From: a virus | IMG/VR virus record: IMGVR_UViG_3300032770_000014 | Location: 1 to 64,000 of that record | Direction: 5' to 3' (one strand) | DNA: 64,000 nucleotides | Shown here: positions 1 to 64,000 of the stretch, in pieces | Position numbering within the stretch: position 1 is the stretch's first letter | How the letters are laid out: every line of letters begins with the position of its first letter | Translations under genes and position numbers: made by a program | The notes under the pieces: model-generated | The model's database searches: none | What the model was told of the DNA's origin: nothing | What the model saw: the letters and a program-made list of their open reading frames with translations, nothing else

Positions 1-1
1 T

Positions 2-757
2 GCTGAAGCCGATCGCCCTGCCGCGCGCGACCTTATCACTCGCAATGCTGCGGCGCAATCCCATCTGACCTCGCGTGAGACTGTCTATCGCGCGTTTGTG
101 GACAATGATCCGGTGAAGCTGCAACAGGCTGCGGCTGGGGCGGCAGGTAGCCAGAATCCTCCGGTCGTAGCAGCCCAGCCCAATCCTGCCAATCCCGCTA
201 ATCCCCCCGCCTCTCCTCTCAGCGTCTCCCTCGATCAAGTCTCCGCCCTCTTCAACGAGAAGGTGAAGTCTGTCTATACCTCTCCTGAATTCACCGCCGC
301 CGTCGAGACCCTCGCTGAGAAGAAGGCTCAGGCCAAATTCGAGGCCGAGCGCGCTAACGTGATCGGAGCCGGTGCTGAAATCTCTGATACCATCTCCTCC
401 ATCCGCGAGAACCACCTGCGCGAGTTCAACGAGCCGTTGGATTCGGCCAAGTTCCGCGAGTACTACGCGGCAGAAGGCCCGAAGCATGGCAACCGTCTGC
501 TCGACACCTACAATGCCTATGTCTCGGAGAAGCGCACTGAGAAGAAAATCGCCGACGGGATTGCTGCCGGACTCGCCGCGCAAGCCACCGCCTCCGTCCC
601 CGGTTCCGCGGTTCCCGGCGTTGGCAACCCTCTGGCCCCCAACTTCGTGGACCACAACATGAAGGTGATCTCCCCGGCTGGAACGGCCGCGCCCTCGGCC
701 GACGCCGACAAAGCCGCGCAGGCCTTCGCGCAGATGCGGCAGGGATGGACGCAGTAG
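2..757 (+). CDS. Putative capsid scaffolding protein, 5' end missing
   Basis: The reading frame is open from the left edge of the window, so only the C-terminal 251 residues are seen; the internal GTG at 98 is not a convincing start. The product is rich in Ala, Gln, Glu and Lys, has a Pro/Asn-rich linker around residues 45-70, a charged helical stretch after it, and a short basic-aromatic tail ending in RQGWTQ. Scaffolding proteins of tailed phages typically sit directly before the capsid gene, are helical and have a small charged C-terminal capsid-binding tail. Position and composition are seen; the function is inferred. It is followed by a strong terminator, so it ends a transcription unit that starts outside the window. 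Confidence 0.55.
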   Translation, partial: AEADRPAARDLITRNAAAQSHLTSRETVYRAFVDNDPVKLQQAAAGAAGSQNPPVVAAQPNPANPANPPASPLSVSLDQVSALFNEKVKSVYTSPEFTAAVETLAEKKAQAKFEAERANVIGAGAEISDTISSIRENHLREFNEPLDSAKFREYYAAEGPKHGNRLLDTYNAYVSEKRTEKKIADGIAAGLAAQATASVPGSAVPGVGNPLAPNFVDHNMKVISPAGTAAPSADADKAAQAFAQMRQGWTQ

Positions 758-781
758 CCGTCTGATCCTGAGCTAGGAATG

Positions 782-814
782 AACTGGGGGACCGGAGACG
801 TCCCCCAGTTTTTT
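782..814 (+). terminator. Rho-independent terminator after the scaffold-like gene
   Basis: A perfect 10-bp stem (AACTGGGGGA paired with TCCCCCAGTT) with a 9-base loop is followed directly by a run of T. It lies 24 bases after the stop codon and separates the scaffold-like gene from the capsid promoter. Confidence 0.9.
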
Positions 815-929
815 GTCTGCGTCTGTTGTGCAGGATGGACCAAACGACGCTCTCGAACAAGCCCTCACAGTATCCAAAATGCCGAAGCAGGGGATGGGAT
901 TATTCCGTTCATCAATCCGATCCGCTGTT

Positions 930-951
930 GCAGGTTGAAGCAGCAACCTGC
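930..951. repeat. Small inverted repeat in the capsid leader region
   Basis: GCAGGTTG and CAACCTGC form a perfect 8-bp stem with a 6-base loop in the 327-bp gap between the scaffold-like and capsid genes. No T-run follows, so it is not a standard terminator. Apart from this, the terminator at 782-814 and the promoter at 985-1013, I see nothing else in the gap. Confidence 0.5.
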
Positions 952-984
952 CCTACCCATCCCCTCCCTCCACCCTCCCCCATC

Positions 985-1013
985 TTGACCTCCTCCCCGC
1001 GGAAACTTTACAT
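985..1013 (+). promoter_or_regulatory. Sigma70-like promoter for the major capsid gene
   Basis: TTGACC and TTACAT are separated by 17 bp, about 70 bp before the capsid start codon. A strong ribosome-binding site (AAGGAGG, 1069-1075) follows. A dedicated promoter just after a terminator fits the high expression needed for the capsid protein. Confidence 0.7.
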
Positions 1014-1084
1014 ACCGAAATTCTTGTGATTGACTTTCTTCGAGTCGGGTGGTAATTCCCGAAACCTGAAGGAGGGCATACTTC

Positions 1085-2071
1085 ATGCCGCCAAGTGGTA
1101 ATCAGACAATCTACAACGATTTGACTTCTTTCACCTACCAGTGGATCGTGCCGCGGGTGCAGGATGTTTACTTCAAGGTCTCGACGATCTTCCCGATCCT
1201 GTTCCGGCCCGACAACTTCAAGACCTTCTCGGGCTTCCAGATCCAAGTGCCGATCCAGTACGCTCCTCTCAAGGGCGGGCCTACTGTGGACGGCGGCGTG
1301 TTCGACATCTCCTCGTTCGAGACCGACACGGCGATGATCTTCGTGCCCAAGGAGTACTACACCAACGTTACCCTCTCCAGACAGCGGATTGCCCTCAACC
1401 AAGGCAGCCAAGCCGCGATGTCCTATGTGCAGGTGAAGGTGACCAATCTCTACCAGTCGATGATGCAGTATCTCGCGCAGGACACCTTCCGCGACGGACA
1501 GGGAACGGTCTCGGGCTTGAACGCGCTGGACGGCCTGCTGGCCGCCAACGATTCCGGCGCCAACTACCCTCAGTACGGCCAACTGGCCCGCGCCGCGATC
1601 GGCACCGGCGCCAACGCCGGAATCGCCGGTTACTACCAGTCCTTGAACACGCCCCTCTCCACTCAGATTCTCCAGTTCGCCTTCGGCGCGGCTTCCTTCG
1701 GCAACACCCAGCCGAACCTGGCCTTCATGACGCAGCCGATCTGGGACACGATGTGGCTGAGGATGTTCCCGGCACAGCGCGTGATGGACGACGACCCAGG
1801 CGTGATCTCCTTCGGCGCGACCTCGCTGAAGTTCTATGGGAATAAGCGGCTGTTGGTTGACCAGTATGTTCCGACCGGCGACGTTTTCCTGAACCGTGAC
1901 GAGTTCCTCCAGTGCTACGTGACCGAGGACAAGCTCTTCCAGTTCGGGTTCACCGGATTCAAGGAACTGCCTGACTCTCTCGACGGTGCCGGCCAAACCG
2001 TGTTCCTTGGCGACATCGTTAACGCCCAGCCTCGTGTCTCGGGCGTCCTTGTCAACGTGCAGAACACATAA
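1085..2071 (+). CDS. Major capsid protein (HK97-type fold expected)
   Basis: A 328-residue protein with a strong AAGGAGG site 9 bases before the ATG, its own promoter, and the scaffold-like gene upstream. It is about the usual size of compact HK97-fold coat proteins. Features typical of such proteins are an N-terminal helical arm, a central Gln/Ala/Gly-rich stretch (around residues 160-215) and a C-terminal domain with aromatic-rich beta strands, including the ISFGATSLKFYGNKRLL-like strand pair and a late VFLGDIV strand. I recognise it by overall character and gene order, not by a single diagnostic motif. It would form the hexamers and pentamers of the head shell. Confidence 0.8.
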   Translation: MPPSGNQTIYNDLTSFTYQWIVPRVQDVYFKVSTIFPILFRPDNFKTFSGFQIQVPIQYAPLKGGPTVDGGVFDISSFETDTAMIFVPKEYYTNVTLSRQRIALNQGSQAAMSYVQVKVTNLYQSMMQYLAQDTFRDGQGTVSGLNALDGLLAANDSGANYPQYGQLARAAIGTGANAGIAGYYQSLNTPLSTQILQFAFGAASFGNTQPNLAFMTQPIWDTMWLRMFPAQRVMDDDPGVISFGATSLKFYGNKRLLVDQYVPTGDVFLNRDEFLQCYVTEDKLFQFGFTGFKELPDSLDGAGQTVFLGDIVNAQPRVSGVLVNVQNT

Positions 2072-2198
2072 CGCGCGCTGACGTAAACCGGGGCCGCACA
2101 GCATGCCTGACGGCCCTCCGCAACGTAACAGGTTTGCCCCCACCATATCGGGGCCAGCAGGAAGGTCAGCAGGAGCTTCCTGAACGGAGGAAACTCAG

Positions 2199-2852
2199 AT
2201 GTACGGTCCTTATGCCCGTTTTGCCAATCCAACCACCCAGCTCGACTCCACGGCCAAGAATCCTCTCGGCCTCGTCTATTCGCCGCCTTGGGGAACCTAC
2301 TCCAATGTGTCCGGGGTTTCCAGCCCGGTCTTCTCGACCACTGCCAGTGCTTCTACCGCTGGCTACGGTGCGCCAGGCATCTTCAAGTATGTCTATTTCT
2401 ACGACGCTTCAGCCCTGACCGGCACGGCGCAGTCCGCGCCAGCTCCGGTCTACTGGATCGACGAGTCGTTTACCACCGTCACCTCAAACGCGGCCGATGC
2501 TTATTTCACGACCAATGGTAACTGCGTGGCCGGCTACTGGATGCCGAACACTACAGCCCTCGGTTCCTCTTACACCGCGGCTCAGTGGTATGCGCAGTTC
2601 GTTCAGTCTTATGGCTGGATTCAGGTCGGCGGATTCCTCTCCCAAGCCTACGTGTCCACGGTGACCGCTGCAGCCTTGGGTAATCCGATCTACGGCGCAA
2701 ATACCGGCTCATGGGCTTCCATTGTCGCTGCTGCTTCGACGGCAAGTTCGGCTGGTGTCTCGCGATACCTAGGCGTTCAGTGGTCTGCCGCCACTGCTAC
2801 CAACTACTTCGACGTGCTAGTCAATGGCGACGCGATGTTCTGGGGCAGCTAA
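2199..2852 (+). CDS. Putative virion (head decoration-like) protein
   Basis: 217 residues, start preceded by CGGAGG. Rich in Ala, Ser, Thr, Tyr and Gly with almost no Lys, suggesting a beta-rich structural protein. It lies 127 bp after the capsid gene and before another small protein of the same composition (2892-3266). Genes in this position often encode head decoration or completion proteins. I do not recognise the family; the function is inferred from position and composition only. Confidence 0.6.
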   Translation: MYGPYARFANPTTQLDSTAKNPLGLVYSPPWGTYSNVSGVSSPVFSTTASASTAGYGAPGIFKYVYFYDASALTGTAQSAPAPVYWIDESFTTVTSNAADAYFTTNGNCVAGYWMPNTTALGSSYTAAQWYAQFVQSYGWIQVGGFLSQAYVSTVTAAALGNPIYGANTGSWASIVAAASTASSAGVSRYLGVQWSAATATNYFDVLVNGDAMFWGS

Positions 2853-2891
2853 GATCCACGGACTCGAATCTTCAGGAAGGAGACTTAGAAA

Positions 2892-3266
2892 ATGTCGATT
2901 ACGTGGACTGAAAATGCCGATTCTCGTGCCGTGCTGGCGCCGTCGGTCATCATGCAGCAGAACAAGGCCTCGTTCGGCGCGTCGGATTACGTCAATGGTG
3001 GCTATGCTGTCTATCCCTCGGCCTTCGGGCTGTCGTCTATCCGCGCGCTGATCCCGGTTGCATTCAGCGCGTCGGGAGCGGGAAATCCGGGCGGATATGT
3101 GTGGGAGGCTATTGCACCTGCCACCGCCGGGCCAGCCGCGACGTACCCGTGGTATCTGAGGGCGTTCCAGCAGACTTCTGCAACCGGACCGCTGGTCGAG
3201 CCAGCCACCTCCGCGTCGTGTAACTTCAACGGCGGGACGATGGATTGGATGGCTATCGGCTACTGA
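2892..3266 (+). CDS. Small putative virion protein
   Basis: 124 residues, start preceded by AGGAAGGAGA about 9 bases upstream. Like its upstream neighbour it is rich in small residues, aromatic residues and Pro, has very few charged residues and ends in an aromatic residue (IGY). It closes the capsid transcription unit, because a long terminator hairpin follows. Probably a head decoration or minor capsid protein; no family recognised. Confidence 0.6.
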   Translation: MSITWTENADSRAVLAPSVIMQQNKASFGASDYVNGGYAVYPSAFGLSSIRALIPVAFSASGAGNPGGYVWEAIAPATAGPAATYPWYLRAFQQTSATGPLVEPATSASCNFNGGTMDWMAIGY

Positions 3267-3339
3267 TGGCAGAATTTGTAGTGTGATTGTTTGTTGCCGC
3301 CGTTGCTCGCTGCCCGTTGCCTTGCTGGTTGTTTGGCCT

Positions 3340-3405
3340 GCCCGCTGTCTTGCCGCTTCGCTTGTGACTCCTTGGGGGAGTGCGGGGCAGGACGGCGGGC
3401 TTTTT
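3340..3405 (+). terminator. Long-stem terminator closing the capsid unit
   Basis: A 15-bp arm at 3340-3354 pairs with 3386-3400 with only two G-U wobbles, then TTTTT. Inside the loop a smaller hairpin (ACTCC with GGAGT) can form. The branched shape is longer than a usual terminator but ends in the expected T-run. Confidence 0.8.
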
Positions 3406-3419
3406 CTTGAGGTGGATTG

Positions 3420-4454
3420 ATGAGTTCTTGGTCTAACGCGCCGATAGCAAACGCAGCCAACCAGGTTCTTCCCACGCCGGGCGTGAACCCGTGGCGCAAC
3501 CAGATGAACTTCGCGCAGATGGTGGGCGCGATCTCCAGCGAGAATCCCGACATCGACCCCAGCGACGTTCAGGTTCAGATCAACTCGATCGTCCGCGACA
3601 TCTATGACCGGCGAACTTGGTCCGGCCTGTTCATTCGTGGCCAGATCGCTACCACCGGCTTCACCGTTGGCGGCTCGGTCAACGTTACGCAAGGCTCGAA
3701 CCTCATTCAAGGAGTCGGTACCTCGTGGACCCCTGCCGTCGTCGGCCAGCAGTTCCGCCTCGGCTACAACACTCCTCCCTACAACATCACCGCCGTTGAT
3801 CCCTTCGCGCAAGTTCTCACCATCGAGATGCCGTGGGCCTCGAACAGTTACTCGACGGCTGGCTACTACATCGCACAGTATTATTACACGCTGGGGTCGA
3901 ACATCAAGTACGTGCACACCGCCAAGAACATGCTGATGGCGTGGCGGCTGCGGCTGGACTACACGCAGCAGACTCTGGACTCCCGCGACCCGTGGCGCGC
4001 AACCGTGTTCACGCCTACCGCCCTCGTGCAGATGCCGCCTGACCCCAACGGGAATTACCAAGTGGAGCTGTGGCCTGTACCTTCCATTGTTCAAGCCCTC
4101 CCATGGATTGCCTACTGTCAGCCTCCCAATCTTGTGAACGACCCTGACGCGCTGCCCCCTGCTATTCGCGCTGACATCGTAGTGGACTTCGGGCGCGCAT
4201 GGGCCAAGACCTACAAAGGGCCGAAGTGGAACAAGTACTACGACAAGCCGGAGGCAGACCGGTTACGACAGGAGGCGGAGTACAAATTGCTGTACATGGC
4301 CAAGGCTGATGAAGATCTCTACCGCCAATCGATCCTTTTCCGCAACGAGGATATTCGCGTGGCCCCAGACCTGCTCTCCGGCTACCGCAACGCGATCTGG
4401 GATTTCAATCACGGCGTTCCGGCCGGGGAAGGCAATTCGGAATGGTCTTGGTAG
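3420..4454 (+). CDS. Putative head-to-tail connector/adaptor protein
   Basis: 344 residues from the ATG at 3420, preceded by GAGGTGG; a TTG three bases upstream is less likely. The N-terminal part has a helical segment (ISSENPDIDPSDVQVQINSIV), then a beta-rich Gly/Thr insertion (about residues 75-150), then a helical C-terminal region with many Trp and Tyr residues. A helix-insertion-helix layout in this position is common among phage adaptor and head-completion proteins that dock under the portal. Two further proteins of this window (6113-6802 and 7724-8905) have the same style, so the connector probably has several rings. Family assignment is an inference. Confidence 0.5.
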   Translation: MSSWSNAPIANAANQVLPTPGVNPWRNQMNFAQMVGAISSENPDIDPSDVQVQINSIVRDIYDRRTWSGLFIRGQIATTGFTVGGSVNVTQGSNLIQGVGTSWTPAVVGQQFRLGYNTPPYNITAVDPFAQVLTIEMPWASNSYSTAGYYIAQYYYTLGSNIKYVHTAKNMLMAWRLRLDYTQQTLDSRDPWRATVFTPTALVQMPPDPNGNYQVELWPVPSIVQALPWIAYCQPPNLVNDPDALPPAIRADIVVDFGRAWAKTYKGPKWNKYYDKPEADRLRQEAEYKLLYMAKADEDLYRQSILFRNEDIRVAPDLLSGYRNAIWDFNHGVPAGEGNSEWSW

Positions 4455-4479
4455 CTTGGCTCTCAGAAAGGACAGTACG

Positions 4480-4674
4480 ATGCGCTCTACATCCATGAAG
4501 CACGAAGAGGCGCGGGAAACTCCGCGTCAGGAAGCTCGTTATCATTCGCCAGCCTTCTTGCGTAAGGCGGCTCGCCTGGCCGAGGGCAAGCGCAGGGGCA
4601 AGCGAGCCAGCGCGAGGGGAGCAAGCGCGAGGGGAGCCAGCATGCGTACCTCTCGGCGCCGGAGCCGCGGATGA
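4480..4674 (+). CDS. Very basic 64-residue protein
   Basis: The ATG at 4480 follows AGAAAGGA. More than a third of residues are Arg or Lys, and the C-terminal half contains a 15-bp DNA tandem repeat that gives repeated SARGA units and then an Arg cluster. The stop overlaps the next start (ATGA), so the two are translationally coupled. A small Arg-rich protein in a virion module could bind packaged DNA or RNA, but no function can be read directly. Confidence 0.55.
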   Translation: MRSTSMKHEEARETPRQEARYHSPAFLRKAARLAEGKRRGKRASARGASARGASMRTSRRRSRG

Positions 4675-5051
4675 TCTGCACCTGTGGGCACGACTCGCCG
4701 TCTTACTCAGTCAGGCTGTCTCCCGCTGGTCCGCGAACGGTCTGCCGGCACTGTACGTCGTCGCATCCGCGCGCGTCTGTGACCAATCCGTTTGCCACGC
4801 TGAAGCTCGATCACGCTCACGACGAACTAGGCAACCCGGTAGAAGTCTCCTCCCTGCGCCAGCTCCAACAAGCCGAGAAACGCTACAAGTTCAAAAGTCT
4901 TGTGGCCAACGAGCGCGAGGCCGATTTCGACAAGCCGCCGCAGCATCGGCAGAAAGACCTGTTCGAGGCCACCAGCGAGGCGGGCGGATGGCTCTACCCA
5001 GAGGTGGCCGAGTCGATGATCCAAGAATTGCGCGAGGCCGGGGAGATTTAA
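4671..5051 (+). CDS. Zinc-ribbon-like small protein
   Basis: 126 residues, with its ATG overlapping the preceding stop. The N-terminus has Cys pairs (MICTCGH and VCRHC) spaced like a zinc ribbon; the rest is helical and charged. Short proteins of this type are common between phage structural genes. Function unknown; zinc binding is inferred from the Cys spacing. Confidence 0.55.
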   Translation: MICTCGHDSPSYSVRLSPAGPRTVCRHCTSSHPRASVTNPFATLKLDHAHDELGNPVEVSSLRQLQQAEKRYKFKSLVANEREADFDKPPQHRQKDLFEATSEAGGWLYPEVAESMIQELREAGEI

Positions 5052-5068
5052 CCCTCTAGTCCCTAGCC

Positions 5069-5090
5069 TTACCGCTTGACCTCGTATAAA
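5069..5090 (+). promoter_or_regulatory. Recurrent TTACCGC-TAT element
   Basis: TTACCGC followed after 9 bp by TATAAA, in the 62-bp gap before the gene at 5114. The same arrangement occurs at 7690-7713, 16809-16830, 25115-25137 and, less exactly, 10309-10331, each time in a gap before a plus-strand gene. It is a candidate phage-specific promoter. Confidence 0.5.
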
Positions 5091-5113
5091 CTGCCCCCCG
5101 ACGGAGGTTCCTT

Positions 5114-5494
5114 ATGGCCGAGATGTTTCGCAAGTGCGTTGACCAGAATGGCGTCGAGATTAGCGGCAACTCTCATCCTGTGACCGATTACGGCCACTCC
5201 GCCAATGAGCAACGTCCGTCGCAACCGCACTGGATGGCTGGCTATGACGGATTCGGCGGTTACACGGAACCACCTGCCGAGACCATCGTCCACAAGACCA
5301 AGGACCGCGTGATTGGGGGACAGAGAAGTCGGGCCGGTGCCATGATTTTCGAGGGCGACCTTCTTCCCCGCTCAGAGCGCGTCCCTCGCGAGGAAGCGGG
5401 GCGACCCATTGAGAAGCACGACCCGTCCTGCTGGTGCGATCTGTGTCATCCACCGCAGCCGCCCACAGAGCCAGTCAAAGCATACCGGAGGTAA
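5114..5494 (+). CDS. Hypothetical protein with C-terminal Cys cluster
   Basis: 126 residues with a good ribosome-binding site (ACGGAGG). The sequence is hydrophilic and the C-terminal part contains a SCWCDLCHPP stretch, a compact Cys cluster that could bind a metal. It lies between the zinc-ribbon protein and a putative virion protein. No family recognised. Confidence 0.55.
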   Translation: MAEMFRKCVDQNGVEISGNSHPVTDYGHSANEQRPSQPHWMAGYDGFGGYTEPPAETIVHKTKDRVIGGQRSRAGAMIFEGDLLPRSERVPREEAGRPIEKHDPSCWCDLCHPPQPPTEPVKAYRR

Positions 5495-5514
5495 GGAAGG
5501 CAAGGAGGTAGTAG

Positions 5515-6099
5515 ATGTCTCTTCGCGGATTCGGAAACCAAACTCTCACAGGCTCGCCGCAGCCGCTGATCGGCTCGCAACTTCAGTCTGCTGTCACTCC
5601 CTCTCCTGACTTCTATACCGGCCGGCTCGATCCCGGTTCCCAGTCCTCCTCCTCTCTGCTCTCCGTCTATGCTCCTTCCCTCTTCCGTCAGGGCGATCAC
5701 GTCATGGTGGGAGCGTCCAACTCCTTCAACCAAGGCTCCACTACCTCGGTCGATGGCGGCACGGTCCAAGCCGTCAACGCCTCGGCCTCGAACATCCTCG
5801 TCACCGGCTTGATGCGCAGGCACTCCGCTGGGGAGTGGGTGATCCTGGCCGTCCCTGTCTCTCAAGCCCTGATCCAGGTTCCTAGTGGGAACTCGGGCGC
5901 GCAGGTTTACTTGGGAGAGGACGCGACGGTAGCGTCTACCTCCCAGACCCTGATCGCAGCAATTCCGAAAAACACCGTCCAGCCGCCCTTCAGCGTCCCG
6001 ACATCGGCGGGCGGAACCTTCAACACCTTCGAGTCGCAGAAGATGTGGGTGCAGGGAACAGCAAGCGACACGTACCTGCCCAGCCTGTTCATACCATAG
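5515..6099 (+). CDS. Putative virion protein, beta-rich
   Basis: 194 residues, preceded by AAGGAGG. Dominated by Ser, Thr, Gly, Val and Gln with few charges, as in phage decoration, spike or neck proteins. It sits among connector-like genes. The region around residues 55-110 has the alternating pattern of a small beta-barrel. No specific family recognised; the structural role is inferred. Confidence 0.55.
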   Translation: MSLRGFGNQTLTGSPQPLIGSQLQSAVTPSPDFYTGRLDPGSQSSSSLLSVYAPSLFRQGDHVMVGASNSFNQGSTTSVDGGTVQAVNASASNILVTGLMRRHSAGEWVILAVPVSQALIQVPSGNSGAQVYLGEDATVASTSQTLIAAIPKNTVQPPFSVPTSAGGTFNTFESQKMWVQGTASDTYLPSLFIP

Positions 6100-6112
6100 G
6101 ATTCGCGCGGCA

Positions 6113-6802
6113 ATGGCTCTGACCTCGACAATCGCGGAGATGGCTCCAGCCGTAGGTGAGCGGTTGCAAGATCCTACGTTTGTTTTCTGGAATCAGACAT
6201 ACGAGGTGAACGCGGCCTTGGCCGAGGCCATCTCTGAGCTTCTCCTTATCGTCGGTAGACCGACCGCGATCTTCAATCAGCCTGTCACCATCCAGCCCAA
6301 CGTCGTCTGGCAGCAGATGCCTTCTGGCCTTCTCGCGGTCACTGACATCTACCTCTCCGGCAAACGGCTGGCCAAGACCACCCTGCGCTCGCTCGACAAT
6401 CTCTGCGCTTCCTGGTCGTCGTCATGGGAATCAGACCGTGCCGCACAGCCGGCGCGCTGGGCTCCCGTTGGCCTGTCGATGTTCGTTGTTCATCCCGCGC
6501 CACTGGCGCCGGTGCAGGCGAGCGTGACTGGGATCGCTTACCCGCTGACGGATAGCTGGCCACCGAACGGGACGGAGACGAGTCCATTCCACAAGGAAGT
6601 GGATCAAGCCTTAGAAATGTTTGCAGCTAGTTATTGCAGGGTTAAAGAGGTCGGACAGGATTTCCAAGAAGGGCTTGCGCTCTATACACAATTTCTTGAA
6701 ATCGGTCAGCGTCTCTCCGCCATTGAGGACCGTCGCGATTCCCTTGCATGGACCCGCTCTCTCGGCGCTCCGACCGCGCCCTCCCAAGTCTCTCATCGAT
6801 AA
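6113..6802 (+). CDS. Putative connector/adaptor-like protein
   Basis: 229 residues starting 14 bp after the previous stop. It begins with a helical segment (VNAALAEAISELLLIVG), then a beta region, then a long C-terminal helical part (EVDQALEMFAASYCRVKEVGQDF). This layout is the same as in the gene at 3420 and in many phage adaptor proteins. The ribosome-binding site is weak, so translation may be coupled to the gene upstream. Function inferred from style and position. Confidence 0.5.
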   Translation: MALTSTIAEMAPAVGERLQDPTFVFWNQTYEVNAALAEAISELLLIVGRPTAIFNQPVTIQPNVVWQQMPSGLLAVTDIYLSGKRLAKTTLRSLDNLCASWSSSWESDRAAQPARWAPVGLSMFVVHPAPLAPVQASVTGIAYPLTDSWPPNGTETSPFHKEVDQALEMFAASYCRVKEVGQDFQEGLALYTQFLEIGQRLSAIEDRRDSLAWTRSLGAPTAPSQVSHR

Positions 6803-6806
6803 TCCC

Positions 6807-6835
6807 TTTACACGCTCCCCTGTAAGTCGTATCCT
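6807..6835 (+). promoter_or_regulatory. Sigma70-like promoter
   Basis: TTTACA and TATCCT separated by 17 bp, 18 bp before the GTG start at 6854. The -10 hexamer TATCCT is the same as in the elements at 7708 and 25132. Confidence 0.6.
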
Positions 6836-6853
6836 TCTTAGGCAGGAGAACCT

Positions 6854-7684
6854 GTGCCCATGCTAACCGACACTGCCCCCTCCCCCGCCTCGGAATCGAC
6901 CACAAATCCTGACCCTGCCGTGATCGAAGCTGCCGAAGCCGTTGCTGAAGAAGCCACCGAAATCGTCGCCGAGGCCACCGGCGAGGCCGCCGAAGCCACC
7001 ACTGAAAAAACCTTTGACCGTAAAGCCTACTGGACCCCGGAGCGACGAGCGGCCCTGTCCGAGAAGATGAAGCGGAAACACGAGCCTTCAGCCTTCGCCT
7101 TGACTGACGAACATGAGTTCCCGACCTCGCCATCGCCCCCTCCGCCTGTGGACCTCCAACATAACCGGGGAATCCTCAGCACGGTACCTGCTCCAGACAA
7201 CCTCATTGCCGCGCCTCCCCCCCCTCCCGGCACACCCTCCTCTCCCTACCGCCGTTGTCCCTGCCTTGCCGTCCTCCCCGGCCGCGTCTGCACCTTCTGC
7301 TACGGGACCAAGTGGACGAAGCTCTGTCCCAAATGCTCGGGGGAAGGCCGGATCAATCTTGTCGTGCGCAAGGGAGCGGAGCGGTCGATGCCCTGCGGGA
7401 ATTGTGGTGGGAGAGGAACCCTGCCAGCCAACACGGCGGAGATCACGGAAGCTGCCCGGCTGGCGGAGGAGTTCGCTGCGGGGCCGGAGGGCCAGGCCGC
7501 GCTTGCTGCCGCTGCCGTTGATGACCTGCCTGACTTCCGCCGCGCTGTCAGGCTACCGGGAATCGGCGTCACTGCCACCAAGCGAGGAGGGACGCTGGCC
7601 GCGAAACGGCGAGAACAGGAGCGATACGCGAAGCGCAGGCAGGCGCGCGCGAAGGCCAAGGCGAAGGCTGGAGCAACAAATTAG
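6854..7684 (+). CDS. DnaJ-type zinc-finger protein with acidic N-terminus and basic tail
   Basis: 276 residues from a GTG preceded by AGGAG. Residues about 20-60 are an acidic Ala/Glu repeat; then comes a Pro-rich linker; residues about 130-200 hold Cys pairs in the form CTFCYGT, CPKCSGEG and CGNCGGRG. That is the CxxCxGxG signature of the DnaJ cysteine-rich domain, with one pair (CPC near residue 136) less canonical. The C-terminus is very basic (RRQARAKAKAKA). There is no J domain. In DnaJ this domain binds unfolded substrate protein, so a chaperone or assembly role is possible. The context, among connector genes, fits head or connector assembly, but that is inference. Confidence 0.7.
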   Translation: MPMLTDTAPSPASESTTNPDPAVIEAAEAVAEEATEIVAEATGEAAEATTEKTFDRKAYWTPERRAALSEKMKRKHEPSAFALTDEHEFPTSPSPPPPVDLQHNRGILSTVPAPDNLIAAPPPPPGTPSSPYRRCPCLAVLPGRVCTFCYGTKWTKLCPKCSGEGRINLVVRKGAERSMPCGNCGGRGTLPANTAEITEAARLAEEFAAGPEGQAALAAAAVDDLPDFRRAVRLPGIGVTATKRGGTLAAKRREQERYAKRRQARAKAKAKAGATN

Positions 7685-7689
7685 CAGAC

Positions 7690-7713
7690 TTACCGCTGAA
7701 TCGCTGCTATCCT
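7690..7713 (+). promoter_or_regulatory. Recurrent TTACCGC-TATCCT element
   Basis: TTACCGC, 11 bp, TATCCT, then only 10 bp to the ATG at 7724 with no ribosome-binding site. If TATCCT is a -10 element the transcript would start almost at the start codon. Confidence 0.5.
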
Positions 7714-7723
7714 GTCCCGCGAG

Positions 7724-8905
7724 ATGCCACTTGGACTGAGAACGGTAGCGGACCTCAGTTGCGAAATTGGCTTGCACCTCCTAGAGCCATTCGTAAACCA
7801 AACCCTTGCCTCCTCCGTCAGTTCTGGCAGCGCGGTTACAATCGTCCTCAACCCCACTACCCCTCTCCCCGCTACCTCCTATCTCTATCCCGGCGCGCAG
7901 GTCGTCATAGGCTGGCAGACCAGTCCGTCCGACGCCGAGGTGGTTACTGTTCTGACCGTGGCTGCCGACGGCGTGACCTTCACGGCGAACCTGGTCAACG
8001 ATCATGCTGCAGGAGAGACGGTCTTCGGCGCCACGTTTCCTACCCAAGCCTTAACCGACCCCATTTTCACCCAATCCGAGATCGTTGGCTACATCGCTCA
8101 GGCCCAGAACGAGTTCCTGACCAAAGTCCCACTGATCCTCCAGCTATTCCCCAACCTCGAAGTCCTGATCGGCCAGTCCAACCAGACCCTCCCCGCGACC
8201 GCGATCGAGCTGGAGCGCGTGGCTGTGCAGTCCAACCCGGCCGCGACCCAGTTCGCTATCTCGTCTATCACGCGCAGCGGAGGTACGGTCACCTGCCTAC
8301 TGACCAGTTCCGTCAATTCCGACCAATGGACCGCAGACCTCCCTATCCAAGTCTTCGACGTGACTGACTCCACGTTCAACTCCACCGCGAACTCGACCTT
8401 CCTGCTCGCCTCGGTCTCGTCGGATGGCTTGACGCTGACCTGGCCGCAGGCAGTAGCGGATTCCTCCAGCAGCGGCGGCGTGGTCTCCCGGCCTATTCTG
8501 ACCCGGCTGTACGAGTCTGCGCAGGAGCAGATCGCGCTGAACCAGCCGTGGGGATTAACCAGTCCGGTACCGACGAACTGGTGGGAAGATCGTTCAGGAA
8601 TTTACGGATGGGGCGTCTCGCCAGTACCACAAAGCAATAACTGGATGGAGTTGCTGGCGAGCGTCAGGGCGAGCGAGAGCCTGACCCTGCTGTCGGGATT
8701 CCTTGTGCCGGATGTGTTCGTGTACGCGATCAAATGGCGCGCGCTGGCCTACTGCTGGGCGAAGAATGGCGTCCAACGCAGCCCGACGATGGAGAAGTTC
8801 GCCAAGGGTAAATTCGACTTCTACTGCCTCCTCGCTGATCGCTTCCTGCGCAACACGATCCAGAAAGTCGGTCAAGCCGGTGCCGCTGCGGGAGGGAACT
8901 TCTGA
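7724..8905 (+). CDS. Putative connector/tail-completion protein
   Basis: 393 residues. The middle (about residues 20-110 and 175-260) is beta-rich with Thr/Ser/Val-rich strands; the flanks are helical, including a C-terminal helical pair with Trp and Lys residues (KWRALAYCWAKNGVQ). This again is the helix-barrel-helix style of phage adaptor or neck proteins. There is no clear ribosome-binding site before the ATG, which lies just downstream of the TTACCGC element. The stop overlaps the next start (TGATG). Function inferred. Confidence 0.5.
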   Translation: MPLGLRTVADLSCEIGLHLLEPFVNQTLASSVSSGSAVTIVLNPTTPLPATSYLYPGAQVVIGWQTSPSDAEVVTVLTVAADGVTFTANLVNDHAAGETVFGATFPTQALTDPIFTQSEIVGYIAQAQNEFLTKVPLILQLFPNLEVLIGQSNQTLPATAIELERVAVQSNPAATQFAISSITRSGGTVTCLLTSSVNSDQWTADLPIQVFDVTDSTFNSTANSTFLLASVSSDGLTLTWPQAVADSSSSGGVVSRPILTRLYESAQEQIALNQPWGLTSPVPTNWWEDRSGIYGWGVSPVPQSNNWMELLASVRASESLTLLSGFLVPDVFVYAIKWRALAYCWAKNGVQRSPTMEKFAKGKFDFYCLLADRFLRNTIQKVGQAGAAAGGNF

Positions 8906-9360
8906 TGCCCGCCCTCGCCTCCAACCCGCTCCCGATCCAGTTCACCCCCTTTACCAAAAAGCACTTTGAGACGGACGCCGGGATAGCATTTGTTAACCAG
9001 ACCTTGAGCCAGTTGACGACTACCATTAACGCCCTCCTCGGCTCTGGCGGCCCGACCCTACTCCCCTCCGGCATCGACGTCCAAGGCGCGAAGGTCACTG
9101 GCTTGGCAGCGCCAGAAAGCGAATCAGATGCCGTCTCCCTTAGTCACGCGCAGGGGAACTACTCCGCGCCTGCCGTGGCCCCGCAACTGGACCTCGGCGG
9201 CAAGAACACCCTCAAAGGGCTGGCGGCGGTTTACTCTGTGGTGCAGCCGGGGATTGGGACATCGACTACGCTGACCCTGGCGAAACTCACTGGGGGCGGC
9301 AGCAGCGGATCGATCACGATCAAGAACGGCGTGGTGACAGCTTTCACGCCGCCGAGCTAG
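8905..9360 (+). CDS. Small putative virion/tail protein
   Basis: 151 residues, start overlapping the upstream stop. The C-terminal half ends in the pattern SITIKNGVVTAFTPPS, a short beta-hairpin terminus that is common in small phage proteins encoded near the tail nozzle and fibre genes. The N-terminal 50 residues look helical. Its stop is followed at once by GGAGG and the remnant start of the nozzle gene, so originally it stood directly before that gene. Confidence 0.55.
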   Translation: MPALASNPLPIQFTPFTKKHFETDAGIAFVNQTLSQLTTTINALLGSGGPTLLPSGIDVQGAKVTGLAAPESESDAVSLSHAQGNYSAPAVAPQLDLGGKNTLKGLAAVYSVVQPGIGTSTTLTLAKLTGGGSSGSITIKNGVVTAFTPPS

Positions 9361-9370
9361 GGAGGAACAG

Positions 9371-9418
9371 ATGGCCGAGCAGAAGCAATATGAATCCAAG
9401 CCGTTCCTGCTTATTTGA
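9371..9418 (+). pseudogene. Displaced original 5' end of the nozzle-like gene
   Basis: A GGAGG site and ATG open a 15-codon frame reading MAEQKQYESKPFLLI and then stop. The first 12 residues match 10 of the first 12 of the large protein that starts at 10362 (MAENKNYESKPF), but the DNA differs at 11 of 36 bases. This is the original start of that gene, cut off by the HNH endonuclease gene that follows on the other strand. Confidence 0.85.
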
Positions 9419-10256
9419 ACCGGGAGGCTTGTTGGAAAAAGTAGGCGAGTAGGTCTTGTAGGCCAAGTGCCTTGAATGAATCTACTACGGCTTGGTATTT
9501 GGAAGCATTTTCAGGAAAGTTCAATCTAGAAAACTCTCTAAAGTGCAGGACAGTAACAATGTCTCTAACTATGGCTGCGGTCTCCTTTTCCTTATATCTG
9601 CCAAGGAACATCTTCTTTCCGTCAACACAAATCTGTGCTTTCCACTTTCTAGTCAGTGTTTTACCTTTTTTGGATAGTATCCATCTATCATTGTTGCGTA
9701 GCTGCGATACACCAATGAACCCCGAAGTGCTATCCTTTCGCAATCCTCTATTTCTGGAATTTTCCTTGGCGTTTGCAAACCTCAGATTGCTCATGCAGTT
9801 GTTGAGTCCATTGCCATCGATGTGATCGACTTGGCGAGTCTCAGTACCCATCAGGAACTGGTGAAGTGTGATGTGGCTTTGCCCTGTCTTGGAATATGGT
9901 CTATAGCTACCAGATGCCGCGTAGAACCCGCACTTTGTATTGTTTTTTACTGCGTACCAGTTTAGAGCGATCGCTTCTGCATATCGGGACTTGTCTACAA
10001 CAGTGACTTGGTTTTGGGTAAGAGCGATAAGACGAATATCTGGATCGTCTGGCTGAACTATTGCGGGTCGAAGAACTGCTCTCGTAGTCACCACTCGTCG
10101 AACTGGCCTTGGTAGTCTTTTGTGGCAATCAAGGCAATGTAGCGCGTGTGGGCTTTTGCGGTTGTGACACGCAGGGCAATAAGAAATTTCACATGGATAT
10201 GCATGAGTTGTATACTTGCGTTGCGGCTGGGCTGTCTGTTCTCGCAGACTGCTCAT
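9411..10256 (-). CDS. HNH homing endonuclease with AP2-like DNA-binding domain
   Basis: 281 residues. Domains in order: an N-terminal zinc ribbon with Cys 27, 30, 41 and 44; an HNH nuclease core (LHQF at 131-134, VDHIDGNGLNN at 143-153, then NLRFAN); and an AP2/ERF-like DNA-binding domain (GFIGVS through DGKKMFLGRY, about 179-222). It makes a site-specific double-strand cut that starts its own copying. It lies antisense to the late genes, AT-richer than its neighbours, between the truncated old 5' end of the nozzle gene and its intact new copy. Its stop codon overlaps the remnant. Confidence 0.93.
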   Translation of the reverse strand: MSSLREQTAQPQRKYTTHAYPCEISYCPACHNRKSPHALHCLDCHKRLPRPVRRVVTTRAVLRPAIVQPDDPDIRLIALTQNQVTVVDKSRYAEAIALNWYAVKNNTKCGFYAASGSYRPYSKTGQSHITLHQFLMGTETRQVDHIDGNGLNNCMSNLRFANAKENSRNRGLRKDSTSGFIGVSQLRNNDRWILSKKGKTLTRKWKAQICVDGKKMFLGRYKEKETAAIVRDIVTVLHFREFSRLNFPENASKYQAVVDSFKALGLQDLLAYFFQQASRFK

Positions 10257-10308
10257 CGGTCACCTCCGATGGGCGCGGGTCTGGCCGCGCTTCCTTTTAT
10301 TCTATACC

Positions 10309-10331
10309 TACCGTTGGACTTGCGCTAGACT
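10309..10331 (+). promoter_or_regulatory. Possible TACCG-TAGACT promoter element of the nozzle gene
   Basis: TACCGT, 11 bp, TAGACT, about 30 bp before the GTG at 10362. It resembles the TTACCGC-TAT elements elsewhere and would replace the promoter or read-through lost when the endonuclease gene was inserted. Confidence 0.35.
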
Positions 10332-10361
10332 GTTGCCGATTCATGCAGGATGGAGGCGAGA

Positions 10362-13300
10362 GTGGCTGAGAACAAGAATTACGAGTCTAAGCCATTTGTT
10401 TATAGTTCTAGGGGATTGGGTGCCCGCTGGGAGGTTGATAGAGTTCCGGAGGGATATTATTTACAGAATCTGAATTGTTTTGAGCGCAGCGAGAATTCCC
10501 TCAGCAGTCGGTATGGAACTTCTATCATTGATCGCGATCCGTATGGTACGCCAAACCCCCAAAATTACTTTTTCTCGGCAGAGGTAACATCTCTTGCACG
10601 ACTTGTATACCAGTCGAACTCGTTCCGCTATGCTGGTCTTGCCGATGGCACGTTGTGGCGGCGTACAGGGGATGCTCAAGGGCCGTACACGCAAATTTAT
10701 TCAGGACTCTCTGGTAATTCTTTTGAAACAATTGTGTCTAGTTGTTATGAGACATCTCAGGCGTTTATTTTTATAGCTGATGCTCTAGCCTCTATTAAGG
10801 ACATGGGAACCGGAACTCCGCAACTCTGGGGGATTGATCCTCCTTCCTACACTCTGAACGTTCAGCCATACGCGCCGCTGCTGACCATGATCGACTCGTT
10901 CTCAGCCTCTAACACCTATGCCACGACAGGGGTGACAAGCTGGGAGTGGGTGGACATCGAAACGCTGACTGTCAACTCTGGGCAACTCGTGACGGATTTC
11001 AGCGAGTTCTTCAGCCTTGGGTACGGCGGGGGGTCGCCATCGACGCGGTATCCGACCAGTGGAAGTCTGGGAACAGGCACAATAACCGCTGCTGCTCTTC
11101 CAGGCGAGGTGACCACAAAATACTCAAGCGCGATCAGCGGGTTCGCCTCTGTGCCTCTGAGCGCAGTGGATGAAGTCACTCTGTATGTGACGCTGGAAGG
11201 CAGCTTGTCCTTTCCCATACCCGGTGTGCCGCCCCCCTACGGATCAGGATTCATTGGATTTCAGTACAGCGTGGATGGCGGGGTCACTTGGCAACCGCCT
11301 TCAGGGGATGGCTACACTTTCGTAAGCAAGGACAACACTACTACCCAGACGCTTTCCCCGACAGTGGTCACATTCGCTGTTCAGACGTCGAATCTCAGCT
11401 TGGTGCAATTGAGATCAATGGCTATCGCGACGAACCCAGCAACAGCATTCGCTGTCAACGCTACCAGCACCATTGCTTCCGTTTATGCCGTGGTCTCTAC
11501 GCAGGGCGGCACTGGGTCCGTAGCGGCGGGTATGGTCTCGCTCTTGAACAGCAACGTTCCCGTCTACGTCCCTATCGCGCAAGTGACCGCGACCAACTAT
11601 GTCGGCGACCTGTACACCGCCCTGCTAGTACAGACCACCGCGCCTCACAACCTCTCTGCCTCGGACACGATGGCGATCTACGCCTCCTCGAACGATCTGG
11701 TGGACGGGTTCTACCAAGTCTCCTCCATAACTGCTTCCAACTCCTTCCTCATTCCATTTGAGTCCGCGGTCGAGATTGGAGCGACAGGAGGCTATCTTAC
11801 CTACGCGACCTCGGCCAGCAACACTTACTCTTCCATTCCCAATGCCTGCGTAGTAAACAATTTCTACAGCCTTTCAATCTCGCAGATGTCGGCATGGGGA
11901 TTCAATGAGTGGGTTCCACCAACCGTGACCTCCTTCCCGTTCGGCTGCTGGAGCGGCGAGGTCACTGGGGCCAGTGCGACCGGGACGGTTGGCAACACCG
12001 TTGCGCTCGACCTGAGCCTGAACGACCAAGTAACCGACAGCGACCTTATTGTTCTCACTCTCGCTGTCTCGGAGCCGCAGAACGTCGAGCAGATCCAGTT
12101 ACAATTTTTTGTTGGAGATGGAACAGACAATTATTATTCCGCGTTCATTTCTCCAGCCTATTACCAAGGCTCACTGGTCGGGCAAGAGACTGCTTACGAC
12201 GCAACGCAGAACCAGATTCTCGCCGATGCGCTGGGCCTGATCACCGGTCAGACTCCGGGCACCACCGCTGCCCAACTTCAGCCTACGAACATCTCTACCG
12301 GCGCTGGATCGTGGCAGGCCTGTCTAATTCCCCGCGGCAATTTCCTGCCTGTGGGACTGGCGGGCACGGCGGGCCTCGACTGGTCGAACATCACCAGTTG
12401 GCAACTGACGGTCACGACCAACGCCAATACCACTCCCTCGGCCGGAGTCACATTCTCCTGCAACGGCCTCTACCTGCAGTGGGGCTACGGACCGTCCTCC
12501 TTTGCTGGCGTGGGCTACGACTGGCGACAGACTTACTACAACGCTAACACCGGGACCGAATCGTCTCCTTCACCTGAGATGCAGTACAACCAGCAATACG
12601 GCTATCTCGCTTCCACCACCGCGCCGTTCTTCCTGCGCCAGGCTGCGCAGGTCACTGGCCAGTACTCCTCCGATCCCCAAGTCACCCATGTCCGGCTGTA
12701 TCGCCGCGGGGGGATTCTGGCCTCGAACTGGTTCCAGTCAGTTCAAGCGCCGAACATAACCGGGGGCGGTCAGTTCCTCCTCAAGGATGTAATCGGGGAT
12801 GCCTATCTTGAACAGGCCCAACCTCTAGCTCTGGATAACGATCCTCCGGTCACGTCGAACCTCGTTACGCCGATCCAGACTACTCTAGCGGCCGGGACCA
12901 CGCTCTCCAGCCTTAGCTCGATCTACTCAACCTTCTTCCCGCAGATTGTGACCGTCACCCAGTCCGACGCCGTGTTTGTGCCGAACATGCTGGCCGAGAT
13001 CGGCAACGCGAACAATCTGGAAGTGGTGGCGGTTATTGTCGGTGGGACAGGCCAGTTCACTGCCATTCTTCGTCTCGAACATAATCAGGGTGAGCCGGTC
13101 AGCGTTCAGGCTACCCCCCGCCAAGCCTGCTCCCTCTGCGCGCTCTCGAACCAGGGCGGCGTGACCCAAGTCTGGCTGGCGGGCGACCCGAACAATCCGC
13201 ACTATCTCTACTACTCGAAGCCGGGCTACCCGGAGAATTTCTCTCCTGCCAATTACATTGCTGTCTCCGCGCCCGACGATCCGATTATGGCCGTCATTAA

Positions 13301-14531
13301 CTGGCGCGGGACGATCGTGGTCGGGACGACGAAGACTTGGTACATCATCGTTGGAGGCGCGAAACCGTACCCGCAGCCAACTGGCGCCGCGCACGGAATG
13401 GCATCCTCCTCATGGACTCTGGTCGAGGGCGAGATTATCTATCTTTCCCAAGACGGTCTCCGTGCCTTCTCCGGTGCCGACGGCCAGTACATGACCCTCC
13501 CTGTCGAGTGGATGTTCCGTGCCAGCCCGGCGACGATCGTGCCCAAGCTGAATCCTGACAGCTACTCCTCGACGGTCCTTTGCCAGTACCAGAACCAAGT
13601 CTACTTCGGGTTCACCTCAGCCTCAAACTCAGTCAGCACGGGCAACGGCGCGATCTATCGTCTGCGCTTCGACTCTGAGTACAAGCGGTTCGGCCTCGAT
13701 GACGTTCCCGCGACGGCGATGCTCTGGGAGCAGGATACCAACGCCTTACTAGTCGGGAAACAGATCAGTGCGACCGCTTATGCCGTCGTCCAAGACTGGG
13801 TAGGCGACTATGACGACGGCGGCTGGAACGCAGAAGGGACCGCGCTGATCCAGACTCCGATTCACCTCATCTCGCAGACTCCTTATCATGACCTCGGCAA
13901 GCCGCACTTTCCGAAGCAGTGGAACATGCTGGAGGGGGACTACAACACCGAGGGCCAGGACATCACGACAACCCTCTGGTTCAACACGGAGCCGACGACC
14001 TCGCTTGCTCTGCCCTCAGCCAACACGGGAACGCAGCGGCAGAAGGTCCAGTACCAGATCCCCTCCACCACCGCCTCCAACTCTCAAGGCGTTCAAGCCT
14101 ACGCAATGTCCATCCAGCACGACATGTACGTGACCGTGGCACCGACCTTCTATCAGGAGGACATGTATGCGGTCGTGCTGGCGGATTATCGGACCTCGTG
14201 GGACACCTACTGGCAGGGCACAGAGGGCGACCTGCTCGGCATCGAGCCCAAGAACGTCTACTGCGACTACACGGCTACTGCGCAACTGGTTGTCTCGATC
14301 TTCGCCGACGGCAACGACGCGACCCCTTACTATATCGACGACTTCACGCTGATCCCGCAGGCGAACCGGTCGGTGGTCCGGGTCCAGCTTCCAGCGCGGA
14401 AGGGACGCCTGTGGCGGATTATCATCACCAGCAGTCAGCCGTTCCAGCTCTGGGCACCGGTTCGGGTAGAGGTCAAGCAACTCCAAGAAGGTTCCGGGTT
14501 TGAGGAAAGGGCATTCCCGGTCTACCAATAG
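10362..14531 (+). CDS. Large tail nozzle-like virion protein
   Basis: 1389 residues from the GTG at 10362 (GGAGG 5 bp upstream); the ATG at 10350 overlaps that site and is less likely. The N-terminus (GYYLQNLNCFERSENSLSSRYGT) and repeated blade-like segments, including WLAGDPNNPHYLYYSKPGYPENF and GTTKTWYIIVGG, look like the beta-propeller of podovirus nozzle / DNA-stabilisation proteins (P22 gp10 type). The central half is Ser/Thr-rich beta structure. Codon use is AT-rich for about the first 480 bp and then turns GC-rich, consistent with a replaced 5' segment. The function is inferred from these features and gene order. Confidence 0.6.
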   Translation: MAENKNYESKPFVYSSRGLGARWEVDRVPEGYYLQNLNCFERSENSLSSRYGTSIIDRDPYGTPNPQNYFFSAEVTSLARLVYQSNSFRYAGLADGTLWRRTGDAQGPYTQIYSGLSGNSFETIVSSCYETSQAFIFIADALASIKDMGTGTPQLWGIDPPSYTLNVQPYAPLLTMIDSFSASNTYATTGVTSWEWVDIETLTVNSGQLVTDFSEFFSLGYGGGSPSTRYPTSGSLGTGTITAAALPGEVTTKYSSAISGFASVPLSAVDEVTLYVTLEGSLSFPIPGVPPPYGSGFIGFQYSVDGGVTWQPPSGDGYTFVSKDNTTTQTLSPTVVTFAVQTSNLSLVQLRSMAIATNPATAFAVNATSTIASVYAVVSTQGGTGSVAAGMVSLLNSNVPVYVPIAQVTATNYVGDLYTALLVQTTAPHNLSASDTMAIYASSNDLVDGFYQVSSITASNSFLIPFESAVEIGATGGYLTYATSASNTYSSIPNACVVNNFYSLSISQMSAWGFNEWVPPTVTSFPFGCWSGEVTGASATGTVGNTVALDLSLNDQVTDSDLIVLTLAVSEPQNVEQIQLQFFVGDGTDNYYSAFISPAYYQGSLVGQETAYDATQNQILADALGLITGQTPGTTAAQLQPTNISTGAGSWQACLIPRGNFLPVGLAGTAGLDWSNITSWQLTVTTNANTTPSAGVTFSCNGLYLQWGYGPSSFAGVGYDWRQTYYNANTGTESSPSPEMQYNQQYGYLASTTAPFFLRQAAQVTGQYSSDPQVTHVRLYRRGGILASNWFQSVQAPNITGGGQFLLKDVIGDAYLEQAQPLALDNDPPVTSNLVTPIQTTLAAGTTLSSLSSIYSTFFPQIVTVTQSDAVFVPNMLAEIGNANNLEVVAVIVGGTGQFTAILRLEHNQGEPVSVQATPRQACSLCALSNQGGVTQVWLAGDPNNPHYLYYSKPGYPENFSPANYIAVSAPDDPIMAVINWRGTIVVGTTKTWYIIVGGAKPYPQPTGAAHGMASSSWTLVEGEIIYLSQDGLRAFSGADGQYMTLPVEWMFRASPATIVPKLNPDSYSSTVLCQYQNQVYFGFTSASNSVSTGNGAIYRLRFDSEYKRFGLDDVPATAMLWEQDTNALLVGKQISATAYAVVQDWVGDYDDGGWNAEGTALIQTPIHLISQTPYHDLGKPHFPKQWNMLEGDYNTEGQDITTTLWFNTEPTTSLALPSANTGTQRQKVQYQIPSTTASNSQGVQAYAMSIQHDMYVTVAPTFYQEDMYAVVLADYRTSWDTYWQGTEGDLLGIEPKNVYCDYTATAQLVVSIFADGNDATPYYIDDFTLIPQANRSVVRVQLPARKGRLWRIIITSSQPFQLWAPVRVEVKQLQEGSGFEERAFPVYQ

Positions 14532-14533
14532 CC

Positions 14534-14857
14534 ATGAGCGCCTCTCTTACTCTCGTCACCTCAGTTCACGCCACGGTCACTCGGCGGCGGCTGGCTTACT
14601 CTCTCCCGCTGAGGCTTTCTCCCCTGCTGCGGCATGTCCTCGCTACCGCCTCCCCCCGGCTCGACGGGCAACCCAATCTCCTGCCTGACTTCATTCCAGA
14701 ACGCTGTTGCGGAAATCTGTTCTCCTGCCACTCGGCGGTCAGGTGGCGGGTGGGGGACGGGAGGAACAAGGTGTTCTTCTGTCAGGATTGCTTCGAGCGG
14801 CTGTGGGAGGCAGGGTTCGATGTGCAGGATTTCGTTGTGGAGCGGTACCGGCTCTAA
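14534..14857 (+). CDS. Small zinc-finger-like protein
   Basis: 107 residues, starting two bases after the preceding stop. Cys residues are arranged as CCGNLFSCH and FFCQDCFERL, a probable zinc-binding pair of knuckles in the C-terminal half. The N-terminal 45 residues are Arg/Leu/Pro-rich with no recognised domain. Function unknown. Confidence 0.55.
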   Translation: MSASLTLVTSVHATVTRRRLAYSLPLRLSPLLRHVLATASPRLDGQPNLLPDFIPERCCGNLFSCHSAVRWRVGDGRNKVFFCQDCFERLWEAGFDVQDFVVERYRL

Positions 14858-14873
14858 CCCCCAAAGATTTCTC

Positions 14874-14901
14874 TTGCTTTTCCTAAATGATTTCATGTAA
14901 T
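14874..14901 (+). promoter_or_regulatory. Sigma70-like promoter
   Basis: TTGCTT and TGTAAT separated by 16 bp, 43 bp before the ATG at 14945, in an AT-rich gap. AAGGAG precedes the start. Confidence 0.6.
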
Positions 14902-14944
14902 CTTCCATCGTGTACCTAGGCACCAACCCCCAAGGAGATTTCCG

Positions 14945-15325
14945 ATGTCCGAGCCCGACCAGAATGAAGAGAACAAGCCAGTAGCCGTCATGCCTGCCCC
15001 CACCCCCACTCCTGCCGCAGCCTCCCCCCGTAAATCCCTGCTGACGGAAACCTTCGAGATCATGCCTAACCCGTCCGTTGACGAGATCATCCGTACGATG
15101 GCACGGATGGCCAACTTCTGCAATCTCTACGCCGCCGAGGCTCTGCGCGCACGGGTCGTGACTGCCGCCAACCCCTGCGTGATGGCCCTGATGAACGTAG
15201 CGGCCAACCTCGAACAAGGAGCGCAGGCACAGCGGCAGCAACTGGCAATGGCTGCGGCCGGGCAGTTCGTCGGCGGACCGCCGCCGGGCGGAGGCATGCC
15301 GGGGACGCCGTTCAGGATGAATTGA
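14945..15325 (+). CDS. Hypothetical protein, helical core with Pro/Gly-rich ends
   Basis: 126 residues with AAGGAG upstream. Pro/Ala-rich N-terminal 30 residues, a helical core (about 45-105, with many Met and Ala) and a Gly/Pro/Met-rich C-terminus (GGPPPGGGMPGTPFRMN). Such flexible C-termini are seen in assembly or chaperone-like phage proteins. No family recognised. Confidence 0.55.
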   Translation: MSEPDQNEENKPVAVMPAPTPTPAAASPRKSLLTETFEIMPNPSVDEIIRTMARMANFCNLYAAEALRARVVTAANPCVMALMNVAANLEQGAQAQRQQLAMAAAGQFVGGPPPGGGMPGTPFRMN

Positions 15326-15336
15326 AGGAAGGGCAA

Positions 15337-15471
15337 ATGATTTCTGATCGTACTGCCACCGATCTTTTTGTTATCTTTGCGGCAATATATTGCTTGTTTT
15401 GTGGTTACTTACTCGGCTGGGTGTGTTGCTTGGAAGCCATTAGGAGTGGTAAATGGAAGATGAGGAAGTAG
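15337..15471 (+). CDS. 44-residue single-pass membrane protein
   Basis: Start ATG follows GGAAGGG. One hydrophobic segment (about residues 10-33, Phe/Ile/Leu/Cys-rich) follows a short hydrophilic N-terminus, and the C-terminus is basic (RSGKWKMRK), so the C-terminus is likely cytoplasmic. It overlaps the next gene by 19 bases in another frame. Both this gene and the next two are AT-richer than their neighbours. Function unknown; a small membrane regulator is possible. Confidence 0.6.
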   Translation: MISDRTATDLFVIFAAIYCLFCGYLLGWVCCLEAIRSGKWKMRK

Positions 15472-15689
15472 TTAATATGAAACCTGATCGTACACCAACA
15501 GAGGTTTTGGTACAAATGATGGAAGAGTTCGGCAAGGACGAGCCGGCCGAACTTCTCATTTGTTACAGAGGGCATGCCGGGCAATTTTGCTGGGACTGTT
15601 CAAGCTCAAACTATGTGTCACAGTTGGGACTGGCTCACATGACTATTATAGCCATTGAAAATGATCTCAAGAAGGCGCAGAGGGCTTGA
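15453..15689 (+). CDS. Small acidic conserved-type phage protein
   Basis: 78 residues starting inside the preceding gene; an alternative start is the ATG at 15477 (MKPDRTPTEV). It has an acidic N-terminal half, a CYRGHAGQFCWDC stretch and a helical C-terminus with AHMTIIAIENDLKKA. The style is that of accessory genes found in many phages. Function unknown. Confidence 0.55.
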   Translation: MEDEEVVNMKPDRTPTEVLVQMMEEFGKDEPAELLICYRGHAGQFCWDCSSSNYVSQLGLAHMTIIAIENDLKKAQRA

Positions 15690-15699
15690 ATTGAGGCAG

Positions 15700-15978
15700 A
15701 TGGGAACTATGCCAGATCGCAGAAATAAACATCCCAAGCGCACCCCAATACCGGCGAAAAAAGACGACGATGATCTGCGTAATTTTGTAGAGGGGACGAT
15801 TAGAGGATATGCCGTACAGGGTTTTGACAGGTTTCTTGTCAGGATCACGAAAAAGATCAAAGATGGCGTGTTCCCTGTAGGCGTCAAGCACGATCCTACC
15901 CTAGAAGTCAAAATAGAGATAGTGGACTTCGTGGATGGGGAGGTTGACATTCTTGTGGGTAAGTCATCCAAACAGTAA
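15700..15978 (+). CDS. Small hypothetical protein
   Basis: 92 residues from the ATG at 15700, with GAGG just upstream; the ATG at 15709 has better spacing and may be the true start. Basic N-terminal 20 residues (HPKRTPIPAKK), then an acidic patch and a beta-rich C-terminal half (VKIEIVDFVDGEVDILVG). No family recognised. AT-rich codon use suggests recent acquisition. Confidence 0.5.
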   Translation: MGTMPDRRNKHPKRTPIPAKKDDDDLRNFVEGTIRGYAVQGFDRFLVRITKKIKDGVFPVGVKHDPTLEVKIEIVDFVDGEVDILVGKSSKQ

Positions 15979-16002
15979 TGCCGATGTATTTCCAGACGGC
16001 CA

Positions 16003-16806
16003 ATGACTATCGACGAGATTCTCTTGCAACCCGATGCGACCTTAGATGATCCAGTTGGGTTATGCGCAAGGGGAGAGTTCCGCTGGGGTCCGCTGCAAGC
16101 TATCCTCTACGACCCACACCGTGCCGACATCTTCCCGCAACCTTTCATCTACACGCTCTATGAACGCAGTCGGCTCTCCGGCCAACGCCATCCCAAGCCG
16201 CTGGACCTCGACAATCGCGCCACCTTGGGATCACTCATCCCACTGTTCTGCGGTATGACCAATCTCGGACCAGATGCCGTCTGCAAGTACTTGGCCGAGC
16301 GTGCGGTCTGTGTCGTGGGAGAGTGGCGCAAGGAATCAGCCATCGAGTACGTCGGGGAGGAGAGTCGTCTGGAAGCCACCGTAGTCGATAAGGACGTCTT
16401 CTGGCCTCTTGGCTACTGCTTCCCCTCCACCCCTGTCACCATCTCCCCCCTCTCCCTGACTGGCATCCCCTCCAACTCAGTCTTCGCCGGCTACACCATC
16501 TTCTCGGAAATCTGGCGCAAGCCTCAGCAGACCGTCCTGATGTATCTGGGCTTGGCTTGGCTGTTCCATACCTTCAAGCTGGTCGCGCTGCACGGGAGCC
16601 GGTACGTCACGAATCATCTGACCGCCCGGTGGACCCAGCAATTCGGATTCCGCGATTGTGGTACGCTGCCTTGCTGCATGAACGGCGAACCGGGTGGGGA
16701 GCTGGTGCCGGGGGTGTTCTCGACGTTGCTGCGGAAGGACTTCGAGGAGAAATTGCGGGAAGTGCTGGCGAGGGCGAGGGAGATGGCTATCCCGACTTCC
16801 TTCTAG
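16003..16806 (+). CDS. Possible GNAT-like phage protein
   Basis: 267 residues. The C-terminal region (VTNHLTARWTQQFGFRDCGTLPCCM, about residues 205-228, shown here in two parts: VTNHLTARWTQQFGF and RDCGTLPCCM) has the late-helix and glycine pattern of N-acetyltransferase-fold proteins, where a helix is followed by 'GF..cG.lp'. The N-terminal part is beta-rich. GNAT-like proteins of unknown role occur in podovirus virion modules. The acetyl-CoA loop is not obvious, so the fold assignment is tentative. Confidence 0.4.
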   Translation: MTIDEILLQPDATLDDPVGLCARGEFRWGPLQAILYDPHRADIFPQPFIYTLYERSRLSGQRHPKPLDLDNRATLGSLIPLFCGMTNLGPDAVCKYLAERAVCVVGEWRKESAIEYVGEESRLEATVVDKDVFWPLGYCFPSTPVTISPLSLTGIPSNSVFAGYTIFSEIWRKPQQTVLMYLGLAWLFHTFKLVALHGSRYVTNHLTARWTQQFGFRDCGTLPCCMNGEPGGELVPGVFSTLLRKDFEEKLREVLARAREMAIPTSF

Positions 16807-16808
16807 CC

Positions 16809-16830
16809 TTACCGCCCCGATTGGTATACC
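16809..16830 (+). promoter_or_regulatory. Recurrent TTACCGC-TATACC element
   Basis: TTACCGC, 9 bp, TATACC, then 10 bp to the ATG at 16841. There is no ribosome-binding site. It may once have served the gene that now starts at 17869, before the GIY-YIG gene was inserted. Confidence 0.5.
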
Positions 16831-16840
16831 CTTGTCGCCG

Positions 16841-17869
16841 ATGGGCTCCCTTTCCCAAATCGTGCCGGTTCCCCTCTGGCTGTCGCCTTCGGCGGTACGA
16901 ATGCTTCCTGCTGAATCCACGAAGGTTCGGCCTTATGGGGTGATCTACAAGATTACGAATCTGGTGAATGGGAAGATTTATGTGGGAAAGACGAAACGGA
17001 AGTATCCTACAGCACGCTGGCAGGAACACAAAAAGTGTGCGATAGAATACAACGGCCACCCGCGAGGAAAGACCTACTTCTATAATGCTCTTCGTAAGTA
17101 CGGTGTTGAAAACTTTCGTTTCGAGGTCATCGACCAAGCCTTTGCTAATTCTGAACTTCTTGCTAAGGAGATGTACTGGATAGCTACCCTACAAAGTACG
17201 AATCGTTGCGTTGGTTATAACAGTACCTACGGCGGCGAGAGCGGCATTCCAACTCCTGAGACGCTGGAAAAGATGCGCGGACGCCCTTGTCGCCCTGAAA
17301 CTAGGGCCAAGATCAGCGCAGCGCAAAAAGGCAAGAAGCAGCCTGTCACTGAAGCTGTACTCGCAGCATGGGCGGCACGTAAAGGTAAGACCCCAACTCC
17401 AAAGATGGCAGAACACTTTGCTCGGATGCGGACACATCCTATTGGCCTCGGAACCAAACGCACAGAAGAACAAAGGCAGCATATGCGCGAAGGTATTTGT
17501 CGATCATGGACCTCTGAGCGTCGCGCAAAAGCATCAGAAAAAGCCAAGATAAGGATGGCAGGAAAACCTTGTCCCTATATCCCAACTACTGAAGAGCGAA
17601 AACGGTTGGGCGCACTTCAAAGACTACGTTGGGAGTCCATGTCTCCAGAACAAAAGACAGCAGAAAAGCTTAAGATGTCCCTTGCACGAAAAGGGAAGAA
17701 GCAGAAACCAGAAGCTGTAGCAAAGCGCGCAGCGTCAATTAAGGCTATATGGACTCCAGAACGTCGCGCAGCATGGGCAGAACGTATGCGTCAAAGCGGC
17801 GTGGTTAAGAACATTCGACAAGCAGGACGTGCACCTTGGTCACGTCGTTTTGAGAAGGAGGTTGCATAA
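16841..17869 (+). CDS. GIY-YIG homing endonuclease with NUMOD-type repeats
   Basis: 342 residues from the ATG at 16841; the frame is open further upstream, but that part lies inside the preceding gene. The nuclease core begins at GVIYKITN (33-40) and KIYVGKT (45-51), with the catalytic Arg in TARWQEH. From about residue 130 come repeated short DNA-binding modules of the NUMOD3 type (PETRAKISAAQKGKK, TEEQRQHMREG, PEAVAKRAASIKAIW). The first 30 residues are unlike the rest and GC-rich. The stop overlaps the start of the next gene (TAATG). The coding sequence is AT-richer than its neighbours. Confidence 0.93.
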   Translation: MGSLSQIVPVPLWLSPSAVRMLPAESTKVRPYGVIYKITNLVNGKIYVGKTKRKYPTARWQEHKKCAIEYNGHPRGKTYFYNALRKYGVENFRFEVIDQAFANSELLAKEMYWIATLQSTNRCVGYNSTYGGESGIPTPETLEKMRGRPCRPETRAKISAAQKGKKQPVTEAVLAAWAARKGKTPTPKMAEHFARMRTHPIGLGTKRTEEQRQHMREGICRSWTSERRAKASEKAKIRMAGKPCPYIPTTEERKRLGALQRLRWESMSPEQKTAEKLKMSLARKGKKQKPEAVAKRAASIKAIWTPERRAAWAERMRQSGVVKNIRQAGRAPWSRRFEKEVA

Positions 17870-18432
17870 TGGGCGGCGGATCAAAGGGTGGAAACGCTAC
17901 AGCCGAGAATGCCCAGACAGGCTTAGCTCAGCAACTTACTACCTTACTTGGACAACAACAAGGGGAAAGCTCTCAACTTTTTAATTTAGCCTTCCCTGCG
18001 ATGTCCCAAGCGACCGATTTTTATTCGGGATTGGCAAGTGGTTCCCCCGACATCATCTCCCGGCTCATCGCCCCCGCCGCACAGCAGGTCAGCCAAGCCA
18101 CGGCCGGGGCCAAGCAGAACATCCTCCAGACCTCGCCAGCGGGAGGGGAGCGGAACTTGGCTCTCAGTCAGGCAGATGTCAACCAGGGAGCGCAACTGGG
18201 CGCGCTGGCCAGCCAAGGCTTCACTAGCGCGTTCAATAATTTGGCGCAGCTTGGCACTTCCGGTGTGGGACAGGGAATGAGCGCGGCAGGCACGGCCATC
18301 GGTGCGGGTCAGGCAGCCGGCAACCAGTGGTCCCAGATCGTGCAGGAAAACATCGCGCAGAAGGGTGCCAGCCTCGGAGCGTTCGGACAGTTGGCCGGAG
18401 CAGGGGCATACTTAGGAGCGGCGTTTGTGTAA
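17869..18432 (+). CDS. Putative internal virion (ejection) protein, small
   Basis: 187 residues preceded by AAGGAGG. Gly/Ala/Gln/Ser-rich with long amphipathic helical stretches (QQLTTLLGQQQGESSQLF, then alanine-rich helices) and a hydrophobic Gly/Ala C-terminus. This composition is typical of small podovirus internal proteins that line up with two larger ones, as here. The first about 165 bp are AT-rich and the rest GC-rich, so the 5' end may have been replaced together with the adjacent endonuclease gene. Confidence 0.55.
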   Translation: MGGGSKGGNATAENAQTGLAQQLTTLLGQQQGESSQLFNLAFPAMSQATDFYSGLASGSPDIISRLIAPAAQQVSQATAGAKQNILQTSPAGGERNLALSQADVNQGAQLGALASQGFTSAFNNLAQLGTSGVGQGMSAAGTAIGAGQAAGNQWSQIVQENIAQKGASLGAFGQLAGAGAYLGAAFV

Positions 18433-18464
18433 CGGATAGGGCAGGGGGCAGGAGAATAGACAGC

Positions 18465-20735
18465 ATGGCAGGAGAAACCCAGCAACAGGCAACATCCAGT
18501 ACGGATTCTACCGCCGCCGCGCCGCCACCGGGGATGCCAGCACTCCCCTCCCTGAATCCGGCCGACTCGCCTTACCAGCCGTTGACCCTACCTGAAGTCA
18601 GGACTCCGACCCAGCACCAACTTCCTGAGCAGGAACCTGTGCAGAACCTCGGCGCCGTCAACAAGGCCGGGGCTTTCGCTTATATGGCGAATCAGGTTAT
18701 CCGCGGAGCAGTTCAGGGTTACGACGATTCCCGTCTGCAGCACGCTCAACAGGTCAACAAGAAATTGCAGGCCTTGGGGACATTGGAGCAGCAACTGGGC
18801 CAGCAGTACCAGCGAGCCTATAACGAGGTCGGGTCGAGCAAGCCGGGGATGACGCCGGAGCAGATTCTGGATGATCCCACGGTAAAGCAGTTGCACAACC
18901 AGTTGCTATCGGTCCATCAGGCTACCTTGGATGCGATTGGGAAGTATTTGCCGCAGTTGCAGGAGAGCGGAGCAGGTGGGAGCAAGGGAAAGGGAAAGGG
19001 CAAGGGACAGGGACAGGGAAATCTGTTGCAGCAGCTCAGCGGCGAACCAGACGAGCAACTTCGTGCCTACGCCGAGGCCGCGCAGAAACTTGGTCCGACT
19101 GCCTTCTATCAGGTGGCGAGTCCGCAGCAGTTGCAGGCGATGTACCAGCAGCGGCAGACGGCGGGGATTGGGGGACAGACCGCGGCCACCACAGCCGATA
19201 CGCAAGCCGCCGTAGCTCAGATCAACAACAAGCTGGCTCACGCCGTAGCTTCCGGTGCGCCGCAGGACCAGATCAATGCACTCATCAAGCAGCGAGACGA
19301 ACTGCTACCGCAGCCGAAGTTTCCTGTGGGTGGGGAGACCAGAACCGGAAAAGGAAGCGATGGAGTCTGGTACGAGTGGAAGGTGGATCAGGAGGGGAAC
19401 GAGATTTCGGATACTCGCCGCCCTCTTTCAACTGCCGGACTGAACTCCAGTGCGCCGAAGGTCGGGTCGCTTGGAGAGTTTACGATAGCACTGTTTGGTC
19501 CTCGTCCGACCCCTAAGCAGGAACTTGAGGCGAAGAGGCTGTGGACGCCGGAGGTCCAGACAGTAGGCACGCACACGGTCATGGTCTGGAACGGACTGCA
19601 GGAAGTGCCAGTGCAGGTGGAGACCACGAGCACGAGGGGAGCTGGAGGGTCGGTTGCTGCGGTACCTAACGTGCGCGCGGATCAGGAAGGGCAATCTGCT
19701 GGAGTCATGCCAGCAGCGGCACCGGCAGCGCCAACAACAACAACAACCATCCCTGCTGCAAGCAAGCCTCTCAATCCCTATCGCAATCCAGAGGATCAGC
19801 CAGCGGACGTTTCCTACACATTCAACAAATCGTGGGCGAAACCGGGGCCGTATGTTACCAAGCTCTCGCCTACGGATGAAGCCGAGTTCAGAAAGTGGGC
19901 AGCAGCCAATCTGTCTCAGAACGAATTGCGAAACCTCGACAATCCACAGACGGACTACGACACTCGCGGCTGGTGGTTAGCTGGAAAGCACGGCGACCCG
20001 GACGCGAAACTCGTTCGTAGTGCATGGGACGGAAAGATGCACGGCAACGACAAGTGGAAGACTCCTTACAACGGGACGTTTTCCAACGAGTCGATCTATG
20101 CAACGCCTGACGCGCCGCACTGGGAAGGTGAAGGAAAGTTAGTAGCCAAGGACGGACGGCTGGTGGCGGACGAGACTCCAGCGGCGAAGTCTGCCAAGAA
20201 GGCACAACCTGCTACTGCTCCTCACGCTGCCGCTCCTACTCCCCGCTCTAACGCCGGCGTCATCTCCACCGGCACTCCCGTGGGCCAGAAGCTCTCTCCC
20301 GCCGTCGCCAAGGCCCAAGGCGAATTGAACGACGCGCTTGCCGTCGTATCCGTTGGAAAAGACGCAATAGCACGTCCCAACGGCTCAACTCAGTACACCC
20401 TCTTAACCACTCTTCTCCATAGTTCCATTGGCCGGGTCAACATGGTGGAAATCACCAATATGATGAAGTCGGCTGGACTGGGAGCAGAGATCGAAGGCTG
20501 GTACACGAAGGCCAAAAACGGCCAACTTCCCCCTGCCTTGGTGCAGCAACTGCGGGACACGGCTATGACTTGGGCGCGAGGTAAGGCGGCAGCGTTGGAC
20601 GCAGCGATCAAGGAACAGGGGGTGATCGGCGGACAAGGATCAGCGCAGAATATAGTCAATCCCCCATCCGGCGGCGTGGCCTCTCCCTCTAGCATGACCG
20701 ACGACGAGTTCCTAATGCAGATTCCCAAGAAGTAA
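18465..20735 (+). CDS. Putative internal virion protein
   Basis: 756 residues from the ATG at 18465 (AGGAG upstream); the frame extends further upstream but overlaps the previous gene. Gln/Ala-rich coiled regions (about 60-260) include a Lys/Gly/Gln repeat near 170. Residues about 450-575 contain a module I recognise from virion proteins of other tailed phages: the run YDTRGWWLAGKHGD, then WKTPYNGTFSNESIY and HWEGEGKLV. A helical C-terminal domain follows. Likely packaged inside the head and released with DNA. Confidence 0.6.
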   Translation: MAGETQQQATSSTDSTAAAPPPGMPALPSLNPADSPYQPLTLPEVRTPTQHQLPEQEPVQNLGAVNKAGAFAYMANQVIRGAVQGYDDSRLQHAQQVNKKLQALGTLEQQLGQQYQRAYNEVGSSKPGMTPEQILDDPTVKQLHNQLLSVHQATLDAIGKYLPQLQESGAGGSKGKGKGKGQGQGNLLQQLSGEPDEQLRAYAEAAQKLGPTAFYQVASPQQLQAMYQQRQTAGIGGQTAATTADTQAAVAQINNKLAHAVASGAPQDQINALIKQRDELLPQPKFPVGGETRTGKGSDGVWYEWKVDQEGNEISDTRRPLSTAGLNSSAPKVGSLGEFTIALFGPRPTPKQELEAKRLWTPEVQTVGTHTVMVWNGLQEVPVQVETTSTRGAGGSVAAVPNVRADQEGQSAGVMPAAAPAAPTTTTTIPAASKPLNPYRNPEDQPADVSYTFNKSWAKPGPYVTKLSPTDEAEFRKWAAANLSQNELRNLDNPQTDYDTRGWWLAGKHGDPDAKLVRSAWDGKMHGNDKWKTPYNGTFSNESIYATPDAPHWEGEGKLVAKDGRLVADETPAAKSAKKAQPATAPHAAAPTPRSNAGVISTGTPVGQKLSPAVAKAQGELNDALAVVSVGKDAIARPNGSTQYTLLTTLLHSSIGRVNMVEITNMMKSAGLGAEIEGWYTKAKNGQLPPALVQQLRDTAMTWARGKAAALDAAIKEQGVIGGQGSAQNIVNPPSGGVASPSSMTDDEFLMQIPKK

Positions 20736-20739
20736 GCCT

Positions 20740-23724
20740 ATGGCGGACCAGACTCCCAACCCGGATTCTTCTTCTCCAGCCTCTCCAGACTATTCTCATC
20801 TCGCACAGGCTTGGCAGAGCTTCTCGGATGATCGCCGGGCTGGGCTGCTCAAGAAGATGTCTCCAGAGCAGAAGAGGGGGTTGCGTAGTGTGCTGGAGAC
20901 GCATCTGGGAAGCTCTACTGCGCCTACTGCCGACCTTACCTCTAATCCCAAGGGTGAGGGACTCTACCGTCTCTTGCCTGAAGCTCAACAGGGTTACACC
21001 GACACCTCTCAGCAAATCCTGGTTCCATTCAGCAAAGTTCCTCAAGCTCAGTCCAGCGGCTATCACCTACATTTCGATGAGGAGGCGAGATACCAAAAGG
21101 ACTTTGCCCATCAAGGCGAGGGTCCAACGGTGTTGGAGCGATTCAGGAATTATCTGTCAACTCCCAATGCGCCGGTACAACGCATAATGCCCGACGGTCG
21201 AGCCATCAAGATCGACACGAACGTCCTGAGCGACAAGGACAAGGCGGCGCTGCGCACGGTCTTGGGTGCTCCTGGCTATCTCAAGGAGGTTCTCAACGCA
21301 GCGATCCATGGCAAGGAGGACAACAACGCGGCGTTGATGGACCTGATAGATCCGGGTTATATGCCAAAGAACCTTTACGACTCCTACCAGTCGGACCTCA
21401 AGACTTACGGTCCTGATGTTGCGCGGGATCGTCTGACCGGGAACCTGCTTGGTATGGGGATTACTGCTGCTGCAACGCACGGTACGGTCAGAGCTACTGG
21501 TGCGTTGGCTGAGGGCTTAGGAGAGAAGATTCTGAGCGCCAAGGGGGTAATACAGGAGGTTGCGGGAGTCCGCCCGAGGGTGGCGACGGAACTTGTCAAG
21601 AAGACAGCCGAAGAGAACAAGGTAGAGGTCGAGAGGGCAACTGGGGCTGCACATGAGCAGGTAGGCCGTGAATTAGGCCATCAGCAAGCGGTACGCACCA
21701 AGGCTGAGGAGATTCGGACCAAGGAGGCAACTGAAGCTGCGAAGCAGCAGGCAGCGCATCAGAAAGCCGTGACCAAAACTGAGCAGGCCAACGAGGCCGA
21801 ACGGCAGCGCGTCGAGGCGGAAACCTCCGAGGCTCAAAAGGAATACTTCCGCAAGCAAGCCGAGCATCAGCAGCAGGTTCAAGCCACTGAGGCCGAGAAC
21901 GCACGGTTACAGGCCGAGTATCAGCGCGCTGTAGCGGAGCAGGAAGGATTGCAGACCCGGCTGAATGAGACCGACCGCGGCGCGAAGGTTGGATTGACCG
22001 CGCTAGAGAACCGGCTTCATGAAGAAGCCAGCGCGAAGTATGAAGCTCTCATGCCGAAGCTCAAGTCCTACGAGGCCGACCCTGAGAACATTGAGGCTAT
22101 GGTGAATAAGGCACTCGATGAAATTGATCCTGCTGTGGGGAAGCCTCCCTTGCTTAATAAGCTTGAGACTCTTTCCGCAGACAATGCCTTGAACTATGAA
22201 AACCTCAACGATTTTCGCAGTGCCATTGATTCTACTCTGCGCAAGACCCAAGTCCCCGGCAGCACTTATCACATCTACCGAGACATCATGGAGCCGGTCA
22301 TCATCGACGAGATGAACCGGATCGCTGGTGAGCATGATCTGACCGCTGAGGCCGATGAAGCTCGCGCCTTCTTTCGTGCCTATGCAGAAGCCTTCCGCGA
22401 CCGTACATCTCCCCTACGCAAGATCGTGAAGAGCCCCGAGGCACACGGTGCCTTGAACGCAATGCGAGGGAGGCAAAGTTTCTTGGCCCGCTTACGCGCG
22501 TTCGGGCCGGACGGAGAGAAGCTGGCAGGCCAGATCGAGAACGCGATCTACGACGCCCAGCAGAACAAGGCGCAGTTTACGAAGTATGGAGACATTAGGG
22601 TAGCGGCGCCGAAGGCTCCTACCTTGGGAAAGATTCCTGAGTTCAAGGAGGAGCCACCTGAGCCAGCGAGGCCAGAGATTACGCCTCCACCTGCGCCGTC
22701 ACAGCCGCAACTGACCGCTGGCAGTCCCGAGGAACGGGCCGCGCAACAAATAGCGCCTCCCGAGAGGGTGCCGGGAACGGAGCCGGAACTCAAACAGGTC
22801 GGCTCCGAAGAGTTGACAGAAGCAAACCGCAACGCTTACAAGAAGGCGGTTGAATCACTGCGCAATCGTGGCGTGTGGGTATTTGCCGGACTTCCTTGGT
22901 TGTGGGTAGCGCGGGATCTGCTCAGGTTCAATTTCAGTGCCGCCGGTTTGAATTCCGTTGGGGCTGCGATCTCTTCAGTAGGCGCGGTAGCTGGGCTTAC
23001 TATGCTCACCGACTACTTGGAGAGGCCGGAGATTGTGGATTTCTTCTCTTCTCCTTCTGAGGCTCAGATAAAAGCACTAGGAAAGCTTTCTCCAGAGCAG
23101 CGAAGTCTAGTTGCCGACGGTTTTGAGAATGTCATCAAGGTCGCCAAGGACAAGGGGATTAAGATCAGTCCTTTAATCGCTGCCTATGCGGCAGTGAATG
23201 CAAGCGCAGGAAAGCCGGGAGCCACGCTAACAGGACAGCAAGGACAACAACCTTCGCAGCAGCCACGGCAGGAACGGCAACAGGAGACAGCACCAGCGAT
23301 GCCGGAGCCACAGTCCAAAGTCGTGTCTCCTGCTGCCACCTCCCCCTCCGACCGCGCCGCCCGCGCCCAAGTCCTCCAGACCTACGCCCAAGCCGTCGGC
23401 CAGTTCGACCGCGCGGTCAGCGGCAAGGGACTCGTGGCCAGCCTCGCGCAGTTCCTCTCTCTTCCCACTCCCAGCAACCAGCCAGGCATCCCGGCGCATG
23501 TGGCTCCCCGGCTGGCCTCACAGATCGCTACTGTTGCCGCCCTATCCCGACCATCGCGCACGGACCTTGCTACCCTATCCACCTTGCCACAGGACCAACG
23601 GAAACAGGTGGAGGAAGCTATCGGACAACTGGCCGAGGAAGCACACCGGCAGGGAAAGTTGCCGAAACCGAGTCCGTGGCTGGGGATCATCAAGCATGAA
23701 GGAAGCGAGGAGGTCGCCGCGTGA
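20740..23724 (+). CDS. Large internal virion / ejection-like protein with coiled coil
   Basis: 994 residues. Residues about 285-420 form a long coiled coil rich in Glu, Gln, Lys and Ala. A helical domain follows (about 430-620), then a Pro-rich linker, a hydrophobic segment (about 708-760, WVFAGLPWLWVARDLL onwards) and a Gln/Ala-rich C-terminal region. Coiled coil plus a membrane-active segment is what one expects of a protein ejected to build a channel across the envelope in short-tailed phages. It is the last large virion gene before a set of small ones. Confidence 0.6.
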   Translation: MADQTPNPDSSSPASPDYSHLAQAWQSFSDDRRAGLLKKMSPEQKRGLRSVLETHLGSSTAPTADLTSNPKGEGLYRLLPEAQQGYTDTSQQILVPFSKVPQAQSSGYHLHFDEEARYQKDFAHQGEGPTVLERFRNYLSTPNAPVQRIMPDGRAIKIDTNVLSDKDKAALRTVLGAPGYLKEVLNAAIHGKEDNNAALMDLIDPGYMPKNLYDSYQSDLKTYGPDVARDRLTGNLLGMGITAAATHGTVRATGALAEGLGEKILSAKGVIQEVAGVRPRVATELVKKTAEENKVEVERATGAAHEQVGRELGHQQAVRTKAEEIRTKEATEAAKQQAAHQKAVTKTEQANEAERQRVEAETSEAQKEYFRKQAEHQQQVQATEAENARLQAEYQRAVAEQEGLQTRLNETDRGAKVGLTALENRLHEEASAKYEALMPKLKSYEADPENIEAMVNKALDEIDPAVGKPPLLNKLETLSADNALNYENLNDFRSAIDSTLRKTQVPGSTYHIYRDIMEPVIIDEMNRIAGEHDLTAEADEARAFFRAYAEAFRDRTSPLRKIVKSPEAHGALNAMRGRQSFLARLRAFGPDGEKLAGQIENAIYDAQQNKAQFTKYGDIRVAAPKAPTLGKIPEFKEEPPEPARPEITPPPAPSQPQLTAGSPEERAAQQIAPPERVPGTEPELKQVGSEELTEANRNAYKKAVESLRNRGVWVFAGLPWLWVARDLLRFNFSAAGLNSVGAAISSVGAVAGLTMLTDYLERPEIVDFFSSPSEAQIKALGKLSPEQRSLVADGFENVIKVAKDKGIKISPLIAAYAAVNASAGKPGATLTGQQGQQPSQQPRQERQQETAPAMPEPQSKVVSPAATSPSDRAARAQVLQTYAQAVGQFDRAVSGKGLVASLAQFLSLPTPSNQPGIPAHVAPRLASQIATVAALSRPSRTDLATLSTLPQDQRKQVEEAIGQLAEEAHRQGKLPKPSPWLGIIKHEGSEEVAA

Positions 23725-23972
23725 GCCAGCCTCTCTATCGCCTGATCGACATCTCGCCTGACCTTGCCGTCTGCCCCTGCCCCGGCATGATCGTGAAGCG
23801 TGTCGGCGAGGACCAGTGTGCCCTGTTTACGCCGGGCCAGGATGCGACCAGCGGAGGATTCCTGATCGACCGGCCGTGGGATGAGGTGGTGGGAGATTTG
23901 AACGACGAACTGGAACGTGCTGCGGAAGAGAACGAGTACGACGAGGATGAAGTCATACCAGAGGAGGACTGA
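23721..23972 (+). CDS. Small acidic protein
   Basis: 83 residues from a GTG that overlaps the previous stop (GTGA). The N-terminal half contains CPCPGMIVKR; the C-terminal half is strongly acidic (ERAAEENEYDEDEVIPEED). Unknown function; the acidic tail could mask a nucleic-acid-binding partner. Confidence 0.55.
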   Translation: MSQPLYRLIDISPDLAVCPCPGMIVKRVGEDQCALFTPGQDATSGGFLIDRPWDEVVGDLNDELERAAEENEYDEDEVIPEED

Positions 23973-23973
23973 G

Positions 23974-24183
23974 ATGGCGAGAGACAAGAAGCACTGGATG
24001 CAGGAGGCCTTTGCGAACGCGCACGGCCAATTGCGGAAGAAAACCCGCACTAAAAAAGGTCGCAACATTTCCAAGCGTGCGCTCAATCGCTCGGCTCACT
24101 CGCGTAACCTGAAGACGAAGCGGCAAGCGGTGCTGGCTCGCACGGCGCGCAAGATCGCGGAGCGGAGAAGTAGTCGAAGCTGA
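23974..24183 (+). CDS. Small very basic protein
   Basis: 69 residues with GAGGAGG upstream. Strongly basic throughout, with the start MARDKKHWMQEAFANAHGQL, followed by Arg/Lys clusters. The style matches a small basic protein often seen in phages and probably binds nucleic acid. It follows an acidic protein of similar size, and its stop overlaps the next start (TGATG). Confidence 0.65.
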   Translation: MARDKKHWMQEAFANAHGQLRKKTRTKKGRNISKRALNRSAHSRNLKTKRQAVLARTARKIAERRSSRS

Positions 24184-24404
24184 TGCCCCACATCAGAGTC
24201 CCTCTCCGCCCCAGCACCAACATCGCCGACGCCAGCTACGATGCCTCGGCCAAGACTCTCCTTGTCACCTTCATCCGGCAGGGCAGGCAGTACCGGGTGC
24301 ATAACATAACCGCTGATGTGGTGGAGGATTTCAGCCACGCGCCGAGCGCAGGGATCTACTACAATACTTTTATCAAGAATCTGTATTTCATCGAGGAAGT
24401 GTGA
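24183..24404 (+). CDS. KTSC-domain protein
   Basis: 73 residues covering one KTSC domain: the SxxIxxAxYD start (TNIADASYDASAKTLLV), the FxxGxxYRVH strand and the ASAG-YYNxxIKxxY end (APSAGIYYNTFIKNLY). The domain is short, widespread in phages and bacteria and of uncertain biochemical role; in some proteins it accompanies lysyl-tRNA synthetase-like or nucleic-acid enzymes. Last plus-strand gene before a convergent minus-strand gene. Confidence 0.8.
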   Translation: MPHIRVPLRPSTNIADASYDASAKTLLVTFIRQGRQYRVHNITADVVEDFSHAPSAGIYYNTFIKNLYFIEEV

Positions 24405-24764
24405 TCAGGCAACGATCACGCAGTAGAGGTTTGGGTCGTATAGTTCAGGCATTCCATTTTCTAAAGTTCCGTAAACGGCACGTTGGCAGTAGGAACAAGC
24501 CGCACAAGCAAGCAACTGAACCGGCTGATCCAAATCAAAGTCATATTCTTGGATGATGTCATATTCGTGAATTGGGTGTCCGCAGCCTGGCATGATCCAA
24601 GGGCCATACGCGAAGACCATCGACTCCGCTCCGGGCCAATCTTCCCACGGTTCTCCTTGAGTCAGCGCAGGCAGCACAGCCGTAAATGGACCGCCCGGCT
24701 GGCTGAAGATGCTATAAGGGCCGGTCTTGTAGTAGGTGGTTCCTAGCTGCCAACTATTCTGCAC
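24405..24764 (-). CDS. Hypothetical protein with Cys-rich C-terminal half
   Basis: 119 residues from a GTG with AGGAGGGG upstream. It contains a CGH near residue 61 and ACAACSYCQRAVYG near 86-99, a likely zinc-binding arrangement. Its stop codon begins right after the stop of the KTSC gene on the other strand, so the two genes converge with no gap. Unknown function. Confidence 0.6.
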   Translation of the reverse strand: MQNSWQLGTTYYKTGPYSIFSQPGGPFTAVLPALTQGEPWEDWPGAESMVFAYGPWIMPGCGHPIHEYDIIQEYDFDLDQPVQLLACAACSYCQRAVYGTLENGMPELYDPNLYCVIVA

Positions 24765-24773
24765 TGACCCCTC

Positions 24774-25061
24774 CTACCTCCCCAGCAAATCTCTCAGCCC
24801 ATCATTCACCATCTGGTTCAGCCACTCCGGCCAGCGTTCACGCCAGCGCGATCCTTCGGCGGCCATGCATTGATCTTCCAGAGCCAATCTGAGATCCGGG
24901 TCCAGCCGGAATGTCTCCTGCCCGGCGAACGAGCGGAGGGCGCTGGCGAGGTTAGTAGAGGATGGAGTAGAGCTGGTTGGCTGGCCGGCTGGGGGAGTGG
25001 TTGGCGCGACTGGCGGCCTTAAATTGGCCGGCATCGGAAACTCGTTCGTAGCTTGGGGCAT
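24774..25061 (-). CDS. Small hypothetical protein
   Basis: 95 residues from an ATG preceded by AGGAG on the minus strand. Pro/Thr/Ser-rich first half, then a compact helical C-terminal half (FRLDPDLRLALEDQC and WLNQMVNDGLRDLLG). The C-terminal half could be a short DNA-binding helical domain, but no motif is decisive. It has its own TTGACA promoter and is divergent from the gene at 25145. Confidence 0.55.
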   Translation of the reverse strand: MPQATNEFPMPANLRPPVAPTTPPAGQPTSSTPSSTNLASALRSFAGQETFRLDPDLRLALEDQCMAAEGSRWRERWPEWLNQMVNDGLRDLLGR

Positions 25062-25074
25062 GACAGGGACTCCT

Positions 25075-25103
25075 CGCCTACATCCTACACCCAATCCTGT
25101 CAA
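25075..25103 (-). promoter_or_regulatory. Minus-strand sigma70-like promoter
   Basis: On the minus strand TTGACA (25098-25103) and TAGGCG (25075-25080) with 17 bp between them, 13 bp before the ATG at 25061. The perfect TTGACA matches the other minus-strand promoters of the window. Confidence 0.6.
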
Positions 25104-25114
25104 TGCGGTAGACG

Positions 25115-25137
25115 TACCGCCCGAAATCCCATATCCT
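25115..25137 (+). promoter_or_regulatory. Recurrent TACCGC-TATCCT element
   Basis: TACCGC, 11 bp, TATCCT, then 7 bp to the ATG at 25145 and no ribosome-binding site. Same spacing and same hexamers as at 7690. The distance suits a leaderless mRNA. Confidence 0.5.
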
Positions 25138-25144
25138 GCTTCCG

Positions 25145-25525
25145 ATGCGCTATGCCCGTCGCCATCCTCGACCTCGGGAGTCAGAATCGTCGGGGAGTGC
25201 TTCGGCGGTCAGGCGGTTCGACGATGGGCGGGAAGTCTGCCTGAACAATCCCGCTGGCCGGGCCGAGTACGTGCGCAGGAAGCAACTCCTCTGGGAGCAG
25301 CAGCGCGGGATATGCGCCTACGAGCCGTGCAGTCGGAGGATGTCATTGGCCGCCTGCCGCATGACCGGAGGGAGCTGGGAGCCGACCGGACAGCTCCGCG
25401 ACGACAGGTTGGTGGATCGGGAAGGAAGGAAACTCAATGAGCTGGTCTGCAAAGGTTGCCTGCGCGATTGGCATGATGCTCAGCGTGGTGCTCGCACCGC
25501 TGAGTCTGTGGGGACAGGCCAGTAA
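25145..25525 (+). CDS. Degenerate HNH-like protein
   Basis: 126 residues. The middle follows a family of small phage HNH proteins: EVCLNNPAGRAEYVRRKQLLW, split here as EVCLNNPAGRAEY and RRKQLLWEQQRGIC, then RDDR and a late Cys pair (VCKGC) with an Arg tail. In that family the nuclease His pair lies between the middle Cys and RDDR; here that stretch has no His (CRMTGGSWEPTGQL), so catalysis is doubtful. It overlaps the fibre gene by 89 bases. The ATG lies 7 bp after a TATCCT element, with no ribosome-binding site. Confidence 0.6.
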   Translation: MRYARRHPRPRESESSGSASAVRRFDDGREVCLNNPAGRAEYVRRKQLLWEQQRGICAYEPCSRRMSLAACRMTGGSWEPTGQLRDDRLVDREGRKLNELVCKGCLRDWHDAQRGARTAESVGTGQ

Positions 25526-28500
25526 CGCCGCCGCGGTCTCCTTTGGCCCGGTCCTGACTCCCTACACGACGATCGCCGCCAATGCGCCTTACCGGGTCTG
25601 CGCGATTACGTCAACCGGGACTCCCTGCGACACTACGGGAGTCTCTATCTATTCTGATGCCGATCTTACTCAGCCCTTGACGAACCCTGGCGCCGCAAAC
25701 TCGCAGGGGATTATCAAGTTTTTTGTTGCGGCTGGGTACTACACGATTCAGGTCACGCCTACTCCCGGCAGCACGTATGTTTACTATACGTCGTCGGCGT
25801 CTGGCGGCGGCAGTGGCAGCGTAACCGAGGTCATTGCTCCGCCTGCCTCATGGCCCTCGTGGCTCGTGCCTACCGTCACCAATCCTACAACCGTGCCGTC
25901 GTTGGCTGTGGCAGCGAGCACTATTCCCCTAGCAGCGGGTGGTACTGCTGGAACTACAGCATCCAACGCCCTCTACAATCTGCTCGGCCAGCCTTCGCCG
26001 GGCACCTACACAGCGGTGTGCAGCGGGACCGGATGTTCGCCGACGGCGGTGGTTCCTAGTGTCACCAGCATCAACACGTCGAGCTACGCGGTGACGACGC
26101 CGGGAGCAGACGCCATCGGGAAGATCACTCCCTATATCGATATTCGGTCCTTGGGCGCGGTCATTGACGGAGCGACGCCAATCAACACGGCGGTTTACGC
26201 TGCTAGCGCGATCTGTCCGCTCTACAATGTCGGTCAATCGAACGGCGCGAGTTGCGTCCTGTTGATTCCGGGCGGCGGCGCGGGTGCGCTTCTGGGGCCG
26301 ACTTCGACGCCGCTGACCTATTCGGGCAACGGAGGAAATGGAGGAATCAGCCGGATTAAGATTCAGGGCGCACTCCAACTGAGTTCGACGCTTGTGTTAG
26401 GGAACAGCCCTATCGAGGGCGACGGCGGAGAGCCTAACGCAAGTGGCGGATTCGTAAACATCGGGCCTACCGCACAGATTATCGGCCCTAACGTCAACGG
26501 CTCGTTTGCCTCGGCGATCACGACGCCGAATGCGACTACCGCCGCAGTGCCCACGTTCATCAATGGCAGCTTTAATAATTTTCCAATAGGCTCCGCGATC
26601 ACGATTGCTGATACCATTCCTTGCACGGCATCGATCACGCGGTCGAGCGCCTATGGTTCGGTGGACTATTACGTTGCGACCTGCAACGCTCGCACGGACA
26701 TCCCACCTCAAGCAGTCATCACGGTTACTGGCTGCTCGGATTCTTCGTTCAACTCGCCATCAAACGGCGTGGCTGTCAACGCGGTCGATTGGCCGAATTA
26801 CATGTTGGGTTACTACGGGCCTGTTGGTTCTGCTGGAACCGCGACCGGCTGCACCATCACCGGCTTGAACTACGACACCTTTGAAAGCGTAGCGATCATC
26901 GGCGCGAACGGGACCAACTGCGCGTCGGGTTCGCTTTGCTTTGTTCCGGGGCACGCACACCCGGCAGGGGCGCTCTGGGGCGAGGTTGCGATCCGGAATC
27001 CGTATAACAACTTCACCAAAGCCGATCTGGAGAACCTGCAAGTTACAAAGTGCCATGGAGCTTGCCTTTGGGCTGAGGGGGGAACCGGCGTAACGCTGCG
27101 CGGGGTGACGCTCGCGCCGGCCGGAATTGCGTCCATCACGAGAATCGCAGAAGAGAGTTCCTCTTCGGCATACGAAGGTGCGTCCATCAGGGACTCGGAA
27201 TTGGATTCAGCGATCAACTTCAACGCTGCTTGTGGCGTTACAAATTCGTGTGCTGCGACTGACTTCCCGGCTGGCTTGCTTTGCGACGGTCTGCCCTCGA
27301 ACGCTGAAGGTGGTAACAACGGCAACGGTTGTCCAAGCACCATCGAAAAGACGACGATTGTCGGCGCGATCTATGATCGCTCAGTTCCATACAACTCTTC
27401 TGGTACAGCCATTCCCGACATGGACAACGTAACCATCGAGCGATCAAATGGGTGCGGTGTCGTTCTCGATCAGAGATACGGTGGTTATCTTTATAATCCG
27501 GCCACGATCAAGAGTATGGCGCTATCCGATCCGAGCGGATCAGGATTCAGTGGCGCGGCCTACAATTCCTCACTGTTCTATCTTTGCTCAACAGACTCCT
27601 ACAGCCCCGGAACCGCCGAGATTCGCATTCAGTCTCCGAGTTCCGGAGGAACGTATAACGTAGGTCCAGCAAGCAAATACTTCGCTAATCCCTACGTGAT
27701 GGACGCGGCGGCGGGATCGACGCTGGCTTACGGGCGCGGCCTTCCGGTTGGTCCTACCACAGACGGAACAGCTATCCTTGGCGAACTGCGCGGCGAAGGT
27801 GCGAGCCTCGCGCCAAGCGTCGTACCGTTCGCGCTGCTGCCAACAATCACGTTATCAGGGTGCAGCAATTGCACGATCACAACGGGAAAACTGTTTGAGG
27901 ATGGGACGGCGAGCGCGGTAGAGATCGACACCACCAGTTCGGGAGCAAGCGGAGTCTATGCAGGGAACACGCCCATTGCGACCTACCCCGGCGATCATTT
28001 CCTCGTCTGGTCGTGGGTGCGCCCCGGAGCCAATAACACGACGCAACCCGGCAGCGTACAGGGAGCCAACATCTATTTTGGGTTGTCTAGTGTAGACACC
28101 TTCAACACTAGCACTGGCGCGTATGGCATGTCGCTGACCAACGACGGCTGGCACCCGCAGGTTGCGCAACTCGACGTTGTGACCGGAAACTCGACTTCGC
28201 ACTATGTGGCCTTCTATCTGTTTGGCGGCTCGAACGCAGGCGAAGGCAACCAGTTTGCCTATTGGGGCTGGTCGTTTATCCCCGGTCCGAACAATCCCGC
28301 CTATACCGGCGTGACGGCTGACATGGTGGATCAGTGGCGGCGCGAGCTTTACCACGGCGCGATCCCTGAAAACTATGCTGGCGGGGCAACGGGCCACGCT
28401 GTTACCGTTGCTCCCATCGATGCGCCAAGCTACAACGTCGTCAACCTGTCAACAGGCGCGGTCACTCCGTTTGGGACGAGTAACCTTGCCGACTGGACCG

Positions 28501-31500
28501 ACAGCGGCGTAGCGAACGGCTCGCTCTCGGCTTGGAACTCTACCACGAGCAAATGGACACCAACAAACTCCATCAACGTCACGGCGCTCTCCTGCAATGG
28601 CTCTCTGGGCACGAACGGGCAGGTATTTTCGACCACCGGCTCCGGCTGCCAGTGGGTCAACAACGGCAACTTCTCCGCTGGCGGCGACTTGTCGGGCACC
28701 GGATCATCGCAGGAAGTTACGGGAATCCTGAGTGTGGCATTGCCAGCAAAGAACGTTGGCTACCTCAACTGGACAGGATCAGCGTGGGCCTTCTCGAACC
28801 CGGCAGGCTCCGGCAACACGACCTCGACCTCACTGACGAACAACTATCTCTCGAAGGCCAACGGCACCAATTCGATCATCAACTCATCGGTCCTCGACGA
28901 CGGGACGATAGTCTCCACCAGCGAAATATTGTCAGCAGGCAGTTTCGAGATCGGTTCTAACACCATCATTCCCTCGACAGTAACCGGCTACAACGGCAAT
29001 GCGAGCGGCGTGAAGATTCCCCTCGCAACGGCATGGACCGGCTCCTCTGTGGGTGTTCTCGTATGTCCCGACTCGAACGGGAACCTGACAGTGATAGGAT
29101 GCACAAGCGTTGGCGACAGCATTACTAGCCCCAACTCCACACTGAGCATCGGCGGATCGGCAACCGCTACAACGTTGGACCTTGCAGGGGCAGCAGGCGA
29201 AATCATGGCCGGGGCGACTCCCGCGCTGACCTACACGCCTACGCTCGGCAAGAGCGGTACGGCTGGAACGCTCTCACTCTATCCTGCGAGCGGAAACTTC
29301 ACCACCACGCTCGGCAGCGCGGCGACCGCCAGCAACACGGTAGACTTCTTCGCATCCGTGCCTACGAACCTCCATCTGATCTATTGCGCGGTTTCGAGTA
29401 CGACCTGCACGCTGACCGATGCTGGATATGCCTACAACGCCATCCCGTTCAGCGACCTCAACGGCAACCTCTCAACGAGCCAAGGGCCGAGCAGCTTGAC
29501 AGGAATCCTCTACGATTCAGTGGGCACACTCAGCCAGGCGACGGCGGCAGAACTCGGCACGCTCCTTGCCTTGCCACAGTATTCTGTCCCCTACAGCGCG
29601 GGCACGACTTCGGCTCTAACCGACGTGGCCTCGCCAACCGTCAATGGTACATACACGCTTGGATGGGTAGTGACTGGAAGCGCAGCCTTAGCGCCGACTG
29701 CCATCAACGCTAACACGCTGTCCGTGAGCAGCGCGTCTACCGCAACCACAGCCACGAACGCAACCAATGTAGCGACCACGACCACGAGCAGCAACACGAC
29801 GTACTATTTGGCGTTGCTCGCGGCGAACGCCACGGAGAATCAAGGCGTGCTGGTAGCTTCGGGTCCGACCTACAATCCTTCGACTGGCGCGTTCTCGGTT
29901 GGCGGCGGCTCATCGCATGGCATCACCATCCCGGCTGGATCAGCGGTAGCAGGTAGCTCTGGGAACGTGGTCATCTCCTCGGATGCCACTTATGGATACT
30001 TGGAAGCTAACGAGAACAACACCGGCGCATCGCGTGTTTGCACAGCGGCAAACGGCATCTGCGCCCCTGCTTCAGCGATCCCGATAGCCGATGTAGGCAG
30101 CACAGGCTTGCAAGGCACAGCGCCTATCTCGGTAGCGTCCACGGGCACGATCTCGGTAGCGGCGGCGACGACAAGCGCCTTGGGCGTAGTCGAAACGGAC
30201 GCGGCGGGAACGCTCTCGAACTCCAGCGGCCTGATCGCGGTAGCCAAGGTGCCTTATGCGCTGACGTTCAACAATGGCGGATCTGGAGCGGCCAGCGGTC
30301 AGACCTTCGACGGCAGCGCGGCATATACGATTAGCTACAACACTCTGGGCGCGGCTCCCACGGCGAACCCGACCTTTACCGGGACACTGAATGCGGCTGC
30401 CCTTACCGCCAGCGGGACGATCACGCTTTCTGGGATTGAAGGCGTATCAACCTACTGCGTGCAGGTTAGTTCGACAGGCGTCCTGAGCAACACGGGAGCA
30501 GCGTGCGGCAGCGGCGGAGGCGGCGCGGTTAACTCGGTTAGCAACTCCGATGGGAGCCTGACGATCTCACCAACTACCGGCTCCGTCGTGGCTTCGCTGA
30601 ATCTTGGGAATGCGCAGACTTGGACCGCGAAACAGACCTTCGGGACCAACATCAGCATCGGCGGCGTAACACCCTCCGGCGCAACCGGCACAGGCAACGT
30701 CGTGTTCTCAGCGTCTCCGGCGCTCACTGGCACACCGACCTTCGCCAGCGGCTTTGCGGCAGCTACGGCGGGAACCGGATCAGCGGGAACCTCGACGGCT
30801 TGGCTGAGTGCCCTCTACATTGGCAACGGAACTTACTACTCGGAAATCACGCCTGCCAGCCCTGCGGCGAATGAGAGTATCGCCATGCCGACGACAGCCA
30901 CGAGCACGGACACCTTCGCAGTTCTGGGTACGCAGCAGACCTTCACGGCAGGCCCAAAATTCAGCACGGTCGCTCCCACGATTGCGATGACGAGCAATCA
31001 ACTGATCACCGGGACTGGCTCGAACCTCACCACGCTGACCTTCCCCGTGCCGTCGGGCGGGGTTACGCTGACCTTCCCGATTACGAGCGAGTACATGGTC
31101 GGGGCGAACTCGGATACGACTACGACCCACGTTCTCCATGCAACGGCTGTAGCGGGAGTCTTCAACTCCGCAGCGATTGCGGCGGGTGATCTTCCGGCTG
31201 CTGGAACTGCCACGTTAGGCGCGGTGAGCACGGGTACATCCACGAGCAGCGGTATTGCAAACTCTAGCGGCGCAATCAGCGTGGTGAACTTTGTCGCCGA
31301 TGTGACATTCACAATCGCTTCGAGCACCACTATTAACGCCAACTCCTGCTCTCCGGCATCGAGCAGCAGTGGAACCTCAGTCAACATGACGGGGCTTACC
31401 TCGACGATGGCGATGATGGTCACGCCGAACACAGACCTTACAAACATAACAGGATGGGGCAACCCCGCAGCGGGCGTGCTCTACATTACCGTCGCTCCCG

Positions 31501-31592
31501 GCTCTGGGGCGTTCACTTATCACGTCTGCAACAACACGGGTTCAAACATCACGACCGGTGGCTCGGCAACCTTCAACGTGAGTGCGCGATGA
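25437..31592 (+). CDS. Fibre-like giant protein with N-terminal signal peptide
   Basis: 2051 residues, preceded by GGAAGGA. It begins with a Sec-type signal peptide (basic n-region, hydrophobic core GMMLSVVLAPLSLWG, then small residues). Residues about 235-600 look like a right-handed beta-helix of the pectate-lyase/tailspike type (IDIRSLGAVIDGA start). The rest is Gly/Ser/Thr repeats typical of tail fibres (ALTGTPTFAS, GVVETDAAGTLSNSSGLIAVA-like units) and a globular C-terminus. The body reads as an adhesin or receptor-binding fibre; the signal peptide would send it out of the cytoplasm, which is unexpected for a virion fibre. Confidence 0.7.
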   Translation: MSWSAKVACAIGMMLSVVLAPLSLWGQASNAAAVSFGPVLTPYTTIAANAPYRVCAITSTGTPCDTTGVSIYSDADLTQPLTNPGAANSQGIIKFFVAAGYYTIQVTPTPGSTYVYYTSSASGGGSGSVTEVIAPPASWPSWLVPTVTNPTTVPSLAVAASTIPLAAGGTAGTTASNALYNLLGQPSPGTYTAVCSGTGCSPTAVVPSVTSINTSSYAVTTPGADAIGKITPYIDIRSLGAVIDGATPINTAVYAASAICPLYNVGQSNGASCVLLIPGGGAGALLGPTSTPLTYSGNGGNGGISRIKIQGALQLSSTLVLGNSPIEGDGGEPNASGGFVNIGPTAQIIGPNVNGSFASAITTPNATTAAVPTFINGSFNNFPIGSAITIADTIPCTASITRSSAYGSVDYYVATCNARTDIPPQAVITVTGCSDSSFNSPSNGVAVNAVDWPNYMLGYYGPVGSAGTATGCTITGLNYDTFESVAIIGANGTNCASGSLCFVPGHAHPAGALWGEVAIRNPYNNFTKADLENLQVTKCHGACLWAEGGTGVTLRGVTLAPAGIASITRIAEESSSSAYEGASIRDSELDSAINFNAACGVTNSCAATDFPAGLLCDGLPSNAEGGNNGNGCPSTIEKTTIVGAIYDRSVPYNSSGTAIPDMDNVTIERSNGCGVVLDQRYGGYLYNPATIKSMALSDPSGSGFSGAAYNSSLFYLCSTDSYSPGTAEIRIQSPSSGGTYNVGPASKYFANPYVMDAAAGSTLAYGRGLPVGPTTDGTAILGELRGEGASLAPSVVPFALLPTITLSGCSNCTITTGKLFEDGTASAVEIDTTSSGASGVYAGNTPIATYPGDHFLVWSWVRPGANNTTQPGSVQGANIYFGLSSVDTFNTSTGAYGMSLTNDGWHPQVAQLDVVTGNSTSHYVAFYLFGGSNAGEGNQFAYWGWSFIPGPNNPAYTGVTADMVDQWRRELYHGAIPENYAGGATGHAVTVAPIDAPSYNVVNLSTGAVTPFGTSNLADWTDSGVANGSLSAWNSTTSKWTPTNSINVTALSCNGSLGTNGQVFSTTGSGCQWVNNGNFSAGGDLSGTGSSQEVTGILSVALPAKNVGYLNWTGSAWAFSNPAGSGNTTSTSLTNNYLSKANGTNSIINSSVLDDGTIVSTSEILSAGSFEIGSNTIIPSTVTGYNGNASGVKIPLATAWTGSSVGVLVCPDSNGNLTVIGCTSVGDSITSPNSTLSIGGSATATTLDLAGAAGEIMAGATPALTYTPTLGKSGTAGTLSLYPASGNFTTTLGSAATASNTVDFFASVPTNLHLIYCAVSSTTCTLTDAGYAYNAIPFSDLNGNLSTSQGPSSLTGILYDSVGTLSQATAAELGTLLALPQYSVPYSAGTTSALTDVASPTVNGTYTLGWVVTGSAALAPTAINANTLSVSSASTATTATNATNVATTTTSSNTTYYLALLAANATENQGVLVASGPTYNPSTGAFSVGGGSSHGITIPAGSAVAGSSGNVVISSDATYGYLEANENNTGASRVCTAANGICAPASAIPIADVGSTGLQGTAPISVASTGTISVAAATTSALGVVETDAAGTLSNSSGLIAVAKVPYALTFNNGGSGAASGQTFDGSAAYTISYNTLGAAPTANPTFTGTLNAAALTASGTITLSGIEGVSTYCVQVSSTGVLSNTGAACGSGGGGAVNSVSNSDGSLTISPTTGSVVASLNLGNAQTWTAKQTFGTNISIGGVTPSGATGTGNVVFSASPALTGTPTFASGFAAATAGTGSAGTSTAWLSALYIGNGTYYSEITPASPAANESIAMPTTATSTDTFAVLGTQQTFTAGPKFSTVAPTIAMTSNQLITGTGSNLTTLTFPVPSGGVTLTFPITSEYMVGANSDTTTTHVLHATAVAGVFNSAAIAAGDLPAAGTATLGAVSTGTSTSSGIANSSGAISVVNFVADVTFTIASSTTINANSCSPASSSSGTSVNMTGLTSTMAMMVTPNTDLTNITGWGNPAAGVLYITVAPGSGAFTYHVCNNTGSNITTGGSATFNVSAR

Positions 31593-33112
31593 AAAAGATT
31601 CTCTCAATCCTGCTCCTTTTTCCGCTGCCTATATTGGCGCAGTACACGGTTCCGACGTATGTGATGGGGCCAATTTCCTTGCCCCCTCCTGCTATAACCA
31701 AGGCCATCGTCACCGCGTCCACCACGAACGCGAACTCCTACACCACCGGCTCGTTCTCGCCAGCGTCCGGCGTCCTGCTCTATGTCGAAGTGATCGCTTC
31801 GGGCACCACGGACCCCGGCACCAGCGTCACCGAATCCGCTTCGGAGACAACCTTCTCCCTGATCGGGACGGCGGTCACGGCGAGCAGCGCAAACACGCTC
31901 TATGCCTATGTGTCGAACGGCAAGACTACTTCGACAACCTCGCGCACAGTGACATTCAACTGTCCTAATACCGCTGCGACGGGTGCTTTGGTCGGTGTCT
32001 ACGCGATTACCAACATGACGGCTCTGGGCCTAAGCGCCTTCGTACAAGAGGCAGTCGCTAACAACGTCGGCGCTTCGACAACCCCGGCGCCTGTCTTTCC
32101 TTCGGCCGTGCTAACCGCCGACCCTGTGCTGGCCTTTGTCGGCAACGCAACCAACCCCGGCGGCATCACGGCTCCCTCAAGCTGGCATACGACCGACTCC
32201 TACGGGTATGCCACACCGACGACTGGCTTCAGCGGCTCCTATATCAACTCTGGGTTCACGGGCACGACGGTGACATGGGGCAGCACGTCCACCGCCCATG
32301 GCGACTTCGCGGTAGAGCTTACCAGCGGATCAGGGCCAGCCGCCGCGACCAAGACCTTCTACGCTGTCGATTCGATCATCACCGCAAATGGGACACCCGT
32401 GGGCACGACGGCGACTGTAGCGAACATGAATGCCGGAACCTATGGGAAACTGCATTCGTGGAGTTCAAGTTCCATAGGTGATTTCTCATTTGCTGCGAGC
32501 CAGGTTGCCCTGCCGGCCAGCGTGCCTGTGAACAGTTGCGGGACGTGGCCGCAGAACATGTCTTTGCAGAGCATAGCGTGGAACGATACAGTGACATACG
32601 CATATCCGCAAATGGATATTTCCAGCACATCACCCGCAAAGGCCGTCTTTACTGGATACTTTAAGTTCAACACTCCGGATCAGGGCGGCAGTGGGGGTCA
32701 GATGGATCGTGTCTACGCGGCGTTTGAAAGCGGCGATTACTGTGTGATCCAACAGCAAACAGGCACCGGAGCGGGAGCACCCTGTAGTGGTTATGGAGTT
32801 GAGATTGAAGGGAAGAACACTGGCGCTGGCGGCACGGTACACAGCTCTGGCTGTGTGCCTATGACTCCGGGTACAGGTTATTGGTATACCTTTCTTGTGG
32901 ACAGCACGGATAAGGTCTGCAAGTTACAGGTGTACGACTCGACTTTCACAACGCAGGTGGGGAGTGAACTCACGCTCACAATCTCAACAAGTGACACTCT
33001 AGGTGTGATTAAGTACGGTAACGGCGAAGGCGCGTCCAGTTCGACCACTTCGTATTATCAGTATGGTATGGTGGATGTGACCAATGCGACCTATCCGAAC
33101 ATCCCGCATTAA
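31589..33112 (+). CDS. Secreted lectin-like protein
   Basis: 507 residues from an ATG overlapping the previous stop (ATGA). Signal peptide MKKILSILLLFPLPILAQ. The first half is Thr/Ser-rich beta structure of Ig-like type; the C-terminal half (about 330-500) has a jelly-roll look, with AVFTGYFKFNTPDQGG, CVIQQQTG and YWYTFLVDSTDKVCKLQVYD strands, as in concanavalin-like or polysaccharide-lyase-7-like folds. Probably binds or cleaves polysaccharide outside the cytoplasm. No catalytic set was identified. Confidence 0.6.
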   Translation: MKKILSILLLFPLPILAQYTVPTYVMGPISLPPPAITKAIVTASTTNANSYTTGSFSPASGVLLYVEVIASGTTDPGTSVTESASETTFSLIGTAVTASSANTLYAYVSNGKTTSTTSRTVTFNCPNTAATGALVGVYAITNMTALGLSAFVQEAVANNVGASTTPAPVFPSAVLTADPVLAFVGNATNPGGITAPSSWHTTDSYGYATPTTGFSGSYINSGFTGTTVTWGSTSTAHGDFAVELTSGSGPAAATKTFYAVDSIITANGTPVGTTATVANMNAGTYGKLHSWSSSSIGDFSFAASQVALPASVPVNSCGTWPQNMSLQSIAWNDTVTYAYPQMDISSTSPAKAVFTGYFKFNTPDQGGSGGQMDRVYAAFESGDYCVIQQQTGTGAGAPCSGYGVEIEGKNTGAGGTVHSSGCVPMTPGTGYWYTFLVDSTDKVCKLQVYDSTFTTQVGSELTLTISTSDTLGVIKYGNGEGASSSTTSYYQYGMVDVTNATYPNIPH

Positions 33113-33113
33113 C

Positions 33114-35171
33114 ATGAAAAGCCTCGCTCTCATCCCGTTCCTCTTCGCTTCGCTCGCCTTTGGGCAGGCATGGTCCGGAATCCTCGCTACTTCTCGCGCG
33201 ATGGACTGGACCACGGCCGGCGCAGGAACAATCCCTACCCGCACAACCTACTGCACGACGACTGCCTGCACGACGCTATGCGGTACCCCGCAATCTGACA
33301 ACACCTGTCACGGCGGAACGGTCACGGCGACGACGATCACGAACGCGGTCAACTCGGCCAGTAGCGGCCAAGTCGTGCGTATTCCCGACGGATCGTTCAC
33401 CGTTGCGGGGTTCAAGATCGGGGTCAGCAACATCTCACTGCGGGGTGCAGGTCCGAACAAGACTTTCCTTGTCCTCTCTGGCAGCGGCTACAACTGCAAC
33501 GGTCCTGATGCGGCGATCTGCGTCTGGAACGGTGACGGTAGTTGGTGGGGAGGGCCGGACAATGGCCCAGTGAGTTGGACGGCGAGCAGCTATGCTCAAG
33601 GCACCACAACCATCACCCTTGCCAGCCACGCGAACCTGAAAGTCGGAACGCTGCTCACGCTGATTCAGGAGGACGACACGTCAAACTCCGGTACCGGCTG
33701 GCTGGACTGCGGAGCCGAAGCGACGTGGTGCTCGCAGCAGGGCGCATCGAACAGCCAATGGGTCACTTACTACTATTCAGGGAATGGAGCGACCGAGGCC
33801 GAGAACGTGACAGTGACCGCCTGCGGTACCTCGACCTACGGCGCATCCTGCAGCAGCAACACTGTGACCTTTACGCCGGGTCTGCGAGCGCCTAACTGGA
33901 CTTCGAGCAAGACGCCGGAAGCGACTTGGCCGAGCAGTCTTCCGCTGACAGGTGTCGGCCTTGAAAGTTTCTCCATGGATTGCTCTGGCGCGACTGTGGA
34001 TTGCGTGCAGTTCGAGGGCGATACGGCAAGTTGGGCCGAGTACCTGCGGACTAACTCGATCGGCTCCCTTCATTACGCCTTGGACATGTCCTCGCACATC
34101 ACCGTTTTTTCGAGCTACATGTACGGCGGTTCGGGATCTTCGGAAGCCTATGGCGTGGACAGCGAGAACGGGAGCGCGGACAACCTCGCTCTGAATAACA
34201 TCTGCAACCACAATGCGAACTGCATGGCGGCGGAAGGGGGCGACTCCGGCACAGTCTTTGCCTACAACTACTCAGTCGATGACTACTTTGGGCCGGGGCA
34301 ATACCAGCAGGGACCGTTCACGCACTCGGCCGGGAACCACATGGAACTCTGGGAAGGCAACGACTTTCCCGACATCCAGAACGACATCATCCACGGGCCG
34401 AGCAATGCCGGCACAGTCTACCGCAACCACCTGACGGGCCTCGACCCGATTACCAGCGCGAACAACGGCGGCGACGGGCCAAAGACCATCGGGACGACTG
34501 CCCTCAACATCGGGGCCACAAATCGCTACTACAACGTCGTCGCCAACGTTCTCGGTACCTTAACGCACCACACTCTCTATCAGGACTCTGCGCCGAGCAC
34601 GTCCGCCTGCACGCTCACGAACGAATGGACTTCAGTCTTCCCGGTCTACCTGCTTGGCTATTCGGACCAGTGGGGCGGGGCGTTCACTTCAGGTTGCGGT
34701 CTGGGAAGTCCAAATATCAACAACGACCTTGCGGTAGGCACCACCCTGATGCGGTGGGGGAACTACGATACTGTGACCGGGACGATCAGGGAATGCTCTG
34801 CCGCGTCGCCCTGCTCCGGCGTGGACGAGGCGGGGGACGGCGCGAACACCTACCCGGCCCTCAGCAGCCCTGCCACGAGCTTTCCGGCGAGCTTCTTTCT
34901 CTCGGCCGAGCCTTCGTGGTGGGTGTTTCCATCGGGAACCGCGGCGCCGTGGCCCGGAACCGGCCCGGACGTGACCGGCGGGGATATCTCAGGGACCGGC
35001 GGGCACGCCAACCTCAACCCGGCAGCCAACTGCTACCTGAACGTCATGGGCGGATCGACAACAGGGTCTAGCGGCTGGCTCACGTTCAATCCAAGCGCGT
35101 GCTATCCGACGAGTCCGGCTGCGCCGACAGGATTGACGGCGGTAATTATGACAGGAGTGAGCGCACAATGA
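33114..35171 (+). CDS. Secreted parallel beta-helix protein
   Basis: 685 residues from the ATG at 33114, one base after the previous stop. Signal peptide MKSLALIPFLFASLAFGQ. The N-terminal third resembles extracellular beta-helix proteins (VVRIPDGSFTVAGFKIGVSNISLRGAGPNKT region), and the body contains repeated strand-turn units (YNYSVDDYF, NHLTGLDPITSANNGGDG). Such folds are found in pectate lyase-like enzymes and tailspikes. Three disulphide-friendly Cys pairs fit an exported protein. Translationally coupled with genes on both sides. Confidence 0.6.
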   Translation: MKSLALIPFLFASLAFGQAWSGILATSRAMDWTTAGAGTIPTRTTYCTTTACTTLCGTPQSDNTCHGGTVTATTITNAVNSASSGQVVRIPDGSFTVAGFKIGVSNISLRGAGPNKTFLVLSGSGYNCNGPDAAICVWNGDGSWWGGPDNGPVSWTASSYAQGTTTITLASHANLKVGTLLTLIQEDDTSNSGTGWLDCGAEATWCSQQGASNSQWVTYYYSGNGATEAENVTVTACGTSTYGASCSSNTVTFTPGLRAPNWTSSKTPEATWPSSLPLTGVGLESFSMDCSGATVDCVQFEGDTASWAEYLRTNSIGSLHYALDMSSHITVFSSYMYGGSGSSEAYGVDSENGSADNLALNNICNHNANCMAAEGGDSGTVFAYNYSVDDYFGPGQYQQGPFTHSAGNHMELWEGNDFPDIQNDIIHGPSNAGTVYRNHLTGLDPITSANNGGDGPKTIGTTALNIGATNRYYNVVANVLGTLTHHTLYQDSAPSTSACTLTNEWTSVFPVYLLGYSDQWGGAFTSGCGLGSPNINNDLAVGTTLMRWGNYDTVTGTIRECSAASPCSGVDEAGDGANTYPALSSPATSFPASFFLSAEPSWWVFPSGTAAPWPGTGPDVTGGDISGTGGHANLNPAANCYLNVMGGSTTGSSGWLTFNPSACYPTSPAAPTGLTAVIMTGVSAQ

Positions 35172-35773
35172 AGACTATCATCGCAATCGCGCTCTGTCTT
35201 GGTTCGCTCGCATGGGGCCAGCGCAACGAGCTTGGCGTCTACGCGACCGGCAACCTCAACCCGCAGTACATCGTGAACCTTGAGCACGGGGCTAACCCGA
35301 TCCTGGGCAGCAACAAGTCCACATGGGGCTACGGCTTCAGCTATGACCGCTTCTGGGGGAACTTCGGCGCTGGCTTCCTCTACGAGCAGAACCCGAAGTC
35401 AGACGGCAAGCTGGTGGTGCCAGACGGTTGCTGTTCGCTCTTGCAGGCCAAGACCTATATCTGGCCGCTCGATCGATGGGACTTGGCGGCGCTCGCCACG
35501 TACCGGATGCCCGTCGGGAAAAGCCGCTGGACCGTCTTCGCGCAGGCAGGACCGGGGTGGGTCATCACCAATGGCGGGTCGAACTCTGGGGTCAGTGAAG
35601 ACTTTGCACTGGTATCCGGCCTGGGCGTGGACTACCGGATTCGTAGTCGGTGGAAGCTCCGGGCGGGTGAGACGTTCCTGAACACGCATCAGGGATGTTA
35701 TGGCGATCCAACGTGCTCTGAAACATGGAGCCTGATTCAAGACTTGCGAGTAGGGGTTGTGACCACTTTCTGA
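35168..35773 (+). CDS. Putative outer-membrane beta-barrel protein
   Basis: 201 residues from an ATG overlapping the previous stop. Signal peptide MKTIIAIALCLGSLAWGQ, then alternating polar/hydrophobic strands (WGYGFSYDRFWGNFGAGFLY, YRMPVGKSRWTVFAQAGPG), short turns and a last strand ending in Phe (DLRVGVVTTF), the C-terminal signature by which the BAM machinery recognises outer-membrane proteins. Length fits an 8-stranded barrel. A phage-encoded outer-membrane protein could alter receptors or exclude other phages; that role is inference. Confidence 0.65.
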   Translation: MKTIIAIALCLGSLAWGQRNELGVYATGNLNPQYIVNLEHGANPILGSNKSTWGYGFSYDRFWGNFGAGFLYEQNPKSDGKLVVPDGCCSLLQAKTYIWPLDRWDLAALATYRMPVGKSRWTVFAQAGPGWVITNGGSNSGVSEDFALVSGLGVDYRIRSRWKLRAGETFLNTHQGCYGDPTCSETWSLIQDLRVGVVTTF

Positions 35774-35783
35774 GAGGTGCTAG

Positions 35784-36044
35784 GTGGCTGAAAATGAGGT
35801 TGAGTGTCCAAAGCAGGAAGGATGTCCACTTGGACTCACCGGAGGCAAGGTTGCCCTCATGGAGGAGCATGTGAGTAAACTGATGAAGACCGTCTATGGA
35901 GATGGCAACGGCAACGAAGGACTACAGCCGCTCGCACAACGCCGCGAGGCTCAGATGGCTCTCCTGCTCTACGTCTTTGGACCATCCAGCATCCTTGGCC
36001 TGATATTTGCTTTCATCACTCTGATTTTGCAAGCAAGACACTAA
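35784..36044 (+). CDS. Small tail-anchored membrane protein (XhlA-like)
   Basis: 86 residues from a GTG. Hydrophilic N-terminal 55 residues, then one C-terminal membrane segment (LLLYVFGPSSILGLIFAFITLIL) and a short basic end. This layout is that of XhlA-type proteins, which accompany holins in some lysis cassettes. Lysis-like genes follow, which supports the guess. Confidence 0.5.
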   Translation: MAENEVECPKQEGCPLGLTGGKVALMEEHVSKLMKTVYGDGNGNEGLQPLAQRREAQMALLLYVFGPSSILGLIFAFITLILQARH

Positions 36045-36053
36045 GGAGAATCT

Positions 36054-36569
36054 ATGAAAAACCGTATCTACGCAGCCCTCGCCTCGCTCTTGGCGCTGAC
36101 CATCGTCGCCGGGTGCCGCGCACAGCAGCCGCCCTCGCCCACGGCTTACACCTGTCCCACGGCTGTCAGCGGTGGGACCACCTACACGGAGATCAACCCG
36201 CCAGCCAGCAACCTCGTAGCGGCCTCAATTACCACCACCAGCTACAAGTGGACCCCCTCCACAGTAGGCCCGTATTGCGCCATAGTCCAGGCGTGGGGGC
36301 TTCCTGCCGGGGCGACGGTCTATCAGGTCAGTTCGCCATCAAACGTCGTCCAGATCACGAATACGGCGACTGACCCGGTAATCGACTTCAGTTGGACAGC
36401 CCCCGCCACGAACGGCACCTACTCGTCCTACACGTACATCCTGAGCTATGCGGCGGCGACGGCAGTAACGACGGTCCCGACGGCTCCAGCCTTGGCAACA
36501 CCGACCATCAGCACGTCCATGGTGGAGAGCCCGCAAATAATTCTCTCCGCCAGCCTTGGAAAGCGGTAA
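36054..36569 (+). CDS. Putative lipoprotein
   Basis: 171 residues, preceded by AAGGAGA. The signal peptide ends in a lipobox (TIVAGC), so the mature protein would start at a lipid-modified Cys near residue 23. The body is Thr/Ser/Pro-rich beta structure with an Ig/fibronectin-like region (DFSWTAPATNGTYSSYTY). It stands between two small membrane proteins. It could be an outer spanin-like component or a receptor-blocking lipoprotein; the sequence does not decide. Confidence 0.65.
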   Translation: MKNRIYAALASLLALTIVAGCRAQQPPSPTAYTCPTAVSGGTTYTEINPPASNLVAASITTTSYKWTPSTVGPYCAIVQAWGLPAGATVYQVSSPSNVVQITNTATDPVIDFSWTAPATNGTYSSYTYILSYAAATAVTTVPTAPALATPTISTSMVESPQIILSASLGKR

Positions 36570-36591
36570 ACTCTAACTCGAAAGGATTGCT

Positions 36592-36798
36592 ATGAACTGG
36601 AGTGATCTTCTCAGCAACAAGTATTTCACCGCAATCGAGGCTGCGGTCGCTGCGTTCCTTGTGACGTTCTTCTACAACTGGTGGACCGCTGGCGCAGCGT
36701 GGCCGATCAACTGGCATTCGCTGGTCACGGGCGTAGTCGGGGCGGTGATCCTCGCCGTCTATAACCTGTACAAGCAGTCGCCGACAGCGAAGCCATGA
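36592..36798 (+). CDS. Putative holin (two membrane segments)
   Basis: 68 residues with a ribosome-binding site (GAAAGGA). Two hydrophobic segments, about residues 13-32 (AIEAAVAAFLVTFFYNWW) and 43-60 (LVTGVVGAVILAVYNLY), joined by a short loop, with a short charged C-terminus. Size and topology are those of small class II-type holins. Peptidoglycan-degrading candidates lie downstream. Confidence 0.6.
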   Translation: MNWSDLLSNKYFTAIEAAVAAFLVTFFYNWWTAGAAWPINWHSLVTGVVGAVILAVYNLYKQSPTAKP

Positions 36799-36974
36799 GC
36801 ACCCCTATCAACTTTGGCGCAGCCTTGCAGCAGCTCTCTGACGATCTGCACCAGTTCTTCGTGAAGGCCAACACGGCGCTCGATACGGTCAACTTAGTGC
36901 TCAACGAGGCTGTGCAGGTGGAGAAGGACGCTGACGACAAGATCATCTCAATCCACTGGCGCTGGCCGTTTTAG
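36795..36974 (+). CDS. 59-residue hypothetical protein
   Basis: The ATG overlaps the holin stop (ATGA). A short helical protein (ALQQLSDDLHQFFVKANTAL) with a beta end (KIISIHWRWPF). Position inside the lysis cassette and coupling to the holin suggest a related role. No family recognised. Confidence 0.6.
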   Translation: MSTPINFGAALQQLSDDLHQFFVKANTALDTVNLVLNEAVQVEKDADDKIISIHWRWPF

Positions 36975-36984
36975 GAGAGAATCA

Positions 36985-37773
36985 ATGGCATTCGACATCT
37001 TCAAAGGCGGCAAGCTCGCGCCAGTTCACCTGCCGTGGCACGTCGCCCTCAGTGACCACCTTGACGCCGCCGCCAGTTGGCCCCCAGTCCCGCCGCAGGG
37101 ATGGGAATACGCCGTACCCCAGTCCGAGATGAGTGTGCTCGGCAACGACCAGTATGGATGCTGCGCCGAGTCCGGAGCGTGCGGCCTAGCGCAGATACAA
37201 AGCTGCAACGCTAATCCCACTGACCCCTTCGTTCCCACGACCGCCGAGGCGCTGGCGCTCTACACTGCCGTCACCGGGTTCAACCCGAACGATCCGAACA
37301 GCGACCAAGGGACAGTCTTAACCGACCTGCTCACCTACTGGCAGAACACCGGCTTCGAGTTGACTACCCGCTCCGGCAAGACGCGCCTAAGCCAGATCGT
37401 CGGGTGGGCCTCGCTCGACATTTCCAGCTTCGCGCTGCTGCGGTGGGCCGCGTACACGTTCGGCGGCTCCTACCTTGGCATCCAGTGCCCACAGAAGTGC
37501 GAGACGGACACAACCAACTGGAACTTCGGTCCTGGTCTGCCTATCGCTGGCGGTCACTGCATTGTGCAAGCGGGCGAGGGCGCAGCTGGCGGCAAGATGC
37601 GCACGTGGGGTCTGTTCATTCCCGCATCGGCTGGCTTTATGGGCGCGTACATCGACGAGGCCTATATCATTTGCTCAAAAGACTGGGTTAATAATCAAGA
37701 TAAGAGTCCGTCAGGCTTAAATCTGGATAGCCTTCTTGCAGCAATGAAACTAGCGGGATCGAGTTCACAATGA
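36985..37773 (+). CDS. Papain-like cysteine peptidase, probably lysis- or host-related
   Basis: 262 residues with AGGAGAG upstream. The catalytic Cys motif is GNDQYGCCAESGA (about residues 52-64), the His motif is GGHC (about 190-193), and a later DEAYIICSKDW segment supplies a possible third residue. This Cys-His pattern is that of small papain-fold proteins found in phages and bacteria. The last about 100 bp are AT-rich, and the C-terminal residues (SPSGLNLDSLLAAMK) are repeated at the end of the next gene, so the 3' end seems to have been replaced when the endonuclease gene arrived. Its stop overlaps that gene's start. Confidence 0.6.
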   Translation: MAFDIFKGGKLAPVHLPWHVALSDHLDAAASWPPVPPQGWEYAVPQSEMSVLGNDQYGCCAESGACGLAQIQSCNANPTDPFVPTTAEALALYTAVTGFNPNDPNSDQGTVLTDLLTYWQNTGFELTTRSGKTRLSQIVGWASLDISSFALLRWAAYTFGGSYLGIQCPQKCETDTTNWNFGPGLPIAGGHCIVQAGEGAAGGKMRTWGLFIPASAGFMGAYIDEAYIICSKDWVNNQDKSPSGLNLDSLLAAMKLAGSSSQ

Positions 37774-38516
37774 GTAGAGCGAAAATTCATTCCGGCGTTT
37801 GCCTTGCCTGTTGTTGCTCTTTCCCATCCGAGAGAACCAAGACACAATTTTGTAGTCGAAGCTGTGCATCGAAGGCTACGCAGCGTATGCGCAAGGAACG
37901 CGGAGACTTTAAAAACAAAATCTTGGATCATGTAATTCTTCGCGCAGTGAATTTAATTAACTCAGGTATGACTTGGAAGAACGCGGCCAAAGCTATAGGG
38001 TTGGACCATACGACCTTGCGCAAAAGAGTTAGACTCCTTGGTTGTCCTGTTCGCCGTGGACTCCGTGGCAGCAGACTACCAAGGACTTTGAATGTTCCCA
38101 CCGATGACGCTACTCTAGCCTATATTGCAGCGATGATTGATGGAGAGGGATCAGTCCAAATGTGTAGGGGGAAACGGCTCTCGCTTTGCGTCTACATTTA
38201 CAACACTAGTCTTGATTTGATGAAATGGCTTGCTTTGGTTGGCGGCGTGTATGTGCCTCGGCACACGTTGCCGCATCGTAAGCAGGGCTATGAGTGGCGA
38301 GTAAAAGGCAGGGAAGACGCCCTTGCTTTGCTCATGGCCGTTGAGCCTTTCATGATTATTAAAAAGAAACAGGCCCACGAAGCTATTGAATTTTTGCAAA
38401 GGGAAATCGGAAAGAACTATTTCAACGCGCAAAACGTATCACCAACGGGCTTGAATCTCAACAGCCTTGTCGCCGCCATGCAAGCGGCCAAGCGCAACAG
38501 ACCACCTGCAATTTGA
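37770..38516 (+). CDS. LAGLIDADG homing endonuclease fused to a displaced peptidase tail
   Basis: 248 residues. Domains in order: Cys-rich N-terminus (Cys 11, 14, 28, 32, zinc-ribbon-like), a helix-turn-helix (about 66-92, MTWKNAAKAIGLDHTTLRKR), one LAGLIDADG motif (LAYIAAMIDGEGS, 116-128) and the following beta sheet region. The last about 23 residues do not belong to the endonuclease: they repeat the C-terminus of the upstream peptidase at 11 of 15 positions. A single-motif enzyme would act as a dimer. AT-rich compared with flanking genes. Confidence 0.9.
   Translation: MSRAKIHSGVCLACCCSFPSERTKTQFCSRSCASKATQRMRKERGDFKNKILDHVILRAVNLINSGMTWKNAAKAIGLDHTTLRKRVRLLGCPVRRGLRGSRLPRTLNVPTDDATLAYIAAMIDGEGSVQMCRGKRLSLCVYIYNTSLDLMKWLALVGGVYVPRHTLPHRKQGYEWRVKGREDALALLMAVEPFMIIKKKQAHEAIEFLQREIGKNYFNAQNVSPTGLNLNSLVAAMQAAKRNRPPAI
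38439..38516 (+). pseudogene. Displaced original 3' end of the cysteine peptidase gene
   Basis: Codons 38439-38483 read SPTGLNLNSLVAAMQ, matching SPSGLNLDSLLAAMK at 37705-37749 of the intact peptidase gene. The DNA is GC-rich, like the body of the peptidase gene, whereas the intact gene's present end is AT-rich. This is therefore the older end, now read as the C-terminus of the endonuclease. Confidence 0.85.
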
Positions 38517-38531
38517 AAAGGAGCTAACCAC

Positions 38532-39098
38532 ATGAAATCGCTTTTCGCAGCACTCGCAGCACTCATCCTGCTCATGCTCGTGATCCCTGGGTACGCGCAA
38601 GTCACCACGCAAGCTACCGCCTCAGCGATCCACTACGACGGCGCTTGGACCGCCGGAACCGAAGAGACGGAGAGCCTGCCGGTGGTCTACCTCGGCGCAG
38701 CGAAGAACAACATCGTATCGCTCGGCGCACGGGAGATCATTAATCCGGGCTACTGGAACATGTATGGCGCTCTCGGCAACTACCAGCCTGACCTGACGTG
38801 GCTATTCAAGCACACGGCGCTCGATCCGTCGCAGTTCACGCTTTCCTTCGATGTGGATGGTGGGATAGCTACGCTGACAGATGGCGGGACAAAACCGGCA
38901 GTCGAGGGCCGCGCTAACTTCCAGTACGCGCTGACGGCCAACACCGCGCTCACAGGCGGCTACGCTGGCGGCGGCATGATTGGCGGCAAGCCATTTGGCG
39001 TGGTCAGCGTGGGATTCGCGTACCTGTTTGGTGATCCTAACTCGACGCAGAGCATGAGCCGGAAACGGTTTCTGCTCAGGCAAGCAATCAAGAAGTAA
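38532..39098 (+). CDS. Secreted barrel-like protein
   Basis: 188 residues with AAGGAG upstream. Signal peptide MKSLFAALAALILLMLVIPGYAQ. The mature part has alternating strands (FTLSFDVDGGIATL, ALTGGYAGGGMIGG, FGVVSVGFAYLFG) as in small outer-membrane barrels, but it continues with a basic tail (MSRKRFLLRQAIKK) instead of ending in an aromatic residue. It may be periplasmic or outer-membrane. Part of the secreted set of this phage. Confidence 0.55.
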   Translation: MKSLFAALAALILLMLVIPGYAQVTTQATASAIHYDGAWTAGTEETESLPVVYLGAAKNNIVSLGAREIINPGYWNMYGALGNYQPDLTWLFKHTALDPSQFTLSFDVDGGIATLTDGGTKPAVEGRANFQYALTANTALTGGYAGGGMIGGKPFGVVSVGFAYLFGDPNSTQSMSRKRFLLRQAIKK

Positions 39099-39101
39099 GC
39101 C

Positions 39102-39416
39102 ATGCCCTCCATAACCCCACTCACGCCCGCCGAGTGCCGCCAGATCGACTGGGAAGTCTCGCACTACCCGTGGTGGCGCAAGCGGCTTATCGAACTGGAC
39201 ATCTTCATCAATGTCTGGTTCCTCAATGGCCTGCTCGGCGAAACAATCTCAGCCCGCGCCGGCCGGATGGCCTACCGGCACCGGTGGTGGGCCGAGTGGC
39301 TCTGCGACTTTCTGGACCTGATCGAGAATAACCATGGCCCAAAGGCGGTAGAGGCTGATCGCTACCGCGCCTGGCTGGTCGAGCAGGCCGAGCTTAATTC
39401 GGGGTTGCTGACATGA
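39102..39416 (+). CDS. Conserved-type small phage protein of the lysis region
   Basis: 104 residues starting 3 bp after the previous stop. Contains the run GETISARAGRMA followed by two Trp-rich helices (HRWWAEWLCDFLDLIENNHGPKA). I recognise this pattern from small phage proteins located next to endolysin genes; its role is not known to me. The stop overlaps the next start. Confidence 0.6.
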   Translation: MPSITPLTPAECRQIDWEVSHYPWWRKRLIELDIFINVWFLNGLLGETISARAGRMAYRHRWWAEWLCDFLDLIENNHGPKAVEADRYRAWLVEQAELNSGLLT

Positions 39417-39787
39417 CCATCATGCAAGGAATCGCGCGAGAAGAGGGATTCTACGTTGAGGACAGCCGGTCCCTAAGGAACTTTAACCCCGGAAACCTCG
39501 ACCTCGAACCATGGCTTGAGCGTCCCCCCTACAACGCCGTCCTTGAGACGATCCCACACGGCTACCACGAGACGCCGCGCTTTGCCAGCTTCCCGTCCGC
39601 TAACGCTGGCTGGAGCGCCATGCGCGACCTGCTCACGAAGGACTATATCGGCATGAACGTGGCCGCAGCAATGAACAAGTGGGCGCCGCCGAGCGACGGC
39701 AACGACACTTCAGCCTACACGGAGACGATCTGCAAACTGTGCAGCGTCACGCCAGAGACGATCCTGACGGCTGAGTTGATCGGGTAG
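39413..39787 (+). CDS. Muramidase-like peptidoglycan hydrolase (endolysin candidate)
   Basis: 124 residues. It begins with a helix containing the Glu pair AREEGF, followed by NPGNLDL, FASFPSANAGWSAMRDLL, VAAAMNKWAPPSDGNDTSAY and VTPETIL. This series (NPGN - FxSFxxxxxGxxAM - WAPPxDxNDTxxY) is typical of phage lysozyme-like proteins that cut glycan strands. The short length equals a single catalytic domain. Last gene of the late plus-strand block. Confidence 0.7.
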   Translation: MTIMQGIAREEGFYVEDSRSLRNFNPGNLDLEPWLERPPYNAVLETIPHGYHETPRFASFPSANAGWSAMRDLLTKDYIGMNVAAAMNKWAPPSDGNDTSAYTETICKLCSVTPETILTAELIG

Positions 39788-39845
39788 AGCTTCACTGCAA
39801 GGGGAAGAGAAAGGAGGCGGAGCAGAGCCGTACAAACCGCATTGC

Positions 39846-39878
39846 ACGCGAGGGCCGGAGCAATCCGGCCTTTCGCGT
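39846..39878. terminator. Bidirectional hairpin between converging operons
   Basis: An outer 6-bp stem (ACGCGA with TCGCGT) and an inner perfect 6-bp stem (GGCCGG with CCGGCC) around a 6-base loop. It lies between the last late gene (+) and the last early gene (-), where both operons must stop. The T-runs are short on both sides. Confidence 0.65.
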
Positions 39879-39886
39879 CGGTGGGG

Positions 39887-40249
39887 TCACTTCTTCGCCG
39901 GTTCTTCCTTCGATGTCACCGATGGCTGTAGCGGCTTTGCTACGCACGCCGGGTCGCCGCTTCCATCAAGCTGCGGTATAAGATTCTCGCCACACGCTTT
40001 CACTAGCTCTTGGATTACGCCCTGAAGGGCAACAGACGTATCCTGTAGCTTTTTCTGTGCCGCCTGAAATTCGGCCTGCGCCTGCCGGTTCAGGTCATCA
40101 ACCTTGAAATACTTGGCCTTCAATTCAAGGGAGATAGTGGGAGCTTCCGGAGCCTTCGCTGGCGGCGATGTAGGCGGCTGCTGTGCGGTTGCGGCGTAGG
40201 CAGCGAGGCAGAGCGCGGTGAGGGCGATGAGGCGGATGAACAACTTCAT
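39887..40249 (-). CDS. Secreted coiled-coil protein
   Basis: 120 residues. Signal peptide MKLFIRLIALTALCLAAYAATAQ, Pro-rich linker, then a coiled coil (DDLNRQAQAEFQAAQKKLQD) and a C-terminal part with two Cys that could form a disulphide. Its start overlaps the stop of the gene upstream. It is the last gene of the minus-strand operon. A spanin-like or periplasmic role is possible but not shown. Confidence 0.6.
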   Translation of the reverse strand: MKLFIRLIALTALCLAAYAATAQQPPTSPPAKAPEAPTISLELKAKYFKVDDLNRQAQAEFQAAQKKLQDTSVALQGVIQELVKACGENLIPQLDGSGDPACVAKPLQPSVTSKEEPAKK

Positions 40250-40722
40250 TTCGATTTCTCCTTTTTGGATGGTTGATCTTGGTCTGAAAAGTACCAGTCT
40301 GCATCGCCTGTGATGTAGCCGCAGGGCATATCCTTCTTTGGCGATGCTGTGGTTTTCCTAGATGTGAGTATCTTATCGATCTCACACAAGTCTCTCTCAT
40401 GAGCGTCTAGCTCCTTACGGAAAGCATCGTATATCTGATCGCGGTTTGCGGACACTTCGTCGTATCGCCGCTGGAGATCAGCAATGTACGCCGCCACATC
40501 ATCGAGGGTGCGACCTTCGGGTAAAGTGCATTTGGTCAAATCACCCCTCGCACAGATGATTAGCACGCCCCCATCTGAGGGCAATGCTGGACTGATGGTG
40601 GTGTAGTACGTTTCTACTGATGGGAGAGGTGCCCGCGAGGAGCCGTCATAGGTTGTTGCTGGTACGCTCTGCCCCAGGACCGGCAACGCCGCGAGCAAAA
40701 GTGACGCGATGAGATGTTTCAT
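40246..40722 (-). CDS. Secreted hypothetical protein
   Basis: 158 residues from an ATG preceded by AAGGAG. Signal peptide MKHLIASLLLAALPVLGQ, then a mainly helical, Cys-containing body (LQRRYDEVSANRDQIYDAF, DAHERDLCEIDKIL). Two Cys near residues 57 and 66 could pair. Like its downstream neighbour it is exported; the two may work together. Function unknown. Confidence 0.6.
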   Translation of the reverse strand: MKHLIASLLLAALPVLGQSVPATTYDGSSRAPLPSVETYYTTISPALPSDGGVLIICARGDLTKCTLPEGRTLDDVAAYIADLQRRYDEVSANRDQIYDAFRKELDAHERDLCEIDKILTSRKTTASPKKDMPCGYITGDADWYFSDQDQPSKKEKSK

Positions 40723-40751
40723 GTTTCTCCTTCCCAGTCCTGGTCGCGGTT

Positions 40752-41153
40752 CTAGTCGTCGGTGGCCTTCATGCCGCGCTGCAAGTCGTCTAAGGCTGCA
40801 CGCTCGCGAATAAGGATTGCTGTGCCGTGCTGGCTCCATGTTGCGCGGACTCGCCCAACGCGAAATAACCACACAATATCTTTTTTGCGCTCTGCGATCT
40901 GGCGCTCCCGCTCCACGGTGAAGAGGTAGGCGGCGTGGATAGCTTTCGCTCTTCCTTCAGGGCTATCATCCTCCTGCCATTCTTTAAAAGAATTGTCATG
41001 CCACTTGGCGTCTGCTGGCATGAGGAATATGCCGATATGAAATTGGTCAGTTCCATAGGAATCAAGATCACGAACCCACGTTCTGACGTATTTCCACCGC
41101 GCTTTTATGTACTTCCGCTCCTGCTGCTCGGTAAGTGGCTGCTGCTCAATCAT
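40752..41153 (-). CDS. Hypothetical protein
   Basis: 133 residues. Charged, Trp-rich and mainly helical (ERKYIKARWKYVRTWVRDLD, ERERQIAERKKDIVWLFRVG). No signal peptide or membrane segment. The start codon lies within the 3' end of the small membrane gene upstream. No family recognised. Confidence 0.55.
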   Translation of the reverse strand: MIEQQPLTEQQERKYIKARWKYVRTWVRDLDSYGTDQFHIGIFLMPADAKWHDNSFKEWQEDDSPEGRAKAIHAAYLFTVERERQIAERKKDIVWLFRVGRVRATWSQHGTAILIRERAALDDLQRGMKATDD

Positions 41154-41289
41154 CGTCTTTCCCTACCTTTCTTATAGCCGCCTTCAAGTCCTGAAGATAG
41201 CAGATAATCACGAACGCGAGTACGCCGCTCCATACAAATAGGAGCACGAACGAGCAAAAGATAACATTCGCCAATCTATCCAGCGTCAT
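41146..41289 (-). CDS. 47-residue single-pass membrane protein
   Basis: From the ATG at 41289 (MTLDRLANVI). One membrane segment (FCSFVLLFVWSGVLAFVIICY) and a charged C-terminus (KAAIRKVGKDDD). Overlaps genes on both sides by a few bases, as usual in this operon. A longer frame upstream is unlikely because it lies inside the preceding gene. Confidence 0.55.
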   Translation of the reverse strand: MTLDRLANVIFCSFVLLFVWSGVLAFVIICYLQDLKAAIRKVGKDDD

Positions 41290-41701
41290 GCTCGGCTCCC
41301 TTCGCTTGCACGGAACGGGGGCTGTAAGAAGTGCGTGGATTACAGCAATTTGCCGCATTAATGGAATCCACGATAGACTGCGGATCGTTCTCTTCATACC
41401 ATTTGCGATCTCGCTCCTGTTCGACTTCTTGGAATCCGCCAGATTCCCCTAAAAATTTTTCGCCTCGTGGTTGGTCATCACCCTCTATCACATCTTTCTC
41501 GCTGACCGGCGCTTTCAGCCGCGCGTTCTCAGCCTCTAGCTCGGTGATGCGCAACCGTAAATCAGCGATGCCCTTGGTATGTTCGATAAGTTCGCCTATC
41601 TCTTCATGGTTAATTCTTATCGAAACACACTCATCTTCACGAGCAAACTTACTCCTCAATTCAAGGGCTTCCAAGATAGTCTCAATCGGCGTCTCAGTCA
41701 T
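41276..41701 (-). CDS. Coiled-coil hypothetical protein
   Basis: 141 residues from the ATG at 41701 (MTETPIETIL). A central coiled coil (IADLRLRITELEAENARLKA) is followed by an acidic, poorly ordered region and a short C-terminus with a CC pair. No enzyme motif. It overlaps both neighbours. Confidence 0.55.
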   Translation of the reverse strand: MTETPIETILEALELRSKFAREDECVSIRINHEEIGELIEHTKGIADLRLRITELEAENARLKAPVSEKDVIEGDDQPRGEKFLGESGGFQEVEQERDRKWYEENDPQSIVDSINAANCCNPRTSYSPRSVQAKGAEHDAG

Positions 41702-41882
41702 GCTTCCCTTCCTTCTGCTTCTGGATGTTCCGCCATGCGTCGGCCCATGCTTGTCGATCCTGTCGATTGTATCCAACGCGTTCGCCTAAGAGCCTACCAC
41801 CGGAAAACACACAGATGGATCGAATGCTATATTCAAGACGGGCATCCGGGTAGACCTGCTTCACTCTCTGCTCTGAAGTCAC
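41694..41882 (-). CDS. Small hypothetical protein
   Basis: 62 residues overlapping both neighbours. The sequence VKQVYPDARLEYSIRSICVFSGG followed by a Trp-rich helix (AWADAWRNIQKQK) matches a pattern I know from small phage proteins; the function is not known to me. Confidence 0.6.
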   Translation of the reverse strand: MTSEQRVKQVYPDARLEYSIRSICVFSGGRLLGERVGYNRQDRQAWADAWRNIQKQKEGKHD

Positions 41883-42319
41883 TTCCGTTCTCCCTTCTGC
41901 CCTAGCAGGCGAGTGCTAACCCTAGCAATCTCTGCTGCTATCCACGCTGGTGATTCTTTTCGCAGCCGCTCATCGTAGTGGCGCAGAGCGGCGAGCATCC
42001 CCGCTTCACCACTGCGTCCGGATGGGCCAATCTGCTGCTCAAAAGTATCCAGACACTCGCTCACCATATCCTGCTCGATCACGCGATGCAAAAAAGCAGG
42101 CGCGACGAGCGGCTCAGCGGGCGATTCATACTTTTTACGCGCTTCGCCAAAAGTGCGCGGCTCGGTAGCGAGCGCGGTCTGGCTGCATAGCTCTAAATCT
42201 TTAATTCGTTTCGCAAGGTTGATTACCGCCCCTGCGATAATCTCTGGCTCATTTGTATGGTTAAGTATTTCCCTCACCACATCCAAGTCGCCATACATCA
42301 CTTCACTGAGTTGACTCAT
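41879..42319 (-). CDS. Hypothetical helical protein
   Basis: 146 residues, mainly helical and charged. Begins MSQLSEVMYGDLDVVREILN; contains two helical pairs and ends in a basic tail. Position within a dense early operon suggests a host- or metabolism-modifying role, but nothing in the sequence specifies it. Confidence 0.55.
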   Translation of the reverse strand: MSQLSEVMYGDLDVVREILNHTNEPEIIAGAVINLAKRIKDLELCSQTALATEPRTFGEARKKYESPAEPLVAPAFLHRVIEQDMVSECLDTFEQQIGPSGRSGEAGMLAALRHYDERLRKESPAWIAAEIARVSTRLLGQKGERK

Positions 42320-42320
42320 A

Positions 42321-42491
42321 TTATTTTCCCTTCTCCACCAGCCTCTCGCCGTCCCACACCAGCCGCCGTTCCGCTGCTACCTCGCCATACTTCGTGCTCC
42401 GCCGCTCCCACGTCACTCGACTTACCCTGCACCGGCAGACCTCAACGCCGTCGATCACGCGCGGGGCCTGGTTGCAGATGGGGCAGGTCAC
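42321..42491 (-). CDS. 56-residue zinc-ribbon-like protein
   Basis: From a GTG that overlaps the upstream stop (GTGA). Two Cys pairs, TCPICNQ near the N-terminus and VCRCR around residue 20, form a likely zinc knuckle; the C-terminal part is basic with many Arg and Val. Coding is supported by exact fit between its neighbours (one base after its stop comes the next start). Function unknown. Confidence 0.6.
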   Translation of the reverse strand: MTCPICNQAPRVIDGVEVCRCRVSRVTWERRSTKYGEVAAERRLVWDGERLVEKGK

Positions 42492-42778
42492 TTCAACGCC
42501 TCAGAGATTTCTTCTCGCATGATTTCGCGTATTACTTCTTCCAGTGTCGGTGGAATAACTGGCGCGGTTTCTTTTGGTAAACCAAAACTGCCGGGGTGCA
42601 TGATACCCATCGCTACAATGCACTCCTCGCACCAGTGCCGCGTGGGAATCGCCGCGTCAACCCACCCATCCCGGCTCCATGACGCCCCTATTCTCACTGT
42701 GATAGGTTTCAAGAACCTGTCATTATCAACTGCCGACTTGCCGCATCGATCACATGTGTACGTTGTTGTTTTTGCCAT
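42488..42778 (-). CDS. Zinc-finger protein
   Basis: 96 residues from the ATG at 42778 (MAKTTTYTCDRCG). Cys pairs CDRC and CEEC separated by about 39 residues suggest one zinc site; the C-terminal half is helical and acidic (TLEEVIREIMREEISEALK). Similar two-CxxC small proteins are frequent in phage early regions. Confidence 0.6.
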   Translation of the reverse strand: MAKTTTYTCDRCGKSAVDNDRFLKPITVRIGASWSRDGWVDAAIPTRHWCEECIVAMGIMHPGSFGLPKETAPVIPPTLEEVIREIMREEISEALK

Positions 42779-42783
42779 CACGT

Positions 42784-43101
42784 TCACTCTCCTCTCTGCT
42801 CCCTGTCAGATGGTCTTACCTTCTCCCGCCCCCCTGTCCCCTCTGCCTCTTCTGCCTCGTCCTCATCTTCTTCCTCATCCTCGCCCTCTCCCTCCTCCTC
42901 TTCCTCGCCTCCATGAAACTCGTCGCAGCAATCCTGCCCACAGAACACGTTCCCTTCCTCGTCCCACACCACCATAGCCTCGTCCCAGAATTCGTCCTCG
43001 GGGGGGTCATATCCGTTGTAGCCACCACTACCATTAGGCAAGGCAGGATAGGCCCGGCCGATCGCATCGCCGCAGTTCGAGCATTCAATCAACTGGCTCA
43101 T
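42784..43101 (-). CDS. Cys-containing protein with long acidic tail
   Basis: 105 residues from the ATG at 43101 (MSQLIECSNCGDAIG), which overlaps the upstream stop (ATGA). CSNC and CGQDCC form a probable zinc site; residues 65-90 are an almost unbroken Glu/Asp run. The acidic run resembles DNA-mimic segments, but it may also be simple-sequence expansion. Confidence 0.55.
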   Translation of the reverse strand: MSQLIECSNCGDAIGRAYPALPNGSGGYNGYDPPEDEFWDEAMVVWDEEGNVFCGQDCCDEFHGGEEEEEGEGEDEEEDEDEAEEAEGTGGREKVRPSDREQRGE

Positions 43102-43553
43102 AGGATCTCTCCGGCGGAGGCCGCTGCTTGCTGCGCATGCTTCTGGGTTAGATCGTCCACAGTGGCCAGTGCGCGCTCGGTAAAGGTGACGTCCTGCCCC
43201 AGCTCCCTTCCCGGCTCCCGCTCCCCCTCCTTCCCGCATCCCCTTGCCTGCAAACTAGCCGCGTCCTCGATCATCACCTGGGCGCCATCCAGCGAGCGGA
43301 ACTCCAGCTCGGCCACCGGCACGATCTCATAGCGATCCGGCTTGTAGGTCCAGCCCCAGAGAGCGATCATCTCGGCGTTCTTTCTCTCCCACGACTCTTT
43401 CCGCGCCCGCTCGCGCCGACCGATCGCCTTCTCAGCATCCTCGCGCGACAACCACAACCCCACCAGCTGCGCGTCTGCCTCTTCGATCTCCCCACGCTCG
43501 TCGCGCTCGATCTCAACCGTGCAGACGGCGTAACATGCGAAGTTAAATCTCAT
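43098..43553 (-). CDS. Hypothetical protein
   Basis: 151 residues. N-terminal beta-like segment (FNFACYAVCTVEIERD), then a helical charged region (SREDAEKAIGRRERARKES) and a central WGWTYKPDRYEIVPV strand. No family recognised. Stop overlaps the next start; its own start overlaps the upstream gene. Confidence 0.5.
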   Translation of the reverse strand: MRFNFACYAVCTVEIERDERGEIEEADAQLVGLWLSREDAEKAIGRRERARKESWERKNAEMIALWGWTYKPDRYEIVPVAELEFRSLDGAQVMIEDAASLQARGCGKEGEREPGRELGQDVTFTERALATVDDLTQKHAQQAAASAGEIL

Positions 43554-43813
43554 GACCGCGACCTCCCCCCTCCCTCACGTCCGCCTCCAGTTCCTCCTCT
43601 ACTTCCCCCTCTACCCTTCCTGCTCGCCAGCGCCTCTCGGACCAGCACCCGGATCGTCGCCAGGACCGTCCGGTCCTCTGCCGCAGCCAGCCGCTCGATC
43701 TCTGTCATGGTCTCGGCGTCGAAATATACGTGGGCGTCGCGCTTGGGTTCAGACTTGCTGTCAGCCCCCTCAGCCCTCCCTTGCTTGCTCTCGCTCCTGC
43801 TTCCTGTCTTCAT
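43550..43813 (-). CDS. Ribbon-helix-helix DNA-binding protein
   Basis: 87 residues. Residues about 27-67 follow the ribbon-helix-helix pattern: a polar strand (RDAHVYFDAETM), helix 1 (TEIERLAAAEDR) and helix 2 (VLATIRVLVREALAS). The C-terminus is a Gly/Arg-rich tail. It is the first gene after the polymerase and has its own promoter only 6 bp before the ATG, so its mRNA should be leaderless. Likely a repressor, perhaps of its own promoter. Confidence 0.75.
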   Translation of the reverse strand: MKTGSRSESKQGRAEGADSKSEPKRDAHVYFDAETMTEIERLAAAEDRTVLATIRVLVREALASRKGRGGSRGGTGGGREGGGRSRS

Positions 43814-43819
43814 AAGCCA

Positions 43820-43847
43820 ATACTAGACCTTTCTTTAGGATTGTCAA
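43820..43847 (-). promoter_or_regulatory. Strong minus-strand promoter, leaderless mRNA expected
   Basis: On the minus strand TTGACA (43842-43847), 16 bp, TAGTAT (43820-43825), then 6 bp to the ATG at 43813. The bases before TAGTAT (GGTC) are the same as in the promoter at 53613-53641. Confidence 0.85.
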
Positions 43848-43861
43848 GGATAAAATGGGAA

Positions 43862-46800
43862 TTATCTTTTCAGGTCCACTTCTGCCATCTCGGCCCAGTT
43901 CTTGCCCACGGCGCAATCGACCCCGATCCACAATCCCCCTGGCGCCGCCGGGCCGCGCAATACCTTGCTGGGAGACTCCAGAATCGGCCGTACCCGCGCC
44001 AAGTGTTCCTCCAGCAGCGCCTCGTCGAAGTGGAACAGGAAACTGTCGTGAATGTTATCGCAGAGCCCGTACCTGTCCACTAGCCCTTCCCGGTCCAGCT
44101 CCTTCATCTTCTCTCTGATATGCCCGAACGCGATATTGCTCAACCAGAACGAAATGGCCTCCTCGCCTTGATCGCCGTGGCCCCACTCCGACTTCCTAGC
44201 GTCCCAGCGGAACACCTCGTAGTAATGCCGCAAGTGTCCAAACTCGGTCTGTAGGAAGTTCTGCTTATGAGCTAACTCCTGTACCCACTCCTGCCACGCA
44301 AACACCTTGGGGAAAACCTCCTTATAAGATTCCAGAATGGATGTCGCCTCGAAGAGTCCAGAGAAAAATTCTATATACCTCGTATACAATCCGTTGTCCT
44401 TGAGCCCGTTGCCTATTCCCAAGCCGGCGTGCTTGACCTTGGAGTCGCGTATCTCCCTGAACTTCTCATTCGACTTCAGCCACTTGCATCGCTCCTTCAG
44501 TTCCTCATCGGACTCGTGTAGGATTTCTTGCACACGCCACAACTTCAGGAAGTGCCCGGTCATGATGCTGTGCATGTCGATGCGTGCGAGGCGGATATAA
44601 TTCGGGTCGTTGGCGAGGTAACCCAGGGTCAGGACGTGGCAGGACTTGAAATCCCATTCGCTCAGGAGTTTCCCCGGCTCGGCTGCGATCATGGATCGCG
44701 TAGCCTTGGCCAGCCGCCCATGCTTGGGAAAGTTCTGAATGTTGGGATTGCGACTGCTCAACTGTCCAATAGCTGTGGCAAACGTGAAAGTCGTATGCAC
44801 TCGACCATCTGCGTGCGGCCTGAACCCTTCCACGTAAGTTCCCTTGGCCTTTCCAATTTCACGGCACTCGATCACCTTGACGTAGAAATTGTCCTTATAG
44901 CGCGCAGATAACCGCATCAACTCCTTCTTCCCGGTCGTCTTCTTGCCATCCTTGGACTGAGGGATCTTGTGCCGTCGAGCGGTCATGTAGGCCATCAATT
45001 GAGGAGATGAGTTGGGCGAGAACTCGTAGACCCGGCACCAGCGGCGGTCAGTCGAACCAGTCGAGCCCTCCGAGCCCTCCGAGAACGGACGGAGGTCGTA
45101 GAAGTACCTCTCGCCCTCTTCCAGTTCGCCGTCCTCGTTCTTGGTCGGCGGCTCTTGGAACCGCTCCTGCCTGACTTGGGTCAGCTCGTTCTCCGTGATG
45201 GCCTGCCAGCGAGCCAGCTTCCCTGCCCTCTCTGCCTTCTCGCGCTGGGCCTTGGTCAGGGGCCTCTCTGTAGGCCCAGTGGCAGGAAGGGGCAATTCCG
45301 GGGCAGCAATGACCCTCTCCAGCACCTCCTTCAGCCCCGCAGGGACCGTCTTGTACCCGCCCTTGGGATGGATCTTCCGGGCCTCGTCAGGGAACTTCTG
45401 GTCCAGCTCCGCCCTGGCCTCCCGCTCCGCCTGCTCGAACTCTGCCCCCAACGCCATTCGCTTCTGGTCGTTTATCGGCAACCCCTGATCCTCCATCTTC
45501 GCCAAGATTGGCCGTACCTGCTCGACCTGAGCGACATAACCAGCTGACTGCCGACCGGGAACCGAGTCCCACCAAATCTTGCGGTCCTCCATCGTCTTGC
45601 GCGTGGTCCGGTAAACGCGCAAGGAAGCGTCCGTATCCACAATTCCATAGAATTCCAGACACTGATCGTTGTAGTGCTTCCACGGAAAGGGGAACGAGGA
45701 GAAGGAGGCCGAGAACTGAAGGTGGGCTGGCAGGTCCGGCTGTGCGAAGTGGTGCTGCTGGAGGGTATCATGGACCGTACCAGTAGGCAGGAAATAAGAG
45801 GGATCTGAGAAGTCACGCTCCCCGACCGCGCGCAAGACCTTCTGGTCGAACAGCCAGTAGTTATGACCGCACTTGGGCAGCGATAGTCGCAGCAGCCACC
45901 TCGTCGCTGCAATCCCGTCCTGGTCCCACTGCAAGGCAATCCCTTGACCCGGCTCGATCGAGAACTGACTCAGCCTGACTTGCGTGTCCGTGAACCCGTC
46001 CGTCGCGTCCTCGTCCAAGGAGGCCGATTCGTAGGTCTCGATGTCATGGCTCAGGCACAGGTACGACCTCTCCCGTTCGTCAGGGCTCAGGGCCAGCCAG
46101 GCGTCCGACCGCGCTTTGACGTCCCGGCAGAACAGGTCGATCTCGCGGCGGGTCGGGTGGAGCTGGTAGCGGAGGGAGTGACGCCGGAGCCAGCAGGTTA
46201 AGTCAGCCTGCACTTGCTGCTTCCGCTTCTGCTCCCAGTCCGAGTAGTTCGCGTCCCAAGCATCCGGGTTATCCACTGGATCATAAGGACCGTCGTAGTT
46301 CTTCAGTGAGAGGTCCGGCAGGTCCAGTATGAACTGCTGATCCCTCCCCGCCGCCACGTTCACGGCCCGAGCGATATCCCTGGCCAGCACCCCCGTAAGG
46401 TGAATGGCGCCGCGGCGGAGGAAAGCTGGGTGGTAAGTTGGGACAACCAGCAGGGGGTCGGCCTCGTGGTCCCTCCCGGCTGCCTGCTCGTAGACCTCCA
46501 GCGCGCGTAAGACATATCCCCGGAGATGCCCTACCCCTCGGTGCTCTCCTGACAGCCCGGTCATTGTCCGCGTCGGCACGTTCCCCAGAGTCAGCACGAC
46601 CTTGGGCTTGAACTTTCTCAAGAAATCCAATACGTTCTGTTCGCAATGCTGGATCGCCTCGTACTCGTAGCTGGCTCCATCGAGCGCGTTCCCAAAGGGG
46701 CGGCAGAAGATTGTGTTGGCGATAGCGAACTGGTCGCGAGCCAGCCCTATCCGGCGGATAGTACGTTCGAGCACCGATCCGCTGGCTGCGTATGGCCGGA

Positions 46801-46954
46801 AGGGGAGCTGGTCGCGGGCTTCGTTTTCTCCGCTGGCCTCCCCCAAGATGGCTACCTTGAGTGTGCCAAATCCTTCAGGAGAGAGGAAATCGGAGCCAGC
46901 GGACTCCAGCGGACAGCCGTAGCACGTGAGACATTCTTTCTTCCGAGGGGTCAT
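43862..46954 (-). CDS. DNA polymerase family A with uracil-DNA-glycosylase-like domain
   Basis: 1030 residues, longer than a usual phage family A polymerase. Domains: residues about 30-200 resemble a family 4 uracil-DNA glycosylase (GEASGENEARDQLPFR, then VLTLGNVPTRT and TYHPAFLRRG), preceded by Cys residues that could ligate Fe-S (CLTCYGC). A 3'-5' exonuclease follows (DIET near 303, GHNYWLFD, YGIVDTDASL). Polymerase motif A is SEWDFKSCHVLTLGYL near 766, motif C is NIHDSF near 965. In motif A the usual DYSQIE is DFKSCH. Probably replicates the phage genome together with the adjacent helicase. Confidence 0.9.
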   Translation of the reverse strand: MTPRKKECLTCYGCPLESAGSDFLSPEGFGTLKVAILGEASGENEARDQLPFRPYAASGSVLERTIRRIGLARDQFAIANTIFCRPFGNALDGASYEYEAIQHCEQNVLDFLRKFKPKVVLTLGNVPTRTMTGLSGEHRGVGHLRGYVLRALEVYEQAAGRDHEADPLLVVPTYHPAFLRRGAIHLTGVLARDIARAVNVAAGRDQQFILDLPDLSLKNYDGPYDPVDNPDAWDANYSDWEQKRKQQVQADLTCWLRRHSLRYQLHPTRREIDLFCRDVKARSDAWLALSPDERERSYLCLSHDIETYESASLDEDATDGFTDTQVRLSQFSIEPGQGIALQWDQDGIAATRWLLRLSLPKCGHNYWLFDQKVLRAVGERDFSDPSYFLPTGTVHDTLQQHHFAQPDLPAHLQFSASFSSFPFPWKHYNDQCLEFYGIVDTDASLRVYRTTRKTMEDRKIWWDSVPGRQSAGYVAQVEQVRPILAKMEDQGLPINDQKRMALGAEFEQAEREARAELDQKFPDEARKIHPKGGYKTVPAGLKEVLERVIAAPELPLPATGPTERPLTKAQREKAERAGKLARWQAITENELTQVRQERFQEPPTKNEDGELEEGERYFYDLRPFSEGSEGSTGSTDRRWCRVYEFSPNSSPQLMAYMTARRHKIPQSKDGKKTTGKKELMRLSARYKDNFYVKVIECREIGKAKGTYVEGFRPHADGRVHTTFTFATAIGQLSSRNPNIQNFPKHGRLAKATRSMIAAEPGKLLSEWDFKSCHVLTLGYLANDPNYIRLARIDMHSIMTGHFLKLWRVQEILHESDEELKERCKWLKSNEKFREIRDSKVKHAGLGIGNGLKDNGLYTRYIEFFSGLFEATSILESYKEVFPKVFAWQEWVQELAHKQNFLQTEFGHLRHYYEVFRWDARKSEWGHGDQGEEAISFWLSNIAFGHIREKMKELDREGLVDRYGLCDNIHDSFLFHFDEALLEEHLARVRPILESPSKVLRGPAAPGGLWIGVDCAVGKNWAEMAEVDLKR

Positions 46955-46955
46955 C

Positions 46956-48524
46956 TTAGAGCCACCTCAACGCCAACGGGTCAACCTTGCATCTCTCCGC
47001 CAGCATGTCCATCGGCCCCACGAGCCGCAACCCTTCCAGACTCCTGGCACGACTAAGCGCGACATATAGCATAGCGTGCTGCCGGGCGAACATCCACCCA
47101 CGGAAATCGACCTGCACCCGGTCCAGACTCAGCCCCTGCGCGCGATGAACCGTACTCGCATAGGCCAGCCTCAGCGGGAAATACTCGATCTGGCCTACCA
47201 CCCATCTCCGCTTTGACTTACGGTAGTAGGGCTGGGCTAGGAATCTCCCGTCCCCCTCGCCTCCCTGATCGATCCACGCCCCGTTGTACCAGTCCGGCTT
47301 GTCCCCGAAGTCCATTGCGCGAACCAAGCTCTCTACTCCCACGACCTCTCCGGTGCGCACCAGCTCGACCAGCACAGTCGGCGCCATGCCACCTTCCCGG
47401 CTTGACTGAATCCCCCGGACCCATCCACAATCCCCATTCGCGTAGACGATCTGCCGGTCCTCGTACTTGTTGGCCAGGATCATCACGTAGCAGCCCTCAC
47501 GCAAGATGGTCCGCTCGGGGATGATCTGCCACTCTTTCCTGATCCTTCCTCCTGCGGCCCAGCGGCGGCTCGGCAACTGGATCAGCCTCCCCCGCTCCCG
47601 GTCCAGCCTCAGTTGGTTGATCCGGTCCACCTCGTCGTTCTTGCCCACGATCGTTGTCCCGCGAAACTCGTTATCGACGAAGCTCTCAAACCTCTGGCCG
47701 CAGGACTGGAACACCTGCAGGCAGTCCTGCCCCCGGCCGGCGCGCGCGAAGTTCAGCGCGGCCAGAAATCTCTGATCGGCTTGGCGCCAGACCTTGGTCA
47801 GGCGGGTCTCGTTCTTGGCGAAGCGGTCCCAGAACTGGGAGAGGAAGGCCCACGGGATAGGCTGGGCAGCACGGCGTCGGCCTCCGTTCGTGCTCCCCGC
47901 TGGCCGATCTGCGATTGCCGGCAGCTGCATGAAATCTCCAACCAGAATCAGTCCTACCGGCCTAGCTCCATCCTCGGCCCGGTGTAGGTTTACGTCGTCG
48001 AACACCCGAACCAGCAGGTCCAGTGTCTCCCTCGAAACCATTGAGCACTCGTCGAGCACGACATTCCGGTATCCCTCTTCAGCCAGCTTCTTCAGCCGAC
48101 GTTGCGCCGTCCCCTGAATATAGGCGTCGCGCAGGGAGTCGGTGTCGAAGAATCCCAGCAGGGAGTGGATCGTGATCGTGTTCAGGTTAACGGCTGAGAT
48201 CCCGGTCGAAGAGGAAAGTGCTGCATAGCGAGGGTCCGAGGCACAGCGTTCGCGGCACAGGAAAGTCTTCCCACTCCCGGCGATCCCGGTCACGAAAGCG
48301 CAGGGGGTGGGGGCGTCGGAATCAAGCGGGATGTCGTGCAGGGAAGAGAGAGACTCGGCAAGACCGGCTTCGTCGGCGACTTGGCTGTGCTGCAGGTGGC
48401 CGGTGGAGATTTCCAGCTGGTCGAGAAAGGCGTCGGCGGCAGCGGCAGCAGAAGCAGCGGCGGAGGCCGGTTCCACAATCTCGTCATTGGTCTTGGTCTT
48501 GGTCTCGGTCTCGGTCTCGCTCAT
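46956..48524 (-). CDS. SF1B helicase (RecD/Pif1/Dda-like)
   Basis: 522 residues. Walker A VTGIAGSGKTF (78-88), motif Ia region TITIHSLLGFF, Walker B VVLDECSMVSRE (155-166), motif III GLILVGDFMQLPAI, and the C-terminal motif ASTVHRAQGLSLD followed by LYVALSRARS. This is the full set of RecD2/Pif1/Dda helicases, 5'-3' DNA translocases. The N-terminal 60 residues are an acidic, Thr/Glu/Ala-rich extension. The polymerase starts one base after its stop, so the two are co-expressed. Confidence 0.9.
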   Translation of the reverse strand: MSETETETKTKTNDEIVEPASAAASAAAAADAFLDQLEISTGHLQHSQVADEAGLAESLSSLHDIPLDSDAPTPCAFVTGIAGSGKTFLCRERCASDPRYAALSSSTGISAVNLNTITIHSLLGFFDTDSLRDAYIQGTAQRRLKKLAEEGYRNVVLDECSMVSRETLDLLVRVFDDVNLHRAEDGARPVGLILVGDFMQLPAIADRPAGSTNGGRRRAAQPIPWAFLSQFWDRFAKNETRLTKVWRQADQRFLAALNFARAGRGQDCLQVFQSCGQRFESFVDNEFRGTTIVGKNDEVDRINQLRLDRERGRLIQLPSRRWAAGGRIRKEWQIIPERTILREGCYVMILANKYEDRQIVYANGDCGWVRGIQSSREGGMAPTVLVELVRTGEVVGVESLVRAMDFGDKPDWYNGAWIDQGGEGDGRFLAQPYYRKSKRRWVVGQIEYFPLRLAYASTVHRAQGLSLDRVQVDFRGWMFARQHAMLYVALSRARSLEGLRLVGPMDMLAERCKVDPLALRWL

Positions 48525-48756
48525 CCCTCTCCCCCTTCTCTACCTTCCCCGCCTCCGCGCGCCTGACCCACCTCAACTCGAATCCTAGTCCCGCGGCGAC
48601 CTTCTGGTTGATCGGCTCCGTTCCTGACTTGATCGCACGGAGGCGGCCAGCCTCCACGCCCAGCCGCCTTGCCAGCCGCGCACCGTTCCCATAGCCGAGC
48701 ATCCGCCGGTCGAGTTCTTGGAGGACCAGATCGGGATTGACGGGACGGAGAGACAT
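48484..48756 (-). CDS. Small helix-turn-helix protein
   Basis: 90 residues from the ATG at 48756. Residues about 20-60 follow an XRE-like helix-turn-helix (NGARLARRLGVEAGRLRAIK and so on); the C-terminus ends in an Arg/Asp/Gln repeat whose DNA overlaps the start of the helicase gene by 41 bases. There is no obvious ribosome-binding site. Probably a transcriptional regulator. Confidence 0.6.
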   Translation of the reverse strand: MSLRPVNPDLVLQELDRRMLGYGNGARLARRLGVEAGRLRAIKSGTEPINQKVAAGLGFELRWVRRAEAGKVEKGERDERDRDRDQDQDQ

Positions 48757-48776
48757 GACAACCGAATCAGATTGAA

Positions 48777-48956
48777 CTAAAACCACGCGCCCCAGCGGGC
48801 CATTTCCGTGGGCACTCGATGAATGCAACCCAGATGCACAAGAAGCTCCGCCACCAGATCACCATTGTACTGGCGAGCCGCATTGGAGTCAGAGATGGCT
48901 TGGGTCAACCGAGCTAGTTCCGCGTCGTACTCCTTCTTCTGCTTTGTTGTCACCAT
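48777..48956 (-). CDS. 59-residue hypothetical protein
   Basis: ATG at 48956 preceded by AGAGAGGT. A basic helical N-terminal half (TTKQKKEYDAELARLTQAI) and a C-terminal half with a CIH and three aromatic residues at the end (ARWGAWF). Clean start, good site and fit between its neighbours support coding. No family recognised. Confidence 0.65.
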   Translation of the reverse strand: MVTTKQKKEYDAELARLTQAISDSNAARQYNGDLVAELLVHLGCIHRVPTEMARWGAWF

Positions 48957-49018
48957 GACTTACCTCTCTTAATCGAATTTCTATTTTAAACAAGCCACCT
49001 CGCTCCCTCTCAATCAAG

Positions 49019-49055
49019 AAGGCCGCCACGCAGACTCTCGCCCCGTGGCGGCCTT
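49019..49055 (-). terminator. Perfect 12-bp hairpin, probable terminator
   Basis: AAGGCCGCCACG (49019-49030) pairs perfectly with CGTGGCGGCCTT (49044-49055). On the minus strand it follows the gene at 49238-50050 and the structured region, and precedes the gene starting at 48956. The T-run after it is weak. Confidence 0.6.
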
Positions 49056-49057
49056 CG

Positions 49058-49155
49058 TTGCAGCCTCGGCCCAGAGTGAAGGAGGCCGTCACAATCCCCG
49101 GACCTTGTAACCTCTCTCAGGAAGGGGCGAAGAAACTGAGAGAGGGCGGCTGCAA
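49058..49155. ncRNA. Candidate structured RNA (branched fold)
   Basis: An outer perfect 8-bp stem (TTGCAGCC 49058-49065 with GGCTGCAA 49148-49155) encloses a 5-bp hairpin (CGGCC/GGCCG, 49067-49088), a weak 4-bp hairpin (49091-49108) and a perfect 10-bp hairpin (CCTCTCTCAG 49111-49120 with CTGAGAGAGG 49136-49145). Together they make a closed multi-branch shape with almost no unpaired joints. No gene covers this stretch on either strand. Both strands can form the fold; transcription of the operon is from the minus strand. Confidence 0.5.
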
Positions 49156-49162
49156 AGTCAAA

Positions 49163-49232
49163 CGCGCAAGGATCAGGCCGGTGCAGGTCTCTCTGCTGTA
49201 AGTGATTTGCCCGTCTCACCGATCCTTGCGCG
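49163..49232. repeat. Perfect 12-bp inverted repeat next to the structured region
   Basis: CGCGCAAGGATC (49163-49174) pairs with GATCCTTGCGCG (49221-49232), with an inner GGTG/CACC pair. It begins 6 bases after the stop of the gene at 49238 (minus strand). It may be a second domain of the RNA or a processing or termination stem. Confidence 0.6.
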
Positions 49233-49237
49233 ACCTG

Positions 49238-50050
49238 TTAGCGCCCTTTCGGCCCGTACTCCACTCCACTGGCCTTGGCTGACCCGACCGCGAAATACCC
49301 GTTGATCCTCGGTCTGGCATGCAAATGGACCTTCCCGAGCTTGGTATCCACGTCCATATCCGGAATTGAGTTGCCCTTGGAGTCCGGTGGGAACCGGTGC
49401 TGGCCCAGCACTCTCGGCAACCGCTCCCCGGCCGTGTCGAACCGCTCCTGGGTGTCCTGATCCGGACTCCCTTCCCAGACCGTCTCGACTTCCAGCATGG
49501 GCTCGGCGGCCGTGGCCTTGAAGAACTCGTCGAGGAGGGTCCGGGCCGTGATCCTGGCTGGCAACTGGACCTTCAACTGGGCCAAGATCCAAGCCAGCGG
49601 AATCGCCCCGCCCTTTCTGGAGTCAGCTCGGGTCGAGACAAAGTAGTCAGTCAGCGAAATCCCGTCCCACTTGCCACTCGCGTCCACGACCGTCGCATCC
49701 AGGGCCGTGAATGCATAGACCTGGCCCCCCTTGTCGGTCGCGACCTTGTACCGCGCCGGCTGTCCGTCCTGACCCTTGACGTCGCGCTGCTTGATCTTGA
49801 CCAGCCACCGTCCGTCCGGTAGCGGCGGAGGCGCGGCATACGGGTCCACGTCCGCGTGTGTGTCCATCTCCTGCATGAGCAGGTTCGGATCGTCGAGGTT
49901 GAGGACCGGCGCGTCGAGGCCCGAGGCAGCAGACCCTCCGCCGCCAGCGCCGTCCACCTGCTGGTCCATGTAAATCGGCTGGGCGAAGTCGTCGGCGGTG
50001 CTGACCGTCGAGGGCTGGCCGGAGCCGGGTACTGCTGTCGAAGTTGCCAT
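49238..50050 (-). CDS. Hypothetical protein of the recombination/replication cluster
   Basis: 270 residues with AAAGGAG upstream. The first 75 residues are Gly/Ser/Asp-rich and disordered-looking; the rest (PDGRWLVKIKQRDVKG through to GYFAVGSAKASG) alternates beta strands and short helices, and could be an oligonucleotide-binding type domain. Its position in the same operon as the RecA-like ATPase, helicase and polymerase suggests a single-strand DNA-binding role, but I see no firm motif. Confidence 0.5.
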   Translation of the reverse strand: MATSTAVPGSGQPSTVSTADDFAQPIYMDQQVDGAGGGGSAASGLDAPVLNLDDPNLLMQEMDTHADVDPYAAPPPLPDGRWLVKIKQRDVKGQDGQPARYKVATDKGGQVYAFTALDATVVDASGKWDGISLTDYFVSTRADSRKGGAIPLAWILAQLKVQLPARITARTLLDEFFKATAAEPMLEVETVWEGSPDQDTQERFDTAGERLPRVLGQHRFPPDSKGNSIPDMDVDTKLGKVHLHARPRINGYFAVGSAKASGVEYGPKGR

Positions 50051-50112
50051 ATCAGTAAATCTCCTTTGATATCGTTTCGATGGTGCTTGGTTAACGTCAG
50101 ATTCGCTGCGAA

Positions 50113-50418
50113 CTAGAATTTCATTCGCTCGAACTTCTCTACTGCTGCTATAGCATCTGCGGTCTCAGCGAACAGAACAGCTTGCATTGCCGAATGAAAT
50201 GCCGAATCTACAGCATCCGTCACTTGATCCCTTAACTTGTCGCAATGCCTATTCCAGTCTGCCAATATCTTCTTTGCTTTCTCCATCTGTGCATTGGCCC
50301 GCTTTACCTTGGGAGGGATAGGCGGAATAGGAATTTTCTTATCGCCGTATCGGCTTGGTTTAGCCCGTTTAGCTTCATCGAGTCGGTTTAACAAAAACCG
50401 TTTTTGAGATGAATTCAC
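50113..50418 (-). CDS. Basic helical protein
   Basis: 101 residues from a GTG preceded by AAAGGAG. Basic N-terminal half with Lys/Pro/Arg (KKIPIPPIPPKVKR) and a helical C-terminal half (MEKAKKILADWNRHCDKL onwards). No catalytic motif. AT-richer than its neighbours. The 105-bp gap upstream holds only a 12-bp tandem repeat. Confidence 0.6.
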   Translation of the reverse strand: MNSSQKRFLLNRLDEAKRAKPSRYGDKKIPIPPIPPKVKRANAQMEKAKKILADWNRHCDKLRDQVTDAVDSAFHSAMQAVLFAETADAIAAVEKFERMKF

Positions 50419-50523
50419 GGCTGAGTACTCCTTTCTTGTGGCCTAGCTTCTGGCATACTGTGTTGCTCTGTTGCCAGTCGCCGCCGTTGTTTGCGTCGTT
50501 ACCGCCTCCGTTACCGCCCTCCA

Positions 50524-50958
50524 CTATTGCTGCTCGACGACTCTATCGGTGACCCTGACTTCCGGGTACTCAAAGCTCTGTATCCGGTTCTGCTGTTGCG
50601 CTATAGACGACTCTGGCATCTGGCGACTGGCCTGACTAGCCGTCATCTGCTGTCGCAGTTGCCTGAGCTGCCATGCCACGTACTTCTGCACGCTGGGCTC
50701 ATACGGCGCCTGACTGGCCTGCTGCTCGTACCACTCGACAACATCCTTGGGTAGGGTGATGGTGATGGTCCGCGAGTTAGAATCGGCGTCGTTGCTGGCT
50801 GCCGGCTTCGCCTTGCCTGGGCGATGCGTCCGACGGCCAGAGGTCCGGGCCGGAGCTGGCGTCTCGGCCGAGGCCTGCGAAGCCAGCGATGACCCTGCAG
50901 CGCCGCTGACCTGGTTGCCGATTCCCGCTCCGGGGAGCGTTCCTGTTACTGTAGACAT
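50524..50958 (-). CDS. Ribbon-helix-helix-like protein with disordered flanks
   Basis: 144 residues with AAGGAGG upstream. Residues about 62-105 (RTITITLPKDVVEWYEQQ, then SVQKYVAWQLRQLRQQ) follow the ribbon-helix-helix pattern: a Thr-rich strand and two helices. The N-terminal 60 residues are Ala/Ser/Pro-rich, the C-terminal 35 Gln-rich. Likely DNA-binding. Confidence 0.6.
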   Translation of the reverse strand: MSTVTGTLPGAGIGNQVSGAAGSSLASQASAETPAPARTSGRRTHRPGKAKPAASNDADSNSRTITITLPKDVVEWYEQQASQAPYEPSVQKYVAWQLRQLRQQMTASQASRQMPESSIAQQQNRIQSFEYPEVRVTDRVVEQQ

Positions 50959-51023
50959 GAGATAGGTTTCCTCCTTTCTTGAGAGATGATGGTGCTTTAG
51001 AAACTCAACTCGTCCACGCGACC

Positions 51024-51599
51024 CTATCGCAGACGTCCTTCAAACTTCGGCTCGTCCCACGCTTCGACGTAATAAGCCTCGACATCCTCAGAATACTTAT
51101 ACGCCCCCGATTCCCTTTGAGTCTGAGTACAGACAACCAAGAAGGGATCTGGTGACTCATTCAACCACTCAACAAAAATCGCCACGTCTGGTACAGCCTT
51201 CTTGATCTGAATGGCCTTGTCCAACACAAACTCAGGGATGGGTTCTTTGTACTCGTCGATCTTGGTACGCATCCAAGTCGGGATCGAGTACCAGGAAGAA
51301 TCGGAAGTCATCCATGCCGCAAAGGTTCGTGCAGCCACTTCCTTCAGATGTTCCTTCTTGTATTTCTCCACGTCGGCCTTGTCAAGCACGTCCATTTCCA
51401 GCCGGGCCAGGGCGCTCGCCAAGGGCATCTCGGCAACTTCCTCGCCGTTCTTGATCAGAGCCTTCTTTGCTGAATAGCCGAGGACTTCTTCAGCCTCTGT
51501 CAGTAATCCTGCCACCAGTGAATCGGAACTCAACACGGCCAAGGAACTGCGCTTGATTTCCGCGTGGGTCATTGTCGTTGTCATTGTTGTCGTTGCCAT
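51024..51599 (-). CDS. Hypothetical protein
   Basis: 191 residues, mainly helical in the first two thirds, with a beta-rich C-terminal third (VAIFVEWLNESPDPFLVVC). Begins with a Thr/Met-rich stretch, so the precise start is uncertain. It stands between the RecA-like ATPase and a ribbon-helix-helix protein and is probably part of the same replication or recombination unit. No family recognised. Confidence 0.55.
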   Translation of the reverse strand: MATTTMTTTMTHAEIKRSSLAVLSSDSLVAGLLTEAEEVLGYSAKKALIKNGEEVAEMPLASALARLEMDVLDKADVEKYKKEHLKEVAARTFAAWMTSDSSWYSIPTWMRTKIDEYKEPIPEFVLDKAIQIKKAVPDVAIFVEWLNESPDPFLVVCTQTQRESGAYKYSEDVEAYYVEAWDEPKFEGRLR

Positions 51600-51639
51600 T
51601 CTGATTCCCCCTTCTTCGCAACCCCTCCGTTGCCGTCTG

Positions 51640-52722
51640 TTACTTCGTTGCTGTTGAGGTCAGTACAGGTACGGACTCAGGCCTAACCGCTTGCTGCCCT
51701 GCCTGTCCAACCTGCCCGGCCTGACCCCCTACCGCCTGCTTCCCCCTGAACCTCTCATCGACCTTCTTCCGCCATTCGTCCATAGCGTTCCCTTGTTCTG
51801 ACTGTAACTTGTCAACTGTGTGCAGGAACTCGTCGAACCCCCCCTCCAGCGTTGGTACAAAGTACCCACCGGGATACTTTTTTAACAAATCCGGCAGCTT
51901 CGCCGACACAACCCGAGGATTTGCGGGATAAAGTATGTTCGTGACTGGATCAGGGTGCTTCATAAAATACATTCTGACAACATTTTCGATCTCGTCCACT
52001 ACCATCTTCTTCTTCGGATCGGCGGGATCAGGAACCTCTACAGGCTTGCGAACCATGTAATCCTGCGCGTGAATGCAGTGACCGACCCAAGTAGGAACCT
52101 TTGCCGTAGCTTTCTTGCCTGCCACATCAGGGCCATAGATCGGTGTTCGGTCCTCTTCCTCTGACTTCGAGGAATGCGCCGTCCACAACACGTACTCTAC
52201 CGGCCACGAAGCAAACTTCATCACTAGAGAATAAAGATGATTTTGTGTAAATCCGTAGTGCCCACGTGAATTACCGGCAAACTTGACCATTGTTTCTCTG
52301 CCGTTAACCCAGACATTGAGTCCGAATTGATTGGTCGCGTCCTCGCCCGTCTTGACTCCGTTATCAGCCAGGTAGCGCAACACAGTCTGCGAAACCGAGG
52401 ACAATCCTTCGATTGCCAAGCCCCCGTATTCATCCCAGTTTGTAGGAATGAGATTAGTATGGGAGCTTGAGTCCTCTGGATGCTCAGGCCAGTAACCCTC
52501 CGCGATCTTGTAAAGGAATGGGAGAGGAACCTGAACATTACAGCGATGTGGCACAAGCAAGCCTCCACGAATCTCTCCCTCGATGGGGTCAAGTCCACCG
52601 CCATCCGTAGTCAACAGTAGCGTCCTCTTATGGGTTTTCTCGTAGATATACTTTGAGAAATGTCCCACTGCCGTTGATTTGTAAGTGTTTGTGTCACCGT
52701 AGATGAGTCCTGTCCTTGCCAT
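51640..52722 (-). CDS. RecA/Sak4-like ATPase with unusual P-loop
   Basis: 360 residues from the ATG at 52722. The P-loop near the N-terminus is [11 protein letters not shown] (8-18): the glycine normally before the Lys is Tyr. A Walker B-like strand follows ([10 protein letters not shown]), with Glu where Asp is usual, then a helical C-terminal region and a Gln/Gly/Val-rich tail. Position at residue 9 of the P-loop and overall size fit phage RecA-core ATPases of the Sak4 kind, which drive single-strand annealing or recombination. The family is inferred. Confidence 0.65.
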
Positions 52723-52761
52723 TGCCAATCCCCCCTTCACATAGTTGCTTTGTATTTACTT

Positions 52762-52880
52762 GCTCCAGCTCCGGCTCCAGCTCCGGCTCCCGCTCCGGCT
52801 CCAGCTCCGGCTCCCGCTCCCGCTCCCGCTCCCGCTCCGGCTCCGGCTCCGGCTCCGGCTCCAGCTCCAGCTCCGGCTCC
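52762..52880. repeat. Hexanucleotide tandem repeat, about 20 units
   Basis: About 20 copies of GCTCCN (N is G, A or C) lie just upstream of the RecA-like gene's start on the minus strand. Both strands are open through it: plus reads Ala-Pro repeats and minus reads Glu-Pro/Glu-Leu/Glu-Arg repeats. Neither frame has a good start or ribosome-binding site, so I treat it as a repeat and not a gene. It may expand and contract and so alter the spacing before the ATPase gene. Confidence 0.85.
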
Positions 52881-52924
52881 TTACCCACCCAATGAACAAG
52901 ACGGCTTGATTCATGCCCAGCCTC

Positions 52925-53266
52925 CTACTTCTGTTTTCTAGGCAGGTTGGCGATTTGCACCGCGTCAATTACAGAACCGCGACCGACGATAACCCTTCCC
53001 TCAGGAAAAGGCTCAACTTCATTGAATTCACATGAGGTAAGCGAACCAGAAAATCGTCCAGTGTCTGCGACCCACGCCGCTGACTCCAGAACCAATTCCC
53101 GTGGTCCAACTGCAACCAGTTTTCCGGTGTCAATCATGGTCACTGTACGAATGAGGTAGTTCTTACCAATCTCCCAAGGCCCAAGCGTATCGGTCGGGAT
53201 TGTCTGCGTTGAAAACATTGAGGCCAATTGCCGCGCTTCGCCGATTGTTAGTTCATCGAGTTTCAT
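52925..53266 (-). CDS. Hypothetical protein
   Basis: 113 residues with GGGGAG upstream. It begins [18 protein letters not shown], then a compact beta-rich body ([36 protein letters not shown]) and ends in a basic tail. I have seen this beta-rich pattern in small phage proteins of early regions; function unknown. No zinc or enzyme motif. Confidence 0.65.
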
Positions 53267-53324
53267 CTGACTCCCCTTAATCCCTCAGTTAATGTTGCTG
53301 CTCATCTTTCTCTTCCTGCGTAGC

Positions 53325-53579
53325 CTATCCGTGCCTGCGCACCCACCCGTCCAGCACATCCCTGACCAAGGCCGCCGTGCTCCAGCCCCGCGCCTTGGCC
53401 GCCTTCTCCAGCCGCTCGACCGTGCTCCTCTTCAGCTTGTAAGTCTGATAGTTGACCAAAGGCTCCTCGTCGGTTGACCGTAGCCTCGCGGGAGGAGTCC
53501 TAGCAGTGGGAGGGCGGCGTAGACCATCCGGCCTGCCATTCTTGCTACCTGAAATATCGTTGTGGCTTCTCGTCCTCAT
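53325..53579 (-). CDS. Ribbon-helix-helix DNA-binding protein
   Basis: 84 residues. The basic N-terminal 40 residues are followed by a ribbon-helix-helix core: strand YQTYKLKRSTV, helix VERLEKAAKARG, helix STAALVRDVLDGWV. Third such regulator in this operon. It is preceded by a strong TTGACA-TAGTAT promoter and may repress it. Confidence 0.7.
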   Translation of the reverse strand: MRTRSHNDISGSKNGRPDGLRRPPTARTPPARLRSTDEEPLVNYQTYKLKRSTVERLEKAAKARGWSTAALVRDVLDGWVRRHG

Positions 53580-53612
53580 GTGCTGCTCTCCACTCTTTAC
53601 TGAGATTTGTTG

Positions 53613-53641
53613 ATACTAGACCCAGGCCGGGGCGATGTCAA
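53613..53641 (-). promoter_or_regulatory. Strong minus-strand promoter
   Basis: TTGACA (53636-53641), 17 bp, TAGTAT (53613-53618) on the minus strand, 33 bp before the ATG at 53579. The -35 box overlaps the stop of the upstream gene. The GGTCTAGTAT stretch is shared with the promoter at 43820. Confidence 0.85.
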
Positions 53642-53874
53642 GAGGAAAACGGGGGAGGAGGGAGATTATTTTTCTCTGCTGTCTGCTCTCTGGCCTGTTC
53701 CTCCGCCCGCTCCTCTTCCCACTCCCTGACCGCCGCTTCGCACTCCTGTCGGGCCTCGTCCTCGGTCCGCCCCCAGCCATAGAACCGGGTCTCCTCCTCG
53801 CGGTCGGCGAGAAAGGCCAGCCAGTCGTGCGAACGGTCAGGGATGGGCGGGAAGACGGGGCAAAGAGTAATCAC
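53638..53874 (-). CDS. Small hypothetical protein
   Basis: 78 residues from a GTG that overlaps the stop of the upstream gene (GTGA). The core (DWLAFLADREEETRFYGWG and TEDEARQECEAAVREW) is an alpha-beta pattern with a helical C-terminus and acidic tail. It follows a zinc-finger gene. No family recognised. Confidence 0.6.
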   Translation of the reverse strand: MITLCPVFPPIPDRSHDWLAFLADREEETRFYGWGRTEDEARQECEAAVREWEEERAEEQAREQTAEKNNLPPPPFSS

Positions 53875-54113
53875 TTGACTGACTCCTCGGCCGGCTCCCC
53901 CGCCTGTCCCAGCTCCCCCAGATTCTGCGTCAGCCACTTATGCAGACACCCCTCCCCGCACAGGATATCCCCGCCCTCGTGCGCCTCACTGAGCGAGTAA
54001 CTCAGAATGACAAGGGACTGGCGCCCGCCTCCGTGCCGCCCGAGGAACCAGTGATTGCAGGCCTGCCTGACCGCTCCGCAGAGGTCGCACTTGGCTATGG
54101 TTTCAATGGCCAT
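53871..54113 (-). CDS. Zinc-finger protein
   Basis: 80 residues. Cys and His residues (CDLCG near 9-13, then CNHWFLGRHGG and CGEGCLHKW) fit a zinc-binding fold. The start overlaps the last codons of the HNH endonuclease; before insertion of that gene it would have overlapped the true end of the nuclease gene in the same way. Function unknown. Confidence 0.65.
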   Translation of the reverse strand: MAIETIAKCDLCGAVRQACNHWFLGRHGGGRQSLVILSYSLSEAHEGGDILCGEGCLHKWLTQNLGELGQAGEPAEESVK

Positions 54114-54147
54114 CGATCTCGACCAGCCCTTCCTTCGGGTGGTTAGG
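54103..54147 (-). pseudogene. Displaced original 3' end of the Cas4/RecB-like nuclease gene
   Basis: These codons read PNHPKEGLVEIDGH and stop. The intact nuclease gene ends PNHPKENVLVQIQEK (54841-54888). The old copy still overlaps the start of the next gene by 11 bases, as an ancestral operon junction would. Confidence 0.85.
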
Positions 54148-54828
54148 CCTTTCTGACTCAGGCCACAAAATTTCGTTAATGATCCTACTCACATGCGCTG
54201 GATGGCAACCAAACATCTTGCCTAACTCCTTTTGGTTGGCCTGCTTTTCACGGTAGAGAGTTCTCATCCGACCTACATCCTCCCAAGTCAAGTGGCGCTC
54301 GTAAGGATTCGTCCGTCCATTGCGGTGCGCAGCTCGCCATATCTCACAAACGCTCCTCACCTTCTTCCGCTTGCGCCGCATTTCTGCCACGTCGTCAGGA
54401 GTTGCGGTAAGAAGCCACGCAATCTCAGTTTGGGAGCGCCCTTCATCAAAAAACCATACAGCAATCTGATCCATTTGCTCAGGAGTAAAATGATGTTTTC
54501 GGTTACCAATTTTGAACGCATGGTGTTGGTTGCCTTGAACTGTGACGTATTCCAGATTCTCTGGGTTATTGTGTGTATGTACAGCATCAAGGTGGTTGAC
54601 TTGGTAGCCTATTGGACGCGGACCAATAAACGCCGCTGCAACCAAAAAGTGAACATAAGCTCGTGCTTGGTCGCGCTGCTTACCGCCTGGTAGATGAACT
54701 ACTGGATAACCGTTTCCTGTAGCAGGACTAGCCTTCAACACTCTCAGTGATCGGACTCGTCCAAGTGAACTCACCTGTAACCTTCCTTCAAATCCAGGAA
54801 CATCCCTCCAAACCTCTTGATTGTCCAT
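54103..54828 (-). CDS. NUMOD4-HNH homing endonuclease fused to a displaced nuclease tail
   Basis: 241 residues. NUMOD4-type start (VWRDVPGFEGRLQVSSLGRVRS, 6-28, given here as VWRDVPGFEGR then LQVSSLGRVRS), HNH core with the RAYVHFLVAAAFIG helix (56-68), VNHLDAVHTHNNPENLEY (77-94) and later helix-turn-helix-like segments (TPEQMDQIAVWFFDEG, TEIAWLLTATPDDVAEM, GKMFGCHPAHVSRII). The last 14 residues (PNHPKEGLVEIDGH) repeat the end of the upstream nuclease and are not part of an endonuclease. No ribosome-binding site is evident 12 bp after the previous stop. Confidence 0.92.
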   Translation of the reverse strand: MDNQEVWRDVPGFEGRLQVSSLGRVRSLRVLKASPATGNGYPVVHLPGGKQRDQARAYVHFLVAAAFIGPRPIGYQVNHLDAVHTHNNPENLEYVTVQGNQHHAFKIGNRKHHFTPEQMDQIAVWFFDEGRSQTEIAWLLTATPDDVAEMRRKRKKVRSVCEIWRAAHRNGRTNPYERHLTWEDVGRMRTLYREKQANQKELGKMFGCHPAHVSRIINEILWPESERPNHPKEGLVEIDGH

Positions 54829-54840
54829 AAAGCAACTGTA

Positions 54841-56823
54841 CTACTTTTCCTGAATCTGGACAAGTACATTTTCTTTTGGGTGGTTTGGAACTCTCGTCCT
54901 GAAGTGTTCTAATACAGCAGGATCATGCTCTGGGTCGGGGGGACCAAAACAAAATCCTGGCTGAGTTGGCATACTTCTGAAATTACAAACTCCAGGATAT
55001 GAACAGGCGGTCCGCGTCTGTGGAAAATATTTGTTTAACGCACTCCTTTTGGAGGAATAGCCGCCTTCACGTTCGGCCTGTCTGACCTTCTCTACATCTT
55101 GCGCGACTTGCGTTTCGGCGCTTGCGAGTTGCTCCAGCAGGTCTAGGGTCTCGTCCCGGTTGCGATATTGCACGAGCACCGGCACCAGTTGCTCGGCCAG
55201 CGCGTCCAGCTCCTCGCCATCCTCTCCGAGCGCGCCTTCTTGAACCTTACCCTGATCCAAGAGGTCGATCCACTCGGCCACCTTCATCGTCCTCCACACG
55301 GGACTCTTCTGCCACGACCGGTAATCCAACCTTCTCCCCCTCCCCGACTCGTCCTTCCACTCGTAGGTCCAGGCCCAGCGCCGGTCGTCCGAGGTGATCC
55401 CTTCCTGCTTGTAGGCGCGGACCAGCACCGACTCCTGATTCCAGCGCGGCTCTCCGGGCTGCGCCTTCTTGTTTTCCTTCCGGCTGCCCTTGAGGAGGTA
55501 TTCGTAGCGGACGCCGAGGACGGTGGGGGGGTCAGGAAGGGAGGAGAGCCAATCAGCAGTACGGTCTGAGACCAGCTCGCCGATTCTTGTTTGTAAGATA
55601 TTTACTTTCGCTGACAATTCCTCCATGCGGGAATGATCAAAGTCCGAAGCGCCAGCAGAGTCAATACAAGTACACTCTTCCCGATACTTTCCGCACACGC
55701 GACACTCGTGGTCTTCTCCCAACTCATCATAATGAGCGTCTTCTTGCATCTCAGATGCGTGCTGCTCGGCTACTTCCTTCAATTCCCGCTGTAGATCCCA
55801 CGCCCCTTCCAGCCTCTTCTCCACGTCCACCGCCTCGCTCAGACCCTGCATATCGACCTGCGCGTCCAGTTCCTTCCTGCGGTCCCACGAACCGGTGGTC
55901 TTGAACGACTGTAGATAGAGATAGCCGGTCGATCGTTCGTGCAGCAGAGCGTCGTGGCGGGAGAGGAAATGCAACTCGAACTCTACACCACTCCCCCCAC
56001 ATTTGGGACAAGTCAGCTTAACGGAGTGGTCAAACGTAGAGTCAAACTGCAGCTTACCGCCAGCACAGAATTTGCAAGGCTCCTCTGCCAATTTCCAACA
56101 GCCCTCTCTTTCCACTTCCAAAATGGTGAACGCCTCGTGGATTCCACGCCATCGCCTTCTCGCCCAGCACCTCACCATCGCCTCGACCAGCGCGGCCATC
56201 TCTTCCTTCAACCACTGGTCCTGATCGAACGGCTGATACTGTGCCACTCCCCCCGCGGTCGATTCCATGTTGCACGCAACCGCGACAGGTGGTACCGCTC
56301 CTGGCGCCAGATCCCCAAACTCCACCACGATCGGCGACTCGGCCGCCGGGCCACCCCTTGCAATCGGATTCGCCATCAGATCCGCGAAGTCATTGACCAC
56401 CTCGGGCTGACCCCCGGCGACCGCTGCCGCTGCCTGCCTCTGCCTAGCCTCTTCAGGGTCTAACTCGACTCCCTCGGACCACTCGGCGGTGAAGTCGGCA
56501 AGGGCCGCAGCGACAGCGCGATCCTCGATCTGGCGCGCAGCAGTTTGGCCGTCACCATAGCGGTAATCGAACAGTGCAATCAACTGGTCGGCTAGGGACA
56601 GCTCTGGATACTTTTTGGAAATGTTGTCGAGACCCTGTTGGCCATCGCGCAACAGGATTTCCATGCCGCTGTGCACCGCCGACCCCACGACCAAGTGACT
56701 CGACTTCCTCGCCGGCACGAGTCCGACCCCAGCAGCGCCCTCGTGATACTCTAGCCATCTAAGACGGCGGCATCTCTGGGCAGCCTGTACTCTCGACCGA
56801 TCCGTGAATATCGTCTGTGTCAT
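54841..56823 (-). CDS. Cas4/RecB-like PD-(D/E)XK nuclease with Cys clusters
   Basis: 660 residues from the ATG at 56823 (AGGAG upstream). The N-terminal part has the Cas4/RecB start (RVQAAQRCRRLRWLEYHEG, then HLVVGSAVHSGMEILL). Mid-protein comes a zinc-like cluster (CKFCAGG and CPKCGG) and then the active-site region SRHDALLHERSTGYLY followed by LQSFKTTGSW. A second Cys group (CRVCGKYREECTC) and C-terminal Cys residues (ACSYPGVCNF and GFCFG) resemble the Fe-S site of Cas4-type exonucleases. The last about 270 bp before the stop are AT-richer than the body. Confidence 0.75.
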   Translation of the reverse strand: MTQTIFTDRSRVQAAQRCRRLRWLEYHEGAAGVGLVPARKSSHLVVGSAVHSGMEILLRDGQQGLDNISKKYPELSLADQLIALFDYRYGDGQTAARQIEDRAVAAALADFTAEWSEGVELDPEEARQRQAAAAVAGGQPEVVNDFADLMANPIARGGPAAESPIVVEFGDLAPGAVPPVAVACNMESTAGGVAQYQPFDQDQWLKEEMAALVEAMVRCWARRRWRGIHEAFTILEVEREGCWKLAEEPCKFCAGGKLQFDSTFDHSVKLTCPKCGGSGVEFELHFLSRHDALLHERSTGYLYLQSFKTTGSWDRRKELDAQVDMQGLSEAVDVEKRLEGAWDLQRELKEVAEQHASEMQEDAHYDELGEDHECRVCGKYREECTCIDSAGASDFDHSRMEELSAKVNILQTRIGELVSDRTADWLSSLPDPPTVLGVRYEYLLKGSRKENKKAQPGEPRWNQESVLVRAYKQEGITSDDRRWAWTYEWKDESGRGRRLDYRSWQKSPVWRTMKVAEWIDLLDQGKVQEGALGEDGEELDALAEQLVPVLVQYRNRDETLDLLEQLASAETQVAQDVEKVRQAEREGGYSSKRSALNKYFPQTRTACSYPGVCNFRSMPTQPGFCFGPPDPEHDPAVLEHFRTRVPNHPKENVLVQIQEK

Positions 56824-57041
56824 CTCTCCTGTTCCCCCTTCTCCTCTTCTTGCTCCCCCTCCGCTTCCCTCCACTCGGCCTCCCGCGCCGCCTTCTCTTC
56901 TCTCTCCTGGGCCAGCTTCCCTTGGATCATCCCCACCGTCCGGCAGACCTGCTCCCAGTTCGTCGCCGGCCGGATGCCTGGCTGGTCGAGGGGTTGGGGC
57001 GGAGGGAGAGAGGAATCAGAACCATTTTCACAACCATTCAT
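56820..57041 (-). CDS. Small acidic coiled-coil protein, first gene of the early operon
   Basis: 73 residues (MNGCENGSDSSLPPPQPLDQ, then WEQVCRTVGMIQGKLA and a Glu/Lys/Arg-rich helix). Stop overlaps the nuclease start (ATGA). The ATG lies 15 bp after the proposed -10 box with no ribosome-binding site. Function unknown. Confidence 0.55.
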   Translation of the reverse strand: MNGCENGSDSSLPPPQPLDQPGIRPATNWEQVCRTVGMIQGKLAQEREEKAAREAEWREAEGEQEEEKGEQER

Positions 57042-57056
57042 ATATCACCAAACTGA

Positions 57057-57086
57057 ACCCTACCACCCCTCTTCACTACTTGTCAA
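57057..57086 (-). promoter_or_regulatory. Promoter of the early minus-strand operon
   Basis: On the minus strand TTGACA (57081-57086), 18 bp, TAGGGT (57057-57062), close to the ATG at 57041. It heads the long operon that runs down to 39.9 kb. Confidence 0.65.
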
Positions 57087-57105
57087 TACCAAAATTACCA
57101 TAATC

Positions 57106-57133
57106 TTCAGTTTGTCTGCAGACCTTCTATAGT
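57106..57133 (+). promoter_or_regulatory. Divergent plus-strand promoter for the RepA-like gene
   Basis: TTCAGT, 16 bp, TATAGT in the AT-rich part of the divergent gap. It would give a leader of about 295 bases before the start at 57435, holding the inverted repeats at 57279-57357. Confidence 0.5.
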
Positions 57134-57278
57134 TGGCAACCTTCCCAACCCCCTCCGCCCCCTTCCACCCCCCCCCCTCCTCCAAGAATCCCCTTGCGTT
57201 CCCGCCGCTCCCGGTCTACAATTCCTTTCGTCCGGGTCGATCTGGCCAGGAAAAGCCCAGACAGCCTGCCCTAACAGG

Positions 57279-57357
57279 TCGCGTGAATGGGATCGGGCCG
57301 GTCCCCCAAGGCCGGCCCAGTCACCTTCCAAGACCTCGGTCAGGCAAATTCACGCGA
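57279..57357. repeat. Nested inverted repeats in the leader of the RepA-like gene
   Basis: TCGCGTGAAT (57279-57288) pairs perfectly with ATTCACGCGA (57348-57357). Inside, GGGCCGG (57295-57301) pairs with CCGGCCC (57312-57318). The rest of the gap (57134-57434) is C-rich and shows nothing else. The structure could be an RNA control element of the leader or a protein-binding site near the origin. Confidence 0.6.
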
Positions 57358-57434
57358 TTATCCACGCCGTCAGATTCCCCCACCGACGCCACGGGATATT
57401 TGTGCTCATGCAACTCCAGAAAAGGAGCACGCTG

Positions 57435-58655
57435 ATGTACGACGACGAGTATGACGACCATCATGACAATGACTATTCTGGTGACTATTCTGATGACTAT
57501 TCTGGTGATCCTACAGACTTTAGAAATTTTGATACCGCGTCAATCTATAATCCCGAGGAGCCGGACACCTCCCCGGCTCCGGCAGCGGCCTTACCCCCTC
57601 CTCTCCCCCTCTCCACCCGCGCCCCTGCCCCCGTCCCGGCCCCAGCTCTAGCCCCTCCTCCCTCCCTCCTCTATTCCCTTGACGCGACCGTGCCCGGCCT
57701 GTTCGCGCGCCGATCGATCAATATCATCGTGGGAGACGCCAAGACCGGCCGACTGCGCTTCGCCCTGACTCACCTCAATACCTATGCCGATCCTGAGAAT
57801 CCACTCTTCCTTGACCACCCCGTATCCAGACCCGTCCAGCTTGGCTGCCTTCTCTGCCTCCGCGATGATAGCCGCACCTTCAACGACATCCGCGGCATGG
57901 CGCTTTCCAACCTTGAGCGGCCAGGAGTCTTCCCTACGGAGCGCTGGTACCCCTCCAAAGTCGATGAGAGCGAGCCGCTGCACTTCCTGAAACAGCCATA
58001 CGATCTGCTCTCCAACTCACATAAAGGACGCATTCGCAACGGCCCTCCGCACTTCATCCTTATCGAGAACCTGCAGCTCCTCCTCCACGGCGACACGACC
58101 AAAGAGAAGGATGTGGTCGTGTTTCTGGATCTTCTGCGCGAGTTCTGCAACGACAAGGACGTGACCATACTGGGGACTGTTGGCACTCCCAAGATGCAGA
58201 AAGGCACATCCTATTCTTCCCACTGCCAGCGCATCCGCGGCGCTTCAGTGTGGGCCGAAGGCGCCGACACGGTAATCAGTATCGAAGAGGCGCGCGCCAG
58301 TTCCAAGACTGGCCTGACGCCTATGGATGCCGAACTCTATCGCCGGGTGACCTTAATCCCACCAGGCCAGCCCCGCTCTTACCTATGGACCCGGTTCACC
58401 CTCGACGGCCAGCTCCCTCTTGTCAGCGCACCCCAGGCCGAGATGATCACGGGACAGGGACTCATGGACCAGATGCTCGACCTGGTTGAACCCAACGCCG
58501 TGCTCAGTCGGTCAGATTTCATGTCGTGGGGAGCCAAAGCAGGGTCCAGCGGTCGAACGGTAGACAGGTGGATCGCGGCGTGCGTCAGGTTCAATCTGCT
58601 ACAGAAAAACGGCAGCGGACCAGCCACAACGTACACCAAATCGGTGCCAAATTAG
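57435..58655 (+). CDS. RepA-like AAA ATPase with degenerate P-loop
   Basis: 406 residues from the ATG at 57435 (AAAGGAG 9 bp upstream). Residues 1-40 are acidic with GDYSDDYSGD-type repeats; then comes a Pro-rich linker. The ATPase core starts INIIVGDAKTGRLRFALTHL (about 94-113): the family's GxxKxGKS/T is here GDAKTGRL, so the catalytic Lys and Ser/Thr are changed. Walker B-like strand HFILIENLQLLLHG, then a RepA-type region (CQRIRGASVWAEGADTVISI) and a winged-helix-like C-terminus. It lies next to iterons, so it may be the origin-binding initiator or helicase. Confidence 0.65.
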   Translation: MYDDEYDDHHDNDYSGDYSDDYSGDPTDFRNFDTASIYNPEEPDTSPAPAAALPPPLPLSTRAPAPVPAPALAPPPSLLYSLDATVPGLFARRSINIIVGDAKTGRLRFALTHLNTYADPENPLFLDHPVSRPVQLGCLLCLRDDSRTFNDIRGMALSNLERPGVFPTERWYPSKVDESEPLHFLKQPYDLLSNSHKGRIRNGPPHFILIENLQLLLHGDTTKEKDVVVFLDLLREFCNDKDVTILGTVGTPKMQKGTSYSSHCQRIRGASVWAEGADTVISIEEARASSKTGLTPMDAELYRRVTLIPPGQPRSYLWTRFTLDGQLPLVSAPQAEMITGQGLMDQMLDLVEPNAVLSRSDFMSWGAKAGSSGRTVDRWIAACVRFNLLQKNGSGPATTYTKSVPN

Positions 58656-58701
58656 CGCACCACAATATACGACGCCATCCCACATAATGAAACGTGCTCT
58701 A

Positions 58702-58903
58702 TACACTAGATAGATATAGGGTGGCAACATGTCAACATAGACTTAACTTCAATCCCACCACAGAGTTAATGTTGCCACGGGCTTGGCAACATATGGCTGT
58801 ATTCGTAGCCACCTCGCCTAATCTTGCCAACCCAATTGGCAACATTAAACCGCACATTACACTAGACTTAACCCTATGTTGCCATCTTGCCACTATATTG
58901 CCC
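58702..58903. other. Candidate replication origin: iteron array
   Basis: The 9-mer TGGCAACAT occurs five times exactly: plus strand at 58722, 58784 and 58837, minus strand at 58769-58777 and 58876-58884, with further near copies (58730-58738, 58824-58830, 58886-58892, 58896-58903). Two other repeats occur twice: TAGACTTAAC (58738 and 58863) and TACACTAGA (58702 and 58858). The stretch is AT-rich in a GC-rich genome and follows directly on the RepA-like gene. It fills the 297-bp gap between 58656 and 58952; nothing else is seen there. Confidence 0.75.
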
Positions 58904-58952
58904 CGTTACACTTTAGTACCTTTCCATTTCCTTCGCCTTCACCATCACCTCT

Positions 58953-59240
58953 TCACTGCCTCCCTGCCACCTCCCCCGCCACCTCTAGCTTGCACTCCGC
59001 CGCCGTCTTCCAGACCGCTCCCCGCTCCCCTCCGACCCCTCGGAACTGCCAGCCTCCCAGGACTTGCTGAATCCGTCCGGCCAGCCGTCCCTGCTGCCTG
59101 ACTTCGATAACGATTCGCACCCGGCCATTGGGCAACGGCTTAACAATACGGCGGAAATCGATCCCCTGATCTGTCATACTGGACTTGTGACCCTCGCCGT
59201 TGAGTCCGTCCCGCTTGTTCTGACCCCTCGACTTTTGCAT
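58953..59240 (-). CDS. Small beta-rich hypothetical protein
   Basis: 95 residues from the ATG at 59240, with GAGGAGG upstream. The core (MTDQGIDFRRIVKPLPNG, RVRIVIEVRQQGRLAGRI and QVLGGWQFRGVGG) is a compact beta protein ending with a helix (KTAAECKLEV). The pattern IEVR - AGRI - QVLGGWQF is that of small conserved phage proteins. It overlaps antisense with the gene at 59064-59801. Confidence 0.5.
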   Translation of the reverse strand: MQKSRGQNKRDGLNGEGHKSSMTDQGIDFRRIVKPLPNGRVRIVIEVRQQGRLAGRIQQVLGGWQFRGVGGERGAVWKTAAECKLEVAGEVAGRQ

Positions 59241-59801
59241 CTTCCTCCTCGTGCCTCTACTGGCACTACCACCACCACCACTGCCACCGCTACCACCGTC
59301 GAACCACCCGCCTGCGCGATCCGCTGGCCTTCGCTCGGCGTCCAGCTCCGATTCCAGGTCTCCCTCTCTGGCGACGGCGTGCCCAGTTCCCTCGTCCTCC
59401 CTCGCCAGCCCATCAGCATCAGCCCCCCGCGGTGGATTCCCAGCCAGACCATTCGCCTCTGCTCCGACCTCATCCCTCCCTACCCCCCGCGCCAACTCCC
59501 CTCTCGCCGACTGTGGTTCTGCTGCCCGAGCCGCGGCTGCCATCGCCGCTGCTCCCGGCTCTACCTGCCCGACCGCGCTGGCCGCTTCCGCTGCCGCCTC
59601 TGCTACCACCTCCAGCATGCCTCCCTGCTCCAGCATCGTCACCGGCTGGTCGCCGCAGCCCGAGCCCCCCTGCCCCCCTCTACTCTTCGCCTCCTGCCGG
59701 CCCTCCCGCTCTGGTACCGTTGGCACACGAACGGGAAATGGTGGAAGAATTGCTGGCGCGGCGCGGAGTGGGAAGTCGTTATGGAGCAGCCGTTGCCCTA
59801 A
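59064..59801 (+). CDS. Zinc-ribbon protein of a conserved type, start uncertain
   Basis: Up to 245 residues. The C-terminal 110 residues carry a pattern that I know from phage and transposon-associated proteins: RRLWFCCPSRGCHRRCSRLY followed by LPDRAGRFRCRLCYHLQHAS, giving two CxxxxC-like pairs of a zinc ribbon. The N-terminal part is Thr/Pro-rich and not informative. No clear ribosome-binding site. If the minus-strand gene at 58953-59240 is real, this gene may begin later than 59064. Confidence 0.5.
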   Translation: MLNPSGQPSLLPDFDNDSHPAIGQRLNNTAEIDPLICHTGLVTLAVESVPLVLTPRLLHLPPRASTGTTTTTTATATTVEPPACAIRWPSLGVQLRFQVSLSGDGVPSSLVLPRQPISISPPRWIPSQTIRLCSDLIPPYPPRQLPSRRLWFCCPSRGCHRRCSRLYLPDRAGRFRCRLCYHLQHASLLQHRHRLVAAARAPLPPSTLRLLPALPLWYRWHTNGKWWKNCWRGAEWEVVMEQPLP

Positions 59802-60093
59802 GAGGAACACTGGCCAGGATGGTTGTCGGCTGACCCTCTTCCTTCCTGCTCCCTCCCCGGCCCTCCCGCAGGATCTCTAGGCAGACCTGCGCGGTCCATT
59901 CCGCGCACTCCAGAGTCCCACGCAAGAACTTCTCTTCCTCTCGATCGTGCTCTTGGGCTAGCTTGGCACGGCAGTCGGCCGCTTGGGCCAGCGAGTCCCT
60001 CCGGACCCGGCGCGCCAAGGCCAGGTCGCGGCTGTAAAGGGAATAGTCGGCAGACTGATGCGCCGGACGAGTGCACTGCTTTGGTGATTTCAT
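59779..60093 (-). CDS. Hypothetical helical protein
   Basis: 104 residues from the ATG at 60093 with AGGAGG about 10 bp upstream. Charged, mainly helical (DLALARRVRRDSLAQAADCR and EEEKFLRGTLECAEWTAQV); the C-terminus is less ordered. No domain recognised. It overlaps the end of the plus-strand zinc-ribbon gene. Confidence 0.55.
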   Translation of the reverse strand: MKSPKQCTRPAHQSADYSLYSRDLALARRVRRDSLAQAADCRAKLAQEHDREEEKFLRGTLECAEWTAQVCLEILREGRGGSRKEEGQPTTILASVPLRATAAP

Positions 60094-60337
60094 TCCAAAA
60101 TTCCTCCTCCTCCGTTGATGTTGCAAACCCTAGTTCCTCCCTCCCTTGCCTGCCCACTTGCCCACCCCCCTCCCCTCGACCAAGGCGGGAGGGAGGCCGG
60201 CCGGGCCAATCCCCAGCGGCCTCCCCTCTTGGCGGGCGCCCGTGAGAGCTGCCGTTCGCCATTCCTGGTGAACCTCTCCGGGCGGGTGCAGGTGGGCGGT
60301 GGTGCGAGAGGTTGAGTGAGGATTCCGCTGGGCGCGG

Positions 60338-60490
60338 TTAGTCTTCGTCTTCTTTCATTTTGACGTGGAGTTCTTCCAGCGTTTCTCTCAACTGGTCGCA
60401 CTCGTAGATGATTTGCCCGATTCCAATGTCAGTGAGTTCTTCCGGTTCAACGAATTTGTCTTCCAAGTCGATGATCTTTAGGCGTACCAT
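60338..60490 (-). CDS. 50-residue acidic protein
   Basis: ATG at 60490 with GGAGGAG upstream. Acidic, with a helical run (IGQIIYECDQLRETLEELHV) and an acidic end. Clear site and codon pattern make it a credible gene. Between it and 60093 I see no convincing gene. Function unknown. Confidence 0.6.
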   Translation of the reverse strand: MVRLKIIDLEDKFVEPEELTDIGIGQIIYECDQLRETLEELHVKMKEDED

Positions 60491-60509
60491 CTTTTCTCCT
60501 CCCCCTCAA

Positions 60510-60767
60510 TTAGGAAGCCAAAATCACCCCAGCCAGCAAAACCCCTGCCAGCCAGACCCAGACCCAGGCCGGCACCCTGCCCCAGCTCCTGCCCCAGCTC
60601 CGCCATATCCCCGGCCGGCAATAAACCACCCCGGCCAGCCGGTACGGCCGTTGCTCGCGGATCTCGGCCAGCAAAACCGCTTCCCGGTCGGGCCGATGCT
60701 GCCCTGCCTGCTCTGTCTGGCCTGCCTGCCCGGCCTGCCATAGCGCATTACATCGATCTTGCGTCAT
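60510..60767 (-). CDS. Small membrane protein
   Basis: 85 residues from the ATG at 60767, two bases from the upstream stop. Hydrophilic Gln/Ala/Arg-rich start, then a C-terminal membrane segment (VPAWVWVWLAGVLLAGVI). One-pass, C-terminal anchor. Function unknown. Confidence 0.5.
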   Translation of the reverse strand: MTQDRCNALWQAGQAGQTEQAGQHRPDREAVLLAEIREQRPYRLAGVVYCRPGIWRSWGRSWGRVPAWVWVWLAGVLLAGVILAS

Positions 60768-60768
60768 T

Positions 60769-61458
60769 TCACCGTACCCCCACCGATAAATCATGCCCAA
60801 AGTAGTCAATTCCTAACTTCTCCTCGATTCCATAAGGCAAGAATGGGTTATACACCCGCGGATTGACCCCACGGCCCCAACACGCTTTCATCCAATCCTT
60901 GAGACTTTGCGCCGGCCTGCGCTTCAACAGTTCCCATCCTGCGGTGCTGCAATCGACAAACACACCCCAGTCTTGATAGGTAATACCCCACTTGTCTCTA
61001 AATGGAGTGCCAACCTTCCGCAGTTCAGCCTTGAATCCGTTAAACCTCGCTCGCTCTGCCTGGTGCTCTGCAGCCTCCCGCGTGTACTTCTCGCACCCAT
61101 ACCCCTGTGAGGCATAAGATCCTGAATAGACAGTAGAGACGTGGTTTAGCTCCAGCGTGTGATCTGGGAGGCACTCTCGTGCAATAGCGTCTAGTTTCTC
61201 CTCTAGTGCCTTCTCTGCCGGCCGGTATACTTCTTTCAGCCATACGTCCGCGCGCGCCCTGAAGTCAGCGTCAATGGCTACCCCGTTTGGGCACTGCGAA
61301 AATTTTTCTCGTGAATACCGGCGCCGCGGAAAAGCTGTCTTGTAATCCGCTGCCAGTGCTGCGGTCAGCTCTCCGTTCATCTCGTCTGACTTTTGCCGCA
61401 GTGTAGGCCATAATGCCTGCAGTTCTGTTAGTGTTTTCTCAAAGTCTTGAAAGTTCAT
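60769..61458 (-). CDS. Hypothetical protein
   Basis: 229 residues with GAAGGAGG upstream. Soluble alpha-beta protein, Trp- and Tyr-rich, with an N-terminal helical pair (FQDFEKTLTELQALWPTLRQ) and a central CEKYTREAAEHQAERARF helix. No motif I can name. Lower GC than its neighbours. Confidence 0.65.
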   Translation of the reverse strand: MNFQDFEKTLTELQALWPTLRQKSDEMNGELTAALAADYKTAFPRRRYSREKFSQCPNGVAIDADFRARADVWLKEVYRPAEKALEEKLDAIARECLPDHTLELNHVSTVYSGSYASQGYGCEKYTREAAEHQAERARFNGFKAELRKVGTPFRDKWGITYQDWGVFVDCSTAGWELLKRRPAQSLKDWMKACWGRGVNPRVYNPFLPYGIEEKLGIDYFGHDLSVGVR

Positions 61459-61494
61459 CTTACAATCCTCCTTCGCGTGTGATCTCTCTCTGTC

Positions 61495-61782
61495 TCACAG
61501 CATCCCCCAGACTCGCGCCCACCACCACGGCGCCAGAATCACCCCCCAAGCCACGACGGCCAGCGCGAGCAGGATCAGCAGCACTCCCCACGGCGGGAGA
61601 GCAAACTTAGGCCTGCCCTCCTCGACCTCGACCTCGACCTCTGCCTGCGCTCCTGCCCCTATCCCTCCCCGCGCCCTCTCTCCCGCGCGCGCCATTGCCT
61701 GCATCTCTGCCAGCTCCGCCGGCCGTGGCATGATCCCGTACCGCGCCAGCACTCGTAACGTCACTAACTGAGTCTCTGTCAT
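61495..61782 (-). CDS. Small membrane protein
   Basis: 95 residues. N-terminal helical part, a Glu/Val repeat (AEVEVEVEEG) and a C-terminal membrane region (WGVLLILLALAVVAWGVILA). Function unknown. It overlaps nothing and starts just after the upstream stop. Confidence 0.55.
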   Translation of the reverse strand: MTETQLVTLRVLARYGIMPRPAELAEMQAMARAGERARGGIGAGAQAEVEVEVEEGRPKFALPPWGVLLILLALAVVAWGVILAPWWWARVWGML

Positions 61783-61785
61783 CTC

Positions 61786-61977
61786 TCATCGCCTCCATTC
61801 TGCCTGCTCGGCGTACCACTCGGACCTCGGCCGCTCCGCTGGCCCGAACTCTCCCCGGACCCACTCAACCCGGCGCAGATACTTGCGACCCCGCCGGGTC
61901 AGCACAAGCGGAATACTCTCTGCGACTATCCAGCTGATAGTGATAGTCCAAGGAATCCAATGCATTAGATCGTACAT
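61786..61977 (-). CDS. Small membrane-associated protein
   Basis: 63 residues with GAGAGG upstream. N-terminal hydrophobic segment (MHWIPWTITISWIVAESIPLV) and a basic-acidic cytoplasmic tail. Pairs with the next small membrane gene, 3 bp away. Function unknown. Confidence 0.55.
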   Translation of the reverse strand: MYDLMHWIPWTITISWIVAESIPLVLTRRGRKYLRRVEWVRGEFGPAERPRSEWYAEQAEWRR

Positions 61978-62073
61978 GGTCTAACCTCTCGCTCGCCAGC
62001 TCTCGCCTGCGCACATTTCCTGTATGCGGGGGATTCGCGCCCCCCCCCCTCGCCTGCCCTTCCCTTAACCCCG

Positions 62074-62703
62074 CTAACTCATCTCTCTAACCGCTGCCGC
62101 AATGGCTCTCTTGTTGAATCCCATCTCGTACAAGATCCTCCTCAGCTCGCTCAACTGATTCCGTTCCTCTTCGCGGATGTAGGACTCTTCAGAGTCAGAC
62201 TCGATCCCCCAGAGTCCGCCCGAGGTCACTTTCTGACAGACTCCGCCGATAACCACTTCGGCCTTGGCGCCGATGCCAATGAATACCCAGTTTCCCCTCT
62301 GCAAACCTTCCATCCGCGCGTAGTCCTGCGCGACATACTTCCGGATCTCTTCCGGAGTGTTGCCGTCAATCGGCTGCCCTTTTTCGTCAACGTAATTGAA
62401 AGAGGGATTGAAATAACGATACTCGCGGTGATTCCATTCCCCACACTCGCACTCATATTCTGGACATACTTCGCTGCAGTCGGTTGCCTCACATTTCAAG
62501 CAACGTCCCTCTGCCTCACTCCAATCGTGCGTGTTCGTGTAATCGCCCTGAGACGTGCGTAGTGGGCAATCCTCCTCGTGCGCGCGGTCAATCGAGAATT
62601 CGCTTGTCCGCCGATTCGAGTACTCCCCCAACCAACTCGTGTCAGGGTCTGTGTCGTCCATCCGCTCTAGTTCGATCTTGAGAATGCGTTTCGTCTGTTT
62701 CAT
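62074..62703 (-). CDS. Cys-rich hypothetical protein
   Basis: 209 residues from the ATG at 62703 with AGGAG upstream. Residues about 65-95 hold six or more Cys (CLKCEATDCSEVCPEYECEC), a probable metal site. The rest is alpha-beta, with a beta-rich segment (GNWVFIGIGAKAEVVIGGVC) and a helical C-terminus (ERNQLSELRRILYEMGFNKR). No family recognised. Confidence 0.6.
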   Translation of the reverse strand: MKQTKRILKIELERMDDTDPDTSWLGEYSNRRTSEFSIDRAHEEDCPLRTSQGDYTNTHDWSEAEGRCLKCEATDCSEVCPEYECECGEWNHREYRYFNPSFNYVDEKGQPIDGNTPEEIRKYVAQDYARMEGLQRGNWVFIGIGAKAEVVIGGVCQKVTSGGLWGIESDSEESYIREEERNQLSELRRILYEMGFNKRAIAAAVREMS

Positions 62704-62753
62704 GGCGTCTTTTCTCCTCTTCGTCGGCACCTCCGCCGGCCGGTTTACCTGCG

Positions 62754-62996
62754 TTACGCTTTGACCCACATGTGAAACGGACCGTCAAACCTGTATTCTT
62801 GTCCGTTTGGCGCCATGGCGCGCAATGTAGGCAGATTCCCGTTATACCCTTGCTCATCCATCCACATGGCGAATCCCCAGTCTTGCAAAGATTCGCCACA
62901 CCAGAACTTGACCGTGCAGGAGATCCGGTTAATGTCCGTGCGCATCGCAACCTGAATGCGCGCCAAGCGTGCAGCTGATGTATCGCTGTAGGCCAT
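62754..62996 (-). CDS. Small hypothetical protein
   Basis: 80 residues from the ATG at 62996 (8 bp after GGAGG); the ATG at 63002 is an alternative two codons earlier. Helical start, then beta-rich body with Trp residues (SLQDWGFAMWMDEQGYNGN) and an aromatic C-terminus. No family recognised. Confidence 0.6.
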   Translation of the reverse strand: MAYSDTSAARLARIQVAMRTDINRISCTVKFWCGESLQDWGFAMWMDEQGYNGNLPTLRAMAPNGQEYRFDGPFHMWVKA

Positions 62997-63009
62997 TGTC
63001 ATTTCCTCC

Positions 63010-63105
63010 TTACCTGCGAGTCTGAATCCGTGCCAGCGCAACGGCCAGCACGAGGAAAACTGCGGGTATTGCGTACACGGGGCAGACAGTCATAACTTGC
63101 GTCAT
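63010..63105 (-). CDS. 31-residue membrane peptide
   Basis: ATG at 63105, with GGAG about 10 bp upstream. One membrane segment (VYAIPAVFLVLAVALA) and a basic end (RIQTRR). Between two well-supported small genes with tight spacing; short, so confidence is limited. Confidence 0.45.
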   Translation of the reverse strand: MTQVMTVCPVYAIPAVFLVLAVALARIQTRR

Positions 63106-63107
63106 TT

Positions 63108-63239
63108 CTACTTGCTCCACGTCTGGTACTCGTCCATGGTCGCAAACACCGCGTATCCTCCACACACCTTGACGATCTTCGCGGCATCGCGGTACCAGTC
63201 TTTAATCTGTTTCAGTGTGTACCCAGTTATCAGTCTCAT
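63108..63239 (-). CDS. 43-residue protein
   Basis: ATG at 63239 with GGAGGGAG upstream. Compact alpha-beta sequence (LKQIKDWYRDAAKIVKVCGG, then YAVFATMDEYQTW). Good ribosome-binding site and codon pattern. First gene of the small-gene cluster running to 60.3 kb. Function unknown. Confidence 0.55.
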   Translation of the reverse strand: MRLITGYTLKQIKDWYRDAAKIVKVCGGYAVFATMDEYQTWSK

Positions 63240-63351
63240 CTCACTCCCTCCTCCTCTGCTACCCATACCCCCCAAGCATGACCCCTACTCCATCCATACT
63301 TCTCACATCTCCCAGCCATCCCCTAGCCCCCCCCCCGGCCCTCTTGTTGAT

Positions 63352-63924
63352 TTAGTCCGCTCCAACCGCAACCTCTTTAGAATCAGCAAGATACTTATAC
63401 AAACTCTGTCTACTGACTCCCATCTCTCTCGAAACACGAGACTTAGACACCCCCGCTGCCAGTTTCCCTCGAATCTCGTCTATATCCTGTTGATTTAAAA
63501 CGGGTTTGCGCCCTTTATACTTCCCAGCCAATTTTGCCAGTGCTATTCCCTCGCGCTGCCTCTCAAGAATCAAACTGCGCTCAAATTCGGCTACCGCTCC
63601 GAGTAAGTTCAACAATAATATAGACATAGGCGAATCTTGTCCGGTGAATTGGACATTCTCTTTTACAAACTCGACTCGGACTCCCTTGACGATCAACTGG
63701 TCTACAATTTTCCGTAGATCGATCAAATTGCGCGCCAGGCGGTCCATCGAATGCACCAGGACGGTATCGCCGGCGCGCGCAAACTCTATCATTTCCAGTA
63801 ACTTAGGACGCGCACAGTCTTTGCCTGAGGCTTTGTCTTCGAAGATCCGGTCAACCTGGGCGCCCTCGAGCTGGCGCGCTGTGTTCTGGTCGATCGTTGA
63901 GACGCGGCGGTATCCGATGCGCAT
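63352..63924 (-). CDS. Serine recombinase (resolvase/invertase family)
   Basis: 190 residues, the normal length of small serine recombinases. Catalytic Ser in GYRRVSTIDQN (4-14), then the Arg pair and loop HSMDRLARN, the AVAEFERSLILERQREG helix (E helix) and a C-terminal helix-turn-helix (VSKSRVSREMGVSRQSLYKYL). It exchanges strands at paired sites, as in Tn3 resolvase or Pin-type invertases. It could resolve genome multimers or invert a segment; the window shows no invertible fibre segment. An inverted repeat lies just before its start. Confidence 0.95.
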   Translation of the reverse strand: MRIGYRRVSTIDQNTARQLEGAQVDRIFEDKASGKDCARPKLLEMIEFARAGDTVLVHSMDRLARNLIDLRKIVDQLIVKGVRVEFVKENVQFTGQDSPMSILLLNLLGAVAEFERSLILERQREGIALAKLAGKYKGRKPVLNQQDIDEIRGKLAAGVSKSRVSREMGVSRQSLYKYLADSKEVAVGAD

Positions 63925-63945
63925 GACGGTGACTCGACTCTCTGG

Positions 63946-63972
63946 TAAGTTAGTCTAAGTTGGACTAACTTA
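63946..63972. repeat. Inverted repeat upstream of the serine recombinase
   Basis: TAAGTTAGTC (63946-63955) and GACTAACTTA (63963-63972) are exact inverses with 7 bp between. It lies 22 bp before the recombinase start, where resolvases bind their own res/promoter site. It is a candidate operator or crossover subsite. The window ends 28 bp later. Confidence 0.65.
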
Positions 63973-64000
63973 GGTAGTTATGCTGCCAAGTTATCCGCGT

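Follow-up and report, generated by a model that had tools for sequence, protein, structure and literature searches.

In the 64,000-nucleotide stretch of viral DNA analysed here (the window), one large gene has two 5' ends, an old one of which a short stub is left and a new one that opens the gene, and an intact endonuclease ORF lies between the two. Relatives that lack the endonuclease have the intact gene at this place, base composition changes in a step inside the large gene, and the same layout occurs elsewhere. In our view the large gene was probably invaded at its 5' end by a free-standing homing endonuclease and then repaired from a diverged donor. The coordinates of the features are given in Table 1.

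Table 1. Features of the focal locus and of two further cases in the window
Feature	Position	Strand	Remarks
Upstream gene, 151 aa	8905..9360	+	native left flank of the insertion
Large gene, old 5' end	9362..9418	+	RBS, ATG 9371, 12 homologous codons to 9406
Probable foreign tract	9407..10845	.	endonuclease gene, spacer and first ~161 large-gene codons; GC 0.47 vs about 0.6 around
HNH homing-endonuclease gene (assigned by sequence), 281 aa	9411..10256	-	Cys-rich N-terminus, HNH_3 motif, predicted AP2-like DNA-binding domain
Divergent spacer, endonuclease start to new large-gene start	10257..10361	.	no recognisable promoter
Large gene, replacement 5' end	10362..10845	+	GTG 10362, VAENKNYESKPFVYSSRG...; GC3 0.42
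Large gene, native remainder ('nozzle-like' in the preliminary description)	10846..14531	+	GC3 0.72
Second case: gene 36985-37773, AT-rich new 3' end and endonuclease ORF 37770-38516	37663..38516	+	relative L090
Third case: gene 54841-56874, AT-rich new 3' end and endonuclease ORF 54103-54828	54103..55059	-	relative L097

Two 5' ends of one gene

The old 5' end directly follows the upstream ORF, whose stop lies at 9360: a GGAGGA motif occupies 9362-9367, and the start codon is found 10 bases beyond the stop. The 15 codons from this ATG (MAEQKQYESKPFLLI) end in a TGA at 9416-9418. The first 12 of them (9371-9406, MAEQKQYESKPF) have a counterpart in the new copy; beyond 9406 the frame reads through to the TGA. 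The large ORF restarts as VAENKNYESKPFVY and ends at 14531. Its longest possible form starts with ATG 10350, and it is the GTG at 10362 (VAENKNYESKPF), preceded by GGAGG, that aligns with the starts of relatives. Between the two 36-base segments there are 11 differences; they make up six silent codon changes, two amino-acid changes and the ATG/GTG difference of the start codon. The junction is tight, since 9406, the last base matching the new copy, is only four bases away from the stop codon of the minus-strand HNH ORF (9411-9413). A preliminary description of this DNA had claimed a ribosome-binding site and start at 9371 opening 15 codons and a stop, a restart of the large gene at 10362, two copies differing at 11 sites and mostly silently, and an antisense endonuclease between two 5' ends of one gene; coordinates and codon comparison agree with it on each of these points. 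Its view that the new end is diverged DNA and not a recent tandem duplication is likewise supported by 11 mostly silent differences in 36 bases.

The stub peptide matches the new 5' end with a score of 57 (maximum 34 in 200 shuffles), in the correct frame, at the correct distance from the ribosome-binding site, and in the correct gene and gene end. In a control scan a score of 55 was reached by 26 of 316 control ORFs, the top ones being, on inspection, mostly low-complexity sequence or repeated domains or genes. The peptide score alone is not fully specific, and because the unsupervised score gives false positives, an endonuclease-free relative is needed for every case. Here, the case for a displaced old 5' end is carried by position and by such relatives.

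Homologues of the upstream gene are found in four contigs (L002, L003, L004 and L007). In L002 the upstream ORF (60% identical) is followed, 10 bases on, by an intact large gene (MADEKNYKSVPF...) that starts MADEKNYKSVPFIYNSHGL and is a full-length homologue with 58% identity; the position of the stub is the position of the large-gene start in this contig. In L007 the two genes are 86 bases apart, and the large gene starts MPSDEQYAPKPYVYSSKGL. Further homologues of the large gene are found in L003, L004, L005 and L007. L002 and L007 are independent viral contigs, and the HNH gene is absent from the same site in both. Since in both contigs the upstream gene directly precedes an intact large gene, without endonuclease, the stretch at 9371 is read as the displaced old 5' end. 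The search for phages with this gene order, which the preliminary description had proposed, was therefore positive. A separate conserved small gene at the stub position, the finding that by the same description would speak against a displaced end, was seen in neither L002 nor L007, whose two genes have no small gene between them.

The large protein has no family match and no PDB match, and its structure model is poor (mean pLDDT 36); the label 'nozzle' given to it by the preliminary description is therefore unconfirmed. Immediately upstream of the 8905-9360 ORF lies a gene with a match to the SU10 adaptor family, a finding that fits the label. The large gene most likely codes for a virion protein. 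Searches of the annotated phage collection gave no match for DNA or protein. A new promoter-like element had also been proposed at 10309-10331. This is unsupported: a consensus scan found no sigma-70-like site there, and the 23-mer occurs a single time in the window when up to 3 mismatches are allowed. We note that the spacer contains a GC-rich hairpin followed by a T-run (10271-10292, +), which is not above chance in the scan.

The endonuclease and the extent of foreign DNA

Judged by its sequence, the antisense gene belongs to the HNH homing endonucleases. The protein matches PHROG_99 (E=8e-31), scores 23.9 bits against Pfam HNH_3, just under the cut-off of 24.8, and shows a weak sequence match to I-HmuI (PDB 1u3e). 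In an alignment with 10 relatives the HNH residues are intact (QVDHIDGN...NN...NLR...N..N). The C-terminal half is modelled as an AP2-like fold (pLDDT 69), for which the best PDB match by Foldseek is the AP2 domain 7et5 (probability 1.00 but E=0.008). The endonuclease thus appears to have a separate DNA-binding domain with a predicted AP2 fold. The arrangement is not an intein, because the stop codon at 9416 and the antisense endonuclease leave no uninterrupted in-frame insertion.

The maximum-scoring AT-rich segment at this locus (9381-10804) is the strongest in the window. At the stub, GC content falls from about 0.6 to 0.47, and it does not rise again before the interior of the large gene, with values of 0.459 for the endonuclease, 0.467 for the new 5' end and 0.587 for the rest of the large gene. 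The GC3 of the large gene steps from 0.42 to 0.72 at a change point at 10845 (interval 10797-10875); the log-likelihood gain is 29.0 as compared to a maximum of 11.4 in permutations, and none of 5000 permutations reaches the observed gain. The 5' ends of the large gene in relatives are not AT-rich and show no such drop. The shared composition and the GC3 step indicate that the arriving unit consists of the endonuclease together with ~480 bases of the 5' end of a diverged homologue. The preliminary description had placed foreign DNA at the new start; the diverged new end stands, and the GC3 step extends it past the start, ~480 bases into the gene. A profile of protein identity along the large gene shows no clear break between the 5' tract and the rest in comparison with relatives and is therefore unusable for dating or placing the import, so that the foreign origin rests on composition and silent differences. 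The search for a donor phage found none.

The same layout in other genes

Among the low-GC segments that rank next in strength in the window are two with other endonuclease genes. In the second case the endonuclease ORF is LAGLIDADG-like (with a weak Pfam match), and its last 35 codons, from 38412, are the displaced old C-terminus of the preceding gene, joined in frame. The old terminus reads KNYFNAQNVSPTGLNLNSLVAAMQAAKRNRPPAI and the new one KDWVNNQDKSPSGLNLDSLLAAMKLA; the relative without endonuclease (L090, 79% identical) ends ...AAMKAAKANIPPSN, which resembles the old tail. In the third case the endonuclease ORF is of the NUMOD4-HNH type and ends, in frame, with the displaced old C-terminus (...PNHPKEGLVEIDGH), and the new end of the preceding gene is ...PNHPKENVLVQIQEK. 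The relative L097 (55% identical) is without this endonuclease. The terminus match of the third case is short and, taken by itself, weaker (3 of 200 shuffles). The endonucleases of the second and third case belong to two unrelated families, and pattern scans for their relatives found none. The arrangement noted in the preliminary description is real, and it is one of a set, with two more clear cases here and others in unrelated phages.

Among the HNH relatives from IMG/VR, two contigs (L107, identical to L023, and L108) show an integrase gene with a new C-terminus. The endonuclease comes next, then a stop and then the old C-terminus RVYGRWIPTDGDSSGDKAA. Between the two contigs, identity is about 94% for the integrase core and about 73% for the endonuclease; the new C-terminal block agrees at 32 of 60 positions and the old C-terminal remnant at 53 of 60. 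These identities indicate that the inserted terminus and the endonuclease form a diverged unit, with the remnant behaving as a native part of the gene. The two contigs hence contain diverged alleles of the same endonuclease with replacement C-terminus, at the same site and in two independent metagenomes. The case of L080 and L081 is N-terminal: the old end MNIRKTTKGKDRNFL and the endonuclease ORF form one in-frame fusion, and the gene downstream opens anew with nearly the same sequence, with 3 differences in 45 bases between the two copies. The signature of stub and replacement terminus is clear in about 3 of about 107 loci tested among HNH relatives; most of these are without it, which counts against an invasion with repair from a donor. 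None of 8 loci in related phages was clearly positive, with the ORF misplaced by the scan in 2 of the 8. We note that the comparison of displaced and inserted terminus with those of relatives comprises just 12 codons in the focal case; a displaced terminus that is nearer to relatives than the inserted one is supported by the integrase pair (53/60 against 32/60) and by the tail of the second case, which resembles L090.

Several other loci of the genome were noticed. A GIY-YIG gene (16841-17869, +; region 16841-18025) lies as an insertion between two genes that are neighbours in L002, and the gene after it is low in GC over its first ~157 bases; it was rejected as another case, as no old stub was found. 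An HNH_3 gene (contig positions 74507-74956, region 74077-74956; L088 14077-14956) follows a gene with a low-GC 3' end. It was not accepted as a case either, the possible degraded old C-terminus being weak (score 44) and a search for a relative to decide the matter having found none. The starts of two small ORFs (MISDRTATDLFV and MKPDRTPTEVLV) form a diverged direct repeat (15337-15371 and 15477-15511, 71%) in a low-GC stretch that is absent from L002; the repeat could be chance. A terminase-like gene (contig 82689-86201; L089 4689-8201) has an in-frame low-GC interruption with a LAGLIDADG_3 domain ending ...THN|S, which is probably an intein. The start of an ORF at contig 70418-72232 (L088 10418-12232) resembles, by eye, a GroEL-type chaperonin, which the phage would then encode.

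Mechanism, alternatives and known systems

We infer the following course, which covers the site of cutting, the donor, the route of repair and immunity. The HNH enzyme would cut or nick endonuclease-free DNA near codon 12 of the large gene, and the repair template would be a lower-GC donor phage carrying the endonuclease beside a diverged homologue of that gene. On the gene side, homology-driven repair would copy about 160 donor codons, with a crossover near 10845; on the other side, an illegitimate join would fall just after the first 12 codons, which are left behind as the stub. The donor 5' end would thereby restore the large gene. Neither copy should be recut, since the new end differs in its spelling and the old one breaks off where the cut is presumed to fall. 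The stub and the upstream gene may then act as the left homology arm for onward homing, as is suggested by the remnant common to L107 and L108. Both flanking co-conversion and one-sided illegitimate repair are established for the homing of T4 introns (PMC2988022).

Two copies of a gene start could also arise by local duplication at the insertion (a target-site duplication), followed by ordinary divergence of both. Close copies do occur, as in L080 and L081 with their 3 differences in 45 bases. At the focal locus, however, 11 of 36 bases differ within one genome, mostly silently, and the new copy lies inside 480 bases of low-GC sequence whose composition is that of the endonuclease, so that we regard a duplication as unlikely. 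Ordinary mosaic recombination might instead have replaced the 5' end, with the endonuclease as a passenger at the boundary of the exchange, a place where endonuclease genes are known in phages (PMC10448857). The same three-part layout recurs in this one genome with endonucleases of three unrelated families, and two phages with diverged alleles have it at an identical site, which makes a passenger role improbable.

The window derives from a metagenomic viral contig, and an assembly artefact joining two phages has therefore to be considered. It is very improbable, given that one contig holds three structurally precise cases, of which two are in-frame fusions, and that the integrase case comes from two metagenomes independent of each other. 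Finally, endonuclease genes often reside in introns, and an intron-like element might be spliced out, joining the old 5' end to the gene. Yet the window has no Rfam match to a group I or II intron, the endonuclease is antisense, and splicing would duplicate residues 1-12; splicing is also unneeded, since the large gene has a complete start downstream. We give this explanation practically no weight. Invasion by a homing endonuclease with repair from a diverged donor remains our preferred reading. Its generalization, namely that phage homing endonucleases of unrelated families repeatedly spread as natural cut-and-rescue cassettes that include a recoded 5' or 3' terminus of the target gene, with the displaced old terminus as homology arm in later homing, is in our judgement evenly balanced.

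On our preferred reading, a selfish nuclease has a way to attack coding sequence in an important gene that needs neither intron nor intein, because it carries the repair along. From the signature of replacement terminus, endonuclease and old stub one can read the probable cut site of phage endonucleases that are still uncharacterised, which opens their targets to direct testing. Some mosaic gene ends and misannotated C-terminal tails in phages may have the same explanation. A limited search of the open-access literature found no description from phages of a stub, an endonuclease and a replacement terminus.

A number of known systems share parts of this layout. The free-standing Seg and Mob enzymes of T4-like phages are likewise stand-alone phage endonucleases with flank co-conversion and repair-driven spread; the review describing them has no mention of a target gene that leaves a displaced remnant and receives a replacement terminus (PMC2988022). 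The ShiLan insertion in actinophage methylase genes is also an HNH insertion in a phage gene, and its first 11 residues resemble the 11 residues after the site. In contrast to the focal case it is gene-internal and in frame, and the resemblance is discussed as an intron-like hint, not as a replaced segment (PMC11855218). The synthetic home-and-rescue drive HomeR places a nuclease within a gene and adds a recoded end of that gene, which is not cut and makes the gene functional again (PMC7968924). HomeR is an engineered Cas9 system in Drosophila (PMC7968924), and the analogy is one of layout only; by its layout the focal locus works like a natural cut-and-rescue (home-and-rescue) drive. Designers of synthetic rescue drives chose this same layout, and its other descriptions come from fungal mitochondria.

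The closest described relatives are the mobile ORFs (mORFs) of fungal mitochondria, which make gene hybrids of atp6, atp9, cox2 and nad3 in Glomus and of atp6 in Allomyces (PMC3630166). In both systems the endonuclease element supplies a terminus of foreign origin that shares the reading frame of the host gene, and the gene's own terminus has moved past the endonuclease; most of the DNA differences are silent. At the focal locus a foreign terminus is in frame with the core of the gene and the native terminus is displaced. The mORFs are mitochondrial, C-terminal, in sense orientation, and mostly of the LAGLIDADG or GIY-YIG families (PMC3630166), whereas the focal case concerns a phage, a 5' end and an antisense HNH gene. 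The second and third case of the same genome, however, share the C-terminal location of the mORFs.
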